64,000 nucleotides of DNA from Polaromonas sp. (GTDB lineage: Bacteria; Pseudomonadota; Gammaproteobacteria; Burkholderiales; Burkholderiaceae_C). Below, in pieces: positions 1 to 64,000 of this stretch. The notes under the pieces were generated by a model, which saw only the letters and a list, made by a program, of their open reading frames with translations, had not been told where the DNA came from and searched no databases. Both the position numbers and the translations under genes were made by a program. Position 1 is the first letter of the stretch, and the number at the start of each line of letters is the position of its first letter. The DNA lies in contig NZ_JAUYEY010000067.1 of NCBI RefSeq assembly GCF_030689685.1, forward strand, positions 1 to 64,000. The letters run 5' to 3'.

Positions 1-79
1 CATCCATCGTTGTGGCTTGCGAGATCGCTATTTGCGCAATTTCGATCGTCTCATCATCCCCGGTAACTGGACGTGCCAT
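1..79 (-). CDS. Partial unknown protein, N-terminus only
   Basis: An ATG on the minus strand opens a frame that stays open for 26 codons to the window edge (begins MARPVTGDDETIEIAQIA). A GGAG lies six bases before the ATG, so the start is well supported. The rest of the gene is outside the window. The short N-terminus has the look of small DNA-binding or transposase-associated proteins, but that is only an impression and no family is assigned. It is too short for the ORF track. Neighbouring sequence is AT-richer than the core genome, in keeping with accessory DNA. Confidence 0.5.
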   Translation of the reverse strand, partial: MARPVTGDDETIEIAQIAISQATTMD

Positions 80-86
80 GACTTTC

Positions 87-104
87 TCCATCAAGTATGA
101 TGGA
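87..104. promoter_or_regulatory. Perfect inverted repeat over the ribosome-binding site of the left-edge gene
   Basis: TCCATCA-AGTA-TGATGGA is a perfect 7-bp inverted repeat with a 4-base spacer. On the minus strand its second arm overlaps the GGAG ribosome-binding site of the left-edge gene. It could be an operator or an mRNA hairpin hiding the site; the sequence alone does not decide. Between here and base 304 I see no gene, only AT-rich sequence and out-of-frame shadows. Confidence 0.4.
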
Positions 105-304
105 GGATATTATTGCACTAATGTTGTGGAAATGGAATAAGGTTAAAAACTCTGGCATCTGCAAGTTGATTGATAGCCCAGGATGCACCTCAAAGAGAGT
201 CTGCGTGAGCTGCTTGATCGGTTGACTCGTAATCAACGAGACGCCAGCCAGCACCATGGCATGGTCATCTGGATCAAGCGCCTCACTGAAATTTGTCCCG
301 GCTC

Positions 305-1543
305 TTACCCCCGCTGCAAATTCTGCACACAGTCCAGCGCCACTGAAACAGCCTCATCGATAGTCACGCGCGCGCCGACTAGCCCGCGACAGGCTCTGAT
401 CAGTGCTTGCGCGTAGTTCATCAGCAGGTTTAGTCGAACGCAGCTTTTAGAGTGCCCAGGGAGAATGCACCATTGCAGCAACCGAGGTGCTGACTCAACT
501 CGCTGAAAGTCAATCGCCTGGATTTGATTCAACAATCGACTGAATTCCAAAAAATCTTCGCTGCGATGAAAGGGGAAAAGTGTTGTCAACCGCATAGCGA
601 ATAGCCAGTCACGGCCAGCCATAGGAAGATTACTCAGACTGAAGATTGGCACATGCGGCAATGCAGGGCATGGAATAGGCCGTAAAACTGTACGCCGATG
701 GGTTGACTTGGTGATGCCGAGATTCGCAAACGTATCTGGCACGCTGTGCCCGTTGAAAAGTGCGTCTTGTACCCGCTGCGCGTCAATTTCGGGTTGGCCG
801 CTGGCAATCAAGTGAAGAACGCCGATTGATTCAGTTCTCAAGGCTTGCAATGCGTACACAACTGCGGTCGGTCCGTGTTGCTTGGCTCGGCTGACTATTC
901 GATTTACCAATGCCATGCTCAGGCTAGGGCGGTGTAGCAGGATGGAATCAAGGGCAGACTCAAGCCCGCCGATAACCCAATGCACAGCCGAGCAGAGTTG
1001 CTCGCGGAGTATTGCCAAAGCCTTGACTTCAATCCTTTTAAGAGCCTCATCATCAACGAATATCTCTTTCCCAAATTCATGGAAGCGCAGTAGCTTAGAT
1101 ATTGAATGGACGCAACGAGGAACGGTTTTGCCACTGGTTGACAACGCATCCCAGAGTTCCGGCTTGATCCAGTTTTTCAGGCAATCATCTGAACCAAGGC
1201 GCAAACTCATGCTGTTAAGCGCTATCGGCGCATGTCGCGCCACCACCAACTTGTTTTCTACTTTTTCCCAAAGTATTTTGGGCTCTTCAAGTGGTGGTTG
1301 GTCGATCCAAATCGCAGCTGCAAAAACTCCGTCCTCTGTGGTGGCTAAACATTTAATCTTGCCTGGTTTGTAGCTGCTACCCAGTGGCAACGGGCCAATC
1401 ATCGCTCGCGAAATTCCGGGTGTTGGGCGATCAACCACCTCAAATGCGTACTCAGCACCCCATGACTCAAGCGGAAATAACGAAAGCTGCCTCGGTTGAG
1501 AGCAACAATCCGCATGTAAATTGAATGCTGTTTCACTGTTCAT
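305..1543 (-). CDS. Uncharacterised 412-aa protein in accessory region
   Basis: A 412-codon minus-strand frame, by far the longest here, with lower GC than the core genes to the right. I do not recognise the family. No signal peptide or membrane segment is apparent. The N-terminal 130 residues look like a mixed alpha/beta region; the middle is helix-rich with scattered leucines. A segment near residues 265-290 (FNGHSVPDTFANLGITKS) resembles a helix-turn-helix or the helical repeat seen in PcfJ-like proteins of mobile elements, a weak resemblance only. The ATG has no good Shine-Dalgarno sequence; instead it lies in a 7-bp inverted repeat. Probably horizontally acquired; function unknown. Confidence 0.55.
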   Translation of the reverse strand: MNSETAFNLHADCCSQPRQLSLFPLESWGAEYAFEVVDRPTPGISRAMIGPLPLGSSYKPGKIKCLATTEDGVFAAAIWIDQPPLEEPKILWEKVENKLVVARHAPIALNSMSLRLGSDDCLKNWIKPELWDALSTSGKTVPRCVHSISKLLRFHEFGKEIFVDDEALKRIEVKALAILREQLCSAVHWVIGGLESALDSILLHRPSLSMALVNRIVSRAKQHGPTAVVYALQALRTESIGVLHLIASGQPEIDAQRVQDALFNGHSVPDTFANLGITKSTHRRTVLRPIPCPALPHVPIFSLSNLPMAGRDWLFAMRLTTLFPFHRSEDFLEFSRLLNQIQAIDFQRVESAPRLLQWCILPGHSKSCVRLNLLMNYAQALIRACRGLVGARVTIDEAVSVALDCVQNLQRG

Positions 1544-1554
1544 TTCAGAACAGT
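1535..1554. promoter_or_regulatory. Inverted repeat spanning the start codon of the 412-aa gene
   Basis: ACTGTTC-ATTTCA-GAACAGT is a perfect 7-bp inverted repeat with six bases between arms; the ATG of the minus-strand gene is within it. It resembles a LexA box superficially (CTGT...ACAG) but the spacing is 10 rather than 8 bases. It could be a repressor site or a translation-blocking hairpin. Confidence 0.35.
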
Positions 1555-1594
1555 TTCGTTATTGCTGCGTCAATGCGTGTCGCATACGAATCCT

Positions 1595-1622
1595 AGGCTG
1601 CCGCCAATCGGGCTCGTTCATC
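1595..1622. repeat. 28-bp fragment duplicated from the DnaB-like gene
   Basis: This 28-bp stretch matches bases 3168-3195 with one mismatch. In the downstream copy it encodes DERARLAAA of the DnaB-like protein on the minus strand; here the same codons run into a TAG stop. It therefore looks like a scrap of a second copy of that gene in the 216-bp gap between the 412-aa and 158-aa genes. The rest of the gap shows nothing recognisable. Confidence 0.5.
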
Positions 1623-1759
1623 ACCTATGAAATTACGGCAACGGTTGTGGAGTCTGCGATGCTTGAGTGGTGGCTACAGGGGTTTGGGGATAGCGTGAGC
1701 AATATCGAGCGTAGTTCACCGCAAATACAATAATTCTCACGAAAACTTGCAAAATCAAC

Positions 1760-2236
1760 ATGGAAAAATTTACGCCTCAACAACTACGCCAACGCGCGTT
1801 TATACGCGCAGCACGGGTTTTGCAACACTACTGGGAGGAGCAACAACACGACACCAAGCGCGATGGAAGCCGAGAAGATGCGAGAGTGCATTCCAGGCTG
1901 TTTGATCCCCTTATTTACGAGAAGTATATTTTTGCAGGCACTTCAACTAAAGGTGGCAGCTATAAAGAGCATCTGGTGCCCTGCGCCATGCTGCGCAATC
2001 GAGCCTTTGAAATGTACTGGGATAAAAAGAGCGTCGAAGAAGTTGCTTCAATGCTTGAGAAATTCTTGCGGGTCGCACACATTACAGCAGAAGAGGCAAG
2101 ACGAATTGATTACCACCACAAGTGGAAAACAACTATGCCAGCAGGATGGAGCTTTGAAACAGGTTCAGTGATGGCACGGCTCACAGGGGCAGATATCGAA
2201 CTCATACCCACGGTTCAGTCTGGCGAAGAACATTGA
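1760..2236 (+). CDS. Unknown 158-aa protein with EHLVPC motif
   Basis: Plus-strand frame of 158 codons starting at ATG. I cannot name the family. An N-terminal helical, Arg-rich stretch (about residues 1-45) is followed by an EHLVPC motif near residue 70 and a helical C-terminal half containing HITAEEARRIDYHHKWKTTMP. A His followed by V/L-P-C after a Glu is reminiscent of the first strand of HNH-type nucleases, but the other HNH residues cannot be placed with assurance, so this is a suggestion only. Only 63 bp separate it from the repeat protein downstream, on the same strand, so they may be co-transcribed. Low GC fits acquired DNA. Confidence 0.5.
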   Translation: MEKFTPQQLRQRAFIRAARVLQHYWEEQQHDTKRDGSREDARVHSRLFDPLIYEKYIFAGTSTKGGSYKEHLVPCAMLRNRAFEMYWDKKSVEEVASMLEKFLRVAHITAEEARRIDYHHKWKTTMPAGWSFETGSVMARLTGADIELIPTVQSGEEH

Positions 2237-2299
2237 TGGCCTAGGCAAGACTTTTTACACTCCGCGTTTTTCAACAATTAACCTTTTGCGAGACTGCCC

Positions 2300-2620
2300 A
2301 TGAATACAAAAATTGATTTGCCAAGCAACTGGGTTTGCGATGGCCGCGAGCTGAAACCGAAAAATGGTGCGACGTCATCAAGCACCTGGGTTTTTGATGG
2401 CAAAGAAATTAAACCCAAGTCGGGAGCCACTTCCTCAAATACATGGCTCTGGGACGGGAAAGAGCTCAAACCCAAGAATGGCGCGCTGTCGAGCAATACA
2501 TGGATGGTGGAAGGAAGAAAAATCAAACCAAAAAACGGTGCAATCTCGTCCAATACATATGACATGGATGAGCTGCCCATTCTTGCAGTGGCGGGCAAAC
2601 TGGTTTTGAGGCTCTATTAG
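2300..2620 (+). CDS. Small protein built from four 19-residue repeats
   Basis: 106 residues. After a 10-residue lead come four back-to-back 19-residue units, each close to W-x-x-D/E-G-x-x-[LI]-K-P-K-x-G-A-x-S-S-x-T, followed by a hydrophobic closing strand (AVAGKLVLRL). Such a period, with Trp, Asp-Gly turn and Lys-Pro-Lys, suggests four beta hairpins closing into a small symmetrical fold, similar to what has been called a four-fold beta-flower; that assignment is an inference from pattern. No signal peptide or cysteine pairs. It follows the 158-aa gene by 63 bp and lacks an obvious ribosome-binding site. Function unknown. Confidence 0.55.
   Translation: MNTKIDLPSNWVCDGRELKPKNGATSSSTWVFDGKEIKPKSGATSSNTWLWDGKELKPKNGALSSNTWMVEGRKIKPKNGAISSNTYDMDELPILAVAGKLVLRLY
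2330..2557 (+). repeat. Four tandem 57-bp coding repeats
   Basis: The DNA repeats with a 57-bp period (four units), matching the 19-residue protein units exactly. Units have diverged at the nucleotide level mainly at third positions and in the second to fourth residues of each unit, which suggests protein-level selection on the motif and not a very recent expansion. Confidence 0.75.
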
Positions 2621-2658
2621 TCATCAACCGTGCTATTTGAAAGCTACGTTTTCCCGCC

Positions 2659-3677
2659 TCAAATGCCGGGAAGATTTTTGAAGCGCAGTGGGTCTCTATC
2701 AAATCTAAGTTGAACCTCACCGGCGATACCATCGCTGAGCTTGTTGAAGCCTAGAGTTACCTTGCCTGCGTCACAGCTTTGAGTCGGGTCGCTGCAAGCT
2801 GCTGGATGAAGAATCATGACGACATCAGCAACTTCACCGATGACCTCGGCCAGGGGATGTCCGTTCAAACCTGGCTGACGTGAATCATCCGCATCAACGA
2901 TGCATGGGATTTGCGTGAGAACCATCACGGCGAGTTGAAATTCCTTGGCAACAAGTTTCAGACTGCGGAGCGTGATTCCTGCGAGCAGCGCGGCTTCGCC
3001 GCCGTTGACCATGCTTGGGCGAATCAATTCGAGAGCATCAATGACCAGCAAACCAAGTCTCGTGGGCTTCAGGGCAAGGGCCAGCTTGAGTACTTTCGTT
3101 CTCAAGCTAGTGGGGGTCAAGCCAATTCCGGAGTGGACATGCAAGCCCCCAGTCTGGAGCTCGGCATAGGCTGCTGCCAATCGGGCTCGTTCATCCTCCG
3201 TCCAAGCACCCGCACGCGTGCCGTGAAGGTCAACTCGCCCCAGGGAACCCAACATCCTTCGAGCCAACTCCCTGCCGCTCATTCGCATGGAAAAAACAGC
3301 CGCCGGATGACATTCCCTGAGCGCGACATGTTCTGCAATATTCAGTGCCAGGGTTGAGGCATGCTCCAAGGACTGACTGGCCAGGACAATCAAATCCCCC
3401 GCGCGCATTCCGGATGTCATGTCATCGATGGCCTTGAAGCCGCTTGAGATGCCTGCTAGGCAACCTGGGTTACTTTCCTGGTCTTCATAGCGGTCCATCC
3501 CTTCGTCGACATATGCATGAATCGGCTGGAAATCAGCCCCCTGACACGACCGCTGTGCCTCTTCTTCAAAAAAAAAAGTGCATCCAGGTCAAAACTCCAG
3601 CTCAAGCGAGATGCTTTTGAAGCGTTGGGTAAAGTCATGTCTGGCTCTGATTCCATAGGGGAGTCCCAGTCTGGCAA
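2659..3677 (-). pseudogene. Damaged DnaB-like helicase/ATPase gene
   Basis: The 279-aa frame (3498-2659) follows the RecA-like C-terminal domain of DnaB: linker, GDLIVLAS, LALNIAEHVAL, FSMRMSGRELARRMLGS, VIDALEL (Walker B) and a Gln sensor (VLTQIP). The Walker A loop, normally PSMGKT, reads QSLEHAS, and the arginine usually found in the ADVVMxLHR segment is proline. In-frame codons upstream of ATG 3498 continue the DnaB linker (PIHAYVDEG) back to a run of ten T (coding strand, 3577-3568); the codons before that run (SFDLDALFF) are in another frame that starts near 3677. One extra T or two fewer would join the two. Likely a decayed or pseudo-enzymatic paralogue; slippage at the T-run could still make a full product. 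Confidence 0.7.
3568..3577. other. Ten-nucleotide A/T homopolymer at a frame break
   Basis: Ten consecutive A on the plus strand (T on the coding minus strand) sit exactly where the DnaB-like reading frame changes. Runs of this length are prone to replication and transcription slippage, and also to sequencing error, so the break may be real, programmed or artefactual. Confidence 0.7.
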
Positions 3678-3719
3678 CCTTCACGTCATTTCATGTCGCA
3701 GCGGGCGATTCTTTCTGCC

Positions 3720-3728
3720 TGCTATAAT
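3720..3728 (+). promoter_or_regulatory. Extended -10 promoter of rpsU
   Basis: TGCTATAAT matches the extended -10 element (TGnTATAAT) about 90 bases before the rpsU start. No good -35 hexamer is seen at the usual distance, as is allowed for extended -10 promoters. Confidence 0.55.
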
Positions 3729-3818
3729 CTCAGGCTTTGCTAGCAAACCCGCGTCTGGCCTGATTCTGATCAAATCTCACGGCTGAACAAGATGCATACT
3801 TTTGGACCCCCTTCATCA

Positions 3819-4031
3819 ATGACGACCATTCGTGTAAAAGACAATGAGCCCTTCGACGTGGCTCTGCGCCGTTTCAAGCGCACCATCGAAAAACTCGGCC
3901 TGCTGACCGACCTGCGCGCTAGAGAGTTTTACGAAAAGCCCACCGCCGAGCGCAAGCGCAAGAAAGCTGCCGCCGTCAAGCGCAACTACAAGCGCATCCG
4001 CTCGATGCAGCTGCCTAAAAAGCTGTACTAA
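3819..4031 (+). CDS. rpsU: 30S ribosomal protein S21
   Basis: 70-residue, very basic protein beginning [19 protein letters not shown], with the family's Lys/Arg-rich tail ([16 protein letters not shown]). S21 sits in the small ribosomal subunit near the 3' end of 16S rRNA and helps initiation. The ORF track starts nine codons earlier at 3792; the internal ATG at 3819 gives the standard S21 N-terminus and normal length, so it is preferred, though neither start has a clear Shine-Dalgarno. An extended -10 promoter lies upstream and a strong terminator follows directly, so rpsU is probably a single-gene transcript. In enterobacteria rpsU is linked to dnaG-rpoD; here yqeY follows. Confidence 0.95.
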
Positions 4032-4054
4032 AAGTACACGCCTTACGGCAAACC

Positions 4055-4087
4055 AAAAGCCCGCACGAGGACGCTCTGCGGGCTTTT
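4055..4087 (+). terminator. Rho-independent terminator after rpsU
   Basis: AAAAGCCCGCA pairs perfectly with TGCGGGCTTTT across an 11-base loop, followed by TGTGTTTTT. An 11-bp GC-rich stem with a T-rich tail directly behind the rpsU stop codon. Confidence 0.85.
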
Positions 4088-4135
4088 GTGTTTTTGAATT
4101 CTTTTTGACCGAAACCTCTTTTCCTGGAGACCCCC

Positions 4136-4597
4136 ATGTCCCTCAAAGACCAGATCACCGAAGACATGAAAACCGCCATGCGCGCCAAGGACAGCGAGCG
4201 CCTGGGCACCATCCGCCTGCTGCTGGCGGCGCTCAAACAGAAAGAAATCGATGAGCGCGTGGTGCTTGACGACGCCGCCGTGGTCGCCATCGTCGACAAG
4301 CTGATCAAGCAGCGCAAGGACTCGATTGAAGCCTTCCAGAAGGCCGAGCGCAAAGACCTGGCCGACAAGGAAGCCGCAGAGTTGCTGGTGCTACAGGCCT
4401 ACCTGCCCGCCCGTTTGAGCAGTGAAGAGGTCGCCGCCGAGGTCAAGGCCATCGTCACGGAACTGGGCGTTGAACTTGGGCGTGCTGTGGGCCCCGGCGA
4501 CATGGGCAAGGTCATGGGCGCGGTGAAAGCCAAACTCGCTGGCAAGGCCGACATGGGGCAGGTGTCTGCTGCGGTCAAGGCGGAGCTGGCGGGATAA
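4136..4597 (+). CDS. yqeY: GatB/YqeY-domain protein
   Basis: 153 residues, the usual length. The N-terminal helical part (MSLKDQITEDMKTAMRAKD) and the C-terminal part with GPGDMGKVMGAVKAKLAGK match the YqeY family, which shares a fold with the tail domain of the GatB subunit of the tRNA-dependent amidotransferase and is thought to bind tRNA. The exact role is unsettled. A CTGGAGAC ribosome-binding site precedes the ATG. It commonly lies next to rpsU in proteobacteria, as here, but the terminator between them argues for separate transcription. Cytoplasmic. Confidence 0.9.
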   Translation: MSLKDQITEDMKTAMRAKDSERLGTIRLLLAALKQKEIDERVVLDDAAVVAIVDKLIKQRKDSIEAFQKAERKDLADKEAAELLVLQAYLPARLSSEEVAAEVKAIVTELGVELGRAVGPGDMGKVMGAVKAKLAGKADMGQVSAAVKAELAG

Positions 4598-4606
4598 GCT
4601 TGTCAA

Positions 4607-4640
4607 TTGACTTCATTGCATGCATTGCATACAATGAAGT
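4607..4640 (+). promoter_or_regulatory. Promoter and operator of the toxin-antitoxin operon
   Basis: TTGACT (4607-4612) and TACAAT (4630-4635) are separated by exactly 17 bases. The inverted repeat ACTTCATTG (4610-4618) / CAATGAAGT (4632-4640) covers both hexamers, and TGCATTGCAT-like repeats fill the spacer. A ribbon-helix-helix antitoxin bound here would block RNA polymerase, so self-repression is expected. Confidence 0.7.
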
Positions 4641-4665
4641 CGCTGTAACTTCAAAGGAGAACGAT

Positions 4666-4899
4666 GTGGCCATGCTGACCATTCGCAACCTCGACGAGTC
4701 TGTCAAAACAATGCTTCGCGTTCAAGCCGCGCAACACGGCTGGGCCATGGAAGAAGAGGCCAGGCGCATCCTGACGCAGGCCACGCAAGGCCAACGGCCT
4801 GAGCTCAAACTTGGCAGCCGCATTCATGAGCGCTTCAAAAAGATTGGCGGGCTGGACTTGCCCGCTCGCCAAAAAACAAGATCAGCCCCGACGTTTTAG
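4666..4899 (+). CDS. vapB: VapB/FitA-type ribbon-helix-helix antitoxin
   Basis: 77-residue antitoxin. Residues 1-40 (MLTIRNLDESVKTMLRVQAA...MEEEARRIL) form a ribbon-helix-helix DNA-binding domain of the FitA type; the basic, Pro-containing tail would thread into the toxin's active site. The ORF track starts at 4600, but that start lies inside the promoter. The GTG at 4666 has AAGGAGA six bases upstream and is chosen; the ATG at 4672 is an alternative. The toxin gene follows after 21 bp. Antitoxin plus toxin should repress the promoter through the inverted repeat upstream. Confidence 0.85.
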   Translation: MAMLTIRNLDESVKTMLRVQAAQHGWAMEEEARRILTQATQGQRPELKLGSRIHERFKKIGGLDLPARQKTRSAPTF

Positions 4900-4920
4900 C
4901 CAGAGAAGCGTTAACGCCCT

Positions 4921-5343
4921 ATGTATTTGCTCGATACAAACGTGTTGTCGGAGTTGATGCGCGCCGCGCCCTCACCCGCCTTGCTTGCATGGATGGATGC
5001 GCAAGCTGGCCAGGACTTGTTTATCTGCGCCATCACCCGTGCCGAGATTGAACTCGGCATAACACTCTTGCCCCAAGGCAAGCGCCGCACGGCTCTGGCC
5101 GTTCAGGCCCAGGCCATGTTTGATGAAGATTTTGCAGGCCGGTGCCTGTCATTTGACGAGCGCTGCGCGCCGCTTTATGCGGACCTTGTGGCGTCACGCA
5201 CCCGCCAGGGTTTGCCCATTTCTGTTGAGGACGCGCAGATAGCGGCGATCAGCCTGGCAAATCAGAAGAATCTGGCAACACGAAATACCTCAGATTTTGT
5301 GAAAATCACCGGCTTGTCACTGACCAATCCCTGGCTCACCTGA
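4921..5343 (+). CDS. vapC: VapC/FitB-type PIN-domain toxin
   Basis: 140-residue PIN-domain ribonuclease. The acidic residues expected to bind magnesium are present: Asp5 (YLLDTNVLSEL), Glu42 (RAEIELG), Asp104 (SVEDAQIAA) and Asp125 (TSDF). Such toxins cleave RNA, often initiator tRNA or rRNA loops, when freed from antitoxin; the target here cannot be read from sequence. It is co-directional and closely spaced with the antitoxin, a typical FitAB/VapBC arrangement. All catalytic residues are intact, so the pair is probably functional. Confidence 0.9.
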   Translation: MYLLDTNVLSELMRAAPSPALLAWMDAQAGQDLFICAITRAEIELGITLLPQGKRRTALAVQAQAMFDEDFAGRCLSFDERCAPLYADLVASRTRQGLPISVEDAQIAAISLANQKNLATRNTSDFVKITGLSLTNPWLT

Positions 5344-5371
5344 ACACGCGTATTGCCAGCGTGTTTACCCA

Positions 5372-6763
5372 TCAGCTTCCTGCGACCTTCATCCTGTTGA
5401 TCAGGATAGAGCCCACACTTTTGGCGCCGTAGTTGTAGACATCGGCACCCACCGCCTGGATGCCCATCAGCATGTCCTTGAGGTTGCCGGCAATCGTGAT
5501 CTCTTCCACCGGATAGGCAATCCGGCCCTTCTCGACCCAGAAGCCCGACGCACCGCGCGAATAGTCGCCCGTCACGTAGTTCACGCCCTGCCCCATCAGC
5601 TCGGTCACAAACAGACCTGTGCCGAGCTTTTTGAGCATGGCGTCAAGGTCGTCGCCGGCTTTTGTCTGGCGGCTGCTCATCACCAGGTTGTGCGAGCCGC
5701 CGGCATTGCCGGTGGTACGCATGCCCAGCTTGCGTGCCGAGTAGGTGCTCAGGAAGTAGCCGCGCACGATGCCGGCGTCCACCACCGTGCGGGCGCGGGT
5801 CTTGACGCCTTCTTCATCAAAGGGCGAGCTGCCCTTGCCTTTTTTCACGAACGGATCTTCGGTGATGTCGATGTGCGCCGGAAACGCCGGCTTGCCCAGG
5901 CTGTTCAGCAAAAACGTGCTCTTGCGGTAGAGCGCGCCGCCGCTGATGGCCTGCACAAAGCCGCCCAGCAGGCCGGCGGCCAGCGGCGACTCAAACAACA
6001 CTGGGCACTGGGTGGTCTTGATCTTGCGGCTCTTCAGGCGCGCCAGCGTGCGTTCGGCAGCGTAGCGTCCCACGGCCTGCGCGCTGGCCAGCTCACTGGC
6101 GTCGCGCATGGAGCTGTACCAGGCATCGCGCTGCATCTGGCTGCCCTTGCCGGCAATCGCTGCGGCAGAGATGCTGTGGCGCGAACTGGCATACCCACCG
6201 CGAAAGCCGCGCGTGTGCGCGCTGAAAAAATGGCTTTGCTGGGCCGACACGCCCGCGCCTTCGCTGTTGGTGATCAGCTTGCTGGTATCGAAGACCGCGG
6301 CTTCGCATTCCAGTGCCAGGGTGGCGGCGCCAGCAGAGTCGATGGCCCAGGGGTGGAACAGATCAAGCTCGCGATGCACCCGCGCGATGTCGCGGTCGGC
6401 CGGCAGGCCGGAGGTTTTGTCCTCGGCGGTGAAACGCGCAATGTCGTAGGCCGCCTTGACGGTTTGCTGAATCGCGGCTTTGGAAAAATCGCTGGTGGCC
6501 GCGTTGCCGCGTTTCTGGCCGACGTAAACCGTGATACCCAGCGACTTGTCGCGATTGCGCTCGACGTTTTCAAGCTCGCCCTTGCGCACGCTGACACTCA
6601 GGCCGCAGCCTTCGGAGGCCTCTGCCGCAGCGTCGGTGGCGCCGATTTTTTTGGCGTGGGCCAGTGCGCTGTCAACCAGGCCTTCAAAGAAATCGCGGTG
6701 ATAACTGAAGCCCGACTCGGGGCGGGAAGCGGCGGATGTTGTCTTGGGGGTCTTTGGGGTCAT
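5372..6763 (-). CDS. pmbA: PmbA/TldE metalloprotease-partner protein
   Basis: 463 residues from the ATG at 6763. Matches PmbA (TldE) along its length: N-terminal ADAAAEASEGCGLSVSVRKGELE, C-terminal MGQGVNYVTGDYSRGASGFWVE and NLKDMLMGI. TldD and TldE form a complex that degrades unfolded peptides and matures microcin and CcdA-like substrates; TldE lacks the HExxxH zinc site, as here. The ORF track begins 18 codons upstream at 6817, which would cover the start of divergent darP; MTPKTPKTTS at 6763 is more reasonable. Divergent from darP with 25 bp between starts, so promoters must overlap the coding ends. No tldD in this window. Confidence 0.92.
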   Translation of the reverse strand: MTPKTPKTTSAASRPESGFSYHRDFFEGLVDSALAHAKKIGATDAAAEASEGCGLSVSVRKGELENVERNRDKSLGITVYVGQKRGNAATSDFSKAAIQQTVKAAYDIARFTAEDKTSGLPADRDIARVHRELDLFHPWAIDSAGAATLALECEAAVFDTSKLITNSEGAGVSAQQSHFFSAHTRGFRGGYASSRHSISAAAIAGKGSQMQRDAWYSSMRDASELASAQAVGRYAAERTLARLKSRKIKTTQCPVLFESPLAAGLLGGFVQAISGGALYRKSTFLLNSLGKPAFPAHIDITEDPFVKKGKGSSPFDEEGVKTRARTVVDAGIVRGYFLSTYSARKLGMRTTGNAGGSHNLVMSSRQTKAGDDLDAMLKKLGTGLFVTELMGQGVNYVTGDYSRGASGFWVEKGRIAYPVEEITIAGNLKDMLMGIQAVGADVYNYGAKSVGSILINRMKVAGS

Positions 6764-6788
6764 ATGGGTAGCTATGATACTGACTGCT

Positions 6789-7376
6789 ATGAACAACAAG
6801 ACTCCCAAGGCCATCAAGGGCTACTGGTCGCACGGCCGCTTCGTCAAACCCGAAGAAATCGCGCTCGAAGAAGTCGGCCCGCCGAGCAAGACCCAGCTCA
6901 AGGCCGAGGCCGATGAAAAGCAAGCCCTCGGCGAAGCCCTGCTGACCCTGCGCGCCGACCTGATGGCGCGCCTGGACCTGCCTGAAAAACTGATTGACGC
7001 GATTGCCCAGGCCAAAAAAATCACCAACTTCGAGGGCAAGCGCCGTCAGATGCAGTTCATCGGCAAGCTGATGCGGCCGCTGGACACCGAACCGATTCGC
7101 GCCGCGATTGACGAGCAGAAAAACGGCTCGGCGCAATTGACGCTGGCGCTGCATTTGGCCGAACAGTGGCGCGACAAGCTGATTGCCTCGGACGACGCAC
7201 TCAGCGACTGGCTGACCGAGCACCCGGACACCGATTCGCAGCAACTGCGCGCGCTGATCCGCCAGGCCCGCAAGGACGCCAAACCCGAAAAGCCCGGCGA
7301 AGCACCGCGCCACGCCAAGTCCTACCGCGAAATTTTCCAGCTGGTGCGGGAAACACTGGCGCAGGAGGACGCGTGA
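6789..7376 (+). CDS. darP: Ribosome biogenesis factor DarP (YjgA, DUF615)
   Basis: 195 residues from MNNKTPKAIKGYW. The family core is clear (LDLPEKLIDAIAQAKKI, EGKRRQMQFIGKLMR, RQARKDA), a helical protein that associates with the 50S subunit late in assembly. The ORF track starts at TTG 6744, but that overlaps pmbA's coding start; ATG 6789 (or 6774) is preferred. Stop overlaps the mogA GTG by four bases, so the two are translationally coupled. In E. coli yjgA also lies beside pmbA, divergently transcribed, and that order is kept here. Confidence 0.9.
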   Translation: MNNKTPKAIKGYWSHGRFVKPEEIALEEVGPPSKTQLKAEADEKQALGEALLTLRADLMARLDLPEKLIDAIAQAKKITNFEGKRRQMQFIGKLMRPLDTEPIRAAIDEQKNGSAQLTLALHLAEQWRDKLIASDDALSDWLTEHPDTDSQQLRALIRQARKDAKPEKPGEAPRHAKSYREIFQLVRETLAQEDA

Positions 7377-7966
7377 GTGCCAATTACGAGGCAGTAACCA
7401 TCGGCATCGTCTCGGTCAGCGACCGCGCCTCCAGCGGCGTTTACGAAGACAAGGGCCTGCCTGCGCTCAAGGAATGGCTGGGCCGCGCGCTGCGCAACCC
7501 GATCCGTTTTGAAGAACGCCTGATCCCCGATGAAAAAGAACACATCAGCGCCACGCTGATAGCCCTGGTCGACGCCGGCTGCTCGCTGGTGCTGACCACC
7601 GGCGGCACCGGCCCGGCCCTGCGCGACGTGACGCCCGAAGCGACACTGGCGGTGGCGCACAAGGAAATGCCGGGTTTTGGCGAGCAGATGCGCCAGATCA
7701 GCCTGAGGTTTGTCCCGACCGCGATTTTGTCGCGCCAGTGCGCGGTGATTCGCGACCAGAGCCTGATCCTGAACCTGCCGGGTCAGCCCAAGGCAATTGC
7801 CGAGACGCTGGAGGGCCTGAAAAACGCCGACGGCTCGCAGGCGGTAGCCGGCATTTTTGCGGCTGTTCCGTATTGCATCGACCTGATAGGCGGGCCTTAC
7901 CTGGAAACCAACGAAGCAGTCTGCAAGGCTTTCAGGCCGAAATCAGCCGTCCGGCCCGCGCGCTGA
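7373..7966 (+). CDS. mogA: Molybdopterin adenylyltransferase
   Basis: 197 residues. The MogA/MoaB fold is shown by IGIVSVSDRAS at the N-terminus, the TTGGTGPALRDVTPEAT molybdopterin-binding loop around residue 80 and NLPGQPKAI near residue 137. It adenylates molybdopterin in molybdenum cofactor synthesis. The GTG start at 7373 overlaps the darP stop (GTGA) and has CAGGAGGA seven bases before it; the long upstream extension in the ORF track is rejected because it reads through darP in another frame. Cytosolic. Confidence 0.92.
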   Translation: MSANYEAVTIGIVSVSDRASSGVYEDKGLPALKEWLGRALRNPIRFEERLIPDEKEHISATLIALVDAGCSLVLTTGGTGPALRDVTPEATLAVAHKEMPGFGEQMRQISLRFVPTAILSRQCAVIRDQSLILNLPGQPKAIAETLEGLKNADGSQAVAGIFAAVPYCIDLIGGPYLETNEAVCKAFRPKSAVRPAR

Positions 7967-7981
7967 GCGGGCAGTCGCCAC

Positions 7982-10840
7982 TCAACGTTTGAGCAGGGCC
8001 TTCAGCGCATTCTGCACGCGCCGTGCATTGCTGGCGTCAAAGCTGGCGGCCAGCACCTTGGCAGCGTCTTCACCCCAGGTCTCTGCCGGTGCAGGCGCAT
8101 TGCGTTTGGTCAGCAACTGCAGCTGTAGCATGCGGCGCGCGCTGATGTGTTCGGCAGGCGTCGGCAACTCGGCGGCGATCTCCAGGCGCAGCAGGGCTTC
8201 AGAAGCGTCTTTGCCAGGCGCGGCACCCAGCGCCTGAACCCAGCTGCTGCGCACCGCTGGCGTGACCAGCTTGCCCAACTCCTGCGCGGCCGGCAATTGC
8301 GCCGGATCGCGTTTTTCCCATGCGCTCAGCAGATTCGTCAGTACCTCACCATGCGCATGCATAGAGAGTTTTTTCAAGGCCTGGTTGGCCGCCTCAAACG
8401 CCTCACGCTGGGCCCGGAAGGCCGCGTCGCCCAGCCGCGGACCACGCTCTTCAAAAGCCGGGCGCTCGCCGCGATCCGGACGCGCCTCAAAACTGCGCTC
8501 CGGGCGGTAAGGCTCAAACTTGTTGTCGGTGCTGGCGCGCGGACCGCCGGGCTTGCCGCCGGGACGCGCATCCTTGCGGTCGCCAAATTTGCCGCCACGG
8601 CCTGTAGATGCAGGATCGGCTTTGCGCATGCCGGGACGGTCGTCGCCCCGCATGGCGACCACCGGTTTCGGGGCCGGCTTGGGCGCGGGCGGCGGCGCGG
8701 CAGCTTCTGGCGCTGTAGCCGCTACTGCCTCCGCCTCCGCCTCCGCTTCCGCTTCCGCTTCCGCTTCGGGCTCTGTAGCGGCATTCCCTTCAGCCGGTAC
8801 AACTTCTGGCGTCTCGGGAGTTGCTATGATTTCGATAGCTGCTTGCGCAGGTACAGCGTGGGCTACAGCCCGATTTTGCTCTGAATCCGGAGTCTCTTCG
8901 GGCATTTGCACTGGAGCTAGAACTTCAGCTAGCGCCGAGGCAACAGGCACCTGCCCGCGAACCACCGCCTCCAGCGCCTTGGCAGCGGCATGAATTTTCT
9001 GCGCATCACCCGTCGCAGCGGCAGCGTCCACCGCTTTGGCGGCTTCCAGCACACGGCGGTCATGCTCACCCAGCGCGGATGCGGCTTTTTCGCGCTCAAC
9101 GGTCTTGCGCTGGAAGGCATCGTCAATCGGCTTGCGGAAGGCATCCCAGAGCTTTTGCTCCTGCTTGCGCTCGATCGGCACGGCCTGCGCCTCGTGCTGC
9201 CAGCGCTGCTGCAGGTGCTTGACCGCATCGATATGCAGTTGCGGCTCGGCGCCCAGCACCTGGGCTTCTTCAATCATCGCCCTGCGGCGCGCCAGGCTGT
9301 CGGCACGCGCGGCTTTCAGCGCGGCATCGGCGGCATCCATCGCGGTCTTCCATTGCGGCTGGATCTCGGCAAAGGCTTTTTCGCTCAGGTGGCCGGCTGC
9401 AGTCCACTTCTCGACAAAACCGTTGAGGCTGCGGATCTGGTGCTTCCAGTCGGTGTTGCCCTGGTTGGCTTCGGCCCAGGTCAGCACCTCGTCGATCAAC
9501 ACGCGGCGCTCGGCCTTGACGGCTTCGCTTTGCTCCTTGACCTTGTCGAGCCAGGCTTCGACGACCTTGTGGGCTTCGTTGCAGGCGTCGTCAAAACGCT
9601 TCCACATGGCGTGATTGGGTGTGCCGCCCTGGTCGCTGGTTTTCCAGAGTTCGCGCATCGCGCGCAAGGCTTCCTGCTGCTTGCGACCGCCCAGGGGTTT
9701 GGCCACCAGGGCTTCGGCCTTGGCCACCAGCTCTTCACGAATCTGGTCGGCACGCCAGCGTTGCCAGCCTTCCAGTTCGCCAGCAGCCGTGAGCGCCGCA
9801 TGGGCGGCGGCCTCCAGGGTGTTGTCAATGTTGCGGATGTTTTCTTTCAGCGCCTGGCGCAACTCAGCGGCCACTTTGGGGGTGGACTTGCCGTGGCCCT
9901 CGGTGACTTCATGCTCCAGCCTGGCGAGCGCAGCCTGCACGATGGCGGTCGATTTTTCGCGCATCTCCTTGAGCACGGCAGGATCGATTTTGGCCTTGGG
10001 CGCGCGCGCGGGATGATCCCCCGCTGCTGCGTCACCGCCGCGTGGTGTGCCGCGTGCTGCGCGCAACTCGTCAGCCCAGACCGGCACGGCCGGCAGCGGC
10101 GCGGCCGCATCTTCGGCGGCGGCCACGGCCAGCGAGAGAGCGCCCTGGAAGGCTTCCCACACGGCCAGCAACTGGCCACGCGAGGCTTCGAGCAGCGGCG
10201 GAAACTTGGCATCCACGCTGGCCCAATTGGCGTCTTGCGCGATCTCGTCGGCCTGGGCCTGCCAGTGCGCCACGTCGGCACGCAATGCGTCCCAGGCGGA
10301 CTGGGCATCGCGCCATGATTTGGTCGACAACACTTCAATGCGCTGCGCAATCAGCACGGCGGCCTCGCGCTGCACCTGTGCGCGGTGCTGCAGGTCTTCA
10401 ATCGTCTTGACGCGGTCAGCGAGTTGGCCCTTCAGGCCGGCCAGGGGTTCGCGCGACAGCGGCGCACCGGCCTTGGCCGCATCACGCTGCCAGGCCAGCG
10501 CGTCGGCCAGGTTGAGTTTTTTCAGCGCCAGCAGGGCCTGGCCTTTTTCAGCCCACTCGGCCGCAACAGCCTCCTGGTTCTTGGCGCGTTTGGCTTCGTC
10601 GAGTTTTTCCTTGAGCGGCTTGGCGGCACCCTTGTCGCGATTCGCCAGGTCTTTAAAAACCTCGGCCATCTGCTCGGCGCTGGGTTCGGTGGCCAGCCAC
10701 TCGCGGATGCGCGCCGTACGCTCACCGGAGGTCGGCGCCGAGAAGGCACCGCCGGTCAGGCCGTCCAGGGGATGGCTGTCGGCCGGTTTGGTGGACGGCG
10801 TTTTCACGGCGGAAGTTTCTGGCTTGGAAGGTTTGGACAT
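7982..10840 (-). CDS. DUF349-domain protein
   Basis: 952 residues, helix-rich and highly charged. Residues about 280-620 hold repeated DUF349 units (Trp/Arg-rich helical hairpins such as LRAMRELWKTSDQGG and AEIQPQWKTAMDAAD). The family is widespread in Burkholderiales and of unknown function. A long low-complexity linker (about residues 630-790) includes a run of alternating Ala-Glu and Pro/Ala-rich and Gly/Arg-rich parts, so it is probably disordered. Repeat A lies within that linker in frame. ATG 10840 (MSKPSKPET) is chosen over 10855 because it gives a usual N-terminus; no clear Shine-Dalgarno for either. Ends 15 bp from convergent mogA. Confidence 0.85.
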   Translation of the reverse strand: MSKPSKPETSAVKTPSTKPADSHPLDGLTGGAFSAPTSGERTARIREWLATEPSAEQMAEVFKDLANRDKGAAKPLKEKLDEAKRAKNQEAVAAEWAEKGQALLALKKLNLADALAWQRDAAKAGAPLSREPLAGLKGQLADRVKTIEDLQHRAQVQREAAVLIAQRIEVLSTKSWRDAQSAWDALRADVAHWQAQADEIAQDANWASVDAKFPPLLEASRGQLLAVWEAFQGALSLAVAAAEDAAAPLPAVPVWADELRAARGTPRGGDAAAGDHPARAPKAKIDPAVLKEMREKSTAIVQAALARLEHEVTEGHGKSTPKVAAELRQALKENIRNIDNTLEAAAHAALTAAGELEGWQRWRADQIREELVAKAEALVAKPLGGRKQQEALRAMRELWKTSDQGGTPNHAMWKRFDDACNEAHKVVEAWLDKVKEQSEAVKAERRVLIDEVLTWAEANQGNTDWKHQIRSLNGFVEKWTAAGHLSEKAFAEIQPQWKTAMDAADAALKAARADSLARRRAMIEEAQVLGAEPQLHIDAVKHLQQRWQHEAQAVPIERKQEQKLWDAFRKPIDDAFQRKTVEREKAASALGEHDRRVLEAAKAVDAAAATGDAQKIHAAAKALEAVVRGQVPVASALAEVLAPVQMPEETPDSEQNRAVAHAVPAQAAIEIIATPETPEVVPAEGNAATEPEAEAEAEAEAEAEAVAATAPEAAAPPPAPKPAPKPVVAMRGDDRPGMRKADPASTGRGGKFGDRKDARPGGKPGGPRASTDNKFEPYRPERSFEARPDRGERPAFEERGPRLGDAAFRAQREAFEAANQALKKLSMHAHGEVLTNLLSAWEKRDPAQLPAAQELGKLVTPAVRSSWVQALGAAPGKDASEALLRLEIAAELPTPAEHISARRMLQLQLLTKRNAPAPAETWGEDAAKVLAASFDASNARRVQNALKALLKR
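8728..8770 (-). repeat. Hexanucleotide tandem repeat encoding Ala-Glu
   Basis: Seven or so copies of a six-base unit (GCNTCC on the plus strand) encode alternating Ala-Glu in the DUF349 linker. Because the unit is six bases, copy-number changes would lengthen or shorten the linker without a frameshift. Confidence 0.8.
8822..8879 (+). repeat. Repeat A, copy inside the DUF349 gene
   Basis: TTGCTATGATTTCGATAGCT, then GCTTGCGCA and GGGCTACAGCCCGATTT, matches the layout of the intergenic copy at 31335 (GCTAT...AGCTGCT...GGGCTAGAGCCCGATTT). Read on the coding minus strand it gives about 19 codons (NRAVAHAVPAQAAIEIIAT) in frame within the disordered linker. Confidence 0.6.
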
Positions 10841-10879
10841 GGGAAAACGCAGCATAAAAATTAATAACAGCCGGTCGGA

Positions 10880-11539
10880 TCAACCGTGCTGGCGGTAGGC
10901 CAGCACACGCGGCCAGGAAGGGTAGGGAAGGTGAACGGTCAGCGAAAAAAAAGGGGTCACGGCTCGCAAGGCCTGAACACACCCACGCTTTAAAAATAAA
11001 GCACTGCGGGTATTTTCGCTGTTTTTACGGCATCGCCAAATTAAGCTCCGCACGCGGTGTCCATGGGGGTCGGGCGGCAGCGTTTTGGGGGCGCCCAGAA
11101 AAAGCCGCGCCGGCGCCAGGTCCCGGCTCGCCAGGCGGGCCGGCAGGTAGCCCAGGTAAGGCTGCAGGTCCAACGCACTGAGCCGGAAAGTGGCATCGGT
11201 CTTGCGGGTCTGGGCAAAGGGCGTGCCCTCGGCGGCGGTGTCAAAGCGGCTGCCATTGAGCGTGAAGGTCAGGTGCGGCGCGATTTTGATGTCGCGCTGG
11301 GAGCGCAGCTTGCTCAAAAAAGGCATCGACAGGTTCAGGTCCCGCAGTTCGTGGCGCTTGCGCACGGCCAGGTCGTTGAAGTCGGCTCGGCCGCCGCTGA
11401 GCACCAGGTTGTACAGCGCAAAACGCTGCGGCTTGCCAGCCGGATCATCGGCGGCCGGTTGGAGGCGCTCCAGAATGTCGTCGATGTCGTAGCGCCCTTC
11501 CCCCAGCATAGGCGTCGAGTCTTTCGTGCCCATGCGCAA
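10880..11539 (-). pseudogene. Remnant of a DUF748/AsmA-like gene
   Basis: The frame is 219 codons, but only the first 150 look like protein: MLGEGRYDIDDILERLQP, LVLSGGRADFNDLAV, TFTLNGSRFDTAAEGTPFAQT and LDLQPYLGYLPARL belong to the DUF748 (AsmA-like, envelope) family, whose members normally exceed 1000 residues. After YLPARL the similarity stops and the rest reads as arbitrary sequence. The 5' end abuts a copy of repeat C. So both ends are missing: a gene fragment left by deletion or rearrangement. Whether any product is made is doubtful. Confidence 0.65.
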
Positions 11540-11546
11540 AGGTCAA

Positions 11547-11650
11547 TGACTTTTATTGAGCGTTTCAAATCAATCCTTCACCCCACACCTCTCCGCAAGG
11601 GCGAGGGTGAGAGCCGTCCAAATCACTGTCGTGTAATTGAAAAAGATCAA
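11547..11650 (+). repeat. Repeat C, copy 1
   Basis: About 100 bp matching the copies at 39841 and 40749. The shared core is CTCACCC-like/GGGCGAGGGTGAG, a near-palindrome, followed by CACTGTCGTGTAATTG and AAAGATCAA. It abuts the broken end of the DUF748 remnant, suggesting a breakpoint. Confidence 0.75.
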
Positions 11651-11679
11651 TCCGGCGATGCCATCAGAACACCCCAAAT

Positions 11680-11711
11680 AAAAAACCCCGGGCAGCTTAG
11701 GCTGACCGGGG
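11680..11711 (-). terminator. Intrinsic terminator on the minus strand
   Basis: CCCCGG-G-CAGC / GCTG-A-CCGGGG with a TTAG loop, one internal mismatch, then six A on the plus strand (T on the minus). No protein gene lies upstream on that strand, so it would end an RNA gene or a long untranslated transcript. Confidence 0.6.
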
Positions 11712-11890
11712 CTGACGGCGAACATGATGCTCATGCCGTCGGGCTTCGCAAAGAAGAGAAGTTCGTCTTCAGTGCGATGAGAGCAAGTGATTGCTCTCAG
11801 GTTTACCGGGAATGGTTACCCAGCGAATGCTTGAGGTACTCAAGCAATTGCAGAATAAACCTCCCGCACGCTGCGGGCAAGTCAATATTT
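11680..11890 (-). ncRNA. Candidate structured RNA (chain of hairpins)
   Basis: In about 210 gene-free bases there are five strong hairpins. In minus-strand order: CCCGCA/TGCGGG; TGCTTGAG/CTCAAGCA with a three-base loop; TGAGAGCAA/TTGCTCTCA with a four-base loop; GACGGC/GCCGTC with an inner ATGA/TCAT helix; and a final GC-rich stem followed by six T, an intrinsic terminator. That order ends a minus-strand transcript, so an RNA of about 200 nt or longer is likely. A short frame (LQLLEYLKHSLGNHSR) behind GGGAGG on the same strand is an alternative or additional reading. No known RNA family was recognised. Confidence 0.4.
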
Positions 11891-12212
11891 GTAATCAAAA
11901 AAGAGCGGACGATTGCTGTTTTCTGGAAGGTTTTACATCTTGGGGTTTTGTCCTACATACAGTCGGCAACAAACACCGATGAGGTTTTTTTGGCGCCTGT
12001 CTCAATGCTCCAGCGGTTTCTTTAAAAATGCTGCAAGGCCTTGAGCTGCTTCAATTTACTGGAAAAAACTACAGCTATTTCTGAATTTTCTTAAATTCGA
12101 ATTAACTAGAGCGGTCACCCGAAAATCCACAGAATCGGCAGAAACAGGTGGTTGCCGCCTTGAAATTCAGCCTTTTATCCATATATTTATATATCAATTT
12201 TATTTGATATTA
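11891..12212. other. Gene-free AT-rich stretch
   Basis: No coding frame of substance. The sequence becomes markedly AT-rich from about 12060, with a 10-bp palindrome AATTCGAATT near 12100 and an ATATATTTATATAT tract near 12180, the sort of DNA that bends or binds nucleoid proteins. It leads into the promoter of the transglycosylase gene. Nothing else recognised. Confidence 0.5.
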
Positions 12213-12242
12213 TTGACAAGTTATTTAGACCGCCCATAGAAT
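12213..12242 (+). promoter_or_regulatory. Promoter of the lytic transglycosylase gene
   Basis: Consensus TTGACA (12213-12218) and TAGAAT (12237-12242) with 18 bases between. The resulting leader to the ATG at 12402 would be about 150 nt and holds a small AAGGC/GCCTT hairpin. Confidence 0.55.
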
Positions 12243-12401
12243 TCGCCGTTCCAAAGAAAACCAAGGGACAACCCGAACCCGCTGCCGAATCCGGCAAAGT
12301 CAGACAAAGGGGTCAACACCTCAAGGCACGGCCTTGGTTTGATGGCGACCCAATCAAAGCGTGAGAGCTCGAAAAAGCCGCCGCGCGTAGAAAGGAGTGC
12401 T

Positions 12402-13277
12402 ATGACAGCGCTAGGACAATCAAGCCCCGCAGCCACCTTGCGGGCAATTCAGAAAAATGTGGGCAACAGTCTTGCAAGCATCGCAGACGACATTGCTCAG
12501 GGCTTTTTCGAAATCACGCACAACAGTTTTGCACTGGTCGGCCTGGCCGTGGTGTTTGCCGTGATCACACTCACCGCCCGGCCCGACCTGCGTCAGGCGG
12601 GTGAATCGCGTCTGATGACGTGGCTGCAGGAGCGCCAGGAAGCAGCCATCGGCTTTACCGAGCCCGGCGCGATTGACCGCGCCACGGCCGCCAACCCCAA
12701 GGACCTGCCCAAGCAGCAGGCTGCAGTGGCTTTCTGGCTCAGCCGCAAATACGGCATTGCGCCCGAGCCGCTGAGCGTGCTGGTGGCCGAAGCTTTTGAG
12801 ATTGGCCAAAAAGCCAAGCTCGACCCCACCCTCATCCTGGCCATCATGGCCATCGAATCAGGCTTTAACCCCTTCGCCCAAAGCCCGGTGGGGGCGCAGG
12901 GCCTGATGCAGGTCATGACCAAGATTCACCATGACAAGTATGAGAACTTCGGCGGCAAGCTGGCCGCCTTCGACCCGGTGACCAACCTGCGTGTCGGCGT
13001 CAAGGTTCTGCAGGAGTGCATTGCCCGCGCCGGTTCGCTCGAAGCAGGCCTCAAGTTTTATGTCGGTGCGGCCAATCTTGAAAGCGACGGCGGTTATGCC
13101 GCCAAGGTCATGGCCGAACATGCCCGCCTACTGGCCGTTGCCAACGGCCGGGCTCCGGTCTATGCGCCGGTGCGGCCACCGTTGGCTATTCCGGCCTCCA
13201 TGCCGCTCAATTCCGAAAGTCCGGAATTGTCCGGGCCAAAAGCCAGCGAAAAAGTCGCCAGCCTGTCCGTGTCCTGA
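12402..13277 (+). CDS. Membrane-anchored lytic transglycosylase (SLT family)
   Basis: 291 residues. One hydrophobic segment near residues 38-57 (FALVGLAVVFAVITL) should anchor it in the inner membrane with the catalytic domain outside. The SLT domain follows: catalytic Glu in ILAIMAIESGFNPFAQSPVGAQGLMQVM, and later AANLESDGGYAAKV. Such enzymes cleave peptidoglycan glycan strands, often to open the wall for remodelling or machine assembly. ATG 12402 is chosen because AAAGGAG lies just upstream; the track start at 12339 lacks a site. A consensus promoter lies 160 bp upstream. No secretion system gene adjoins it. Confidence 0.9.
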   Translation: MTALGQSSPAATLRAIQKNVGNSLASIADDIAQGFFEITHNSFALVGLAVVFAVITLTARPDLRQAGESRLMTWLQERQEAAIGFTEPGAIDRATAANPKDLPKQQAAVAFWLSRKYGIAPEPLSVLVAEAFEIGQKAKLDPTLILAIMAIESGFNPFAQSPVGAQGLMQVMTKIHHDKYENFGGKLAAFDPVTNLRVGVKVLQECIARAGSLEAGLKFYVGAANLESDGGYAAKVMAEHARLLAVANGRAPVYAPVRPPLAIPASMPLNSESPELSGPKASEKVASLSVS

Positions 13278-13333
13278 AGGGTCTGGCCGGCGTCCGATCT
13301 GGGGTTTCGGCAGCGACTCCGTTACACTAAGGC

Positions 13334-13453
13334 GGTGCGCGACTGGCGATAGGCTTGCCCTGATCACGGGGCAAGGCTGACGTGGGATTACCACTGGGAA
13401 GCGCACCGTCGGCTGTCATCGGTGACAGCGGCGTTCAGCCGTTCGCCTGGGCA
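13334..13453 (+). promoter_or_regulatory. ZTP (pfl) riboswitch upstream of glyA
   Basis: The pfl motif is visible in order: P1 strand GGTGCGC, then GACTGGCGAT, a variable hairpin, GTGGGATTACCACTGGGAA, closing P1 strand GCGCACC, a linker hairpin, and the conserved 3' element CGCCTGGGCA. This aptamer senses ZTP/ZMP, a signal of low 10-formyl-THF, and turns on one-carbon genes. glyA starts 56 bases downstream. GGCAG at its 3' end could pair with CTGCC just before the glyA GTG, which would fit translational control; that pairing is an inference. Confidence 0.85.
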
Positions 13454-13509
13454 GCCCTTGTTTCATGCACCCCCGTGCCAGGACAGGGACCACGTCTTGA
13501 AGGACTGCC

Positions 13510-14754
13510 GTGTACAACCGAAACATTCTCGTCGAACAAACCGACCCCGAACTGTGGGCTGCCATCCTCGCTGAAAACGCGCGCCAGGAGCACCACATCG
13601 AGCTGATCGCCAGCGAAAACTACGCCTCGCCCGCCGTGATGGCCGCGCAGGGCTCGCAGCTCACCAATAAATACGCCGAAGGCTACCCCGGCCGCCGCTA
13701 CTACGGCGGCTGCGAACATGTGGACGTGGCCGAGCAACTGGCGATTGACCGCGTCAAGAAAATATTCGGCGCAGAAGCCGCCAACGTGCAGCCGCATTGC
13801 GGCGCATCTGCCAACGAAGCCGTGTTTCTGGCTTTTCTCAAGCCCGGCGACACCATCATGGGCATGAGCCTGGCCGAAGGTGGCCACCTGACCCATGGCA
13901 TGGCGCTGAACATGAGTGGCAAGTGGTTCAAGGTGGTGAGCTACGGCCTGAACGACAAGGAAGAAATCGACTACGACGCCATGGAACGCAAGGCTCACGA
14001 GTCAAAACCCAAGCTGATCATTGCGGGCGCCTCGGCTTACAGCCTGCGGATCGACTTTGAGCGTTTCGCCAAAGTGGCCAAGGCCGTCGGTGCGATCTTC
14101 ATGGTGGACATTGCCCACTACGCCGGCCTGGTCGCTGCGGGCGTCTACCCGAATCCGGTGCCGCACGCCGACGTGGTGACATCGACCACACACAAAAGCC
14201 TGCGCGGCCCACGCGGCGGCATCATCCTGATGAAGGCCGAACACGAAAAAGCCATCAACAGCGCCATCTTCCCCGGCCTGCAGGGCGGCCCGCTGATGCA
14301 TGTGATCGCGGCGAAAGCCGTTGCCTTCAAGGAAGCACTGGCCCCCGAGTTCAAGACCTACCAGCAGCAGGTGTTGAAAAACGCACAGGCCATGGCAGAG
14401 ACGCTGACACAGCGCGGACTGCGCATCGTCAGCGGCCGCACTGAAAGCCACCTCATGCTGGTCGACCTGCGCGCCAAGGGCATCACCGGCAAAGAGGCTG
14501 AAGCCGTGCTGGGCAGCGCGCACATGACCATCAATAAAAACGCGATTCCCAACGACCCGGAAAAACCCATGGTGACCAGCGGCGTGCGCATCGGCACCCC
14601 GGCCATGACGACGCGCGGCTTCAAGGACGAAGAAGCGCGTTTGACGGCCAACCTGATCGCAGACGTGCTCGACAATCCCCGTGACACGGCGAACATCGAA
14701 GCGGTCCGCGCCAAGGTCAACGCACTGACCAGCCGTTTCCCGGTTTACCGCTGA
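13510..14754 (+). CDS. glyA: Serine hydroxymethyltransferase
   Basis: 414 residues, standard length. Converts serine and THF to glycine and methylene-THF with PLP. Visible marks: [15 protein letters not shown] near residue 30, [16 protein letters not shown], the PLP-lysine motif [15 protein letters not shown] near residue 225, and [11 protein letters not shown]. The GTG start is supported by GAAGGA at proper distance. The usual QPHSGAQAN appears as QPHCGASAN, a mild variant. Controlled by the ZTP riboswitch upstream, so purine/folate state should govern it. Confidence 0.97.
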
Positions 14755-14774
14755 ATCCGCAGCACTGCGCAGAC

Positions 14775-14830
14775 GCTATTATTTTTATAGCTGCCTGCGC
14801 ATATCCAACAAGGGCTGGAGGCCAATTGTG
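14775..14830 (+). repeat. Repeat A, copy between glyA and nrdR
   Basis: GCTATTATTTTTATAGCTGC, followed by CTGCGCATATCCAACAAGGG and CTGGAGGCCAATT. The first part is an AT-rich inverted repeat (GCTAT...ATAGC). This is the cleanest copy of the family in the window; the other copies are at 8822, 31335, 43618 and 54915. Confidence 0.75.
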
Positions 14831-14853
14831 CTTATAAACTCAGGCAAGGCAGC

Positions 14854-15303
14854 ATGAAATGCCCCTTCTGCGGCAACCTCGAAACCCAGGTGGTCGAAAC
14901 CCGGGTGTCAGAAGACGCAGACTTCATACGCCGCCGTCGCCAGTGCGGCGCGTGTGAAAAACGTTTCACCACCTACGAGCGGCCCGACGTCAACTTCCCG
15001 GCCATCGTCAAAAAGGACGGCCGCCGCATTGAGTACAAGCGCAGCAAAATCCTCGGCTCCATGAGCCTGGCCCTGCGCAAACGCCCGGTCAGCACCGAGC
15101 AGGTGGACGCGGCGATAGAACGCATCGAAGAAAAACTGCTGAACCTGGGCCTGCGCGAAGTGCCCTCCACCCGGCTCGGAGAACTCGTGATGCGCGAGCT
15201 GAAAAAGCTCGACAAGGTAGCCTACGTGCGTTTCGCCAGCGTCTACCGCAGCTTTGAGGATATTGACGAGTTCAAGACGCTGGTTGATGAGGTGCGGCGC
15301 TGA
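14854..15303 (+). CDS. nrdR: Transcriptional repressor NrdR
   Basis: 149 residues. N-terminal zinc ribbon (MKCPFCGN...[17 protein letters not shown], four Cys) followed by an ATP-cone domain ([15 protein letters not shown]). NrdR senses ATP/dATP and represses ribonucleotide reductase genes by binding NrdR boxes. It follows glyA by 99 bp, with repeat A between them, an order common in Burkholderiales. No NrdR box pair was spotted nearby. Confidence 0.96.
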
Positions 15304-15319
15304 GCTGAGCTGCAGTGAG

Positions 15320-15748
15320 CTATTTGTTCCAGCAACTGGCGGCATCTCCCACGCTCTGCCCTTTGACACCAAGATTGGTCAGCGTCAAATTGCCACACAC
15401 AGTGTCCGTCCAGCCAGAGGGCGTTGCAGTCAGGGTAAAAGATGTGGCAGTTGTGGTCCCACTCAATGCCACGTCATATCGTTTTGTACCCGCAGTCGGC
15501 GACAGCGTAAGCGCGGTTGGCAAGGCAGGTGCAACTCCACCGCTGTTAACGTACCGGAAATTGACCGCCCTATACCGCTCCATAAACTGCGCCGCCTCCA
15601 GCAATACAGTTTTCGCACTGGTCCTATGTCCACGCTCAATATAGGACGTGTACGAAGGCAGTGCAATCGCAGCCAAAATGCCGATGATGGCCACAGCAAT
15701 CATTAATTCAATTAGCGTAAAACCACTGGTGTGCTTGCGTGTTTTCAA
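15320..15748 (-). CDS. pilE: Type IV pilin-like protein PilE
   Basis: 142 residues with a type III signal: a short basic leader, then [25 protein letters not shown], where prepilin peptidase cuts after Gly and methylates Phe; Glu5 is present. Two cysteines (DTVCGNL and ASCWNK) can form the C-terminal D-loop disulfide. It closes the minor pilin operon, 42 bp behind pilY1, so it is more likely a minor pilin of the PilE type than the major subunit. The start is TTG at 15748 with GGGGAG before it. Inner membrane, then pilus. Confidence 0.9.
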
Positions 15749-15789
15749 TTTTCTCCCCTCTTGCTGAGATTAATGCGGCCACAAGTCAC

Positions 15790-18700
15790 CTACTTAAGCT
15801 GGCGCCAGATCTGCCGACTAACTCCGCTGCTGGTGCCAGAAGTGGTTGAAGGCCTTAAATTTATCTGGAGCACCTGAGTTTTTCCACAAACCCCATTGAT
15901 GCAGACCGTTTGTTGACCACCAACACTGGTTGAGAAGGTCGTCGTAGAAATAGTGTCATTAAATATAGTCTGACTGATATACAGAGCTGGCGGGCCATTG
16001 TCCTGCAGCACAAAAACACCTCGGGGCGACCCACCGCGAATGCGAACCGAGTTTGCAGTGATATCGCTGAATACTTTTTTGTATCCACCCGTCAAGGCAT
16101 CTACTCCTGTGATCCAAGCATCCAATCCGGCTTCGCAATCATCCACACTCGGAACAATCGAGGTAAACAAAAACGCATCCACTACACCGGAGACGGTATA
16201 ACGTACCGGTGGAGCTATCACCCGCTCCCCTGCGGTGATATTAGCTCCTGTCAACGGTACCACCCATCCTTTCTTTCCTGCCACCGTATACCAATCTGGC
16301 GTTGCGCCCGCTGATGTCGTACGAACGTCACTGGTGACACCCCCGACCGGGGCAGGCATATTGATAGTCATCGACGACAGCGTCGACTCCGCGACGAACG
16401 GCGTGGAACTGAGGGTATGCAGCAAGTCGTCATAAATGCCATACAACGCCTGCACTGTAGTGATGGCCGGGTCCGCCGCGCTCAAATAACTACCCGTTCC
16501 AAAGTAGATCATCTTGCCACCCGTCGTGTTAGCGTGCAAGGGCGCTGCACCGACCTTGATCTCGGCTGTGATAGGTCTTCCCGTCGGGGTGGTGTAAATC
16601 AGGGCGCCGGCACTGCCAGAACTTGGATCAAAGCGCCAGATATTTCCTTTGTAGTCCGCGCCGTACACGTACTCGATCGTGTCTCGGTTGCCCGATGTTT
16701 TTCGAACCAGCTCGACTGCCCCCATACCATTGCTCGTGAGGGAAGCGTTGGTCGGTATGACCCGGAGAATATTACCGTCGCTTAATCTCACGACGTAGAG
16801 ATTCGCTGTTCCCGCGCTGCTGTTGTAGCCATTGCCAAAAATAGCAACCCAAGTTCCGTCTGCCAGCTTGCCGATACCGGGCCGGCCCATGATGTTGCCA
16901 AATGTCGTGCCAACACCAGAGGTGGACGAATTGATTTCCCACAAAATGCTGTTGGCAGAAAATGTTTTTGAACTGGCATTGACAGCAAACACTGTTTTGG
17001 CGCCACTACCGCCAGCAGCAACCACCACGGTCCGCCAATTGGTGGTGGCATCACCGGGCACAGTGATCTTGGCGTGCCCGACAGCGATCGAGCCATCCAC
17101 AAAATTTTGGTGCTGGTAGCCTGGGTCTGCCAAATTTTTAACACTGCCCCTCACCGCCTGCGGCATAAAACCGAGCAATTCGCCGCCGCCAGTTGCGTCC
17201 GGCTCTGCATCAAAAATATGGAAAAATCCGCTGTTTGTCCCCACTGCGAGCGTTTCAAAATTAATTGAACTCAAAAAACTTGTGTAAGTCGAGTCACTCG
17301 CTGCATAGTCCAAATTTTTCGCTGAAATAATTTGCGGATCAGAATTAACAATATCGCCCAATACCGAGCCGTAATCGGCCGCTGCTGTACTGCCGCGGTT
17401 TCGGAAATTGCCCCCTCTTCGCTCCTCTCCAGTTTTGTCGCCTAGAAGGTACTCATAAGTTGGGGCGTTAACAAAGTCAGTTTGCACAGTACCTGGCAAC
17501 GTGGCATAGCCGCCAGAAGTCAAGGCAAGAGGTGCAGTTGCTCCCCCCTGGCCAAGAAACAGCTTGGTGCGCGACGCCGGGACAGGGATTTTTGAAGAAA
17601 CTTCCCAAATAGGTGTGTCAGATACCGCGCCGCTCGTTGCAATGGAAAAAGCGTACAAGCGCGAAGTCCATGTCAGCGAATCGTAGTTGGCCTGGTAAAT
17701 GGCGGCTGATCCCAAGCTCCGCTGCCCCACACCCACCACGCTGGTGCTGGCCACTGCCGCCAATGCAGCAGCAGAACGGAAGGCCTTGGCCATCTGGTCC
17801 GGAAGGTTGGCTGGATTGTTGACTTTGAAATAATTGGTGGGATCACCGTTGGAGTCCAGCAGGCCCGCGCCACCGTATTTGGCGGCGTACCACAAGGTGT
17901 CATGCGGTATGTAGCCTGAGACTGTCGAACTTGCCGCGAAATCCAAGGTGCGGGAAGTGGCAAGGTGCGGCAACACCGTGCTGTTGGCTCGAGACCCGTC
18001 CGCAGGAGCGGGGTCCTGAACCGTCGGAGTCAGGAGCGTATCCAGGTAATACTTGATTTGAGGATTCACTCGAACGCTGGGGTTACCGATTTTGGGCCTG
18101 CTGGACATGTCCAGATATAGGCCGTCTTTGGTCGTTCCGGTGATGGTGTAACCAAGGTGCATTTCAATGTCGGCAGCACTTGTATTGATAGGTGACAGCG
18201 CCACAACCACCTTGCCAGCAGCATTAATACTGACGGTGTAACCAACCACCGCATCGGTTTCGTTGTCGCCGCCAGCGTCGGTGTCAGAAAAGTTCACGAC
18301 AAAAGACATCGTTGGCCGCCCGCCGTTGATGGCTGCGTTGTAGTCGGGCCCCGTGGTTCCGCTGGTGTTGTTGAAAGTGTCCAGGTAAAAGCCGGTGATG
18401 GAACCCGTTGGCTGAAACGCGCCATAGGCTGAACTGCTGACGAGGTTGCTGGGACCTACCGATTTGGAAACAGGAACCATTGAGACTGTTTTACCGTTGT
18501 ATGAAATTTCGATTTTTGGCACTACGCTACCAAGAACCACAGCAATGGTGTCTACTGTTGCGTTGGTCGTCGTCATGGGCACCGATGGGGGGTTGCCAAT
18601 CTGGAAGCCTGTTACTTTTCCAAAACGCGCTATCGCCGCAGAATAAAAACTCCCGCGCGACTGCGTGGCGTCCGGCACATGTCCCTGGAGCTGCGCAAAA

Positions 18701-20490
18701 GAACTGGCAGGTTTCGCCGTAGGGTTTCCGTCACTGAGCGTGCCCGACTGGCCAATGAAGACGTTCCGTGTCCCCAGATTTTCCGACTTTGTAACCGGAG
18801 ACGTCACCGGCGGGGGGCCCCAGATGATGTTGGATTGGGTGGTCACATTCACCCCGGCAAGGTCGCCTTGGGGAGGAGCAAGCGGGTTGCCCATTTGCGC
18901 CAGTACCGGAAAGTACGCCCCCGGAATCCCGTCATTGTCAAATGTGGTCACCGCGTCCGCAATCACCATCTGTACAGGACGCGAACAGATGGGACTGCCC
19001 CCATCCGCTTTGGCCCTGAAAGGGTTTTGCCACGGTGAGGAGCCCGTGCCCATCAATGGCAGTTGAAGCCTTGAGTCCGGTGAATTGTTGACATTGACAC
19101 CATTCGCATATGCCGAAAATCCCGAGCCTTTCCCCGCAAAATAACGTAGCCCTTCGTACATCATTTCCCCGATAGGAGCCCCCCATGAAGGGCAAGCACC
19201 TTCTATCTGCAATGAATTGAAATTGTTATTGCAGTAATATCCGTCCCCTTTCCAGCCATAGATGGAAATGCGGTCGATGGTTCGGGCTATACCGTCAACC
19301 GTCGCCGTGCCTTCGGTCACCTGCCGAAAAACGCCATTGGAAGGAGTTACCTCATCTGAAAATTTGGCAATGTTGCGACGGACAACCCCGCCAGAGTAAT
19401 TGTTCCTGAATGAACCAGTGAGCAAGCCAAATTTCAGTTGGTCGCTGACCGAATAGTCATGCAACACACCCGTTGGCTTCCATATAACAGGTGCCGCTGC
19501 AGGGTACCCCGTACAGCCTGTTTCCCGGGCGCCGCTCAAGGTAACGCAGGCCTCGACCCTAAGGGTGTAGGCTGTACTGGTGATACCAAAGGCAGTACTG
19601 GCGGCAATATTGGCATTGCCATCTGCAGAAGTCCAGTTCCAGATGCGATTGGTAACCTGATCGGCATTAAGTATCACCCGCAGTCTCGGGGCTGGCATTG
19701 GAAATGGATAGACACCCGAACCCGCATTCGCAGGCGTAGTCCCTGATGCGTAAGCATCACTTCTCACGGCAAACAGATGCTGCTTGCCCGCTGCGGGCGC
19801 CGCGAGGTCGGTGTAGTGGGTGATGTTGTAGCTGTCGCGCCCCGTCACCGGCCTGTATTCTTTGCCCCAGACATGGCTGTCCTGGGGAATAAACGCCCCT
19901 TGTAAAACCGTGGTGCCTGACGCTGAGGTGGGGTCTGACACGCGATGACCTCCGTACAGTACGCGGCGAAGCGCATCCATGCGCGAAGTCGTGGCCCAGT
20001 TCAGCCAATTTCCGTGCCACCGCGCGCTTGATGAAGCCGTCAAACACCCGTCACTGCTCTTGGCTACATCTTTAGGACTGAATCTTGAGTTACCCGAGTC
20101 GTACAAATAACAGCGATCCGACGCGAAGTTGCCATAGTAGGTAATGGAGGGCTTGAACCCGACGTCAGGTATGCCGTCGGCATTCAGATCGCTGGCATCG
20201 TTGTAGGCGGCATAAAAAAGTCGATGGTCCTTGCTCATGGTCAACATGACAAGACCAGGCGCACTTTTCAGAGCCAACAGCGGTACACCTGCAATACTCA
20301 CGGTGGTTTGCGCATTTGCGCTTTTCAGCGGCATGCCGCCCAGCGCCAGCGCTAAAACCAGCGCTGCAAGGTACCAGACGGTGGAGACAACCCGCTGCCG
20401 CCAATTCGCTGGCACAGTCCACGCCCTTCGCGGCCCCATGCCCAGGCCAATCACAGGTTTGTTTTCCGAAAAAATTGCTGGCTTGTTCAT
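15790..20490 (-). CDS. pilY1: Type IV pilus tip/adhesin protein PilY1
   Basis: 1566 residues. Signal anchor near residues 35-60 ending in SANAQ. The N-terminal region has YNDASDLNADGIPD, an Asp-Asn-Asp-Gly calcium-loop-like motif, followed by the paired-cysteine part (CYLYD, CLTAS) usual in PilY1. The C-terminal third (from about residue 1000) has the beta-propeller repeats (LGDIVNSDPQ, GTNSGFFHIFDA, GNGYNS, GADYKGNIWRFD). PilY1 sits at the pilus tip with minor pilins, promotes extension and adhesion, and can bind calcium. RBS AAGGGG is six bases before the ATG. Sits between pilX and pilE in the expected order. Confidence 0.95.
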   Translation of the reverse strand: MNKPAIFSENKPVIGLGMGPRRAWTVPANWRQRVVSTVWYLAALVLALALGGMPLKSANAQTTVSIAGVPLLALKSAPGLVMLTMSKDHRLFYAAYNDASDLNADGIPDVGFKPSITYYGNFASDRCYLYDSGNSRFSPKDVAKSSDGCLTASSSARWHGNWLNWATTSRMDALRRVLYGGHRVSDPTSASGTTVLQGAFIPQDSHVWGKEYRPVTGRDSYNITHYTDLAAPAAGKQHLFAVRSDAYASGTTPANAGSGVYPFPMPAPRLRVILNADQVTNRIWNWTSADGNANIAASTAFGITSTAYTLRVEACVTLSGARETGCTGYPAAAPVIWKPTGVLHDYSVSDQLKFGLLTGSFRNNYSGGVVRRNIAKFSDEVTPSNGVFRQVTEGTATVDGIARTIDRISIYGWKGDGYYCNNNFNSLQIEGACPSWGAPIGEMMYEGLRYFAGKGSGFSAYANGVNVNNSPDSRLQLPLMGTGSSPWQNPFRAKADGGSPICSRPVQMVIADAVTTFDNDGIPGAYFPVLAQMGNPLAPPQGDLAGVNVTTQSNIIWGPPPVTSPVTKSENLGTRNVFIGQSGTLSDGNPTAKPASSFAQLQGHVPDATQSRGSFYSAAIARFGKVTGFQIGNPPSVPMTTTNATVDTIAVVLGSVVPKIEISYNGKTVSMVPVSKSVGPSNLVSSSAYGAFQPTGSITGFYLDTFNNTSGTTGPDYNAAINGGRPTMSFVVNFSDTDAGGDNETDAVVGYTVSINAAGKVVVALSPINTSAADIEMHLGYTITGTTKDGLYLDMSSRPKIGNPSVRVNPQIKYYLDTLLTPTVQDPAPADGSRANSTVLPHLATSRTLDFAASSTVSGYIPHDTLWYAAKYGGAGLLDSNGDPTNYFKVNNPANLPDQMAKAFRSAAALAAVASTSVVGVGQRSLGSAAIYQANYDSLTWTSRLYAFSIATSGAVSDTPIWEVSSKIPVPASRTKLFLGQGGATAPLALTSGGYATLPGTVQTDFVNAPTYEYLLGDKTGEERRGGNFRNRGSTAAADYGSVLGDIVNSDPQIISAKNLDYAASDSTYTSFLSSINFETLAVGTNSGFFHIFDAEPDATGGGELLGFMPQAVRGSVKNLADPGYQHQNFVDGSIAVGHAKITVPGDATTNWRTVVVAAGGSGAKTVFAVNASSKTFSANSILWEINSSTSGVGTTFGNIMGRPGIGKLADGTWVAIFGNGYNSSAGTANLYVVRLSDGNILRVIPTNASLTSNGMGAVELVRKTSGNRDTIEYVYGADYKGNIWRFDPSSGSAGALIYTTPTGRPITAEIKVGAAPLHANTTGGKMIYFGTGSYLSAADPAITTVQALYGIYDDLLHTLSSTPFVAESTLSSMTINMPAPVGGVTSDVRTTSAGATPDWYTVAGKKGWVVPLTGANITAGERVIAPPVRYTVSGVVDAFLFTSIVPSVDDCEAGLDAWITGVDALTGGYKKVFSDITANSVRIRGGSPRGVFVLQDNGPPALYISQTIFNDTISTTTFSTSVGGQQTVCINGVCGKTQVLQINLRPSTTSGTSSGVSRQIWRQLK

Positions 20491-20510
20491 GGTGAACCCC
20501 TTAAAACTTG

Positions 20511-21125
20511 CTATGGCGTTGTCGTCTGGACATACATGACCTGCACAATGGACTCTGCAGCGCCTGATCCGCCGGTACTGCGTGCAGTCACTCTGTATGT
20601 GCGAGCAGTGGTAGTGGCACCTACCACAGTACTCACTAACTCAATCACATATTTCGCACTCTCGGAGTTGTTGGCATAAGGCGTGCCCACAGACGCAGCA
20701 CAGCTTGTCCAGCTGAACGGGGTCGTTGCAACGCATGCACCTGCTGCAACTGTCGCTCCTGCGCCTTGCGTCCAGAAATTTCCATTGTCACCCTCGCTGA
20801 ATGGGGGGTCGTAATGGCCGAGTGCGGCCGTCGAAAATCCGCCACTCTCAATAACCTGCAAAGCTTCTTTGCCCGCACTTTCGGCGGACTGGAAAGAAAC
20901 ATTTCGATCCAGCAGGTTACCTGTCATGCGTCCGGACAGGGTCGTGTTACGAAAACCAATCATGCCGATTGATATGAGCATGACCAACAAAACCAAACCA
21001 ATAATCAAGGTCATGCCGCGCTGCGATTTCCTCTGGAGCGGAAGGCGACATGAAAACGGTCTTCGCACTAAATCCACAGCGTGCTGGTTTCGAAGGAAAA
21101 TACTTGCAATGTGGCTATCTGGCAT
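20511..21125 (-). CDS. pilX: Minor pilin assembly protein PilX
   Basis: 204 residues. Basic leader, then RGMTLIIGLVLLVMLISIGMIG, the PilX-type N-terminal hydrophobic helix, with Met-Thr following the conserved Gly in place of the usual Phe-Thr. FRNTTLSGRMTGNLLDRNVSFQSAESA is the family signature. PilX is part of the priming complex of type IV pili with PilV, PilW, FimU/FimT and PilY1. Flanked by pilW (17 bp) and pilY1 (20 bp), so one operon. Confidence 0.9.
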   Translation of the reverse strand: MPDSHIASIFLRNQHAVDLVRRPFSCRLPLQRKSQRGMTLIIGLVLLVMLISIGMIGFRNTTLSGRMTGNLLDRNVSFQSAESAGKEALQVIESGGFSTAALGHYDPPFSEGDNGNFWTQGAGATVAAGACVATTPFSWTSCAASVGTPYANNSESAKYVIELVSTVVGATTTARTYRVTARSTGGSGAAESIVQVMYVQTTTP

Positions 21126-21142
21126 ATGGTCTGTCCGTCCCT

Positions 21143-22327
21143 CTATCGTGCTGCAACACTGTTGCGCATAACCACGGTAGTGGAAAACTCTTTACGAAGC
21201 CGGTTGGTCGATGAGCCAGTAGGCAGGGAATAGGCTTGCCCCAACAATGTGGGTGTCGTCAACGCAACATCGGGGCTGGTGTGGTCCTCTGCGCTGACCA
21301 TCATCAGCCCTACACGTACTGCAACGATGCGCCCCCAGTCAGTCACAGTTGCCGCAGAGCTACGCCACTCATCAGCGACAAGCGTAGCGGACCCGCTAGC
21401 ATCTACCTGGGTATTTTCACCATAATGCAGTTGCATGCTTTCTACGTTAGACACAAGCTCTTCAGGGTTGGATCTGCTTATGCCATTGAAAGTAATTCGA
21501 TACAGACTAGGCGTGGAAGAACCACTGCGGGTTGCGACATAAAAAAAATTCCATTGCGCCAACATGACAATCGCCCCAGCTCGGGCGCTCGCGCCGGAGG
21601 TGATAGGAGGACCAAACTGGTAGCTGTTGGTGAATGTGTCCGCACTGTTGCCGGTTCCGTCGTGGGCAATGGTTGTAACGCCTGCGCTGGTACTCACCGT
21701 CCCCTCAAAAATGCTGGATGAATTGCAATCAGAAACGATCATGGTGTTTGCACCGCTCCAGCCATACACATTGGAAGAAATAGTCAACGGCGAATTGCCT
21801 GACGGCATCTCCACCGTGACGCCAACAGTATTAGCGCCGCCGCCCGCGAAAAATAGGCTGTCTGTGCCATTGGATGCAGGAACCGCTCCAGACGAGAACA
21901 TCGCGCTTGGCACGCTGTCAAAACCGCGAATGAAATTAAGCGACGTGAAGGGCTGCACCGTCACCTCCGCGTTGCCGGATTCAACAGTTGCCAACGGATT
22001 GGGGCCGCTGATGGTGTTCGGATTTGACGACGCCAGGACATTGCCCGGATAACGAGTCGTCACACCCGCCACCGTCAGCGTCTGGATGCCGGAGCAACCC
22101 GCAAAACCAGCCATGCGAAGCTCTCTTGCGATGGTATCCAGTGCAAAATTCGCGTCTTCCTGCAATCGGCCAGTACTCTCCTGAAAGCGAAAGGCGCTTT
22201 TTACCGCAACATACACCGAAGACAGTCCTATAAGCACGGCCATACTTAACACGAGCGAAATCATTAGCTCGATCAGCGTAAACCCCCTTTGCCCACTGCC
22301 ACGACGACTACTTTGAAATTTCCTCAT
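21143..22327 (-). CDS. pilW: Minor pilin PilW
   Basis: 394 residues. Class III leader (RRGSGQRG) then [25 protein letters not shown], followed by family region FALDTIARELRMAGFAGCSG. PilW joins the pilus-tip initiation complex. Its ATG overlaps the pilV stop (ATGA), a sign of coupled translation. Glu5 of the mature protein is present. Confidence 0.93.
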   Translation of the reverse strand: MRKFQSSRRGSGQRGFTLIELMISLVLSMAVLIGLSSVYVAVKSAFRFQESTGRLQEDANFALDTIARELRMAGFAGCSGIQTLTVAGVTTRYPGNVLASSNPNTISGPNPLATVESGNAEVTVQPFTSLNFIRGFDSVPSAMFSSGAVPASNGTDSLFFAGGGANTVGVTVEMPSGNSPLTISSNVYGWSGANTMIVSDCNSSSIFEGTVSTSAGVTTIAHDGTGNSADTFTNSYQFGPPITSGASARAGAIVMLAQWNFFYVATRSGSSTPSLYRITFNGISRSNPEELVSNVESMQLHYGENTQVDASGSATLVADEWRSSAATVTDWGRIVAVRVGLMMVSAEDHTSPDVALTTPTLLGQAYSLPTGSSTNRLRKEFSTTVVMRNSVAAR

Positions 22328-22854
22328 AGCCGCAACTCAAAAACAAAAGTTTGGAAAGCTGCAACTGAATTATCCGTACACGCGGTGGTCGCGGCTTCAC
22401 TCAAGGTTCCCAGGCAATTGGACCAGCGCACCTCAATCTCCAGTTTGCGAGCACCACCGGAGACGGTATTGGTGATTTTTCCGTCACCCTGCGGCAATTG
22501 AACCGCTAGGGCCTCCAGCCACTCTTTTTTATCCTTCATGGCTATTGTTGTAGGACTGGCGGGCGGCGTGTCTGCGTAAGCCGTAATGTATTGGCTGGTT
22601 GCAGACAATGCCACCGTCGGATTGGCGCGAATCCGGTCAGCCATGTCTGCGGCCAGTTGGCTGGCTTTGGACATAGCTTCGGACGCCGCAGCATTGGATA
22701 TACCCTTGACCAGCAGTCCAGCGACGCCCAACAGTCCAAACGACAGAATCACCATGGTGACCAAAACTTCTATCAAGCTGAAGCCTACCTGCTTATTGGT
22801 CGCCTTGGTAGCGCGTTTTGGTGCACGCGGGAAGAAGTGAGGCTCTTTTGTCAT
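22324..22854 (-). CDS. pilV: Minor pilin PilV
   Basis: 176 residues. Long basic leader, then VG-FSLIEVLVTMVILSFGLLGVAGL, with the conserved mature Glu5; family region ASQLAADMADRIRANP follows. PilV is a minor pilin in the priming complex. A pair of cysteines (SNCLG, TACTD) may form a disulfide. Overlaps pilW by four bases and follows fimT by about 20. Confidence 0.92.
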   Translation of the reverse strand: MTKEPHFFPRAPKRATKATNKQVGFSLIEVLVTMVILSFGLLGVAGLLVKGISNAAASEAMSKASQLAADMADRIRANPTVALSATSQYITAYADTPPASPTTIAMKDKKEWLEALAVQLPQGDGKITNTVSGGARKLEIEVRWSNCLGTLSEAATTACTDNSVAAFQTFVFELRL

Positions 22855-22874
22855 ATGAGGTTGCTTCTACACTT

Positions 22875-23504
22875 CTAGTCCGTAGGGCAGCTTGCACCGC
22901 TGGCCACACGGGTGGTTCGTACACGACCTGACACGTTAAGAACAAGACAATGTCGTTCACTGGTATCGTCAAAGAACCAAAACGACCGATTGGCCGACGC
23001 TCCTGTCGTGGTAATCAATCGCCCCACTCCGTTGTAGGTAAAGTAATTGAGTGTTCCCGTTTGCCCTGTGCTGATAGGTCCCGATGGCGCTGAAACTACC
23101 TCCACGCGAGTCACGCCTGTAACGCCCGTCGTATCGGCCGTTGGAGCCACCCCTGCGTTAGCGGTCCCTGTACCATCCACAAATACCGTCCAGCCGTTGA
23201 CCCAGACGCCAGCTACAGTATTTGCTGCAACCGTGACTCGCGCGTCGGCACCGCGCTTGACAGCCTCCGACCTTGCCAGGCTGAGAGACACTTGCAACGC
23301 GGATACCGCTGCGGAAAGACGGTTGCGTCGCAACATGTCGGCAAAAGAAGGCGCGGCGAGGGCTGCCAAAATAGCCACGATCACGACCACTACCATCAGC
23401 TCAATAAGAGTAAATCCCGCCGAAAACCACCCGATTTTCGGCAAAAGTCTGATTCGGGATTGCTGGCCCATATCCCCTAACCCAAACGAAGTTTCTCTGT
23501 CCAT
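22875..23504 (-). CDS. fimT: GspH/FimT-family minor pilin
   Basis: About 209 residues. Prepilin motif [30 protein letters not shown], followed by the FimT/GspH region LSLARSEAVKRG. This is the first gene of the minor pilin operon and the likely FimU/FimT component. Start uncertain: the track uses TTG 23522; ATG 23504 is used here, and ATG 23471 (leader MGQQSRIR) is also reasonable. The divergent ribD begins about 80 bp away, so promoters for both must lie in that gap. Confidence 0.88.
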   Translation of the reverse strand: MDRETSFGLGDMGQQSRIRLLPKIGWFSAGFTLIELMVVVVIVAILAALAAPSFADMLRRNRLSAAVSALQVSLSLARSEAVKRGADARVTVAANTVAGVWVNGWTVFVDGTGTANAGVAPTADTTGVTGVTRVEVVSAPSGPISTGQTGTLNYFTYNGVGRLITTTGASANRSFWFFDDTSERHCLVLNVSGRVRTTRVASGASCPTD

Positions 23505-23582
23505 ATAGAGGATGTTACGCAAGCGAGGCAGACCAGCGGGTACAGTACCGACGAACGGTTATCGCACCTAGCTAAGCGGCAC

Positions 23583-24704
23583 ATGACAAATTCAACTCAT
23601 CTTGCATTGACCAACGAGACGCAGCAAGCCTTGCAACTGGCATTGCGCGCACGACTGCCCAGTCCACCTAACCCGAGCGTGGGTTGCTTGATCCCAGACT
23701 CTCACGGACGCATTCTCGGCCAAGGCCACACCCAAGCCGCCGGCGGCCCACACGCCGAGATCATGGCACTGCGTGACGCGGCCTTGAAGGGCCACGATGT
23801 TGCTGGCGCCACCGCCTACGTCACCCTGGAGCCCTGCTCCCATCACGGCCGCACCGGCCCCTGCTGCGACGCCTTGATCGCCGCTGGCATCAAAAAGGTA
23901 GTGGCATCCATCGCGGACCCCAATCCGCTGGTTGCAGGACAGGGTTTTGCGCGGCTGCGGGCTGCCGGCATCGCGGTTGAGGTCGGCCCCGGCGCCGCCG
24001 AGTCCCGCGAACTGAACATCGGCTTTTTCAGCCGCATGGTCCGCAAGACCCCCTGGGTTCGCATGAAAGTCGCGGCCTCGCTGGACGGCAAGACCGCGCT
24101 GGACAACGGCGCCAGCCAGTGGATCACGTCGGACACCGCCCGCGCGGACGGTCATGCCTGGCGGGCGCGCTCATGTGCCGTGCTGACCGGGATTGGCACG
24201 GTGCTGGAAGACGACCCCCGCCTCGACGTGCGGCTGGTGGACACGCCGCGCCAGCCGCACCTGGTGGTGGTCGACAGCCGGCTGGAAACGCCGCTGGACG
24301 CGCAGCTTTTCATCCCCGGCCGCACCATCTACATCTACGCAGCGGAGCAAAACGGCGCCAAAAAGGCGGCACTGGAGGCACGCGGCGCCACCGTCGTTTA
24401 CCAGCCGGGCGTCAATGGCAAGGTGGACCTGGCGGCCATGCTGCACGACCTGGCGCGCCGCGAGGTCAATGAGCTGCATGTAGAAGCCGGACACAAACTC
24501 AATGGGTCGCTGATCCGCGAGGGTCTAGTCGATGAGTTTCTGGTCTACCTCGCCCCCAAGCTGATAGGCCAAGGCAGCGGCATGGCCAGCTTTGGACCGA
24601 TTACCGAGCTTTCGCATGCGGTGGAACTGGATTTCCGCTCCAGCGAGCGTCTCGGCCCCGACCTGCGCATTGTCGCCAGGGTTCGCGGGCGCGACTCCTT
24701 TTAA
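23583..24704 (+). CDS. ribD: Bifunctional riboflavin deaminase/reductase
   Basis: 373 residues. N-terminal deaminase zinc site GGPHAEIMAL and TLEPCSHHGRTGPCCDAL; C-terminal reductase domain starting at TPWVRMKVAASLDGKTAL with GASQWITSDTAR. It performs the second and third steps of riboflavin synthesis. First gene of the rib run. The 60-bp gap upstream has no room for an FMN riboswitch, so regulation at this end is unlikely to be by that element. Starts at ATG 23583. Confidence 0.96.
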   Translation: MTNSTHLALTNETQQALQLALRARLPSPPNPSVGCLIPDSHGRILGQGHTQAAGGPHAEIMALRDAALKGHDVAGATAYVTLEPCSHHGRTGPCCDALIAAGIKKVVASIADPNPLVAGQGFARLRAAGIAVEVGPGAAESRELNIGFFSRMVRKTPWVRMKVAASLDGKTALDNGASQWITSDTARADGHAWRARSCAVLTGIGTVLEDDPRLDVRLVDTPRQPHLVVVDSRLETPLDAQLFIPGRTIYIYAAEQNGAKKAALEARGATVVYQPGVNGKVDLAAMLHDLARREVNELHVEAGHKLNGSLIREGLVDEFLVYLAPKLIGQGSGMASFGPITELSHAVELDFRSSERLGPDLRIVARVRGRDSF

Positions 24705-24759
24705 GCCCTGATTACGGAGCCGCGCCATACGCTGCGGCAATCTCTGCGAAAATACGCCC

Positions 24760-25395
24760 ATGTTTACCGGAATCATTACCGGCGTGGGGCGCATCGTCGC
24801 TGTCCATCGCCTGGGCAGCTCTTTGGACCACGGCAAGCGCCTCGACATCGAGGCGCCGGCGGGCTACCTCGACGACGTGGGCCTGGGTGACAGCATCGCG
24901 CTCAACGGCGCCTGCATGACGGTCACGACGCTGACTCTCGAAAAAAACCAGTTTTCCATCGAAATTTCTACCGAGTCGCTGAAAAAAACCAGTGGTCTGG
25001 CGGAAGCTGGCCCCATCAATCTTGAAAAAGCCTTGCGCGCCCATGACCGCCTGGGTGGCCACATCGTCGCCGGCCATGTGGACGGCGTCGGCACCATCAC
25101 GCATTTTGCGCAGATAGGGGAAAGCTGGGAATTGCGGATTCTGGCGCCCAGGGAACTGGCCAAATACCTGGCCTACAAGGGCTCCATCACCGTCAATGGC
25201 GTCAGCCTGACGGTCAACCGGGTGGCCGACCTCGACGGCGCGGCGCCCGGCTGCGAGATCAGCATCAACCTGATCAGCCACACCGTGCAGAACACGGCGT
25301 TGGGTCACCTGCGCGTCCAATCGCAGGTCAACCTCGAAATCGACCTCGTCGCGCGTTATGTCGAACGCATGCTCCAAAACGGAAAGAACACCTGA
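24760..25395 (+). CDS. ribE: Riboflavin synthase alpha chain
   Basis: 211 residues with two internally homologous lumazine-binding halves: [12 protein letters not shown]...LNGACMTVT and [14 protein letters not shown]...VNGVSLTVN. It makes riboflavin from two molecules of dimethylribityllumazine. Sits 55 bp behind ribD and 3 bp ahead of ribB. Length and motifs are ordinary. Confidence 0.96.
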
Positions 25396-25398
25396 CCC

Positions 25399-26514
<1,116 letters not shown>

Positions 26515-26516
26515 AC

Positions 26517-26981
26517 GTGTTTGGTGCAGACAAGGGAAAAGCTGACAAGCTCGACGGCAAAAAACTGGCCATCGGCATTGTGCAGGCGCGCTTCAATGAA
26601 GGCATCACCAACGCCCTGGCACAAGCCTGCTGGCAAGAGCTTCTGGCCCTGGGTGTCGAGGAGAAAAACATCACCCACGTCAAGGTGCCTGGCGCACTGG
26701 AGGTGCCAACGGCGCTGCAGGCCCTGGCCGAACGCGACCAGTACGATGCGCTGATCGCGCTGGGCTGCATCATCCGCGGCGAAACCTATCATTTCGAGCT
26801 GGTTGCCAATGAAAGCGGCGCCTCGGTCAGCCGCCTGGCGCTGGACTACCAGTTGCCTATCGCGAACGCCATCCTGACCGTTGAAAACGTGGCGCAGGCC
26901 GAAGCCCGCCAAACCGACAAAGGCCGAGACGCGGCGCGTGTAGCGGTCGAGATGGCCAATCTGCTCAATGAACTGGCGTGA
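26517..26981 (+). CDS. ribH: 6,7-dimethyl-8-ribityllumazine synthase
   Basis: 154 residues. [30 protein letters not shown] and [12 protein letters not shown] are the family's substrate-binding motifs; the His in ETYHFE is the proton donor. Forms capsid-like or pentameric assemblies. GTG start with AAGGAG six bases before it, directly after the ribB stop. Product feeds RibE. Confidence 0.96.
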
Positions 26982-27008
26982 TGCCTACCCCCCCCACACA
27001 AGAGCGCC

Positions 27009-27527
27009 ATGACTGAAAAGACCTCCAGCAAATCCAAGCGCCCGCCACAAACCCGCACTGGCCTGACCGACACCGGCGTGAAAAAAGCGGCCGACAAATC
27101 AGGCCGCACCCGCGCGCGCGAATTTGCGCTGCAGGCGCTGTACCAGCACCTGGTGGGGCGTAACGAAGCGGCGGCTATTGACGCCTTCACCCGCGACCTG
27201 GTCGGCTTTCACAAGGCGGACTCCGCGCACTACGACGCCTTGCTGCACGGCTGCATCAGCGAAGCGGCTGCACTCGACGACAGCTTCATGCCGCTGCTGG
27301 ATCGCAAGATGGCTGAGATCTCGCCGGTCGAACACGCGGTGCTGTGGATTGGCGCCTATGAATTCAAGCACTGCCTGGACGTGCCTTACCGCGTTGTCAT
27401 CAACGAGTGCATTGAACTGGCCAAGGCTTTTGGCGGTACCGACGGCCACAAATACGTCAACGGCGTGCTGCACAAGCTGGCGCCCAGCTTTCGGGCAGCC
27501 GAAGTGGCTGCCGACAAAAAAGCATGA
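27009..27527 (+). CDS. nusB: Transcription antitermination factor NusB
   Basis: 172 residues. A 30-residue basic N-terminal extension precedes the NusB helical core ([72 protein letters not shown]). It binds boxA RNA with NusE during rRNA transcription. Following ribH is a common order in bacteria. Its stop overlaps the aminotransferase start. Confidence 0.95.
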
Positions 27528-28741
27528 TACGCAGCATGACGCCCCTGCGGATCGCCCGGCGCGCCCAGCGCATTGAGCCTTTTTACGTGATGGAAGTCGC
27601 CAAGGCGGCGGCCAGCCTGGCCAGGGAGGTCGCGCACACGTCCCGGCCCATGATCTTCCTCAACATTGGCGAGCCGGACTTCACCGCGCCGCCGCTGGTC
27701 CAGCAGGCCGCAGCACGCGCCATCCACGATGGCAACACGCAGTACACCCAGGCCACCGGCCTGCAGAGCCTGCGTGAGCGTATCAGCAGTTGGTACGCTA
27801 CACGGTTTCAGGCAGATGTGGCGCCGTCCCGCATCATCGTCACCGCCGGCGCATCGGCGGCGCTGCAACTGGCCTGCCTGGCGCTGATCGAGGCCGGCGA
27901 CGACATCCTGATGCCGGACCCGAGTTACCCCTGCAACCGGCATTTTGTCAGCGCCGCCGAAGGCAATGCGGTGCTGGTGCCGACCACAGTCGATGAACGC
28001 TTCCAGCTCAGCAGCGCCAAGGTGCAGGCGGCGTGGACCGACCACACGCGCGGTGTCCTGCTGGCTTCGCCCTCGAATCCCACGGGCACCTCGATTGCCC
28101 CGGATGAACTGCGTCGCATCCACGAATTTGTGCACAGCCGCGGCGGCATCACGCTGGTCGACGAAATCTACCTGGGCCTGAGTTACGAAGAAGACTTCGG
28201 TCACACCGCACTGGCCATGGGGGATGGCTTGGGCCAAAGCATCATCAGCATCAACAGCTTCAGCAAGTACTTCAACATGACCGGCTGGCGCCTGGGCTGG
28301 TTGGTGGTGCCCGAAGAGCTCGCGCCGGTGATCGAGCGTATTGCGCAAAACCTGTTCATCTGCCCCAGTACGGTGGCGCAGCACGCGGCGCTGGCCTGCT
28401 TCGAGCCCGAGAGCCTGGCCGAATACGAGCGGCGCCGCGCCGAGTTCCGGGCCAGGCGCGACTACTTTATTCCCGAGTTGAATCGCCTTGGCCTGACGGT
28501 ACCGGTGACGCCGGACGGGGCGTTTTATGCCTACGCTGACTGCACGGATGCCGCGAAACGGCTGGGTGTGTCAGGCAGTTGGGACTTCGCTTTCGAACTG
28601 ATGAAGCGCGCGCACCTGGCCGTGACACCGGGCCGTGACTTCGGAACCATGGCGCCCGAGCGCTACATCCGCTTTTCCACAGCCAGTTCGATGGCACAAC
28701 TGAAAGAAGCTGTCGCACGATTGGAGGCGGTGCTTGCTTAA
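27524..28741 (+). CDS. PLP-dependent aminotransferase, class I
   Basis: 405 residues. Fold-type I marks: NIGEPDF near residue 45, [20 protein letters not shown], and the PLP lysine in [18 protein letters not shown]. Likely an aspartate/alanine-type aminotransferase; the substrate cannot be fixed from sequence. It overlaps nusB by four bases and ybgC by eight, so it is embedded in the rib-nusB-tol run. Cytosolic. Confidence 0.9.
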
Positions 28742-29155
28742 GCCGGCCGCCTTCCAGTGGCCGCTGCGCGTGTACTGGGAAGACACCGATGCCGGCGGCA
28801 TCGTGTTTTACGCCAACTACCTGAAATTTTTTGAACGCTCGCGTACCGAATGGCTCAGATCACTGGGGATTGAACAACAGGCACTGCGCGAGCGTACCGG
28901 CGGCATGTTTGTGGTGACGGAAACCAATGTGCATTATCACCGGCCCGCGCGTCTTGACGACGAACTGATTGTTACCGCCAGCCTGATCGAAAAAGGCCGC
29001 GCGTCCTTGATAATCGGTCAAAGTGCGCTATTAAAATCAGAGCACGCACAGGTGCTGTTGTGTGAAGACACGATACGCATTGGCTGGGTTGACGCCGCTG
29101 TTCTGAAACCTGCAAGAATTCCTGCTCACCTCCTCGACCGTCTGGAAACCACAAC

Positions 29156-29159
<4 letters not shown>
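28734..29159 (+). CDS. ybgC: Tol-Pal acyl-CoA thioesterase YbgC
   Basis: 141 residues, hot-dog fold. RVYWEDTDAGGIVFYANYLKFFERSRTEWLR carries the conserved catalytic Asp in the 4HBT signature. YbgC precedes tolQ in most proteobacteria, as here, and hydrolyses acyl-CoA or acyl-ACP in phospholipid-related chemistry at the membrane. The start is TTG 28734 inside the end of the aminotransferase; tolQ overlaps the stop. The stretch GQSALLKSEHAQVLL is a few residues longer than usual and its DNA (GCTATTAAAATCAGAGC) loosely resembles repeat A. Confidence 0.93.
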
Positions 29160-29848
<689 letters not shown>

Positions 29849-29856
29849 GATGTGGA

Positions 29857-29940
29857 CCCCCACGCTTTTCACTTCGTGTAATACGCTGCCCCCCGAGGGG
29901 GCTTGCCTTGCTTGGGGCGGCCCGGCGCTGCGGCCGCTCT
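29857..29940 (+). repeat. Repeat B, copy between tolQ and tolR
   Basis: CCCCCACGCTTTTCACTTCG then TGTAATACGCTGCCCCCCGAGGGGG, with GC-rich tail. Matches the order seen at 42988 (CCCCCACGGTTGCTCACTAG, CCCCCCGAGGGGGCC). It lies within an otherwise tight operon. Confidence 0.7.
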
Positions 29941-29956
29941 AGGAGAGGAGACACAC

Positions 29957-30388
29957 ATGCCAGCAGTCAACTCCCGCGGCCGGGGCCGCCGCACCATCAG
30001 CGAGATCAACATGGTGCCCTTTATCGACGTGATGCTGGTGCTGCTCATCATCTTCATGGTGACGGCGCCGCTGATCACGCCCAGCATGATTGCGCTGCCC
30101 AAGGTTGGCAAGGCGCCAGGCCAGCCGCCCAGGCCGATCCAGATCGAAATCAGCAAGGACGAAGTCATCCAGATCAGGTCGGAAGGCCAGTCGGTGCCCG
30201 CACGCCTGACTGAGGTCGGCGCAGCCGTCAAGCGGCTGCAGCCGTCGGTTCCGGCCGGCGAGCAGATCACACCGGTGGTGATCAGCGCCGACAAATCCAT
30301 CAAGTACGAAACCGTGGTCAAGGTCATGGACGCGCTGCAAAAAGCCGGCGTGGCCCGCGTCGGCCTGTCGGTGCAAACCGGCAACTGA
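29957..30388 (+). CDS. tolR: Tol-Pal system protein TolR
   Basis: 143 residues. Starts MPAVNSRGRGRRTISEIN; one membrane helix (VPFIDVMLVLLIIFMVTAPLI) holds the conserved Asp that carries protons with TolQ. The periplasmic domain follows (VVISADKSIKYETVVKVMDALQ). The track start at 29903 reads through repeat B; ATG 29957 has AGGAGAGGAG just ahead and is preferred. Confidence 0.95.
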   Translation: MPAVNSRGRGRRTISEINMVPFIDVMLVLLIIFMVTAPLITPSMIALPKVGKAPGQPPRPIQIEISKDEVIQIRSEGQSVPARLTEVGAAVKRLQPSVPAGEQITPVVISADKSIKYETVVKVMDALQKAGVARVGLSVQTGN

Positions 30389-30407
30389 CCCGGAGCTCCC
30401 CCCATCA

Positions 30408-31316
30408 ATGCCCAGCCCCGCCGACCGCCTCGACCTTGCGCCGCAACGCGATCCCGGTGCGCTGCGGTCCTTCGGCCTGGCCTTGCTCGTCCATGCGCTG
30501 CTGATAGGCGCGCTGACCTGGGGCATCAACTGGAAGCGCAGCGACCCCGACCTGTCATTTGAAGCCGAACTGTGGTCCAGCGTGCCCCAGGAGGCCGCAC
30601 CGAAACTGGTGGAAGCTCCGCCCCCACCACCGCCCCCTCCTCCCCCGCCGCCCGAGCCCGTGGTCAAGGCGCCGCCACCGCCACCCGCGCCGGATGTGGA
30701 CATCGCGCTTGAGCGCGAGAAAAAACGCAAGCTTGAGCTCAAGAAAAAAGAAGAGGAACTGGCCCAGGCCAAGGCCGAGCAGGACAAGCTGAAAGAGCTT
30801 CAGGCCAAAAAGGAAAAAGAGCAGAAGGCGAAAGAAGAGCTGGCCAAACGCAAGGCTGAGGAAGCGAAGAAACTCGAAGCCAAAAAAGCCGAGGACAAGA
30901 AGCAGGACACGAAAGACGCGGAAAAGCAGAAGCTCGCAGACGCCGCAGCAAAAAGAACGCGTGATGAAGCCATGAAACGCATGAGGGAACTGGCTGGCTC
31001 CACGGGAGGGGCTGACGCCAAAGGCACGGCGCTGGCCTCCAGCGGCCCCTCGGCCAGCTACGGCGGCAAAGTACGCGCCAAGGTCAAGCCCAACATCGTG
31101 TTCACCGAAGACCTCTCCGGTAATCCGACGGCCGAGGTCGAGGTGCGTACCGCGCTTGACGGCTCCATCATCAGCCAGCGGCTGATCAAGTCCAGTGGCA
31201 ACAAAGCCTGGGACGATGCCGTGATCAAGGCCATCATTCGCACCGAGACCATGCCGAAAGACGTGGATGGCCGGGTGCCGACGCCGATGGTGTTGCAATT
31301 CAAGCCCAAGGAGTAA
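30408..31316 (+). CDS. tolA: Cell-envelope protein TolA (TonB-like C-terminus)
   Basis: 302 residues. One N-terminal membrane helix (LALLVHALLIGALTWGI), a proline run at about 65-95, a long Lys/Glu/Ala-rich helical arm (about 100-195) and a C-terminal TonB/TolA domain ending VPTPMVLQFKPKE. Links the TolQR motor to Pal and the outer membrane. 19 bp after tolR. tolB and pal, usually next, are absent; repeat A and convergent dnaE follow, so they lie elsewhere. Confidence 0.93.
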   Translation: MPSPADRLDLAPQRDPGALRSFGLALLVHALLIGALTWGINWKRSDPDLSFEAELWSSVPQEAAPKLVEAPPPPPPPPPPPPEPVVKAPPPPPAPDVDIALEREKKRKLELKKKEEELAQAKAEQDKLKELQAKKEKEQKAKEELAKRKAEEAKKLEAKKAEDKKQDTKDAEKQKLADAAAKRTRDEAMKRMRELAGSTGGADAKGTALASSGPSASYGGKVRAKVKPNIVFTEDLSGNPTAEVEVRTALDGSIISQRLIKSSGNKAWDDAVIKAIIRTETMPKDVDGRVPTPMVLQFKPKE

Positions 31317-31334
31317 GCTCGGGTCGCAACGATA

Positions 31335-31395
31335 CTATTTGCTATCAATAAAGTAGCTGCTCTCGCCCAACTGGTATGGGCTAGAGCCCGATTTC
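31335..31395 (+). repeat. Repeat A, copy between tolA and dnaE
   Basis: CTATTTGCTATCAATAAAGT, AGCTGCTCTCGCC, then TATGGGCTAGAGCCCGATTT. Its GGGCTAGAGCCC end is palindromic and almost the same as in the DUF349 copy. The dnaE stop codon lies at its right end. It may double as a bidirectional terminator between the convergent genes. Confidence 0.65.
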
Positions 31396-34300
31396 ATTCA
31401 TAAACTATTTTAGCCAGCCCCTGGTCGGCCTGGGCCATCCAGCTTGCCAGCGCCGCATCGGTCGGGAAAAACTTCGCGGCATCACCGAGTTGCAACTCGG
31501 CGACGACGCTGCTGCGCTTGAGGCTCAGGCGCACCGGCAATCCGCGGCTGACTTCACCCTGCTCCGACATTTCCTTGCGCGGCGGAAAGTCCCGCACGAT
31601 GCGCTGCACGTCCGGCGCACTGCCGTTGACCGCCACGCGCAGGTATTTGCCGAAGCGGCAACGCGCCGACTCCAGGCTCCAGACCTGCGTCACCTTGAAG
31701 CGTCGGCCAAAACGCTCAGATGCAGGCTGAAGCGTGCCCTGCACAATCACCAGCTCATCGTCCTTGAGCAGGTTGCGGTTGGCGTTGAAGGTGGCCTCGT
31801 CCACCGAAGCTTCCAGCGTGTCGGTCTTGTCGTCGAGCTTGAAAATGATCAGCTTGCCGCGGTTACCGTTGATCACCCGCAGATCGCTGACGATGGCTGC
31901 CAGCAGGGTCTGATCGCGCGAGTCAATCAAATCGTCGATCGTGCGTTTGACGAACTGCCGCACCTCGGTTTCCACTTCATCAAACAGATGCCCGGAAAGA
32001 TAAAAACCGATGGCGGTTTTCTCCTGCACCAGGCGCGCCTTCACGCCGAAAGGCACGGCCTCGACCAGTGGCGGCTCCTGTGTGCTCGCTGCGTGCGAAT
32101 CCATGTCGAACAAGCCACCCTGATCGACATTGGCTTCGGCCTGGGCGGCAAATTCAAACGCCCGGTCCACCGAAGCCAGCAGTGATGCGCGGTTCAGCTG
32201 CAGGTTGTCGAAAGCACCGGCCTTGATCAGTGCTTCGACCGTGCGTTTGTTCATTTTGGTTTTGTCGACGCGCAAACAGAAGTCGAACAGGGAGGTGAAA
32301 GCACCACCCTCTTCGCGCGCCGCCACGATGGCGGCAATCGCCTGCTGGCCGGTGCCCTTGACCGCGCCCAGGCCGTAACGGATGCTGGTGTTGCTGATCG
32401 GCTCGAAGCGGTAGTGGCCACGGTTGACGTCGGGCGACTCGAAGCTGATGCCCATCTTCTGCGCATCGCCGAAAAGAATCCTGAGCTTGTCGGTGTCACC
32501 TATTTCCACCGTCATGTTGGCGCAGAAAAATTCGGCCGTGTAATGCCACTTCAGCCAGGCGGTGTGATAAGCCAGCAGCGCGTAGGCGGCCGAGTGCGAC
32601 TTGTTGAAGCCGTAGCCGGCGAACTTCTCCATCAGGTCAAAAACCTCGTCGGCCTTCTCCTGCGACAGGCCGTTGAGACCGGCACCCTTGCGGAAAATCT
32701 CCCGCTGCGAGGCCATCTCTTTCTCGTCCTTCTTGCCCATCGCGCGGCGCAGCATGTCGGCGCCACCCAAGGAATAGCCACCCAGGATCTGCGCGGTCTG
32801 CATCACCTGCTCCTGGTAGACCATGATGCCGTAGGTCTCCTCCAGGATGGGCTTGACGCGCGGGTCCGGGTACTCGGGTGTTTCCTTGCCCTGCTTGCGG
32901 GCGATGTAGGTCGGGATCAGGTCCATCGGACCCGGCCGGTACAGCGCGTTCATCGCAATCAGGTCTTCCAGACGGTTCGGCCTGGCGTCGCGCAACATGC
33001 GCTGCATGCCGATACTTTCAAACTGAAAAACGGCTTCAGTCTTGCCTTCCGCAAACAGCGCATAGACCTTGGGGTCGTCCAGCGGCAGGTTCTCGAATTT
33101 GAAGTCCTTTTGCACCGGATGCCGCTGGACGATGAAGTCTTTTGCCAGCTCGAGGATGGTCAGCGTAGCCAGCCCCAAAAAGTCGAACTTGACCAGGCCA
33201 ATCGCCTCGACGTCGTTTTTGTCAAACTGGCTCACCGCAGAGCTGCTGCCGGGTTGCAGGTACAGGGGGCAGAAGTCGGTGAGCTTGCCCGGTGCAATCA
33301 GCACGCCGCCCGCATGCATGCCGACGTTTCGCGTCAGGCCTTCGAGCTTGCGCGCCAGCTCAAGCAGGGTGCGGACGTCTTCTTCCTTGGCTTCGCGCTC
33401 GGCCAGCAGCGGTTCAGCCTCCAGCGCGTAGACCATCTTGTCGTTTTTCTTGCGGTCGGCAGGCACCAGTTGCAGGGTCACGGCCTGGCCGGGCTTGTTC
33501 GGCACCAGCTTGGAGATGCCATCGCAAAAGCCGTAGGAAAAGTCGAGCACACGGCCCACATCGCGAATCGCGGCGCGTGCGGCCATGGTTCCGAAGGTCA
33601 CGATCTGGCTGACCGCCGCATGCCCGTACTTGTCTTTCACATAGTCGATCACACGGTCGCGGTTGGTCTGGCAGAAATCAATATCGAAATCGGGCATGGA
33701 CACCCGCTCCGGATTGAGGAAACGCTCGAACAGCAGGTTGTACTGCAGCGGGTCCAGATCGGTGATCTTCAGCGAATACGCCACCAGTGAACCGGCGCCG
33801 GAGCCGCGTCCCGGCCCGACCGGGCAGCCGTTGTTCTTGGCCCAGTTGATGAAGTCGCCGACGATCAGGAAATAACCCGGGAACCCCATCTTGAGGATAG
33901 TGTTGATCTCGAACTCCAGCCGCTCCACATATTGCGGCCGCTTTTCATTGCGGATCGCCTCATTGGGGTACAGATGCCTCAGCCGCTCTTCCAGCCCCTC
34001 AAACGAGGTATGACGAAAATATTCGTCTGGCGGCATGCGCACGCCATTGACCTCCGGGGTCGGGTATTCAGGCAGCATGGCCTTGCCGAGTTCGAGCTTG
34101 AGGTTGCAGCGTTTGGCGATCTCCAGCGTGTTGTCCAGCGCCGAAGGCAGGTCGGCAAACAACTCGGCCATCTGCGCCGAGGACTTGAAATACTGCTCGC
34201 GCGTGAACTTGCGCACGCGCCGCGCATTGCCCAGGATCTCACCGCCGGCGATACAGACGCGGGCTTCGTGAGCTTCGTAGTCTTCGTAGCCCAGAAACTG

Positions 34301-34900
34301 CACCGGGTGCGTGGCCACCACCGGCAGCTTGAGCCGGGCAGCGAGTTGCACCGCCGCCACCACGTGCTGCTCATCGTCAACCCGCTGGGCGCGCTGCAGC
34401 TCGATGTAAAAGCGGTGCGGGAACAGTCCCGCAAAATACAGCGCACATTCAAGTGCACGCGGGCCATCGCCCTGCAGCAGCGCCTGCCCCACTGCTCCGC
34501 CTTGCGCGCCCGACAGCGCAACCAGGCCCTCGCCAAGCTCCTGCAGCCATTCCAGGCTGATGACGGCCTGGTCGCGCACCACGCCACGGGTCCAGGCGCG
34601 TGTCAGCAGCTCCGACAGATTGAGGTAGCCCTGGCGGTTCTGCACCAGCAGCAGCAGCCGCGCCGGTGGCGCCGTGGCATCCTTGCCGGGCACCTGTACC
34701 CACACGTCCGCGCCTATCAGCGGCTTGACGCCGGCGCTGCGGCTTTCCTTATAAAACTTTACCGTGCCGAACAGGTTGCCCAGGTCGGTGATGGCCAGCG
34801 CCGGCTGGCCGTCGGCGGCTGCGGCCTGCACGATTTCATCGATGCGGTTGGTGCCGTCAACGACGGAAAACTCGGTGTGAAGACGTAAATGGACAAACAT
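31394..34900 (-). CDS. dnaE: DNA polymerase III subunit alpha
   Basis: 1168 residues, the standard DnaE1 length. N-terminal PHP domain (MFVHLRLHTEFSVVDG), polymerase core with GPGRGSGAGSLVAYSL and PDFDIDFCQTNRD (catalytic Asp pair), helix-hairpin-helix and OB parts in the last 350 residues. It is the replicative polymerase. Convergent with tolA. ATG 34900 is the only sensible start. Upstream lies a 390-bp gap with repeat B. Confidence 0.97.
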   Translation of the reverse strand: MFVHLRLHTEFSVVDGTNRIDEIVQAAAADGQPALAITDLGNLFGTVKFYKESRSAGVKPLIGADVWVQVPGKDATAPPARLLLLVQNRQGYLNLSELLTRAWTRGVVRDQAVISLEWLQELGEGLVALSGAQGGAVGQALLQGDGPRALECALYFAGLFPHRFYIELQRAQRVDDEQHVVAAVQLAARLKLPVVATHPVQFLGYEDYEAHEARVCIAGGEILGNARRVRKFTREQYFKSSAQMAELFADLPSALDNTLEIAKRCNLKLELGKAMLPEYPTPEVNGVRMPPDEYFRHTSFEGLEERLRHLYPNEAIRNEKRPQYVERLEFEINTILKMGFPGYFLIVGDFINWAKNNGCPVGPGRGSGAGSLVAYSLKITDLDPLQYNLLFERFLNPERVSMPDFDIDFCQTNRDRVIDYVKDKYGHAAVSQIVTFGTMAARAAIRDVGRVLDFSYGFCDGISKLVPNKPGQAVTLQLVPADRKKNDKMVYALEAEPLLAEREAKEEDVRTLLELARKLEGLTRNVGMHAGGVLIAPGKLTDFCPLYLQPGSSSAVSQFDKNDVEAIGLVKFDFLGLATLTILELAKDFIVQRHPVQKDFKFENLPLDDPKVYALFAEGKTEAVFQFESIGMQRMLRDARPNRLEDLIAMNALYRPGPMDLIPTYIARKQGKETPEYPDPRVKPILEETYGIMVYQEQVMQTAQILGGYSLGGADMLRRAMGKKDEKEMASQREIFRKGAGLNGLSQEKADEVFDLMEKFAGYGFNKSHSAAYALLAYHTAWLKWHYTAEFFCANMTVEIGDTDKLRILFGDAQKMGISFESPDVNRGHYRFEPISNTSIRYGLGAVKGTGQQAIAAIVAAREEGGAFTSLFDFCLRVDKTKMNKRTVEALIKAGAFDNLQLNRASLLASVDRAFEFAAQAEANVDQGGLFDMDSHAASTQEPPLVEAVPFGVKARLVQEKTAIGFYLSGHLFDEVETEVRQFVKRTIDDLIDSRDQTLLAAIVSDLRVINGNRGKLIIFKLDDKTDTLEASVDEATFNANRNLLKDDELVIVQGTLQPASERFGRRFKVTQVWSLESARCRFGKYLRVAVNGSAPDVQRIVRDFPPRKEMSEQGEVSRGLPVRLSLKRSSVVAELQLGDAAKFFPTDAALASWMAQADQGLAKIVYE

Positions 34901-35290
34901 GGCTTCATTCTAGGAGCTTGGGCGGCAGAAGGCGTCGAAGCGAAAAGTGGCCCCGACGAGGACAGTTTTTGCCGGGTTTGCAGCCTAATAGCCGTAGCTA
35001 TGGGGCAAAAAGCCGGTGAAAAATGGACCGTCGCGGCCGCTTTGCAGCCGACGTTCCTTCTGCCGCCCAGGCTCCTAGGGGCGATGTTGCCCCCACGGTC
35101 GTTCACTGCGTGTAACTCCCGAGGCCTTGCAGGCCGCGGCTTGCGAGACGCTTCGCCTCTGTCGCCTGTCCAAAGCTGCGCAGGCAGCTTTGGAGCCGCA
35201 GACTCCAGCCCCTCAGGGGCCGCTGCGTCTGCTTGAAAAAACCGGTATCCCTGATCGCTGTCCTCCGTTCGTCCTGAGCCTCCTCCTACA
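34901..35290. other. Gene-free gap between dnaE and trhO
   Basis: 390 bases between divergent genes. No coding frame is convincing. The right-hand part is a copy of repeat B (35089-35235). The left part presumably has the dnaE promoter, but no clear -35/-10 pair stands out; GCCTAATAGCCGTAGCTAT near 34985 loosely recalls repeat A. Confidence 0.5.
35089..35235 (+). repeat. Repeat B, long copy upstream of trhO
   Basis: CCCCCACGGTCGTTCACTGC, GTGTAACTCCCGAGGCCTTG, then CAAAGCTGCGCAGGCAGCTTTGGA and CAGCCCCTCAGGGGCCGCTG. The same modules in reverse order appear at 44920-45112 and 46028-46182, so these are long versions of the family. Confidence 0.75.
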
Positions 35291-36085
35291 ATGATCCGCA
35301 TCATGCAGATTCTGAACATTGCTGCCTACAAATTCATCACACTGGACGGCCTGCCGGCGCTGCAGGGCGCGCTGCGTGATGCCGCGCAAAGCCGCGCACT
35401 GCGCGGCACGGTGCTGCTGGCCGAGGAAGGCATCAACCTTTTTCTGGCCGGTGGCAGCAGCGATATTCATGATTTTTTGGCGTGGCTGCGCTTGGATGCC
35501 CGCTTCCAGGACCTCAAGGTCAAGGAAAGCTGGTCGACGGCGCAGCCGTTTCGCAAGCTGCTGGTCAAAATCAAGCCCGAGATCATCCGCATGGACCACC
35601 CGGCCATCCGGCCAGCGGCTGGCCGCGCGCCATCGGTGGACGCGAAGACCCTGAAGCGCTGGCTGGACACCGGACAGGACGACAACGGCCGGCCTGTGGT
35701 GACCCTGGACACGCGCAATGATTTTGAAGCCGATGTCGGCAGCTTCAGAAACGCACTGGACTGGCGCATCAGCAAATTCACCGAATTCCCGCAGGCCCTG
35801 CTGGACCATCGCCATGAGCTGCAAGGCAAGACCGTGGTGAGTTTTTGCACCGGCGGGATACGCTGCGAAAAAGCCGCGATCTTCATGCGCGAAGCCGGTG
35901 TAGAGAATGTGTTCCAGCTCGATGGCGGGATCCTGAAATATTTCGAGGATAAGGGGCATGCACACTTCGACGGCGAGTGTTTTGTTTTCGATGAACGCCG
36001 CGCCGTGGATGCGGCACTGGCGCCCAGGATCGATGTCGGCGCCTTGTCTGACATCCGCCCGGTACAAACCGTGAAATGCTGGTAG
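35291..36085 (+). CDS. trhO: tRNA uridine 34 hydroxylase TrhO (rhodanese family)
   Basis: 264 residues. N-terminal acylphosphatase-like part (NIAAYKFITLDG, GTVLLAEEGINLFLAG), then a rhodanese domain with the catalytic Cys in VVSFCTGGIRCEKAAIFM (motif CTGGIRC) and LDTRNDFEADVG. TrhO/YceA makes 5-hydroxyuridine at the tRNA wobble position using oxygen. Two close starts exist: ATG 35291 and ATG 35303 (MQILNIAAYKF); the latter gives the more usual N-terminus. Confidence 0.93.
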   Translation: MIRIMQILNIAAYKFITLDGLPALQGALRDAAQSRALRGTVLLAEEGINLFLAGGSSDIHDFLAWLRLDARFQDLKVKESWSTAQPFRKLLVKIKPEIIRMDHPAIRPAAGRAPSVDAKTLKRWLDTGQDDNGRPVVTLDTRNDFEADVGSFRNALDWRISKFTEFPQALLDHRHELQGKTVVSFCTGGIRCEKAAIFMREAGVENVFQLDGGILKYFEDKGHAHFDGECFVFDERRAVDAALAPRIDVGALSDIRPVQTVKCW

Positions 36086-36103
36086 TTCAATTGACTCCCA
36101 CCC

Positions 36104-37417
36104 GTGGACGCCATGCTTTCACACAAACTGCCGGCAGATGCCACGCTGTCCGGTCTGGCCCGGTGCTTTAGGCAGATACGCGGACAGACGCTCGCACTGA
36201 CCGCACCGCTGAGCGCCGAAGATTGCCAGTTGCAGTCCATGCCGGATGCCAGTCCCGCCAAATGGCATCTGGCCCACCTGACCTGGTTTTTTGAGACCTT
36301 CATCCTCGAGCGCTTCGAGCCGGACTTCAAACCCTTTGACGCGGCTTTCCGGGTGCTGTTCAACAGCTATTACAACGGCATCGGCGATAAATACCCGCGC
36401 CCGCAGCGCGGGCTGATCAGCCGCCCGACGTTGGAGCAGGTGCTGGACTATCGGGCGGAAGTAGATGAACGAATCCTCGCCCTGCTGGCCCGGTATCCGC
36501 ATGATGCGGAGCTGGGAGCGCTGCTCACGCTGGGCCTGCACCACGAGCAGCAGCATCAGGAGTTGTTGCTGACCGATATCAAACACGCGCTGTCCTTCAA
36601 CCCGGCACGGCCGGCGTATGCGCGCCAATGGCCGCTGGCCGGCATCAGCCCGCAGCCGCTGCGCTGGATAGCCTTTGAAGGCGGATTGCTGGAGCATGGT
36701 TTTCAGGAGTCGCTGGACGGCACCTTTGCTTTCGACAATGAAACGCCGCGCCACAAGGTTTATACAGCGCCCTTTGAAATCGGCAGCAAGCTGGTCACCA
36801 ACGGCGAAATGATGGCCTTCATTGAAGGCGGCGGCTACCACCGGTCCGAGTTGTGGCTGTCTATGGGCTGGGACTGGGTACAGGCCACGCGTGCAGCCAT
36901 GCCGATGTACTGGCAGGCGCGCGCCGACGGTGGCGGTTACCAGAACTTCACGCTGCAGGGCGGGGTGCAGGTGGACGCGCACACCCCGGTGTGCCACCTC
37001 AGCTATTTTGAAGCCGACGCTTACGCGCGTTGGGCCGGTGCGCGGCTGCCGACCGAATTTGAATGGGAACTGGCGGCACGCAGCGTGCCAGCCCAGCAGA
37101 TGGCACAGGGCAACTTTGTCGAGGGCGCCGCCTACCACCCGATCCCGCTGCAGCAGCAAAGCCCCGGCAGCCCGGCGCAGATGTTCGGCGATGTCTGGGA
37201 GTGGACGCAGTCCAACTACAACCCCTACCCCGGCTACAAACCCTGGGAAGGCCTGGTCGGCGAGTACAACGGCAAGTTCATGTGCAATCAGTTTGTGCTG
37301 CGCGGCGGCTCCTGTGCAACGCCGCAAAGCCACATCCGCGCCAGTTATCGCAATTTTTTTCCGCCCGACGCGCAGTGGCAGTTCAGCGGTCTGCGCCTGG
37401 CGCGCGATATCGCCTGA
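36104..37417 (+). CDS. egtB: Ergothioneine biosynthesis sulfoxide synthase EgtB
   Basis: 437 residues. DinB-like N-terminal domain with iron-binding histidines (KWHLAHLTWFFETFIL near 50 and LHHEQQHQELLLTDIKH near 150) and a C-terminal formylglycine-generating-enzyme-like domain (LPTEFEWELAA, FGDVWEWTQSNYNPYPG, RGGSCATP). It joins a sulfur donor to hercynine with oxygen. The partner egtD is in this window at 53556, 16 kb away. No egtC or egtE homologue is seen. GTG 36104 or ATG 36113 may be the start. Confidence 0.93.
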   Translation: MDAMLSHKLPADATLSGLARCFRQIRGQTLALTAPLSAEDCQLQSMPDASPAKWHLAHLTWFFETFILERFEPDFKPFDAAFRVLFNSYYNGIGDKYPRPQRGLISRPTLEQVLDYRAEVDERILALLARYPHDAELGALLTLGLHHEQQHQELLLTDIKHALSFNPARPAYARQWPLAGISPQPLRWIAFEGGLLEHGFQESLDGTFAFDNETPRHKVYTAPFEIGSKLVTNGEMMAFIEGGGYHRSELWLSMGWDWVQATRAAMPMYWQARADGGGYQNFTLQGGVQVDAHTPVCHLSYFEADAYARWAGARLPTEFEWELAARSVPAQQMAQGNFVEGAAYHPIPLQQQSPGSPAQMFGDVWEWTQSNYNPYPGYKPWEGLVGEYNGKFMCNQFVLRGGSCATPQSHIRASYRNFFPPDAQWQFSGLRLARDIA

Positions 37418-37420
37418 GCC

Positions 37421-38305
37421 TCACTCCGCGATAAAACGTCGCTCAGGCAGCGGAATTAGCTCCGTGTCACCTGGCACCTGACCCATGGTCTGAGCCTCCC
37501 AGTCGCGCGAAGCCTGCACAATGCGCTCCCTGCGGCTGGACACAAAATTCCACCACATGAAGCGGTGACCGTCGAGTGCATCGCCACCTACCACCATCAG
37601 GCGCGTGGCCTGACCGGCCAGCAAGGTCACCGCAGCACCGGGCGCCAGCACCGCCAACCTGTGGGCAGGCAGGTTTTCTCCATCGATCTCGATGTCACCG
37701 TTCACCGCGTACACCGCCAGTTCCTGCGCCAGGGGCGGCAACTCGAACGCGACGCCGGCGGCCAGTTGCACATCCAGATAAACCGTGGGCGCAAAGGTCC
37801 TGACCGGCGACTTCTTGCCAAAGGCCTCGCCGATCAGCACACGCACCTGTGTGCCTCCCCGCACCACCGACGGAATAGATTCAGCCGGCGCATGTTCGAA
37901 GTCGGGCGCCACCTCTTCAAACTCGCGCGGCAGCGCGGCCCAGAGCTGGATGCCGTGGTTGACATACGCGGTGGCTTTCAAGTCCTGGGGCCTGCGCTCG
38001 GAATGCACAATGCCGCAGCCCGCCGTCATCCAGTTGATCGCGCCGGGTGCAATGCGCCGTTCGAAACCCAGGCTATCGCGGTGCATGATGGCACCGTCGA
38101 ACAGATAGGTCACGGTGGCCAGGCCGATGTGCGGGTGCGGGCGCACATCATGCGAGCCGCCCGGAGCAAGGGTGACGGGACCGAAGTGGTCGAAAAACAG
38201 AAAGGGGTCGACCGACTGGCGCTGCTCATCGGGCAGCAGGCGACGCACCTTGAACCCGCCACCGAGGTCCTTGTCGTGCCCGCCGAGTGTCATCAGCACA
38301 CTCAT
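37421..38305 (-). CDS. Pirin family protein
   Basis: 294 residues, bicupin. Metal-binding HPHIGLATVTYLFDG (His-x-His) and NWMTAGCGIVHSER match the pirin N-terminal cupin; FMWWNFVSS is the C-terminal signature. Some pirins are quercetin dioxygenases or redox-sensing co-regulators; which applies here is unknown. Last gene of a minus-strand group with OsmC-like, flavodoxin and DoxX genes; its ATG overlaps the OsmC-like stop. Confidence 0.92.
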   Translation of the reverse strand: MSVLMTLGGHDKDLGGGFKVRRLLPDEQRQSVDPFLFFDHFGPVTLAPGGSHDVRPHPHIGLATVTYLFDGAIMHRDSLGFERRIAPGAINWMTAGCGIVHSERRPQDLKATAYVNHGIQLWAALPREFEEVAPDFEHAPAESIPSVVRGGTQVRVLIGEAFGKKSPVRTFAPTVYLDVQLAAGVAFELPPLAQELAVYAVNGDIEIDGENLPAHRLAVLAPGAAVTLLAGQATRLMVVGGDALDGHRFMWWNFVSSRRERIVQASRDWEAQTMGQVPGDTELIPLPERRFIAE

Positions 38306-38607
38306 GACAGCCGCTGCACCTGCGTGTCAGTCTCTGTGGGGACGGTAACCATGAGTTTGTGCACCGGGCATTTGCTCGCCCCGGCCTCCAGTTCCTGCAA
38401 CTGGGCATCGCTGAGCGCGCCGCGAATCTGCAGGGTCACTGCCAACTTGTAAATTCCGCTGCGCTCTCCAGAAACGTCGTCATGCGGGCTGGGACCGGCG
38501 TCGTCGCCGCCCTCCTTCAGACTGGCATCGGTGATCGGTGAATGGCGATTGATCGCGACAGCTTGTGCAAGCTCGTGGGTTTTGTCGCGCTTGAGTTCAA
38601 CAGACAT
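38302..38607 (-). CDS. Shortened OsmC-family protein
   Basis: 101 residues against about 135 usual. The ends match OsmC/YhfA-type proteins: SVELKRDKTHELAQAVAINRH...GPSPHD at the N-terminus and RSGIYKLAVTLQIRGALSDAQLQEL...KCPVHKLM at the C-terminus. The stretch between (normally containing the first active-site Cys in GACKALT) is missing in frame, so only the second Cys (KCPVH) remains. OsmC proteins reduce organic hydroperoxides using both cysteines; this one probably cannot in the normal way. It has a strong AAGGAGGCC ribosome-binding site, so it is expressed or was until recently. Confidence 0.8.
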   Translation of the reverse strand: MSVELKRDKTHELAQAVAINRHSPITDASLKEGGDDAGPSPHDDVSGERSGIYKLAVTLQIRGALSDAQLQELEAGASKCPVHKLMVTVPTETDTQVQRLS

Positions 38608-38654
38608 AAGGCCTCCTTGAACGCGTGGACAACTCTGGATGGGCGGGGTGTCGC

Positions 38655-39209
38655 TCAGGACTTGAAACGTACGCTGACCTCGGCCACACGCTGGCCGAAA
38701 GCGCGCGCGGACGCCAGGTCGCCGGGCGGCATGTCGCCGGCGCCTACATCTGCCGGAGCCTGGCCGATGGCACCGCTGTAGGAGCCGAGGTAATTCGGGT
38801 CGTTGCGCTGCGACGCCTTGCTGTTGCTGGGCATCACGCCCTGGCTGATCCAGAGGCCGCCATGTTGCATGGCCAGCGTGAACAGGTAGTTCAGCGTCGA
38901 GGATTTGTCGCCATTCATGGCCGCGCTGTGGGTGAAACCGGCGAACAGTTTGTCCTTCCAGCCCTGGGTGTACCAGACCTTGGAGGACGCGTCGGCGAAC
39001 TTCTTGAACTGCCAGCTCACACTGCCCATGTAGGTGGGGGAGCCCATGACGATGGCCTCGGCCGCAGCCAGGGCGTCCCAGCCGCCTTCCGGCAAATTGC
39101 CATCGGCATCGATGGCCAGCAGGTCAGCGCCCGCGCCATCGGCCACCGCCTGCGCCATGCGCTGGGTATGGCCGTAGCCGGAATGGTAAAGCACCACGAC
39201 TGTTGTCAT
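38655..39209 (-). CDS. Flavodoxin-family NAD(P)H oxidoreductase
   Basis: 184 residues with a flavodoxin/WrbA-like fold: VVVLYHSGYGHTQRMAQAVADGA binds FMN phosphate, and VMGSPTYMGSVSWQFKKF the flavin ring. Likely an FMN-dependent quinone or azo reductase, shorter than true WrbA. AAGGAG precedes the ATG. Runs with DoxX-like, OsmC-like and pirin genes, a probable redox-stress group. Confidence 0.88.
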   Translation of the reverse strand: MTTVVVLYHSGYGHTQRMAQAVADGAGADLLAIDADGNLPEGGWDALAAAEAIVMGSPTYMGSVSWQFKKFADASSKVWYTQGWKDKLFAGFTHSAAMNGDKSSTLNYLFTLAMQHGGLWISQGVMPSNSKASQRNDPNYLGSYSGAIGQAPADVGAGDMPPGDLASARAFGQRVAEVSVRFKS

Positions 39210-39285
39210 TGTTTCTCCTTGGCTGAATCAAAAACACAGACCAACTCAAAGGCTGGCCTGCTCGGGAGGCAACAGCCCGCGCTAC

Positions 39286-39693
39286 TCAGCCTTTGCGGCC
39301 ATCAACACTCCACGCGCCTGGACCCCAGGCAACAATGGTCAGCAGGCCGCCAACGATGGCGATGTTTTTGAAGAACTGTTGCTGCTGAATCATGACCTGC
39401 TCGGGCGGCATCGCCCAGTACTGGTGGAAGATGAAGGTGATCACCGCGGTAAAGAGAGCAATGCCGAGCGCCGCCCAGCGCGTCTGCCAGCCCACCAGCA
39501 GCAGCAAACCCAGGCCCAGTTCAACCGCGATGGCAATGGCTGCACACACCTCGGGAAACGGCACACCCTGGGAAGCGATGTAGCCCACGGTACGGTCAAA
39601 GCCGCCGATTTTTCCGAAACCGAACGGGATGAACAGCAAGGCAATCAGTGCACGTCCGATCAGTGAGAACGGGTTTTGAAGTGAGTTAAGCAT
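39286..39693 (-). CDS. DoxX family membrane protein
   Basis: 135 residues with four predicted membrane helices (about 10-28, 45-67, 70-90, 108-125). SLIGRALIALLFIPFGFGKIGGF and ELGLGLLLLVGWQTRWAALGIALFT match DoxX. DoxX proteins are small inner-membrane proteins tied to quinone or thiosulfate redox metabolism and oxidative stress; this one's role is unknown. GAGGAT precedes the ATG. First gene of the minus-strand redox group. Confidence 0.9.
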   Translation of the reverse strand: MLNSLQNPFSLIGRALIALLFIPFGFGKIGGFDRTVGYIASQGVPFPEVCAAIAIAVELGLGLLLLVGWQTRWAALGIALFTAVITFIFHQYWAMPPEQVMIQQQQFFKNIAIVGGLLTIVAWGPGAWSVDGRKG

Positions 39694-39840
39694 GGTGAAT
39701 ATCCTCGGTTAAAAATGATTGAAAAGAAAAAGTGTTGACCCCGGCAGCCGGGGTACGCAAGTCAGTATGCAGCAGGGTGATGAAAGTTGCCTCCTCAGTG
39801 TCATGCCGGCCTGCCTCAGCGTGCGCGTTTCATGAAACCA

Positions 39841-39938
39841 TGACAGTCGATACGCTCAAATCCCTCACCCCGACCCTCTCCCAGAGGGCGAGGGTGAGAT
39901 CGGTCCCATTCACTGCCGTGTGATTGGTAAAAGATCAA
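39841..39938 (+). repeat. Repeat C, copy 2 (left flank of pirin gene)
   Basis: TGACAGTCGATACGCTCAAA, CCTCACCCCGACCCTCTCCC, GGGCGAGGGTGAG, then CATTCACTGCCGTGTGATTG and AAAGATCAA. It runs into the stop codon of the second pirin gene. It is nearly identical, in opposite orientation, to the copy at 40749. Confidence 0.85.
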
Positions 39939-40639
39939 TGGGGTGCCAGATCGAAAACCAGCACCTCGGCCGCTTTGCCACCGGACAGTTGCAGGCGGCT
40001 CTCGCCCTCTAGCATCGCTGCATCACCGGTGTGCAGTAGCTCGCCATTGACCTCAAGCTCGCCGCGCACCAGATGCACATAGGTTTTCCGCGAGGCATCA
40101 AGCCGCAGGTCGGCAGCCTCTGCGCCGTCAAACAGGCCGGCATACAGCTGAGCATCGGCATGTACCGTTACCGAACCCTGCGCACCATCGCCAGAGGCCA
40201 CTAGCCGGAGCTGCCCGCGCTTGTCGCTGTCAGAAAAGCTCTTTTGCTCGTAGCTCGGCGGTATGCCCGTGACATTGGGCTCTATCCATATTTGCAGAAA
40301 ATGCGTGGTCTGCCCCACGGCGTGATTGAACTCGCTGTGCTGCACACCGGTACCGGCACTCATGCGCTGCACGTCGCCGGGCGGGATGCCCTTGACGTTG
40401 CCCAGGCTGTCCTGATGCGCCAGCTCACCGCTGAGCACATAACTGATGATTTCCATGTCGCGGTGGCCATGGGTGCCGAAGCCCCGGCCCGCAGCAATGC
40501 GGTCCTCATTGATCACGCGCAGATTCCCGAAGCCCATGTGCGCAGGGTCGTAATAGCCGGCAAACGAGAAGGAATGAAACGACTTGAGCCAGCCATGGTC
40601 GGCATAACCGCGTTCGCTGGAACGGCGTTGGGTGATCAT
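39935..40639 (-). CDS. Second pirin family protein (YhhW-like)
   Basis: 234 residues from ATG 40639 (MITQRRSSERGYADHGWLKS), the usual YhhW-type start and length. Cupin metal ligands in GTHGHRDMEIISYVLSGEL and VQHSEFNH. YhhW of E. coli is a quercetin 2,3-dioxygenase. The longer track start at 40726 is rejected: it extends into the repeat-bearing gap and departs from the family. The gene lies between inverted copies of repeat C and is divergent from a LysR gene that may control it. Confidence 0.93.
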   Translation of the reverse strand: MITQRRSSERGYADHGWLKSFHSFSFAGYYDPAHMGFGNLRVINEDRIAAGRGFGTHGHRDMEIISYVLSGELAHQDSLGNVKGIPPGDVQRMSAGTGVQHSEFNHAVGQTTHFLQIWIEPNVTGIPPSYEQKSFSDSDKRGQLRLVASGDGAQGSVTVHADAQLYAGLFDGAEAADLRLDASRKTYVHLVRGELEVNGELLHTGDAAMLEGESRLQLSGGKAAEVLVFDLAPH

Positions 40640-40748
40640 GAATGGCGCCTTTCGAGCGGATCTGTGAATAGCTCCAATGTAGGGGCAGCCAGCAGTCTGG
40701 CCGTTGCGCCGGTTTGATGGCATCATTCAAATTATTTGAATTCCAGTG

Positions 40749-40844
40749 TTGCTCTTTTCCAAATACACGACAATGAATGGGACCGCTCTCCCCCTCGCCC
40801 TTTGGGAGAGGGTTGGGGTGAGGAATTGAGCGTTCCGACTGTCA
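40749..40844 (-). repeat. Repeat C, copy 3 (right flank of pirin gene)
   Basis: Reverse complement reads TGACAGTCGGAACGCTCAAT, CCTCACCCCAACCCTCTCCC, GGGCGAGGG and CATTCATTGTCGTGTATTTG, closely matching copy 2. Together they form an inverted pair about 0.8 kb apart around the pirin gene, and this copy fills the pirin-LysR divergent gap. Confidence 0.85.
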
Positions 40845-40873
40845 TAAGCGTTTGAAACGCTCATCAGGCAACA

Positions 40874-41821
40874 ATGATCCGAAACCGCGTGCGCGATGCC
40901 TTGACCCCGGAAACCCTGGGCCTGATTGAAGCCGTGCACCGCTCCGGCAGCATGGCAGCGGCCGCACGCGAGCTCGGCGTGGTGCCCAGCGCCCTGACCT
41001 ACCGGATCCGCCAGGTGGAAGATGCGCTGGACGTCCTGCTGTTTGACCGCTCCTCGCGGCAGGCAAAGTTGACCGAAGCCGGCAAGGAACTGCTGCGCGA
41101 GGGCAGCCGCCTGCTGCTGGAGCTTGATGCGGTGGCCAATCGAGTGAAGCGGGTGTCCACCGGCTGGGAGCCCTCGCTGACGCTGGCGGTGGACAGCGTG
41201 ATCTCGCGCACCACGGTGATGGAGCTGTGTGAGGCTTTTTTCGCGCTGAACCCGCCTACCCGGCTGCGACTGCGCGAAGAGGCCTTGTCCGGCACGCTGG
41301 AAGCGCTGACTTCCGGTCAGGCCGACCTGGCCATTGGGGTGGCGATTGAGTCCGGCGTGCACAAATCGGTGCAGAGCAACCCACTGGGCAACATCCACTT
41401 CATTTACGCGGTGGCGCCGCATCATCCGCTGGCGCTGGCCGCCGAGCCCGTGACCGACGCGATGCTGATGCCGCACCGCGCCGTTGCGGTGGCCGACACG
41501 GTGCAGCGCGGCATAGGCGTCACTGTCGGCCTGCTGGGCGGACAGGACATTTTCACCGTGCCCGGCATGCAGGAAAAACTGGCCGCTCAACTGCGTGGCC
41601 TGGGCGGCGGCTTTTTGCCCGAGTACCTGGCGCGGCCACACATCGCCACCGGCCGGCTGGTGGAAAAGCGCGTGCAGCGGACTGCGTGCGTGATGCCGAT
41701 TAGTTACGCCTGGCGCCGCAGCGAAAGCGGCCAGGAGGGGCGCGCCCTGCAATGGTGGCTGCAGCAGTTGGCCCGCCCAGCCACACGCAAGGCGCTGCTG
41801 GAGCGCGACCCCAGTCTGTAA
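40874..41821 (+). CDS. LysR family transcriptional regulator
   Basis: 315 residues. Winged helix-turn-helix at residues 14-70 (LGLIEAVHRSGSMAAAARELGVVPSALTYRIRQVEDALDV), then the periplasmic-binding-like effector domain. Divergent from the second pirin gene with 234 bp between starts, so that gene is the obvious candidate target. The effector is unknown. A repeat C copy in the gap may affect promoter spacing. Confidence 0.92.
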   Translation: MIRNRVRDALTPETLGLIEAVHRSGSMAAAARELGVVPSALTYRIRQVEDALDVLLFDRSSRQAKLTEAGKELLREGSRLLLELDAVANRVKRVSTGWEPSLTLAVDSVISRTTVMELCEAFFALNPPTRLRLREEALSGTLEALTSGQADLAIGVAIESGVHKSVQSNPLGNIHFIYAVAPHHPLALAAEPVTDAMLMPHRAVAVADTVQRGIGVTVGLLGGQDIFTVPGMQEKLAAQLRGLGGGFLPEYLARPHIATGRLVEKRVQRTACVMPISYAWRRSESGQEGRALQWWLQQLARPATRKALLERDPSL

Positions 41822-41883
41822 AAACCGGCATCAACCGCCGCTGCGTGTAGAGTGCGTCTATGGTTTTCGTTTAAGGTTGCGTT

Positions 41884-42987
41884 GTGACTACATCCAGAAA
41901 TAACAAAGACATGACTCAAAAATCCCGCCCCCGTCCTGCTACCCCTTCCACGCCCCGCCATATCGCCGTGGTCGGCGCAGGCATGGCCGGCATCACCTGC
42001 GCACGTACTCTGGTGCAGGCAGGCCACCGCGTGACGGTGTTTGAGAAAAGCCGGGGTCCGGGTGGGCGCATGGCCACTCGCAACACCGAGTTCGGCGGAT
42101 TCGATCATGGCACCCAATACTTCACGGTGCGCGACAGCCGTTTTGAAAAAGCCCTGGCCACCAGTGCTGGCCTGGTACGGCCCTGGAGCGCCAACACCGT
42201 GCGCATTCTCGACGAGGCCGGCCGTGTGGTGGCGTCCTCGCTGCCGCCCAAAGAGGCGCACTGGGTGCCGACACCGGGCATGAACGCGCTGGTCAAACAG
42301 TGGGCCCAGCCGCTGGCGGCCGCCGATGCGCTGGTGCTGGAGACCCAGGTGATTCGTATGGAAACAGACAAGCTGCACCCGGAGCGCTGGCAGTTGCAGA
42401 CCGAGGGCCCAGGCGCGCGCCCTCTGGTGTATTCGGGCTTTGATGCGGTGATCCTGGCCGTGCCCTCGCCGCAGGCGCATGCCTTGCTGCTGAGCTCGCA
42501 ACAGGGCAAGGCCCTGATGCCGGCACTCGCCGACGTCAGCATCGCCCCCTGCTGGACCCTGATGCTGGCCTTCCCGCAAGCCCTGCAGCCGACCTTGCCG
42601 CATCTGGGCCCGCAGTGGAATGCCGCGCGCAGCACCCATCACCGTATCGCCTGGCTGGCACGCGAGTCGTCCAAGCCCGGCCGCAGTGCGATCGAACGCT
42701 GGACCGTGCAGGCCAGCCCCGAATGGTCGGAACGCCATCTCGAGGATGACGACGAACGCGTCAAGGCCAAACTGCTGAAAGCCTTCACCGAGGTCACCGG
42801 CATACGCGCACAACCCCCACATGTCGCCGTGCACCGCTGGCGCTACGCCCAGACCACCGAGGTGCTGGGCAAGCCCTTTTTGTGGGACGCCAAATCCCGC
42901 ATCGGCGCCTGCGGCGACTGGTGTACCGGTCACCGTGTTGAAGACGGTTTTGTCTCGGGACTGGAAATGGCACTGAAGATCTGTTAG
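41884..42987 (+). CDS. Renalase-like FAD-dependent oxidoreductase
   Basis: 367 residues. Dinucleotide-binding motif IAVVGAGMAGITCARTLVQAGH near residue 30 with EKSRGPGGRMATR and FDHGTQYFTVRD, as in bacterial renalases, which oxidise faulty dihydronicotinamide isomers. C-terminal CGDWCTGHRVEDGFVSGLEMA closes the FAD site. GTG 41884 or ATG 41911 (MTQKSRPRP) could be the start. 62 bp after the LysR gene. Function by family resemblance only. Confidence 0.85.
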   Translation: MTTSRNNKDMTQKSRPRPATPSTPRHIAVVGAGMAGITCARTLVQAGHRVTVFEKSRGPGGRMATRNTEFGGFDHGTQYFTVRDSRFEKALATSAGLVRPWSANTVRILDEAGRVVASSLPPKEAHWVPTPGMNALVKQWAQPLAAADALVLETQVIRMETDKLHPERWQLQTEGPGARPLVYSGFDAVILAVPSPQAHALLLSSQQGKALMPALADVSIAPCWTLMLAFPQALQPTLPHLGPQWNAARSTHHRIAWLARESSKPGRSAIERWTVQASPEWSERHLEDDDERVKAKLLKAFTEVTGIRAQPPHVAVHRWRYAQTTEVLGKPFLWDAKSRIGACGDWCTGHRVEDGFVSGLEMALKIC

Positions 42988-43118
42988 CCCCCACGGTTGC
43001 TCACTAGCGTGTAGCGCCCTGCCCCCCGAGGGGGCCGCTGCGCCTGCGGTCTGGCAAAGCCAGTCCCGCGGCCCCTGCTTGCAGGGGAGAGCGCCTCGCA
43101 TAGTGCTCCCACGCTTTC
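42988..43118 (+). repeat. Repeat B, copy upstream of gluQ
   Basis: CCCCCACGGTTGCTCACTAG, GTGTAGCGCCCTGCCCCCCG, AGGGGGCCGCTGCGCCTGCG, then GGCAAAGCCAGTCCCGCGGCC. One of the clearest copies of the family; the paired CCCCC/GGGGG and GCGGC segments would fold into GC-rich hairpins. Confidence 0.8.
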
Positions 43119-43144
43119 ACTGCCGATGAGGCATATTTCTGTCC

Positions 43145-44128
43145 ATGCAAACTTCAGCCAAAGGACTTCCAGCGGGCTACATCGGTCGTTTCGCCCCCTC
43201 GCCCACGGGGCCGCTGCATGCCGGCTCGCTGGTCGCGGCACTCGCGAGCTGGCTGGACGCGCAGGCCCACGGCGGCCAGTGGCTGGTGCGCATCGAGGAC
43301 ATCGACACGCCCCGCTGCGTTCCGGGTGCCGATGCCCTGATCCTGCAACAGCTGGCAGCCTGCGGACTGCTGCCCGATGCGCCGCCGCTGTACCAGTCGC
43401 AACGCAGCGCGGCCTACCAGGCCGCGCTTGATGCGCTGATCGGCAAGCAGCTTGCCTACCCCTGCGGCTGCACGCGGCAGGACATCGCGCTGGCGCTGGC
43501 TGAGGCTGGACAGCCCAAAGCCCGCCATGGCGAGCTGGTTTACCCCGGCACCTGCCGCCACGGGCTGGGCGGCCGCCCTGCGCGCGCCCGGCGCTTCCAG
43601 ACTGGGAATATTGAACAAAATTGGCCTCCAGCCCATGCTGGACATGGGAAAGTAGCTATTAATTTAATAGCAAATCTAGGACTCGACTGGCAAGACAGAC
43701 GCCTGGGCTCGCAGCATCAGGATGTGGCCCAGACCGTTGGAGACTTCGTGCTACAACGCGCTGACGGCCTGTGGGCCTACCAGCTCGCCGTCGTGGTGGA
43801 CGACGGCGCACAAGGCATCAGCGACGTGGTGCGCGGCGAGGATCTCGCCGACAACACCGCACGCCAGATCCTGCTGCAGCGCGCGCTGGGATTGCCGACA
43901 CCGCGCTACCTGCATGTGCCGCTGGTGCGGGGGGCAGACGGCGACAAACTGTCCAAGCAAAATGGCGCGCAGCCGCTGGACACTGGCGCGCCGCTGGCCA
44001 GCCTGAATGCCACAGCGCGATTGCTGGGCCTGCAGGTGGCCGCTGGCGGCGGCGTTGGGGACTGGCTGGCTCAGGCGGTGCAGCAATGGGCGGCCCTGTA
44101 CCCGCCGTCGGTCAACACGCGCCCGTAA
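43145..44128 (+). CDS. gluQ: Glutamyl-Q tRNA(Asp) synthetase
   Basis: 327 residues. Catalytic core of GluRS without the anticodon-binding part: [19 protein letters not shown] (HIGH-type site), zinc site YPCGC...YPGTC, and DKLSKQNGA (KMSKS-type). It attaches glutamate to queuosine of tRNA(Asp). Between RARRFQTG and LDWQDRRLG there are about 25 extra residues ([12 protein letters not shown]...) whose DNA is a reverse copy of repeat A, so the protein carries an in-frame repeat insertion. All catalytic motifs remain, so it is probably active. Starts ATG 43145. Confidence 0.94.
43618..43671 (-). repeat. Repeat A, copy inside gluQ
   Basis: Reverse complement reads GCTATTAAATTAATAGCTAC, then CCCATGTCCAGCATGGGC and CTGGAGGCCAATTT, matching the glyA-nrdR copy at both ends (GCTATT...ATAGCT and GGGCTGGAGGCCAATT). 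It is read through in frame as part of GluQ. Confidence 0.8.
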
Positions 44129-44138
44129 AATCACACCT

Positions 44139-44888
44139 GTGACTGAAACAACTTCCCCCGGCGATACCTCCCCTCCTGCGACAGATGCGACGGAGGTCGC
44201 CCACCATCGCAGCATCCGCAGCTTTGTGCGCCGCACCGGCCGCACCACCCTCGGCCAGGCCAAGGCCTTCGAGGACGTGGGTCCAGCCTACCTGCTGCCC
44301 TATGCGCCCGCGCCCGTGGACTTTGCGGCGGTTTATGGACGTACGGCGCCCACCATCCTCGAAATCGGCTTTGGGATGGGCGAGGCCACGGCCCACATCG
44401 CCGCACTGATGCCAGAGAAAAACTTTCTCTGCTGCGAGGTCCACACGCCCGGCGTGGGCGCCCTGCTCAAGCGCATCAGCGAACAGGGCCTGACCAACAT
44501 CCGCATCGTCCAGCACGACGCCGTGGAAGTTCTTCAGCACATGCTGGCGCCGCTGAGCCTGGACGGCGTGCACATTTTTTTTCCCGATCCCTGGCACAAG
44601 AAAAAACACAACAAGCGCCGGCTGATCCAGCCGCCGCTGATCGCGCAGTTGATGACGCGGCTCCAAGCCGGCGGCTACCTGCACTGCGCCACCGACTGGC
44701 AGCCGTATGCCGAGCAGATTCTCGACGTGCTGGCGGCCGAACCTCTGCTGGAAAACACCGCCGACAGCACCGGCGGCGGCTACGCGCCCAAGCCGCACTA
44801 CCGCCCGCTCACCAAGTTTGAAAACCGCGGCATCCAGCTCGGGCATGGCGTCTGGGACCTGGTGTTTACGCGTGTCCAAGCCCCTTAA
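44139..44888 (+). CDS. trmB: tRNA (guanine-N7-)-methyltransferase
   Basis: 249 residues. SAM-binding motif [16 protein letters not shown] and family signature [17 protein letters not shown]-terminal [17 protein letters not shown]. It methylates G46 in tRNA variable loops. The GTG at 44139 is chosen; the track start at 44007 lies inside gluQ. Ten bp follow the gluQ stop, so they are probably co-transcribed tRNA-modification genes. Confidence 0.95.
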
Positions 44889-44919
44889 AACTGTAGAAGG
44901 CCAGGCCCATACGGCCGCC

Positions 44920-45112
44920 GAGGCTCTCTCTTCACCAGCAGGGGCCGCGGATCTGGCTTTGCCAGTCCGCAGGCGCAGCGCCACCGAGGGGCTGGAGCCT
45001 GCGGCTCCAAACCTGCCTGCGCAGGTTTGGACAGGCGACAGAAGCGAAGCCTCTGGCGAGCGGCGGCCTGCAAGGCCTCGCGCAGTACGCGAAGCGACAA
45101 GCGTGGGGGCTC
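44920..45112 (-). repeat. Repeat B, long copy before the pseudouridine synthase
   Basis: Reverse-orientation copy: CAGGGGCCGCGGATCTGGCT, GAGGGGCTGGAGCCTGCGGC, AACCTGCCTGCGCAGGTTTGG, GAAGCCTCTGGCGAGCGGCG, ending CAAGCGTGGGGGCTC. The final GTG of its edge is the likely start codon of the downstream synthase. Confidence 0.75.
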
Positions 45113-46026
45113 ATAAATTCGGCGGCTTGCCCACACGCGAGGGCGTGAGCCCAAGCTGTGTCAGCTTGCCCGGCGGCGGCTGGCCGACCTTCACCGATTT
45201 CCTGGTCCAGCGTTTCCCCGAAATTTCGCGCGAAGTGTGGCTGCAGCGCATGGCAGTCGGCGCAGTGATGGACGAGTTCGGCGAGCCCGTCACACCACAG
45301 CGCGCCTACCGTGGCCACATGCGGCTGTACTACTACCGCGCCCTGCCACCCGAAATCCGCATCCCATTCGACGAGGAACTGCTGTTCCAGGACGAGCACC
45401 TGGTGGTCGTCGACAAGCCGCACTTTTTGCCGGTCACGCCTTCGGGCCACTACCTGCAGGAGACGCTGCTGGTGCGACTGAAAAACCGGCTGGGCCTCGA
45501 TGGCCTGAGCCCAATCCACCGCATCGACCGCGAAACCGCCGGCATCGTGCTGTTTTCAGTGAAACCGCAGGAGCGCGCTGCCTACCAGGACCTGTTCAGG
45601 CAGCGCAAGGTGGACAAGCGTTATGAAGCGATTGCACCCTGGCGCGCCGACATCACCTTTCCGCGCGTGCGCCGCAGTCGCATTGTGGAAGGCCAGCCGT
45701 TTTTTCGCCAGGCCGAGGTGGACGGACCGCCCAACAGCGAAACCCTGATTGCGCTGCTGGAGACCCGCAGCACGCTGGCGCGTTACGGCCTGAACCCGGT
45801 CACCGGCAAAAAGCACCAACTGCGTGTGCACATGTATGCGCTGGGCCTGCCCATCGTCAACGACCGCGTCTACCCGCCGCTGGACCCGACGCCCGAGGAC
45901 GACTACCGCTTCCCGCTGCAGTTGCTGGCGCAGGCCATCAGCTTCGACGACCCTTTCACCGGCCAGCGCCGACAGTTCAGCAGCAAGCGGCGGCTGGATC
46001 TGCCAGTGAGTGACTCAGGGTTTTAG
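45103..46026 (+). CDS. RluA-family pseudouridine synthase
   Basis: About 307 residues. N-terminal S4-like part (WPTFTDFLVQRFPEISREVWLQRM), then the catalytic motif LSPIHRIDRETAGIVLFS with its Asp, and GKKHQLRVHMYALGLPIVND. It converts uridine to pseudouridine in rRNA or tRNA; which position is not clear from sequence. The track start at 44707 runs inside trmB in another frame; the family N-terminus (GLPTREGVSPS) points to the GTG at 45103, which lies in the edge of a repeat B copy. No good ribosome-binding site. Flanked by repeat B on both sides. Confidence 0.88.
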   Translation: MGAHKFGGLPTREGVSPSCVSLPGGGWPTFTDFLVQRFPEISREVWLQRMAVGAVMDEFGEPVTPQRAYRGHMRLYYYRALPPEIRIPFDEELLFQDEHLVVVDKPHFLPVTPSGHYLQETLLVRLKNRLGLDGLSPIHRIDRETAGIVLFSVKPQERAAYQDLFRQRKVDKRYEAIAPWRADITFPRVRRSRIVEGQPFFRQAEVDGPPNSETLIALLETRSTLARYGLNPVTGKKHQLRVHMYALGLPIVNDRVYPPLDPTPEDDYRFPLQLLAQAISFDDPFTGQRRQFSSKRRLDLPVSDSGF

Positions 46027-46027
46027 T

Positions 46028-46182
46028 CAAGCCCGGGCCGCAGGCGCAGCGCCCCCTCGGGGCTGGTGCCTGCGGCTCCGAACCTGCTTTGAGCAGGTTG
46101 GGACAGGCGCCAGAAGCGAAGCCTCTGGCGCGCGGCGGCCTGCAAGGTGCAGCAGCTACACGCAGTGAGCAAGCGTGGGGGC
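46028..46182 (-). repeat. Repeat B, long copy after the pseudouridine synthase
   Basis: Same order and orientation as 44920-45112: GGGGCTGGTGCCTGCGGCTC, AACCTGCTTTGAGCAGGTTG, GAAGCCTCTGGCGCGCGGCG, CAAGCGTGGGGGCTC. The AACCTGC/GCAGGTT part is a hairpin with seven-base arms. Two same-direction copies thus bracket the pseudouridine synthase gene. Confidence 0.75.
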
Positions 46183-47286
46183 TCAAATTTCTTTGGCCGT
46201 GATCTGGTATTTGAAATCGTCCGGCGCGTAGGAGTCAAAGCGACCGCCCGCATCTTCGGCCACGGGGTACATGAAAAAACCCAGCTTTTCCTGCGTTGAG
46301 TTGGGCAAGGCAATATCGTGCGCGGTGTTGAAAGCCATCCAGTTGCCTTCCCAGCCGCCGAACAGCGCCTTGTTGACCGGAGCGACCACTGGGTTGGTGG
46401 TGTTTTTGATCCAATCGGCGGTTTCCAGGCGCATCACCTTGGCCACGTCGGCGGGGTCCATCGCCACCCAGCCGTAGCCCTTGAGGAAAACTTCCGAGCG
46501 GCAATGCTGCGCGCCCTTGAGGCTGGCCGGGTTGCCGCTGAGTTCCTTGTAATCGAAGGCCGAAGGCACCAGGCGAATGCCATACACATCACGCGCCGGA
46601 ATGCCGACCGAACGGCACAGGCCGACAAACAGCGCATTCAGGTCGGCGCATTTGCCGCCGAGGTTGCCGGTCTCCAGCATGGTCTTGATGTCGCCTTCAC
46701 CGCAGCCGCGCACCTTGGGGTCGCGGTAGGTGTTGGCGACGATCCAGTCGTAAATCTTCTGCGTTTTGTCCACATCGGTCTTCGCGCCGCGTGTGGCTTG
46801 CAGCGCGGTGGTGCGCACGATGCCGTCGGTGGGCAAAAACTTTGTCGGTCGGGTGAAGTAGTGCAGCGTATCGGCATCTTCACGCACCGCAGTTTTTTTC
46901 GACCAGTCGATGGCGCGGCCCTGGGTCTGCACACGGCTGGTCAACTCGACAAAGGGCTGCGCCTGGCCGGCAGAAAATTCGGCGTACAGCATCTTGGCGC
47001 CGTCCACCCCGTCATCGGTCAGGTCGGTTTTGCCGTTGCTGGCAAAGCCGCTGGCCTGCGAGCGCTGGTAGTCGCTGTTGACCGAAGGAATCGGCAGCCA
47101 GACTTTGGTCACGCCCTGGGGCTTGAGGATATCCACGCGCGTCGTGACCTCAAAGGTACGCCAGGCACCGCTTTGGGGTGCAAAGTTGCTGCGCGCCGAG
47201 GTCTGCGCGAAGTTGATGGCGGGAAATGCGGCAGCCATCGCGGCTGCAGCGGTATTTTTGAGGAAGGTACGGCGTACGGTGGTCAT
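46183..47286 (-). CDS. Tat-exported transglutaminase-like protein
   Basis: 367 residues from ATG 47286, with GGAG upstream. MTTVRRTFLKNTAAAAMAAAFPAINFAQ is a twin-arginine signal (RRTFLK), so it is exported folded to the periplasm. Transglutaminase-like core: Cys in GGKCADLNALFVGLCRSVGIPAR, His in QHCRSEVFLKGYGW and Asp in MDPADV complete the triad. Members act as peptidases or amidases more often than crosslinkers; substrate unknown. The track start at 47388 precedes the signal peptide by 34 codons and is rejected. Confidence 0.9.
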   Translation of the reverse strand: MTTVRRTFLKNTAAAAMAAAFPAINFAQTSARSNFAPQSGAWRTFEVTTRVDILKPQGVTKVWLPIPSVNSDYQRSQASGFASNGKTDLTDDGVDGAKMLYAEFSAGQAQPFVELTSRVQTQGRAIDWSKKTAVREDADTLHYFTRPTKFLPTDGIVRTTALQATRGAKTDVDKTQKIYDWIVANTYRDPKVRGCGEGDIKTMLETGNLGGKCADLNALFVGLCRSVGIPARDVYGIRLVPSAFDYKELSGNPASLKGAQHCRSEVFLKGYGWVAMDPADVAKVMRLETADWIKNTTNPVVAPVNKALFGGWEGNWMAFNTAHDIALPNSTQEKLGFFMYPVAEDAGGRFDSYAPDDFKYQITAKEI

Positions 47287-47580
47287 CAAAAGAACTCCGA
47301 AATAGTGGGTGGGCGACGTGAACGGGCAGGTGAAGATGCACCGGGATGTCAGTGCGGACTGGAGAAAAAGCCCCCAACCGCAGAACAATTATGGCCGCTT
47401 TCACGCCGCATCGCCGCCGCCCCGAAACGACTCAGGCGTCTGGTGACTTGAGCGTTGTCCCCGTGGGGCTGCCGAAGCGCGGAAACTGGTGCCAACAAGC
47501 GGTTCAATGCCACAATCGAAAGTTCTTTTTGCCCGCCCAGTGCTTCCTCGGCCGCCTTACGCAACGTGTCTCCCAAACCC

Positions 47581-48519
47581 ATGCTTGAATTCCGTCAGCT
47601 CCGCTACTTCGTCGAAATTGTTGACGCCGGCTCACTGACGCGTGCCGCAGGCTCTCTTCACATTGCGCAGTCGGCCTTGAGCCAGCAGATGACCAGCCTC
47701 GAGGAGAGTGTCGGCGTCCGTTTGCTCACCCGCAGCGTCAAGGGGGTCACGGCGACCGATGCGGGCTGGGCGGTCTATCGCCATGCCCAGACGATCCTCA
47801 AACTTGGCGCAGAGACGCGGGACGTCGCACAAGGCGCTGGCGTGCATGCGTCGGGCAGGGTCAGGGTGGGACTGCCTTCGAGTATTGCCATGATCCTCGC
47901 CGCCCCCATGCTCAACGAAGTGCAGAAACGTTATCCCGGCATCCTTGTGGAGTTGTACGAAAGCCCGAGCACCTATCTTGCGGCCCAGCTGTTTGACGAA
48001 CGGGTGGACTTGAGCGTCGTCGTCGACAAGTCGCCGCCTCCCGGTCTGGCGACGATGCCCTTGGTGGACGAACGTCTTTACTTGGTGCAGGCGCGTCCGG
48101 TCAGGAAACTACCGGCAACACCGGTCCGCCTGGCCGACCTGACGGGCACGCCAATGATTCTCACGACGCGAGCAACCACTCTGAGGCATATGGTGGATGC
48201 TGCCTTTGCGGAAGCCGGCGTTACGCCGCAGGTGCAGGCCGAGGCAAGCTCGATTCAGACACTTCTCACCGTGGTCGCACAAGGCGCCCTGGCGACACTG
48301 ATTCCGTTTTCCGCCCTGTCCTGGCATGCGGCGACACGCGCCCTGGCCCAACGTCCTGTCGAGCCTGAAGTCCTCAGACGCGCATCACTCGCCTGGTCAC
48401 GCACGGCCTCAATGACCCAAGCCACCGAATGTGTCCGCCTCGTGATTATCGATGTCGTTCGCGAGATGGTGAGCAGCGGCCGCTGGTGTGGCACGACCCT
48501 GTGCGAGCCGGCGCAGTGA
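47581..48519 (+). CDS. LysR family transcriptional regulator
   Basis: 312 residues from ATG 47581 (MLEFRQLRYFVEIVDAGSLTRAAGSLHIAQSALSQQM), a classic LysR N-terminus; the track's extra 42 codons upstream are rejected. Effector domain follows, closest in pattern to Nac/CatM-like members. It is convergent with the enoyl-CoA hydratase/Bug/CoA-transferase group, which it may control from a distance; no direct divergent target except the transglutaminase gene. Confidence 0.9.
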   Translation: MLEFRQLRYFVEIVDAGSLTRAAGSLHIAQSALSQQMTSLEESVGVRLLTRSVKGVTATDAGWAVYRHAQTILKLGAETRDVAQGAGVHASGRVRVGLPSSIAMILAAPMLNEVQKRYPGILVELYESPSTYLAAQLFDERVDLSVVVDKSPPPGLATMPLVDERLYLVQARPVRKLPATPVRLADLTGTPMILTTRATTLRHMVDAAFAEAGVTPQVQAEASSIQTLLTVVAQGALATLIPFSALSWHAATRALAQRPVEPEVLRRASLAWSRTASMTQATECVRLVIIDVVREMVSSGRWCGTTLCEPAQ

Positions 48520-48521
48520 CC

Positions 48522-49286
48522 TCAGTTCAGCAGGGCCAGTCGCCGCGCCACCTCGGGTGAGGCCAGCGAGGCCTGATAAGCCTCCCGCCCCTCGGCGTCC
48601 AGCCATGTTCCGGCTGCGAGCCCATCGATATGGCGCTTCATGGAAGCCACGGCGCCGGCTTCACCGGCCATGATGGCCTCGACATAGGCCTCGACGCGCG
48701 CAGGCAATTCGTTCGCCGGCACAAGTTCGCTGAGAAAACCCACGCGCAGCATCTCGGCCGCATCGATCACCTGGCCCGTGAGAAACAGCTTCTTGGTGAA
48801 AGGTGAACCAAGGCGCGACACGAAACGACGCAGTCCGCCCGGGTAGTAGTGCAGGCCGAATTTTGCGGCCGGCATGAACATCCGGCTTCCCGTGACGCCG
48901 ATACGAAAATCGCAACAGATCGCGAAATCGGTGCCGCCGCCATAAACGCTTCCGTTGAGCGCGCAGATGGTCGGCAAAGCCAGTGCTTCCACGCGATCGA
49001 GCATGTTCTCGAAACTGTGGTCAAGCCGCGACTGAATAGCGCCAAGGGTGTAGCCGGAGCAGAAGGTTTTCGATCCGCTGCCCGTGAACACAATTGCCCT
49101 GATAGCTGTGTTGCGTTCGATGTCATCAAGGTGCGCCATCAGCACCGGGATGTCCTCCGGGTCAACGCGGTTGTGCTGCCCGGGGCGGCGCAAGGTTATC
49201 GTCGCACATGCCTCGTTGATGACCAGCACCGGCCGCGTCAGCGCCTCTGGCTCCAGCTCTTCCACCTGGCATTCGCGTTCTTTCAT
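48522..49286 (-). CDS. Enoyl-CoA hydratase/isomerase family protein
   Basis: 254 residues, crotonase fold. Oxyanion-hole motifs TFCSGYTLGAI and ALNGSVYGGGTDFAICCDFRIG are present. The usual first catalytic Glu appears absent or shifted in this region (FGLHYYPGGLRRF in place of E-x-x-G-x-x-P), so the reaction may not be simple hydration. Third gene of an operon with a Bug protein and a CoA-transferase; ATG overlaps the Bug stop. Probably part of a carboxylic acid degradation route. Confidence 0.9.
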   Translation of the reverse strand: MKERECQVEELEPEALTRPVLVINEACATITLRRPGQHNRVDPEDIPVLMAHLDDIERNTAIRAIVFTGSGSKTFCSGYTLGAIQSRLDHSFENMLDRVEALALPTICALNGSVYGGGTDFAICCDFRIGVTGSRMFMPAAKFGLHYYPGGLRRFVSRLGSPFTKKLFLTGQVIDAAEMLRVGFLSELVPANELPARVEAYVEAIMAGEAGAVASMKRHIDGLAAGTWLDAEGREAYQASLASPEVARRLALLN

Positions 49287-50260
49287 TCCGGCTTGATTCC
49301 CTGGTCTTGCACGACCTTCGTGAACTGCTTGATCTCTTTCGATACCAGTGCGTCAAGGTCGGACGGCGAACCGCCGGATACACGGCCTGCCTGGCTTTCT
49401 ATCTTGGCGCGAACCACGGGATCGGCCAGCGCCGCAAGCGTGGCGAGGTGCAACTTGCGTACGATCGCTTCAGGCGTGCTGCGCGGCACAAAGGTGCCGA
49501 TCCATGTGTCGGACTCATAGCCCGGAACGCCGGATTCGGCAATGGTGGGGACGTCGGGGATCAAGGGGGAGCGTTCCTTCGAGGTGACGGCAAGCGCCTT
49601 CAGCTTGCCGCTCTTGATGTGGGGCAAAGCGCCGCTCAGCGTTCCAATGAGCGCGGGAACCTGATTGCCCATGACGTCGACGATGGCCGGGCCGGCGCCC
49701 CGGTAAGGTACGTGGTTCATGGGTTGTTTGGACATGGACTGCAGCAGCCCGCCCGCGAAATGACCCGGTGAGCCAACACCGCCACTGGCATAGTTGAGGT
49801 ATTTTGGTTCTTTCTTCCCCAGTGCCAGCCACTCCATGAGATTGTTGGCCGGAACGGAGGGATGGACCGCAATCACCTGCGGCAAGGCGCCGATCAAGGT
49901 GACACCTCGCAAGTCACGCTCGGTGTCGAACGGCAGTTTGGGCATGAGCGCCTGGTTGATGCTGTGCGACGACACCGTGAACAGCACGTTGTACCCGTCC
50001 GGCGCAGACTTGGCAACGAAGTCCGTGGCAATGCTGCCGCCAGCGCCCGCCTTGTTTTCAACGATCACCGTTTGGCCAAGAATTTCCGACATCTTGGTGT
50101 TGAGCGATCGGGCAATCGTGTCAGTGCCTCCACCTGGTGCAAAGGTCACGATCAGTTTGACCGGCTGCCTGGAAGGAAAGTCCTGGGCCAGCAGAACTGC
50201 AGGCAGCGAAAAAACGGCGGCGAGGCCTAAGACCGTCCGCGCGCAAAAAAAAGTGTTCAT
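49283..50260 (-). CDS. Bug/TctC-type tripartite tricarboxylate receptor
   Basis: 325 residues. Signal peptide MNTFFCARTVLGLAAVFSLPAVLLAQ, then the Bug fold: PVKLIVTFAPGGGTDTIAR, VENKAGAGGSIATDFVAKSAPDGY, HVPYRGAGPAIVDVMGNQV. Periplasmic binding protein for carboxylates; such genes are highly expanded in Comamonadaceae and Bordetella. GGAGACAAT before ATG 50260 decides the start; the track start at 50590 is rejected. Between CoA-transferase and enoyl-CoA hydratase with ATGA overlaps at both ends. Confidence 0.93.
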   Translation of the reverse strand: MNTFFCARTVLGLAAVFSLPAVLLAQDFPSRQPVKLIVTFAPGGGTDTIARSLNTKMSEILGQTVIVENKAGAGGSIATDFVAKSAPDGYNVLFTVSSHSINQALMPKLPFDTERDLRGVTLIGALPQVIAVHPSVPANNLMEWLALGKKEPKYLNYASGGVGSPGHFAGGLLQSMSKQPMNHVPYRGAGPAIVDVMGNQVPALIGTLSGALPHIKSGKLKALAVTSKERSPLIPDVPTIAESGVPGYESDTWIGTFVPRSTPEAIVRKLHLATLAALADPVVRAKIESQAGRVSGGSPSDLDALVSKEIKQFTKVVQDQGIKPE

Positions 50261-51531
50261 ATTGTCTCCGTGTCGTTTTGGTTGGGAATCGATACATGTT
50301 GAAAAACCACCTGATCGCGCATCAACGCATCTATGCGCGACACGGGTACGCCGTAATCCGCCAGGACCTCGCGGGTATGCTGCCCAAACAGCGGGGGCGC
50401 GGTACGCACCGATTTCCCGTTCATTGCATCGAGGCGAATGGGGCAGCCGACCTGCTTGAGCGGCCCCAACGAGGGATGATCGACTTCCTCGACCAGTCCG
50501 CAGTGCACAACCTGTTCGTCGGCGAACACGTCCGCAAGATCGTTGATGGGCCCGGCCGGGATGCCAGCCTCGATGCACAGCCGGGTCCAATGCTCACGCG
50601 TATGTTTTTTCAGCTCAAGCTCCAGCGCGGCCTTGAGTTCGCCGCGACGCTCCACCCGGGCGGCGTTGTCGGCATAGCGCGGATCATTGACCAGTTCATC
50701 AAGACCCAGCAACGCGCACAATTTGCACCACATGTCGGTCGTCGCGGGGGCGATGTTGAATGGCCCGTCAGCGGTTTGGAACACCCCGTATGGCGAGATG
50801 ACCGGATGGGTGTTTCCCACCGGGGAGGGCACTTCGCCCAAGCTCAAATAGCGTTGTCCTTGGACGCTCAGCAAGCCCACGAGGCTGGCGAGCAAGGAAG
50901 TCTCGACCCGCTGCCCGCGTCCCGTGGTCTTTCTTTCAAGCAAGGCCGCCAGCACGCCCATGGCCGCCCACATTCCCGCAGCTTGGTCCCCGATGGCGAC
51001 CCCGACACGCATCGGACCGGACTCTGGCGAGCCGGTGACGCTCATGAGCCCCGAGTAGCCCTGGGCAATCTGGTCGAACCCGGGCCACTGCCCCGCAGGA
51101 CCGGTTCGGCCAAAGCCGGTGATGCCCGCATAAACAAGCGCCGGGTTGTCGGCCACCAGCGTTTCGTAGGACAGTCCCATCGCTTCCATGGTTCCGGGGC
51201 GAAAATTCTCCACGACCACGTCCGACTTGCGTGAAAGCTCGCGCAACAAATCGCTGGCGACAGGGTCGCGGAAATTAAGCGCCATGCCGCGCTTGTTGCG
51301 GTTGCCGCTGAGGTAATAGGCGCTGACACCCCGGTCGTAGGGGCCCCAGTTGCGAATCATGTCGCCGTTGGGACTGGGTTCTACCTTGACAACATCCGCT
51401 CCCAGGTCAGCCAGCACCATGGTGCAGAATGGCCCGGCGAGCGCCCGGGTGAGGTCCAGCACTTTGATGCCTGCGAGCGGCAGGCTGTTTGAAGATGCCG
51501 AAGCTTGGGGTGAATGGAGCGAATCAGTCAT
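50257..51531 (-). CDS. CaiB/BaiF family CoA-transferase
   Basis: 424 residues from ATG 51531, preceded by AGGAAG. Family III CoA-transferase motifs: GIKVLDLTRALAGPFCTMVLADLGADVVKVE, YYLSGNRNKRGMALNF, VVENFRPGTMEAMGL, and the catalytic Asp in PGFDQIAQGYSGLM. It would activate an organic acid to its CoA ester for the enoyl-CoA hydratase in the same operon. Acid unknown. First gene of the three. Confidence 0.93.
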   Translation of the reverse strand: MTDSLHSPQASASSNSLPLAGIKVLDLTRALAGPFCTMVLADLGADVVKVEPSPNGDMIRNWGPYDRGVSAYYLSGNRNKRGMALNFRDPVASDLLRELSRKSDVVVENFRPGTMEAMGLSYETLVADNPALVYAGITGFGRTGPAGQWPGFDQIAQGYSGLMSVTGSPESGPMRVGVAIGDQAAGMWAAMGVLAALLERKTTGRGQRVETSLLASLVGLLSVQGQRYLSLGEVPSPVGNTHPVISPYGVFQTADGPFNIAPATTDMWCKLCALLGLDELVNDPRYADNAARVERRGELKAALELELKKHTREHWTRLCIEAGIPAGPINDLADVFADEQVVHCGLVEEVDHPSLGPLKQVGCPIRLDAMNGKSVRTAPPLFGQHTREVLADYGVPVSRIDALMRDQVVFQHVSIPNQNDTETI

Positions 51532-51694
51532 GGTCTTCCTGTTGGGGTTCGAGCTTAGGATGAACGGCGTCTTCTGAAAACTACTGAATTCAGAGGTGGG
51601 GTATAAGCGCAATGGATGGGCTTGCAGCCGACAAAAAAAACAGTTGGCATTCGCGAAGCCGCTTACAACAACAGCCAGACAAGGGCCGGAGGCG

Positions 51695-52849
51695 ATGGCG
51701 AGCATGAATCAATCAGGCAAACAATCCGGGCCAGTGGGCGGCGTGCACATCCGTGGGCCGGGCATCGATGACCTCGCGGCAGCGCGGCAGGCCGTGCTAA
51801 CCCGGCTGGACGCGCCAGACCTCGCCCCCCGCGTGCTGAGCGGTGAAGGGGCCGATGCCGCGGGCCGCTTTATCCGCTTCAGCCTGAACGCCGAACAGGC
51901 CGCCGCCTGGGCGCCCGGCTACGACACCCTGCAGCTATGTGACATGCTGCACCTCGACACCGAACACCAACCCGGCGACCTCACGCGCGAAATCGTGCTG
52001 GCCCTGCTGATGGCGCCTGTCCCGGTGGAATTTCCAAGCGCGGATGAACTGGTGTCGGCCGTGCAGATCCGGCGCAACATTGTGCAGGCCGCCCGCAAAA
52101 CCACGCTGGCCTTTCATACCAGCCAGGCCGAGCGGCCGGAGGACTGTTGGACTTACAAGGAAGACTGCGGCTTTGTCATCTTGCCCGGTGTTTCGCTCAC
52201 GGCGGCGCTGGCCAAGGCCACGCAGCCAGAGGTGTCGGGCACGCTGTATTCGTTTTCCTGCTACCGCGCCACCGAGTACGTGATTTTGCTGGGTATTGCG
52301 CAGGAACTGGCGCATTGCCATCCCGATCTTTTCCGCAGCCTGCAAAGCTTTTGGACGCGGCGACCGATCATGTCAGGTGAGTTTCACGAGGTATTTTTGC
52401 GAGAACAAGGCGCCATGGAAGCACCGCTGCCGCCACGTTATTACGTGCCGGGGGACCGGGTGTGGTTTCGCAATCCCGATGAAGCATCTGCGGAAGCCTC
52501 CGGCTACGAAGGGTCCTGGGTCATCTACCTGGGTGCCGGCCTGTTCAGCAATTTCTGGAAGCGGCATCAGCCCTATACGTTGGCCGACAAGTGCCTGGAA
52601 ATTTACCACTGGCGCCATGCACTCTACATTGACGCTGAAGGGCATGAGCGCATCGACGAAACGAAGGTGGAGGCACTGGTGGCCGCCGCGCGGCAGGATC
52701 CCGCCGAAGTCGAGCGCATCCTGGCACTGATGCAGCGTTACCGCGAGCCGCGCGGCGTTTACGTGGACGGCGGCTGCCTGGACACCACGCGTGAGTTTGC
52801 GCGCTGGGTGCATCCGGGTACAACGGATCTTGTAATTCCTGTCACCTAA
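51695..52849 (+). CDS. Tgl-like protein-glutamine gamma-glutamyltransferase
   Basis: About 384 residues. The middle and C-terminal parts resemble the spore-coat transglutaminase Tgl of Bacillus: FPSADELVSAVQIRRNIVQAAR (Tgl: HSIAELMFELKLRMNIVAAA), the catalytic Cys in YSFSCYRATEYVILLGIAQEL, and YVPGDRVWFRNPDEA...GYEGSWVIYLGAGLF with an Asp/His-rich C-terminus. There is an extra N-terminal 110 residues. No signal peptide. Tgl enzymes crosslink Gln to Lys; the role in a non-sporing bacterium is unknown. GGAGG precedes ATG 51695; MNQ at 51704 is an alternative start. Divergent from the CoA-transferase. Confidence 0.75.
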   Translation: MASMNQSGKQSGPVGGVHIRGPGIDDLAAARQAVLTRLDAPDLAPRVLSGEGADAAGRFIRFSLNAEQAAAWAPGYDTLQLCDMLHLDTEHQPGDLTREIVLALLMAPVPVEFPSADELVSAVQIRRNIVQAARKTTLAFHTSQAERPEDCWTYKEDCGFVILPGVSLTAALAKATQPEVSGTLYSFSCYRATEYVILLGIAQELAHCHPDLFRSLQSFWTRRPIMSGEFHEVFLREQGAMEAPLPPRYYVPGDRVWFRNPDEASAEASGYEGSWVIYLGAGLFSNFWKRHQPYTLADKCLEIYHWRHALYIDAEGHERIDETKVEALVAAARQDPAEVERILALMQRYREPRGVYVDGGCLDTTREFARWVHPGTTDLVIPVT

Positions 52850-53397
52850 CTTTTTAGCAGCGCGTCGATCCATTGAGCCGCGGGCGCACCGGTCCAGTCG
52901 ACCTCGCCCTGCACGCGCTGGCGCGGCCGACCCTGGCGGTCAATCAGCACCGTGGTCGGAAACACCTTGACACCCCAGGCCCGTGCAGTCAGTCCCTGCG
53001 GGTCCAGCAGCACGGGCAGGCTCAGGCCTGTCGTCGCCGCGAACTGGATGGCACGCCTCGGATGTTCTTTGAAGTTAAGCGCCAGCACCAGCAACTTGTC
53101 GGGGCCATAAAGGTCGGCGATTTGCTGCAGTGTGGGCATTTCCGCGCGGCAGGGCTCGCACCAACTGGCCCAGAAGTTAATCAGCACCGCGTGGCCCTTC
53201 AAATCATCCAGACGCCAGGTTTTACCACTGGTGTCGAGCGCTTCAAAAGCCGGCGCTGTCCCTTGCCAGGGTGAAACGGTGTAGGTGGCGTCACCCGCCG
53301 CCATGGCATCGCGCCACAGCACGCAAGCACCGCCTGCCAGCAGTGCGGCCTGTAAAATCCGCCGCCGGGGTTCAATGAAAGGTAAGTCTGGAACCAT
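52846..53397 (-). CDS. TlpA/ResA-type thioredoxin-like protein
   Basis: 183 residues from ATG 53397. Tat-like or Sec signal with RRRILQAALLAGGACVL, then a thioredoxin domain with active site INFWASWCEPCRAEMPTLQQI and cis-Pro in VFPTTVLID. A periplasmic thiol-disulfide reductant, perhaps for cytochrome c or cofactor maturation. Overlaps the convergent Tgl-like stop by four bases. Confidence 0.9.
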   Translation of the reverse strand: MVPDLPFIEPRRRILQAALLAGGACVLWRDAMAAGDATYTVSPWQGTAPAFEALDTSGKTWRLDDLKGHAVLINFWASWCEPCRAEMPTLQQIADLYGPDKLLVLALNFKEHPRRAIQFAATTGLSLPVLLDPQGLTARAWGVKVFPTTVLIDRQGRPRQRVQGEVDWTGAPAAQWIDALLKS

Positions 53398-53555
53398 GGT
53401 GAGAACCAAGCGTATCAGGGTCGGGGTATCAGGGTAGCCTGCGGGGCATCTTGCTGCGGTCAATCAACCCCGCTTGCATGCAAAGCGAAACAGTCCTACA
53501 AAGGCAGTTGTCCGGCTTCTTTTAAAGTCCTTTCACTCCATTTAAAAAATTCATT

Positions 53556-54575
53556 TTGAACTTAGCACTCAAGCTCCCCGCGCTGGCTTTGCCAGCAACC
53601 TCGCCGCAGTTCATCAACCGTTACAACGAGACTTCCGGCAAGCAGACGCTCAACATGGTCAGTGAACTGACCGAGGGCCTGAACGCAGCGGCGGCCAGTG
53701 TCTCGCCCAAGTATTTCTATGACGCGCTGGGCTCCAAACTGTTTGAGGCCATCACCGAGCTTGATGAGTACTACCCGACCCGGACCGAGGCCGGGATCTT
53801 CGACGCCGCACACACGTCGATGGCAAACGCCCTCGCCGATGCCGGTATCACCCGCTCATGTCTGATTGACCTGGGGGCGGGCAACTGCGCCAAGGCCAGC
53901 CGGCTGATCCCGCACCTGCAGCCGCAGCAGTATGTACCGGTGGACATTTCAGTGGGCTTTCTTCGCGACGCGGCCGAGCAGGTTCAAAGTACGTTTCCAG
54001 CCCTGGACATCGTCGGTGTCGGCATGGATTTTTCAACGGGGATGGTGCTTCCGGCCGAGGTGCAGCAAAGCGACCGGGTGTTTTTTTACCCCGGCTCCAG
54101 CCTGGGCAATTTTTCGCCCGATCAGGCACTGGCGTTTTTGCAGCGCATGGTGGACCCGGCCCAGGGCGCCGCACGTGGGCTGCTGCTGGGTATCGACCTG
54201 GTCAAGGACCAGGCCACGCTGGAAGCCGCTTATGACGATGCGCTGGGCGTGACGGCCGCCTTTAATAAAAACCTGCTCCGCCACATCAACCGCCTGCTCG
54301 GTTCCGATTTTGATGCGCGCCAGTGGCGCCATCTCGCGCTCTTCAACGAGTCCGAATCACGTATCGAGATGCACCTGCAGGCACAGAAAAATCTGAGCGT
54401 GCACTGGCCCGGCGGTGAGCGGTCTTTTCGTGGCGGTGAGCGTATCCACACGGAAAACTCCTACAAATACACGCTGGCGTCCATGTCCGCCCTGCTGCGG
54501 CGCGCGGGGTTCACGCAGATCAACTACTGGACAGATCCGAAGGACTGGTTTGCGGTTTTTTGGGCTGCGGTTTAG
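53556..54575 (+). CDS. egtD: L-histidine N(alpha)-methyltransferase EgtD
   Basis: 339 residues. SAM-binding CLIDLGAGNCAKASRLI, VFFYPGSSLGNFSPDQA, and C-terminal GERIHTENSYKYTLASMSALLRRAGF are EgtD signatures; YFYDALGSKLFEAITELDEYYPTR is the N-terminal family motif. It trimethylates histidine to hercynine, the substrate of EgtB (36104). The two are usually adjacent; here they are separated by 16 kb. TTG 53556 is used for lack of a better start. Confidence 0.95.
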   Translation: MNLALKLPALALPATSPQFINRYNETSGKQTLNMVSELTEGLNAAAASVSPKYFYDALGSKLFEAITELDEYYPTRTEAGIFDAAHTSMANALADAGITRSCLIDLGAGNCAKASRLIPHLQPQQYVPVDISVGFLRDAAEQVQSTFPALDIVGVGMDFSTGMVLPAEVQQSDRVFFYPGSSLGNFSPDQALAFLQRMVDPAQGAARGLLLGIDLVKDQATLEAAYDDALGVTAAFNKNLLRHINRLLGSDFDARQWRHLALFNESESRIEMHLQAQKNLSVHWPGGERSFRGGERIHTENSYKYTLASMSALLRRAGFTQINYWTDPKDWFAVFWAAV

Positions 54576-54626
54576 GCCGGCGCTACCGTCGCACCCTGGA
54601 ACAAGTGCTGCCCCTACACTTGGACC

Positions 54627-55898
54627 ATGGACATCTACATGGTCGGCGGCGCAGTTCGTGATGCCTTGCTCGGCTTGCCCGTGCAGGACCGAGACTGGGT
54701 GGTGGTCGGCGCAACGCCCGAAGAACTGGTGGCCCAAGGTTTTCTGCCCGTCGGTAAGGACTTTCCGGTCTTTCTTCATCCCCAAACTGGGGATGAATAC
54801 GCGCTGGCGCGCACCGAGCGCAAAACCACGCGCGGTTACCGCGGTTTTGAGGTCTACGCGGCCCCTGGCGTAACCCTGGAAGAAGACCTGGCACGGCGCG
54901 ACCTTACTATCAATTCCATAGCTATTCACGCCCGTCTGGTAGGGGCTGAAGGCCAATTTGATATTAAAAACGAGCCCCTGATCGATCCCTGGGGCGGGCA
55001 CGGCGATTTGCAGGCAAAAGTGCTGCGCCATGTCACCTCCGCCTTCCGTGAGGACCCGGTGCGCATCCTGCGGGTCGCGCGTTTTGCTGCGCGTTTTGCA
55101 GACTTCACGGTGGCGCCGGAAACCCTGGCGCTGATGCGCGAGATGGTCGAGGACGGTGAGGCCGATGCACTGGTGGCCGAACGGGTCTGGCAGGAGCTGG
55201 CACGCGGCCTGATGGAGGACACGCCATCGCGCATGTTCGAGGTGCTGCGCGCCTGTGGTGCGCTCAGGAAGCTGCTGCCTGAAGTCGACAAACTCTGGGG
55301 CGTGCCGCAACGCGCCGAGTACCACCCCGAAGTCGATACCGGCGTCCACCTGATGATGGTGCTGGACATGGCGGCCCGACTGCAGGCTGGTCTGGCCGTG
55401 CGATTTGCCTGCCTGGGCCATGACCTCGGCAAGGGCACCACGCCGGCCGATATGCTGCCGCGCCACATCGGCCATGAGGAGCGCGGCGCGCGGCTGCTCA
55501 AGGGCGTGTGCGAACGCCTGCGTGTGCCGACCGACTGCCGCGAACTGGGCGAGGTGGTGGCGCGCGAACACGGCAACATCCACCGCAGCGGCGAGTTCGG
55601 TGCAGCCGCGCTGGTACGGCTGCTGGAGCGCTGCGATGCGTTTCGCAAGCCGCAGCGTTTTGGGCAGGTGCTGCTGGCCTGCGAGTGCGACGCGCGTGGC
55701 CGGCTCGGGCTGGAGGAGTCGGCCTACCCCCAGCGCGAGCGCCTGGGCCGGGTCCTGCAGGCGGCGCAGTCGGTGGCTACCGAGCCCGTGGCCCAGGCCG
55801 CGCAGGCGACTGGCTTGTCGGGTGCAAAAATCGGCGAGATGATCCACAGCACCCGTGTCAAGGCGGTGCAGCAGGCGCTGGACACCGGCGCAGACTGA
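54627..55898 (+). CDS. cca: Multifunctional CCA-adding enzyme/phosphohydrolase
   Basis: 423 residues. Nucleotidyltransferase head [40 protein letters not shown] and [18 protein letters not shown], and HD phosphohydrolase tail ([25 protein letters not shown]). It completes or repairs the tRNA 3' CCA. After LTINSIA there are about 18 residues ([18 protein letters not shown]) where other Cca proteins have a short D-G loop before LIDP; the DNA is a copy of repeat A. Catalytic motifs are intact. Start ATG 54627. Confidence 0.95.
54915..54967 (+). repeat. Repeat A, copy inside cca
   Basis: CCATAGCTATTCACGCCCG, then GGGGCTGAAGGCCAATTTGAT, resembling the glyA-nrdR copy (ATAGCTGCCTGCGCA...GGGCTGGAGGCCAATT). 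It is read in frame and adds about 12 residues to the loop before LIDP in the enzyme. Confidence 0.7.
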
Positions 55899-55965
55899 GG
55901 GCCGGTGGCTCGAACACGGCGCCGGCCTACACGTCGCTGGTGAGGAGTCTGCTAAGGTTGCTCCA

Positions 55966-56733
55966 ATGCACATGCCTCAAGAAATGCTTCCCCGGATCAC
56001 CTCCCGCACGGCGCTTTTTCTAGACTTCGACGGAACGCTGGTGGAGATCGCGCCTCGCCCTGACGCGGTGATTATTCCGTCCACACTGACCAGCACGCTG
56101 GCGGCCTTGTACGGCCAGCTCGACGGCGCGCTGGCGCTGGTCTCGGGGCGCCGCTTGCTGGACCTCGACGGTTTTCTCGCGCCGCTACAACTGCCGGTCG
56201 CCGTCGAACACGGCGCCCAGCGCCGCAACGCCCAGGGCCAGATGATCAGCGCACCGGCCACGGATTTACGCCATGTGCTTGCGGCTGCAGACAATTTGCT
56301 GCTGCAGCACCCGGCACTCAAGCTTGAACACAAAAACCTGGCGCTCAGCCTGCATTACCGCCACGCGCCTGAACTCGAAGCGCTGTGCCTGCAGGTGATG
56401 CAGGCAGCGGTGGCCAAAAGCAGCGGCCTGCAACTGATGCAGGGCAAATGCGTGATCGACCTCAAGCTGTCCGGCTTCAGCAAAGGCACGGCGATTGCAG
56501 CGTTCATGGCCGAGGCGCCGTTTGCCGGGCGTGTTCCGGTGTTTGCCGGCGACGACGTGACCGATGAAGACGGCTTCGAGGAAGTGCAGCGCATGGGCGG
56601 GCATGCCGTCAAGGTCGGCGCCGGCCCCACCAGCGCGCTGCACCGCTGTGCCGGTGTGCCGGCGATGGCCGCCTGGCTGCAGTCGGCGCTTGTCCCTTCC
56701 CTGGCTTCACGCGCGGAAAGTCTGCCCTCATGA
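55966..56733 (+). CDS. otsB: Trehalose-6-phosphate phosphatase
   Basis: 255 residues. HAD motifs: ALFLDFDGTLVEIAPRPD (nucleophile Asp and next Asp), the KCVIDLKLSGFSKGTAI region with the conserved Lys, and FAGDDVTDEDGFEEV. Removes phosphate from trehalose-6-phosphate. The start at ATG 55966 is preferred to the track start at 55855, which overlaps cca. Stop overlaps the GH15 ATG (ATGA). Confidence 0.93.
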   Translation: MHMPQEMLPRITSRTALFLDFDGTLVEIAPRPDAVIIPSTLTSTLAALYGQLDGALALVSGRRLLDLDGFLAPLQLPVAVEHGAQRRNAQGQMISAPATDLRHVLAAADNLLLQHPALKLEHKNLALSLHYRHAPELEALCLQVMQAAVAKSSGLQLMQGKCVIDLKLSGFSKGTAIAAFMAEAPFAGRVPVFAGDDVTDEDGFEEVQRMGGHAVKVGAGPTSALHRCAGVPAMAAWLQSALVPSLASRAESLPS

Positions 56734-58583
56734 GTGTTTCGAGTTCTTCCTCCCCGTCCGCATCCGCCGCAGTCGATGGTGCCAGCACCTTCGCAGCACC
56801 GGTGCCGCCGTCCCTGTCGCTGGGCGTGATCGGCAACTGCGCCTTCAGCGCACTGATTGATGCGCGTGCGCGCATTGTCTGGTGTTGCCTGCCGCGTTTC
56901 GACGGCGACCCGGTCTTCAACGCCCTGCTGGACCCCAGCGACAACGGCAGCGCCTTTGCCATCGAGATCGAAAACTTCTCGCACAGCAAACAATGGTACG
57001 AACACAACACTGCGGTGCTGCGCACCCAGCTGTTCGACACCAGCGGCCAGGCGGTGGAGATCACCGACTTCGCGCCGCGCTTCTTCCGGCGTTCGCGCTT
57101 TTTCCGCCCCATGACGCTGGTGCGCCGTGTGCGCCCCATTCATGGCGCGCCACGCATCCGCGTGGCGCTGGACATCCGTTACGACTGGGGCCGCACCCGG
57201 CCCGCCGTGACCCAGGGCAGCAACCACCTGCGCTTCATCGGTGCCGCGCTGACCCTGCGCCTGAACACCGACGCTCCGATTGCCCATTTGTTGTCGCGTC
57301 AGCCTTTTGTGCTGACGCGCGAGCACAACTTTCTGCTCGGCGCCGATGAGTCGCTGGTCGACGGCATTGCCGACACCGCGCGACTGTTTGAGGAAGAGAC
57401 CCTGAGTTACTGGCGCAAGTGGAGCCAGCGCCTGCACCTGCCGCTGGAGTGGCAGGAGGCGGTGATACGCGCGGCCATCACGCTCAAACTCTCACTGTTT
57501 GAAGACACCGGCGCCATCGTCGCCGCCATGACCACCAGCATCCCGGAAGCGCCCAACAGCGGACGCACCTGGGACTACCGCTTCTGCTGGCTGCGCGATG
57601 CTTTTTTTGTGGTGCGCGCGCTCAACAGCCTGTCCGAAGTCGGCACCATGGAAGACTACCTGCGCTGGCTCAGCAACGTGGTGGTGCAGGCCGGTGGCGG
57701 CCACATCCAGCCGCTGTACGGCATTGGCCTGGAGCGCGAACTGCCAGAGAAGGTTTACGGCCATCTGGGCGGCTACCGCAACATGGGGCCGGTGCGGGTT
57801 GGCAACCAGGCGCAAGAGCACTTTCAGCACGATGTTTACGGCAACGTGGTGCTGGGTGCGGCCCAGTCCTTTCACGACCAGCGGCTGCTGCATCAAGCCG
57901 GGGAGGCCGAGTTTTTGCGCCTGGAAGCGGTCGGTGAGCAGGCGGTGCGCCACTATGACCAGCCCGATGCCGGCATGTGGGAGCTGCGCACCCGTGCCCG
58001 CGTACACACCTCGTCGGCGCTGATGTGCTGGGCCGCCTGTGACCGCCTCGGCAAGATCGCCGTGACCCTGAAGCAGCCGGACCGCGCCATCTACTGGCAC
58101 GGCCACGCCAACATCATGCGCGAGCGCATCCTGCGCGAATCCTGGAGCGAGGAGCGCCAGGCCTTCGCCGAAAGTTTTGGCGGCCGTGACCTCGACGCCA
58201 GCGTGCTGCTGATGATCGAGGTCGGCTTCATTGACCCGAAAGACCCGCGTTTTGTCGCCACGGTGGATGCACTGGAAAAATACCTGTGCGACGGCCCTTA
58301 TATGCGGCGTTATGAAGCGCCGGACGACTTCGGCAAACCGGAAACCGCCTTCAACATCTGCACCTTCTGGCGCATCGACGCGCTGGCGCGCATCGGCCGC
58401 AAGGAGCAGGCACGGGAGATTTTCGAGACCATGCTAGCCGCCCGCAACCAGTTGGGTCTGCTGTCGGAAGACACCCACCCCGTGACCGGCGAGATGTGGG
58501 GAAATTTCCCGCAAACCTATTCGATGGTTGGCATCATCAATGCTGCGGTTCGGCTCTCAGCGCCTTGGGATAGCCAAGTATGA
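56730..58583 (+). CDS. Glycoside hydrolase family 15 protein
   Basis: 617 residues. The (alpha/alpha)6 catalytic motifs of GH15 are visible: TWDYRFCWLRDAFF near residue 285, general-acid Glu in GMWELRTRARVHTSSALMCWAACDR near 415, and GNFPQTYSMVGIINAA near the C-terminus with the second Glu region upstream. GH15 includes glucoamylases and trehalases; lying between otsB and otsA suggests a trehalose or maltooligosaccharide role. Overlaps otsB by four bases. No signal peptide. Confidence 0.9.
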   Translation: MSVSSSSSPSASAAVDGASTFAAPVPPSLSLGVIGNCAFSALIDARARIVWCCLPRFDGDPVFNALLDPSDNGSAFAIEIENFSHSKQWYEHNTAVLRTQLFDTSGQAVEITDFAPRFFRRSRFFRPMTLVRRVRPIHGAPRIRVALDIRYDWGRTRPAVTQGSNHLRFIGAALTLRLNTDAPIAHLLSRQPFVLTREHNFLLGADESLVDGIADTARLFEEETLSYWRKWSQRLHLPLEWQEAVIRAAITLKLSLFEDTGAIVAAMTTSIPEAPNSGRTWDYRFCWLRDAFFVVRALNSLSEVGTMEDYLRWLSNVVVQAGGGHIQPLYGIGLERELPEKVYGHLGGYRNMGPVRVGNQAQEHFQHDVYGNVVLGAAQSFHDQRLLHQAGEAEFLRLEAVGEQAVRHYDQPDAGMWELRTRARVHTSSALMCWAACDRLGKIAVTLKQPDRAIYWHGHANIMRERILRESWSEERQAFAESFGGRDLDASVLLMIEVGFIDPKDPRFVATVDALEKYLCDGPYMRRYEAPDDFGKPETAFNICTFWRIDALARIGRKEQAREIFETMLAARNQLGLLSEDTHPVTGEMWGNFPQTYSMVGIINAAVRLSAPWDSQV

Positions 58584-58593
58584 AGAGCAGGTT

Positions 58594-58745
58594 CACCCCC
58601 GTCGGCGGCTCACTGCGTGTAGCCTCTTACCCCCTTGACTTATTGACTAACCCCCGTCGGAGGCTCACTGCGTGTAGCCCCTTCCCCCCTTCCTGGGGGC
58701 GATGCCTACGGCCCGGCAAAGCCGGTTCCGTGGCATCTGCTTGTG
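58594..58745 (+). repeat. Repeat B, copy with internal duplication before otsA
   Basis: CCCCGTCGGCGGCTCACTGC at 58597 and CCCCGTCGGAGGCTCACTGC at 58651 are near-identical and both continue GTGTAGCC, so the left end of the repeat is duplicated in tandem 54 bp apart. The rest (CCTGGGGGCG...GGCCCGGCAAAGCC) matches the other copies. Confidence 0.75.
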
Positions 58746-58761
58746 GTGAAGGTTGTGCCTT

Positions 58762-60144
58762 ATGAGCCGGCTGGTCGTTGTTTCCAACCGGGTCGCCGAT
58801 CCGCGCAAAACGGCGGCCGGCGGCCTGGCCGTGGCGCTCGGTGATGCGCTGTCCGTCAAGGGCGGCCTGTGGTTCGGCTGGAGCGGCACGGTGGTTGAAG
58901 GCGGCACAGCGGGCGAAGGGGCCATGCACACCCAGCAGGCCGGCAACGTGACCTTGGCGACCGTGGACCTGTGCCGGGAAGACCACGACAGTTACTATCT
59001 GGGCTACAGCAACGGCGTGCTCTGGCCGGTGTTTCACTACCGGCTGGACCTGGCGGACTTTGACGCCGGCTTCATCGGCGGTTACCGGCGCGTCAACCAT
59101 ATGATGGCGCGCAAGCTGATGCCGCTGCTGTTGCCCGACGACATCATCTGGGTGCATGACTACCACCTGATTCCGATGGCGGCCGAACTCCGTGCCATGG
59201 GTTGCCGAAACCGCATCGGTTTCTTTTTGCACATTCCGCTGCCGCCGCCGCTGATCCTGGCGGCGATTCCGCAGCATGAGTGGCTGATCCGCTCGCTGTT
59301 CGCCTATGACCTGGTGGGCCTGCAGAGCCAGGCCGATGTGGACCACTTTTCGCGTTATGTCGACCAGGAAGCTGGCGCCGAAGCATTGGACAAACACCAG
59401 TTCCGCGCGTTCGGGCGCACCGTGCATGCGCAGGCCTTTCCGATCGGCATCGATGTCGACGAATTTGCCGCGCTGACCCACGGCAAGGACGCGCGCGAGA
59501 TGTTCGACAGCATGAAGGACGAATATTCGCGGCGGCGCCTGTTGCTGGGCGTGGAGCGGCTCGACTATTCCAAAGGCCTGCCGCAACGCCTGCGCGCGTT
59601 TCGCCAGTTGCTGCAGCAATACCCCGAAAACCTCAACAGTGCCACGCTGATCCAGATTGCTTCACCGAGCCGCGAGGCGCTGGACACCTACTCGGGACTG
59701 CGCCAGGAGCTCGAAAGCCTGTGTGGCTCGATCAACGGCGACTACGGCGAGCTTGACTGGATGCCGGTGCGCTACATCCACCGCAACGTCGCGCGCAAGC
59801 GCCTGCCCGGCCTGTACCGCGTGGCCAGCGTGGCCCTGGTCACGCCGCTGCGCGACGGCATGAACCTGGTGGCCAAGGAATTTATTGCGGCGCAAGACCC
59901 GGCCGACCCTGGTGTGCTGGTGCTCTCGCGTTTTGCCGGCGCGGCCGAGCAGCTCAAGGAAGCGCTGCTGGTCAACCCCTACGACACGCACGGCACCGCT
60001 GAAAGTATCCAGGTCGCGCTGCAGATGCCCCTGGCCGAACGCCAGAAACGTCACCAGAAGTTGCTTGAGCGTATTCGCCAGCAGGATGTGCATTGGTGGC
60101 GCAGGGCCTTTCTGAAAACACTCACCGACATGGCTCCGGGCTGA
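58762..60144 (+). CDS. otsA: Trehalose-6-phosphate synthase
   Basis: 460 residues from ATG 58762 ([26 protein letters not shown]). GT20 motifs: [37 protein letters not shown], and [18 protein letters not shown]. It makes trehalose-6-phosphate from UDP-glucose and glucose-6-phosphate. Runs with otsB and GH15 but a repeat B copy separates it from GH15 by 178 bp. TTG 58753 in the track is rejected as start. Confidence 0.95.
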
Positions 60145-60259
60145 GGATGATTTAGAACCGCTGAAGGCCTTTCGGTCTTCGCAATGGGTTCGAGTGTGAG
60201 GCGTGCCGTAAATGCACCCTGAATGGACGCTGCTGCCCTGAGCGGCGGGGCCTGAATGC

Positions 60260-61270
60260 TCAGGCCACCAATGCCAGCGCCGCGTAGTCGCCGACCTTGT
60301 CCTTGAGCCCGGCGGGCACCAGTTCAACGCCATCTGTCAAGGCTGGCAGTCTGCCGCTGAGCTGCGCCTGCAGCCTCGGCAGCAAGTAGTCACGGTGGTG
60401 CCAGAACACGCTGCCGCCGAGGCTGATGCGCTGCAGGTCCAGTGTCACCACCAGGTTGTAAAGCGCGCGCCCCATCACCCGGCAGAGATCGTCCACCAGC
60501 AGCACCGCCTGGGCATCGCCGGTGCGTGCGGCTTCCAGCAGGCCGGCAGCGTCCGCAAAGCCGCAGCTTGCAAAACGCCGCGGCATGGCATTGCCGGCGA
60601 CCAGCGCTTCCACGTCGCCGATGTTGCCGCAGCCGCACAGCGCGTCCTTGTTGTCGCTGACAAACATGTGGCCGGCATGGCCGGCGTTGCCGTTTTTGCC
60701 GTGCAGCGGGCGGCCATCGACGCACAAGCCAACGCCGATGCCTGTGCTCCAAGTCACATAGGCGCAATGCTCCAGGCCCTGCAGCGCGCCCCAGCGGCGC
60801 TCGGCTTCCAACGCGGCAATGCCGTCATTTTCAATCCGCACCTGGCTGAAGACAGCACGCAGCGGTGCCTCCAGCACAGCCGTCGTCCAGGCGTTGGGCA
60901 AACCCCGCGCCGCGCCGGCCAGACCACCGCAGATGTTGGGTGCTGCCAGCTCGACACATCCCTGGTTCAGGACAAACGGTCCGCAAGAAGCGACGCCAAC
61001 AGCGGCCAGGTCGCCCTGGCGGACCTGCGCAGCCGCACAACTGGCGTCAAGCATGCGAAGCACCTGCTGCGCCAGCGCGTCAGAGGCACCTTCCTTGGCA
61101 GTGGGCTCAACCAGCCGGCCCCGAATACCTCGCGGGTCAAGCACGCTGACGGCAACCTTGGTGCCACCGATGTCCACGCAGGCCACCGGCGCCCCACCGG
61201 CGGGCAGGCGCACATCCGGCGCCCCATCGTGTGCGCTCATTGCCTGTGCTTTAACTGGGTCCGTCGGCAT
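60260..61270 (-). CDS. ROK family sugar kinase
   Basis: 336 residues. ROK motifs: VACVDIGGTKVAVSVLD (phosphate loop) and AAPNICGGLAGAA; ENDGIAALEAERRWGA (catalytic Asp). The zinc-binding motif reads CGCGNIGDVEA, so the third cysteine of the usual CxCGxxGC is Asp. Likely glucokinase or fructokinase; lying next to trehalose genes fits glucose released by the GH15 protein. The N-terminal 30 residues are low-complexity and the start is uncertain (ATG 61270 or 61237). Confidence 0.88.
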   Translation of the reverse strand: MPTDPVKAQAMSAHDGAPDVRLPAGGAPVACVDIGGTKVAVSVLDPRGIRGRLVEPTAKEGASDALAQQVLRMLDASCAAAQVRQGDLAAVGVASCGPFVLNQGCVELAAPNICGGLAGAARGLPNAWTTAVLEAPLRAVFSQVRIENDGIAALEAERRWGALQGLEHCAYVTWSTGIGVGLCVDGRPLHGKNGNAGHAGHMFVSDNKDALCGCGNIGDVEALVAGNAMPRRFASCGFADAAGLLEAARTGDAQAVLLVDDLCRVMGRALYNLVVTLDLQRISLGGSVFWHHRDYLLPRLQAQLSGRLPALTDGVELVPAGLKDKVGDYAALALVA

Positions 61271-61283
61271 CCGTTCTCCGGGT

Positions 61284-61478
61284 TCAAATCAGTTTGCTGA
61301 TCAGGCTCGCCAGCACGCTCAAGAGGAGGAGGGTGGTCAGCGGAATAAACCATTCGCGGCCAAACAACTTGAAGCGAAAGTCACCCGGCATTTTTCCGAA
61401 GCCCAGCTTTTGCAGCAGCGGCGTGAACCAGCTGATCAGGATCAGCGCCAGAAAAATCACCAGCATCCAGCGAATCAT
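61284..61478 (-). CDS. DUF2905 membrane protein
   Basis: 64 residues from ATG 61478 (MIRWMLVIFLALILISWFTPLLQKLG). Two membrane helices and the family motif GFGKMPGDFRFKLFGREWFIPLTTLLLLSVL. Function unknown. The longer track start at 61547 would overlap parC and is rejected. 13 bp from the ROK gene, so possibly co-transcribed. Confidence 0.88.
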   Translation of the reverse strand: MIRWMLVIFLALILISWFTPLLQKLGFGKMPGDFRFKLFGREWFIPLTTLLLLSVLASLISKLI

Positions 61479-61546
61479 AGACCTAGAGTTTGTGCGGACT
61501 GTGTGTGCAAGTGCGAAAGTGGTTAAAGCGGCGCCAGAACACGGCA

Positions 61547-63904
61547 CTACTCCAAGCGCGAGACCGAAGACGGTTTGAAGCCCAAATCAGCCGCCTTGCC
61601 CTTGCGCGCACGCGCGGCCCGTGCATTGTTCAAGCTGCGTATCTCCAGCGTTTCTTCGCGAACCTTGCCGCCGCGTCCCATACCTTCTATCTTCACGCTG
61701 CGGGTGTAGGCCGCCGCGCCGGCCAGGGTGTCCTTGGTATCCAGGTCAATCAACATCAGGCCCCGGCCACCGGCGGACTGGGTCTTGAGTTCACTGATTT
61801 CAAAGGTCAGGATGCGGCCGGCTGTTGATGCGCAGGCCACGTGGGTGGCGGGATTGAGGGGCGTCGAACCGCTGCTGCCCGAGACGTGTGAAGGCTTGCA
61901 GATCGCCTCGCCCTCTGCGCAACTGACGAAAGCCTTGCCGGCTTTGAGGCGCGTGGTCATGTTCTCGACCGTCGCCAGAAAGCCGTAGCCACCGCTGCTG
62001 CTGAGCAGCAGCGTGGCGCTGGACGGGCCGGCGAAATAATGCGCGGGCTGCGTGCCGGACTCCAACTCGATCAGCATGGTGACCGGTTGCCCGTCACTGC
62101 GCGCGCCAGGCAACATCGCGACCGGAATCGAATAAACGCGGCTCGTGCCTTTGGCCACCGTGCCAAACACCAACAGGCTGTCCACCGTGCGGCATTCAAA
62201 GGTGCTGTACAGGCCGTCGCCGGACTTGAAGGCAAAACTCGCAGCGTCATGGCCGTGGCCGCTGCGCGCACGCACCCAGCCCTTGGCGCTGACCACCACG
62301 GTCACCGGCTCGTCGAGCACCTTGACTTCGAGCACGGCTTTTTTCTCGGCCTGGATCAGCGTGCGGCGCGGGTCGGCAAACTGTTTGGCATCCGCCTCGA
62401 TCTCCTTGACCATCAGGCGCCGCAAAGCCGCCGGGCTGCCCAGGATTTCTTCAAGCCTGCCCTGCTCTTCCCGCAGGTTCTTGAGCTCTTGTTCGATCCT
62501 GATGGCTTCGAGCCGCGCGAGCTGGCGCAGGCGGATTTCAAGAATGTCTTCGGCCTGCCGGTCGCTCAGCTTGAACCGCGCGATCAGCGCCGCTTTCGGC
62601 TCCTCGGCCTGGCGGATGATGGCGATCACCTCGTCAATATTGAGCAGCACCAGTTGCCGGCCTTCGAGGATGTGGATGCGGTCCAGCACCTTGTCCAGGC
62701 GGTACTGCGAACGCCGCTCAATCGTGGTCTGGCGGAAGCTGATCCACTCGCTCAGCATCTGCCGCAGGTTTTTCTGCGTGGGCCGGCCGTCGAGACCGAC
62801 CATGGTCAGGTTGATGCTGGAGGAGCTTTCCAGGCTGGTGTGCGCCAGCAAGGTGGTGATCAGCTCGCTCTGGCTGATGCGGCTGGTCTTGGGCTCGAAC
62901 ACCAGGCGCACGGCGGCGTCTTTGCTGGACTCGTCGCGCACCACATCAAGTACGGCCAGCACGGTCTGCTTGAGCTGCACCTGGTCCAGGCTCAGCGCCT
63001 TTTTGCCGGCCTTGATCTTGGGGTTGGTGATCTCTTCAATTTCTTCCAGCACACGCTGCGTGCTGACGCCGGGTGGCAGTTCCTGCACCACCAGTTGCCA
63101 CTGGCCGCGCGCCAGGTCCTCGATCTTCCAGCGCGCGCGCACCTTGAGCGAACCGCGGCCGGTGCTGTAGGCCGCTGCAATGTCGGCCGCGGTGGAGATG
63201 ATCTGGCCGCCGCCCGGGTAGTCGGGCCCGGCGACCAGCGTGTACAACTCGTCATCGCCGAGTTTGGGCGTCTTGATCAGCGCGATGCAGGCGTCGGCCA
63301 CCTCGCGCAGGTTGTGACTCGGGATCTCGGTGGCCAGGCCGACGGCGATGCCGCTGGCGCCGTTGAGCAGGGTGAAGGGCAGCCGCGCCGGCAGTTGACG
63401 CGGCTCCTCAAAAGACCCATCGTAGTTCGGCACGAAGTCGACCGTACCTTCGTCAAGCTCGTCGAGCAGCAGGGTGGTGATTTTCGCCAGCCGCGCCTCG
63501 GTATATCGCATGGCTGCGGCGCCGTCGCCGTCCCTGGAGCCGAAATTGCCCTGGCCGTCGATCAGGGGGTAACGCTGGCTGAAGTCCTGCGCCATGCGCA
63601 CCATCGCGTCATAGGCCGCCTGGTCGCCGTGTGGGTGGTATTTACCCAGCACGTCACCGACCACACGTGCGCTTTTGACCGGCTTGGCGCCGCCGGCGCC
63701 GGAAAAACCCAGCCCCATGCGCGCCATGGCGTACATGATGCGGCGCTGCACCGGCTTCTGGCCGTCGCAGACATCGGGCAGGGCCCGGCCCTTGACCACG
63801 CTCAGTGCGTATTCAAGGTAGGCGCGCTGGGCATAGGCGGCCAGGGATTCCTGGTCAGGCAGCTCGGGGGCGGCGGGCGGGGGGGGGGTGAAAAGATCGT
63901 CCAT
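61547..63904 (-). CDS. parC: DNA topoisomerase IV subunit A
   Basis: 785 residues. Winged-helix breakage domain with [19 protein letters not shown] and catalytic Tyr in [13 protein letters not shown]; long coiled arm and a C-terminal beta-pinwheel half ([30 protein letters not shown]). Decatenates chromosomes with ParE, which is not in this window. The quinolone-region Ser of E. coli (Ser80) is Gln here, as seen in some betaproteobacteria. A run of ten C in codons 6-9 (coding strand) makes the N-terminus FTPPPP prone to slippage. The remaining 96 bases to the window end show no gene. Confidence 0.96.
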
Positions 63905-64000
63905 GGGGGTCGGGCGTTGCGCAAGTCAGGAAACAGGGGGGGAAGAAAGCCTGGCAACAGGCGGCCATGCCGCTCAGAAACTGCTGTTACTCGCGGCGCT

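Follow-up and report, generated by a model that had tools for sequence, protein, structure and literature searches.

The window discussed here is the whole 64,000-nucleotide stretch of Polaromonas DNA that was analyzed. On its minus strand lies what is very likely a real gene for a small regulatory RNA of about 170 bases, equipped with its own promoter, a regulator site, and a terminator. Upstream is a divergent gene for an SLT-domain protein (12402-13277, plus strand), which bears out the claim in the original prediction that no protein gene precedes the RNA on its own strand. Downstream, on the same strand as the RNA, is a remnant of a DUF748 gene (11539-10880), whose 219 amino acids match 118 of the 1037 profile positions. 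The usual order in most genera is a divergent gene for an SLT-domain lytic transglycosylase, the RNA, DUF748, and DUF349. A second structured RNA sits nearby: a ZMP/ZTP riboswitch (RF01750, 60.5 bits) occupies 13329-13459 on the plus strand, upstream of glyA, and such a riboswitch also adjoins the sRNA locus in several other genera.

Where does the RNA begin and end? Two covariance models were used, R1, built from a 32-sequence MAFFT alignment, and R2, a family-wide model; E-values from these models are rough. Both match the window beginning at 11852, with 187.9 bits for R1 and 150.3 bits for R2, and comparison of relatives also places the onset of RNA conservation at about 11852. Because the -35 element lies at 11880-11875 and the -10 element at 11857-11852, the start probably falls near 11846, at the foot of the first hairpin and about 6 nt past the conserved -10, and the 3' end would be set by the terminator. 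The predicted transcript (11680-11846, minus strand) is about 167 nt long, give or take a few nucleotides at its start. The original prediction of an sRNA gene is supported, and the gene is independent and conserved; the boundaries first drawn were slightly off, and the relatives give about 11846 to 11680, a span with six hairpins (P1 to P6), the last being a terminator with six U residues.

Six hairpins and their covariation

The segment 11660-11910, read on the minus strand, folds with a minimum free energy of -101.6 kcal/mol, compared with -73.7 ± 4.9 kcal/mol for 200 dinucleotide shuffles (z = -5.67), and none of the 200 shuffles folded to so low a value. The hairpins first proposed are present on that strand where they had been placed, with two corrections to be made. 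(i) The outermost, CCCGCAGCGTGCGGG (11877-11863), is not conserved and lies mostly in the variable spacer between the -35 and -10 elements. (ii) Two more conserved hairpins, P2 (11823-11806) and P4 (11776-11747), fall between the ones on the original list, whose entries are otherwise real.

Compensatory changes in relatives, proposed at the outset as a check on the stems, are found in two alignments. The 32-sequence MAFFT alignment is independent of the model rather than fitted to it, and with the structure given by RNAalifold it contains compensatory double changes in 18 of 50 pairs. The 70-sequence family alignment was fitted to the model, and hence is biased toward the structure; in it, 96.3% of cells are paired and double changes occur in 36 of 50 pairs. 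Cells changed on both sides number 491 in this fitted alignment, against 153 ± 9 in shuffles and at most 89 when the helices are slid out of register, and its covariation score is 0.406, against 0.153 and at most 0.087, respectively. Sliding the helices also drops the paired cells to 31 to 49%.

To describe the hairpins in order from the 5' end, with covariation taken from the 70-sequence alignment, P1 (TGCTTGAG-TAC-CTCAAGCA, 11828-11846) has two-sided changes at 7 of 7 pairs. P2 (CTGGG/CCCGG with the loop TAACCATT, 11806-11823) covaries in 5 of 5 pairs and is enlarged by inserts in other genera; in several of these (loci L045, L047, L052, and L058) the loop is extended by a large insert in which a motif resembling TAGGAGCC is often seen. 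P3 (TGAGAGCAA-TCAC-TTGCTCTCA, 11778-11799) is the most conserved element, with a nearly invariant inner stem, GCAA/TTGC, and outer pairs that covary. P4 (11747-11776) is an interrupted hairpin, CGCA...TGCG, whose inner stem is formed against a CU-rich 3' arm; in helices 4 and 5, 9 of 9 pairs show double changes, and in one genus (g63, locus L004) a perfect 12-bp stem with another sequence takes the place of the interrupted one. The outer six pairs of P5 (GACGGC...GCCGTC, 11714-11740) are nearly invariant, and its inner part covaries. P6 (11680-11713) is the intrinsic terminator, CCCCGG...CCGGGG followed by TTTTTT. It is kept in 32 of 32 near relatives, with covariation in the upper stem and a conserved T tract, and it confirms the strong terminator originally described, with a stem at 11713-11684 and six T residues at 11685-11680.

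Might these hairpins be a chance fold or a repeat at the DNA level? Hairpins between genes are common, but the shuffle z of -5.67, the single copy in the genome, and above all the covariation (18 of 50 and 36 of 50 pairs), which already refutes such a reading, leave it a vanishingly small probability. It is also extremely unlikely that the transcript is an mRNA for a small protein. Some orthologues do contain short open reading frames, but these vary in start and frame and are not conserved, 54 of 124 loci have none of 15 or more codons inside the RNA, and the sequence changes follow base pairing.

The promoter and an upstream dyad

The RNA appears to have a sigma70-type promoter of its own with a fixed 17-bp spacer, as judged from the DNA of the window and its relatives. 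On the minus strand, the -35 element TTGCCC (11875-11880) is followed after 17 bp by the -10 element TATTCT (11852-11857), and this spacing is conserved in orthologues: TTGNNN-N17-TANNNT is present in 81 of 103 nonidentical orthologues, and any other spacing in at most 11.

Farther upstream is the dyad CAATC-N14-GATTA (11892-11915, minus strand), a candidate regulator site that reads CAATC-N14-GATTG in relatives. The form CAATC-N14-(G/C)ATTG occurs in 50 orthologous promoters, where it starts 34 to 35 bp upstream of the -35 element; in the flanking DNA, 645,852 bp in all, it matches just once. In one group the right half-site, with AAA after it, starts 15 to 16 bp from the -35, in another 36 to 37 bp from it, and this 21-bp shift, equal to two helical turns, would fit a site that keeps its face of the helix. 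Across whole genomes (301 searched), 13 of the 23 matches to the dyad are at the sRNA locus. The other 10 have no common context on inspection, and for that reason they do not pin down the regulator.

Distribution and genomic context

How widespread is the RNA? By blastn, the region is found once in its own genome; 57 of the 87 genomes in the genus have it, and its occurrence across the family is patchy. The R1 model finds it in 90 of 301 family genomes and the R2 model in 119 of 301, representing 61 of 141 genera; within the genus, R2 raises matches in 62 of 87 genomes. Whether in the genus or the family, there is nearly always one copy per genome by R2. These genome counts are probably lower bounds, since the strict filters applied in searches of more than 40 genomes lose weak matches. 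An order-wide model search of 300 genomes gave convincing matches only within the same family. Order-level matches L068, L069, and L195 to L197 were set aside as chance, as they resemble matches to the terminator only or to coding sequence. Eleven of 80 pattern matches fail the covariance model, and all 11 lie outside the Comamonadaceae by title. The best model scores among named records belong mostly to Polaromonas. A blastn search of plasmids and phages returned no match to the RNA region, and there is thus no sign of a mobile element.

The gene order suggests another reading, a cis-acting leader, either a riboswitch or an attenuator, with a terminator that governs DUF748 or DUF349 downstream. 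In most genera one or the other is next on the same strand, and attenuators are classically laid out as a structured RNA with a terminator at its end. However, no fixed same-strand gene lies downstream. The RNA remains where DUF748 has been lost or has decayed, this window included, and in several genomes (e.g., loci L015, L019, and L027) it is kept without a DUF748 match before DUF349. In genus g63, it is flanked by an acyl-CoA dehydrogenase gene and a convergent cytochrome c gene, so that the next gene is on the opposite strand. Nor did inspection by eye reveal a conserved alternative partner for the terminator arm. A leader is therefore very unlikely, though some role for read-through may exist, as DUF748 or DUF349 follows on the same strand in most genera.

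At the position of DUF748, many relatives have a long open reading frame, and in others the gene is gone. The g63 loci (L003, L004, L040, and L189 to L191) share a different location, with the acyl-CoA dehydrogenase and cytochrome c genes adjoining; the 17-bp promoter spacing is retained there, and the dyad is not seen.

The RNA thus does not appear to be tied to a downstream gene, and the loss of DUF748 and the relocation in g63 favor a trans-acting sRNA over the leader of a fixed gene. The original reading of the locus as an sRNA gene stands up well, given the conserved promoter, the single copy, the persistence without the downstream gene, and the move to a new site in one genus.

Proposed function and relation to known RNAs

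It is highly probable, in our view, that the locus is an independent gene whose product is a small regulatory RNA of the Comamonadaceae that acts in trans. In the proposed scheme, a transcription factor bound to the dyad would control synthesis of the RNA from the regulated sigma70-type promoter, and the transcript, released at the U tract, would act in trans. Base pairing with the help of Hfq is a common mode of action for such RNAs. Here, too, pairing with mRNAs helped by Hfq would be the most likely mode, and we hold this step to be somewhat probable. The genome encodes Hfq (PF17209 match, E = 2e-28). The base-pairing reading is weakened because the CU-rich stretch that might pair with ribosome binding sites lies partly within the P4 stem.

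What else might an independent RNA do? The main rival on this point, possible rather than probable, is that it sequesters a protein, as 6S and CsrB do, instead of pairing with mRNAs; on this view the locus is still an sRNA gene, and only the way the RNA acts is different. In P3 (GCAA/UUGC) and P5 (GACGGC/GCCGUC), the stems keep their sequence beyond what pairing requires, and are therefore also compatible with a protein-binding role. Against this, the 6S RNA of the genome is encoded elsewhere, and the Polaromonas form has no repeated array of GGA loops. A more specific version, which we regard as unlikely, is that the RNA, present family-wide, works mainly by using its invariant P3 and P5 hairpins to bind a protein and answers to an unrecognized regulator at CAATC-N14-GATTG. 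If true, this would be a bacterial RNA of a new functional class and not another base-pairing sRNA.

Under the favored reading, a trans-acting sRNA, the Comamonadaceae (Polaromonas, Rhodoferax, Hydrogenophaga, Curvibacter, Ramlibacter, and others) gain a conserved candidate sRNA. With a covariance model now built, its promoter located, and a candidate site for a regulator marked out, its expression and targets are directly testable in culturable strains. The sRNA was very likely uncatalogued before. It is not described in Rfam 15 or in the main text of the open papers searched, though it may have been described earlier by a strain-specific name, and the main text of two surveys of noncoding RNA discovery (PMC11109978 and PMC8632094) does not mention the genera sought. 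The BRE of Bordetella (PMC3110155) is a different element, and a repeated one.

How does the RNA compare with known families? At the gathering cutoff of Rfam 15, the sRNA has no family match in the window or at 20 model-found loci (two of them later judged chance), and the only match at gathering score in this set is the ZTP riboswitch. Weak matches by E-value on the minus strand, to sroD, NsiR1, sX11, and anti-hemB (15 to 20 bits, E = 0.2 to 1.1), center on the 3' hairpins and terminator of the sRNA and were rejected, being far below the gathering scores of 39 to 70 bits. 6S RNA (RF00013) is similar in length and in being structured, but the sRNA fails its model, and the genome's own 6S match is elsewhere (G000:C22). 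The closest comparison is with the Hfq-associated trans-acting sRNAs of Proteobacteria. The RNA differs from these in lacking a sequence family match and in its six hairpins, which make it larger than many, and its binding to Hfq is putative. What it has in common with them is an intergenic location, a sigma70-type promoter of its own, a candidate site for a regulator, compact hairpins, a terminator with a U tract, and a single copy.
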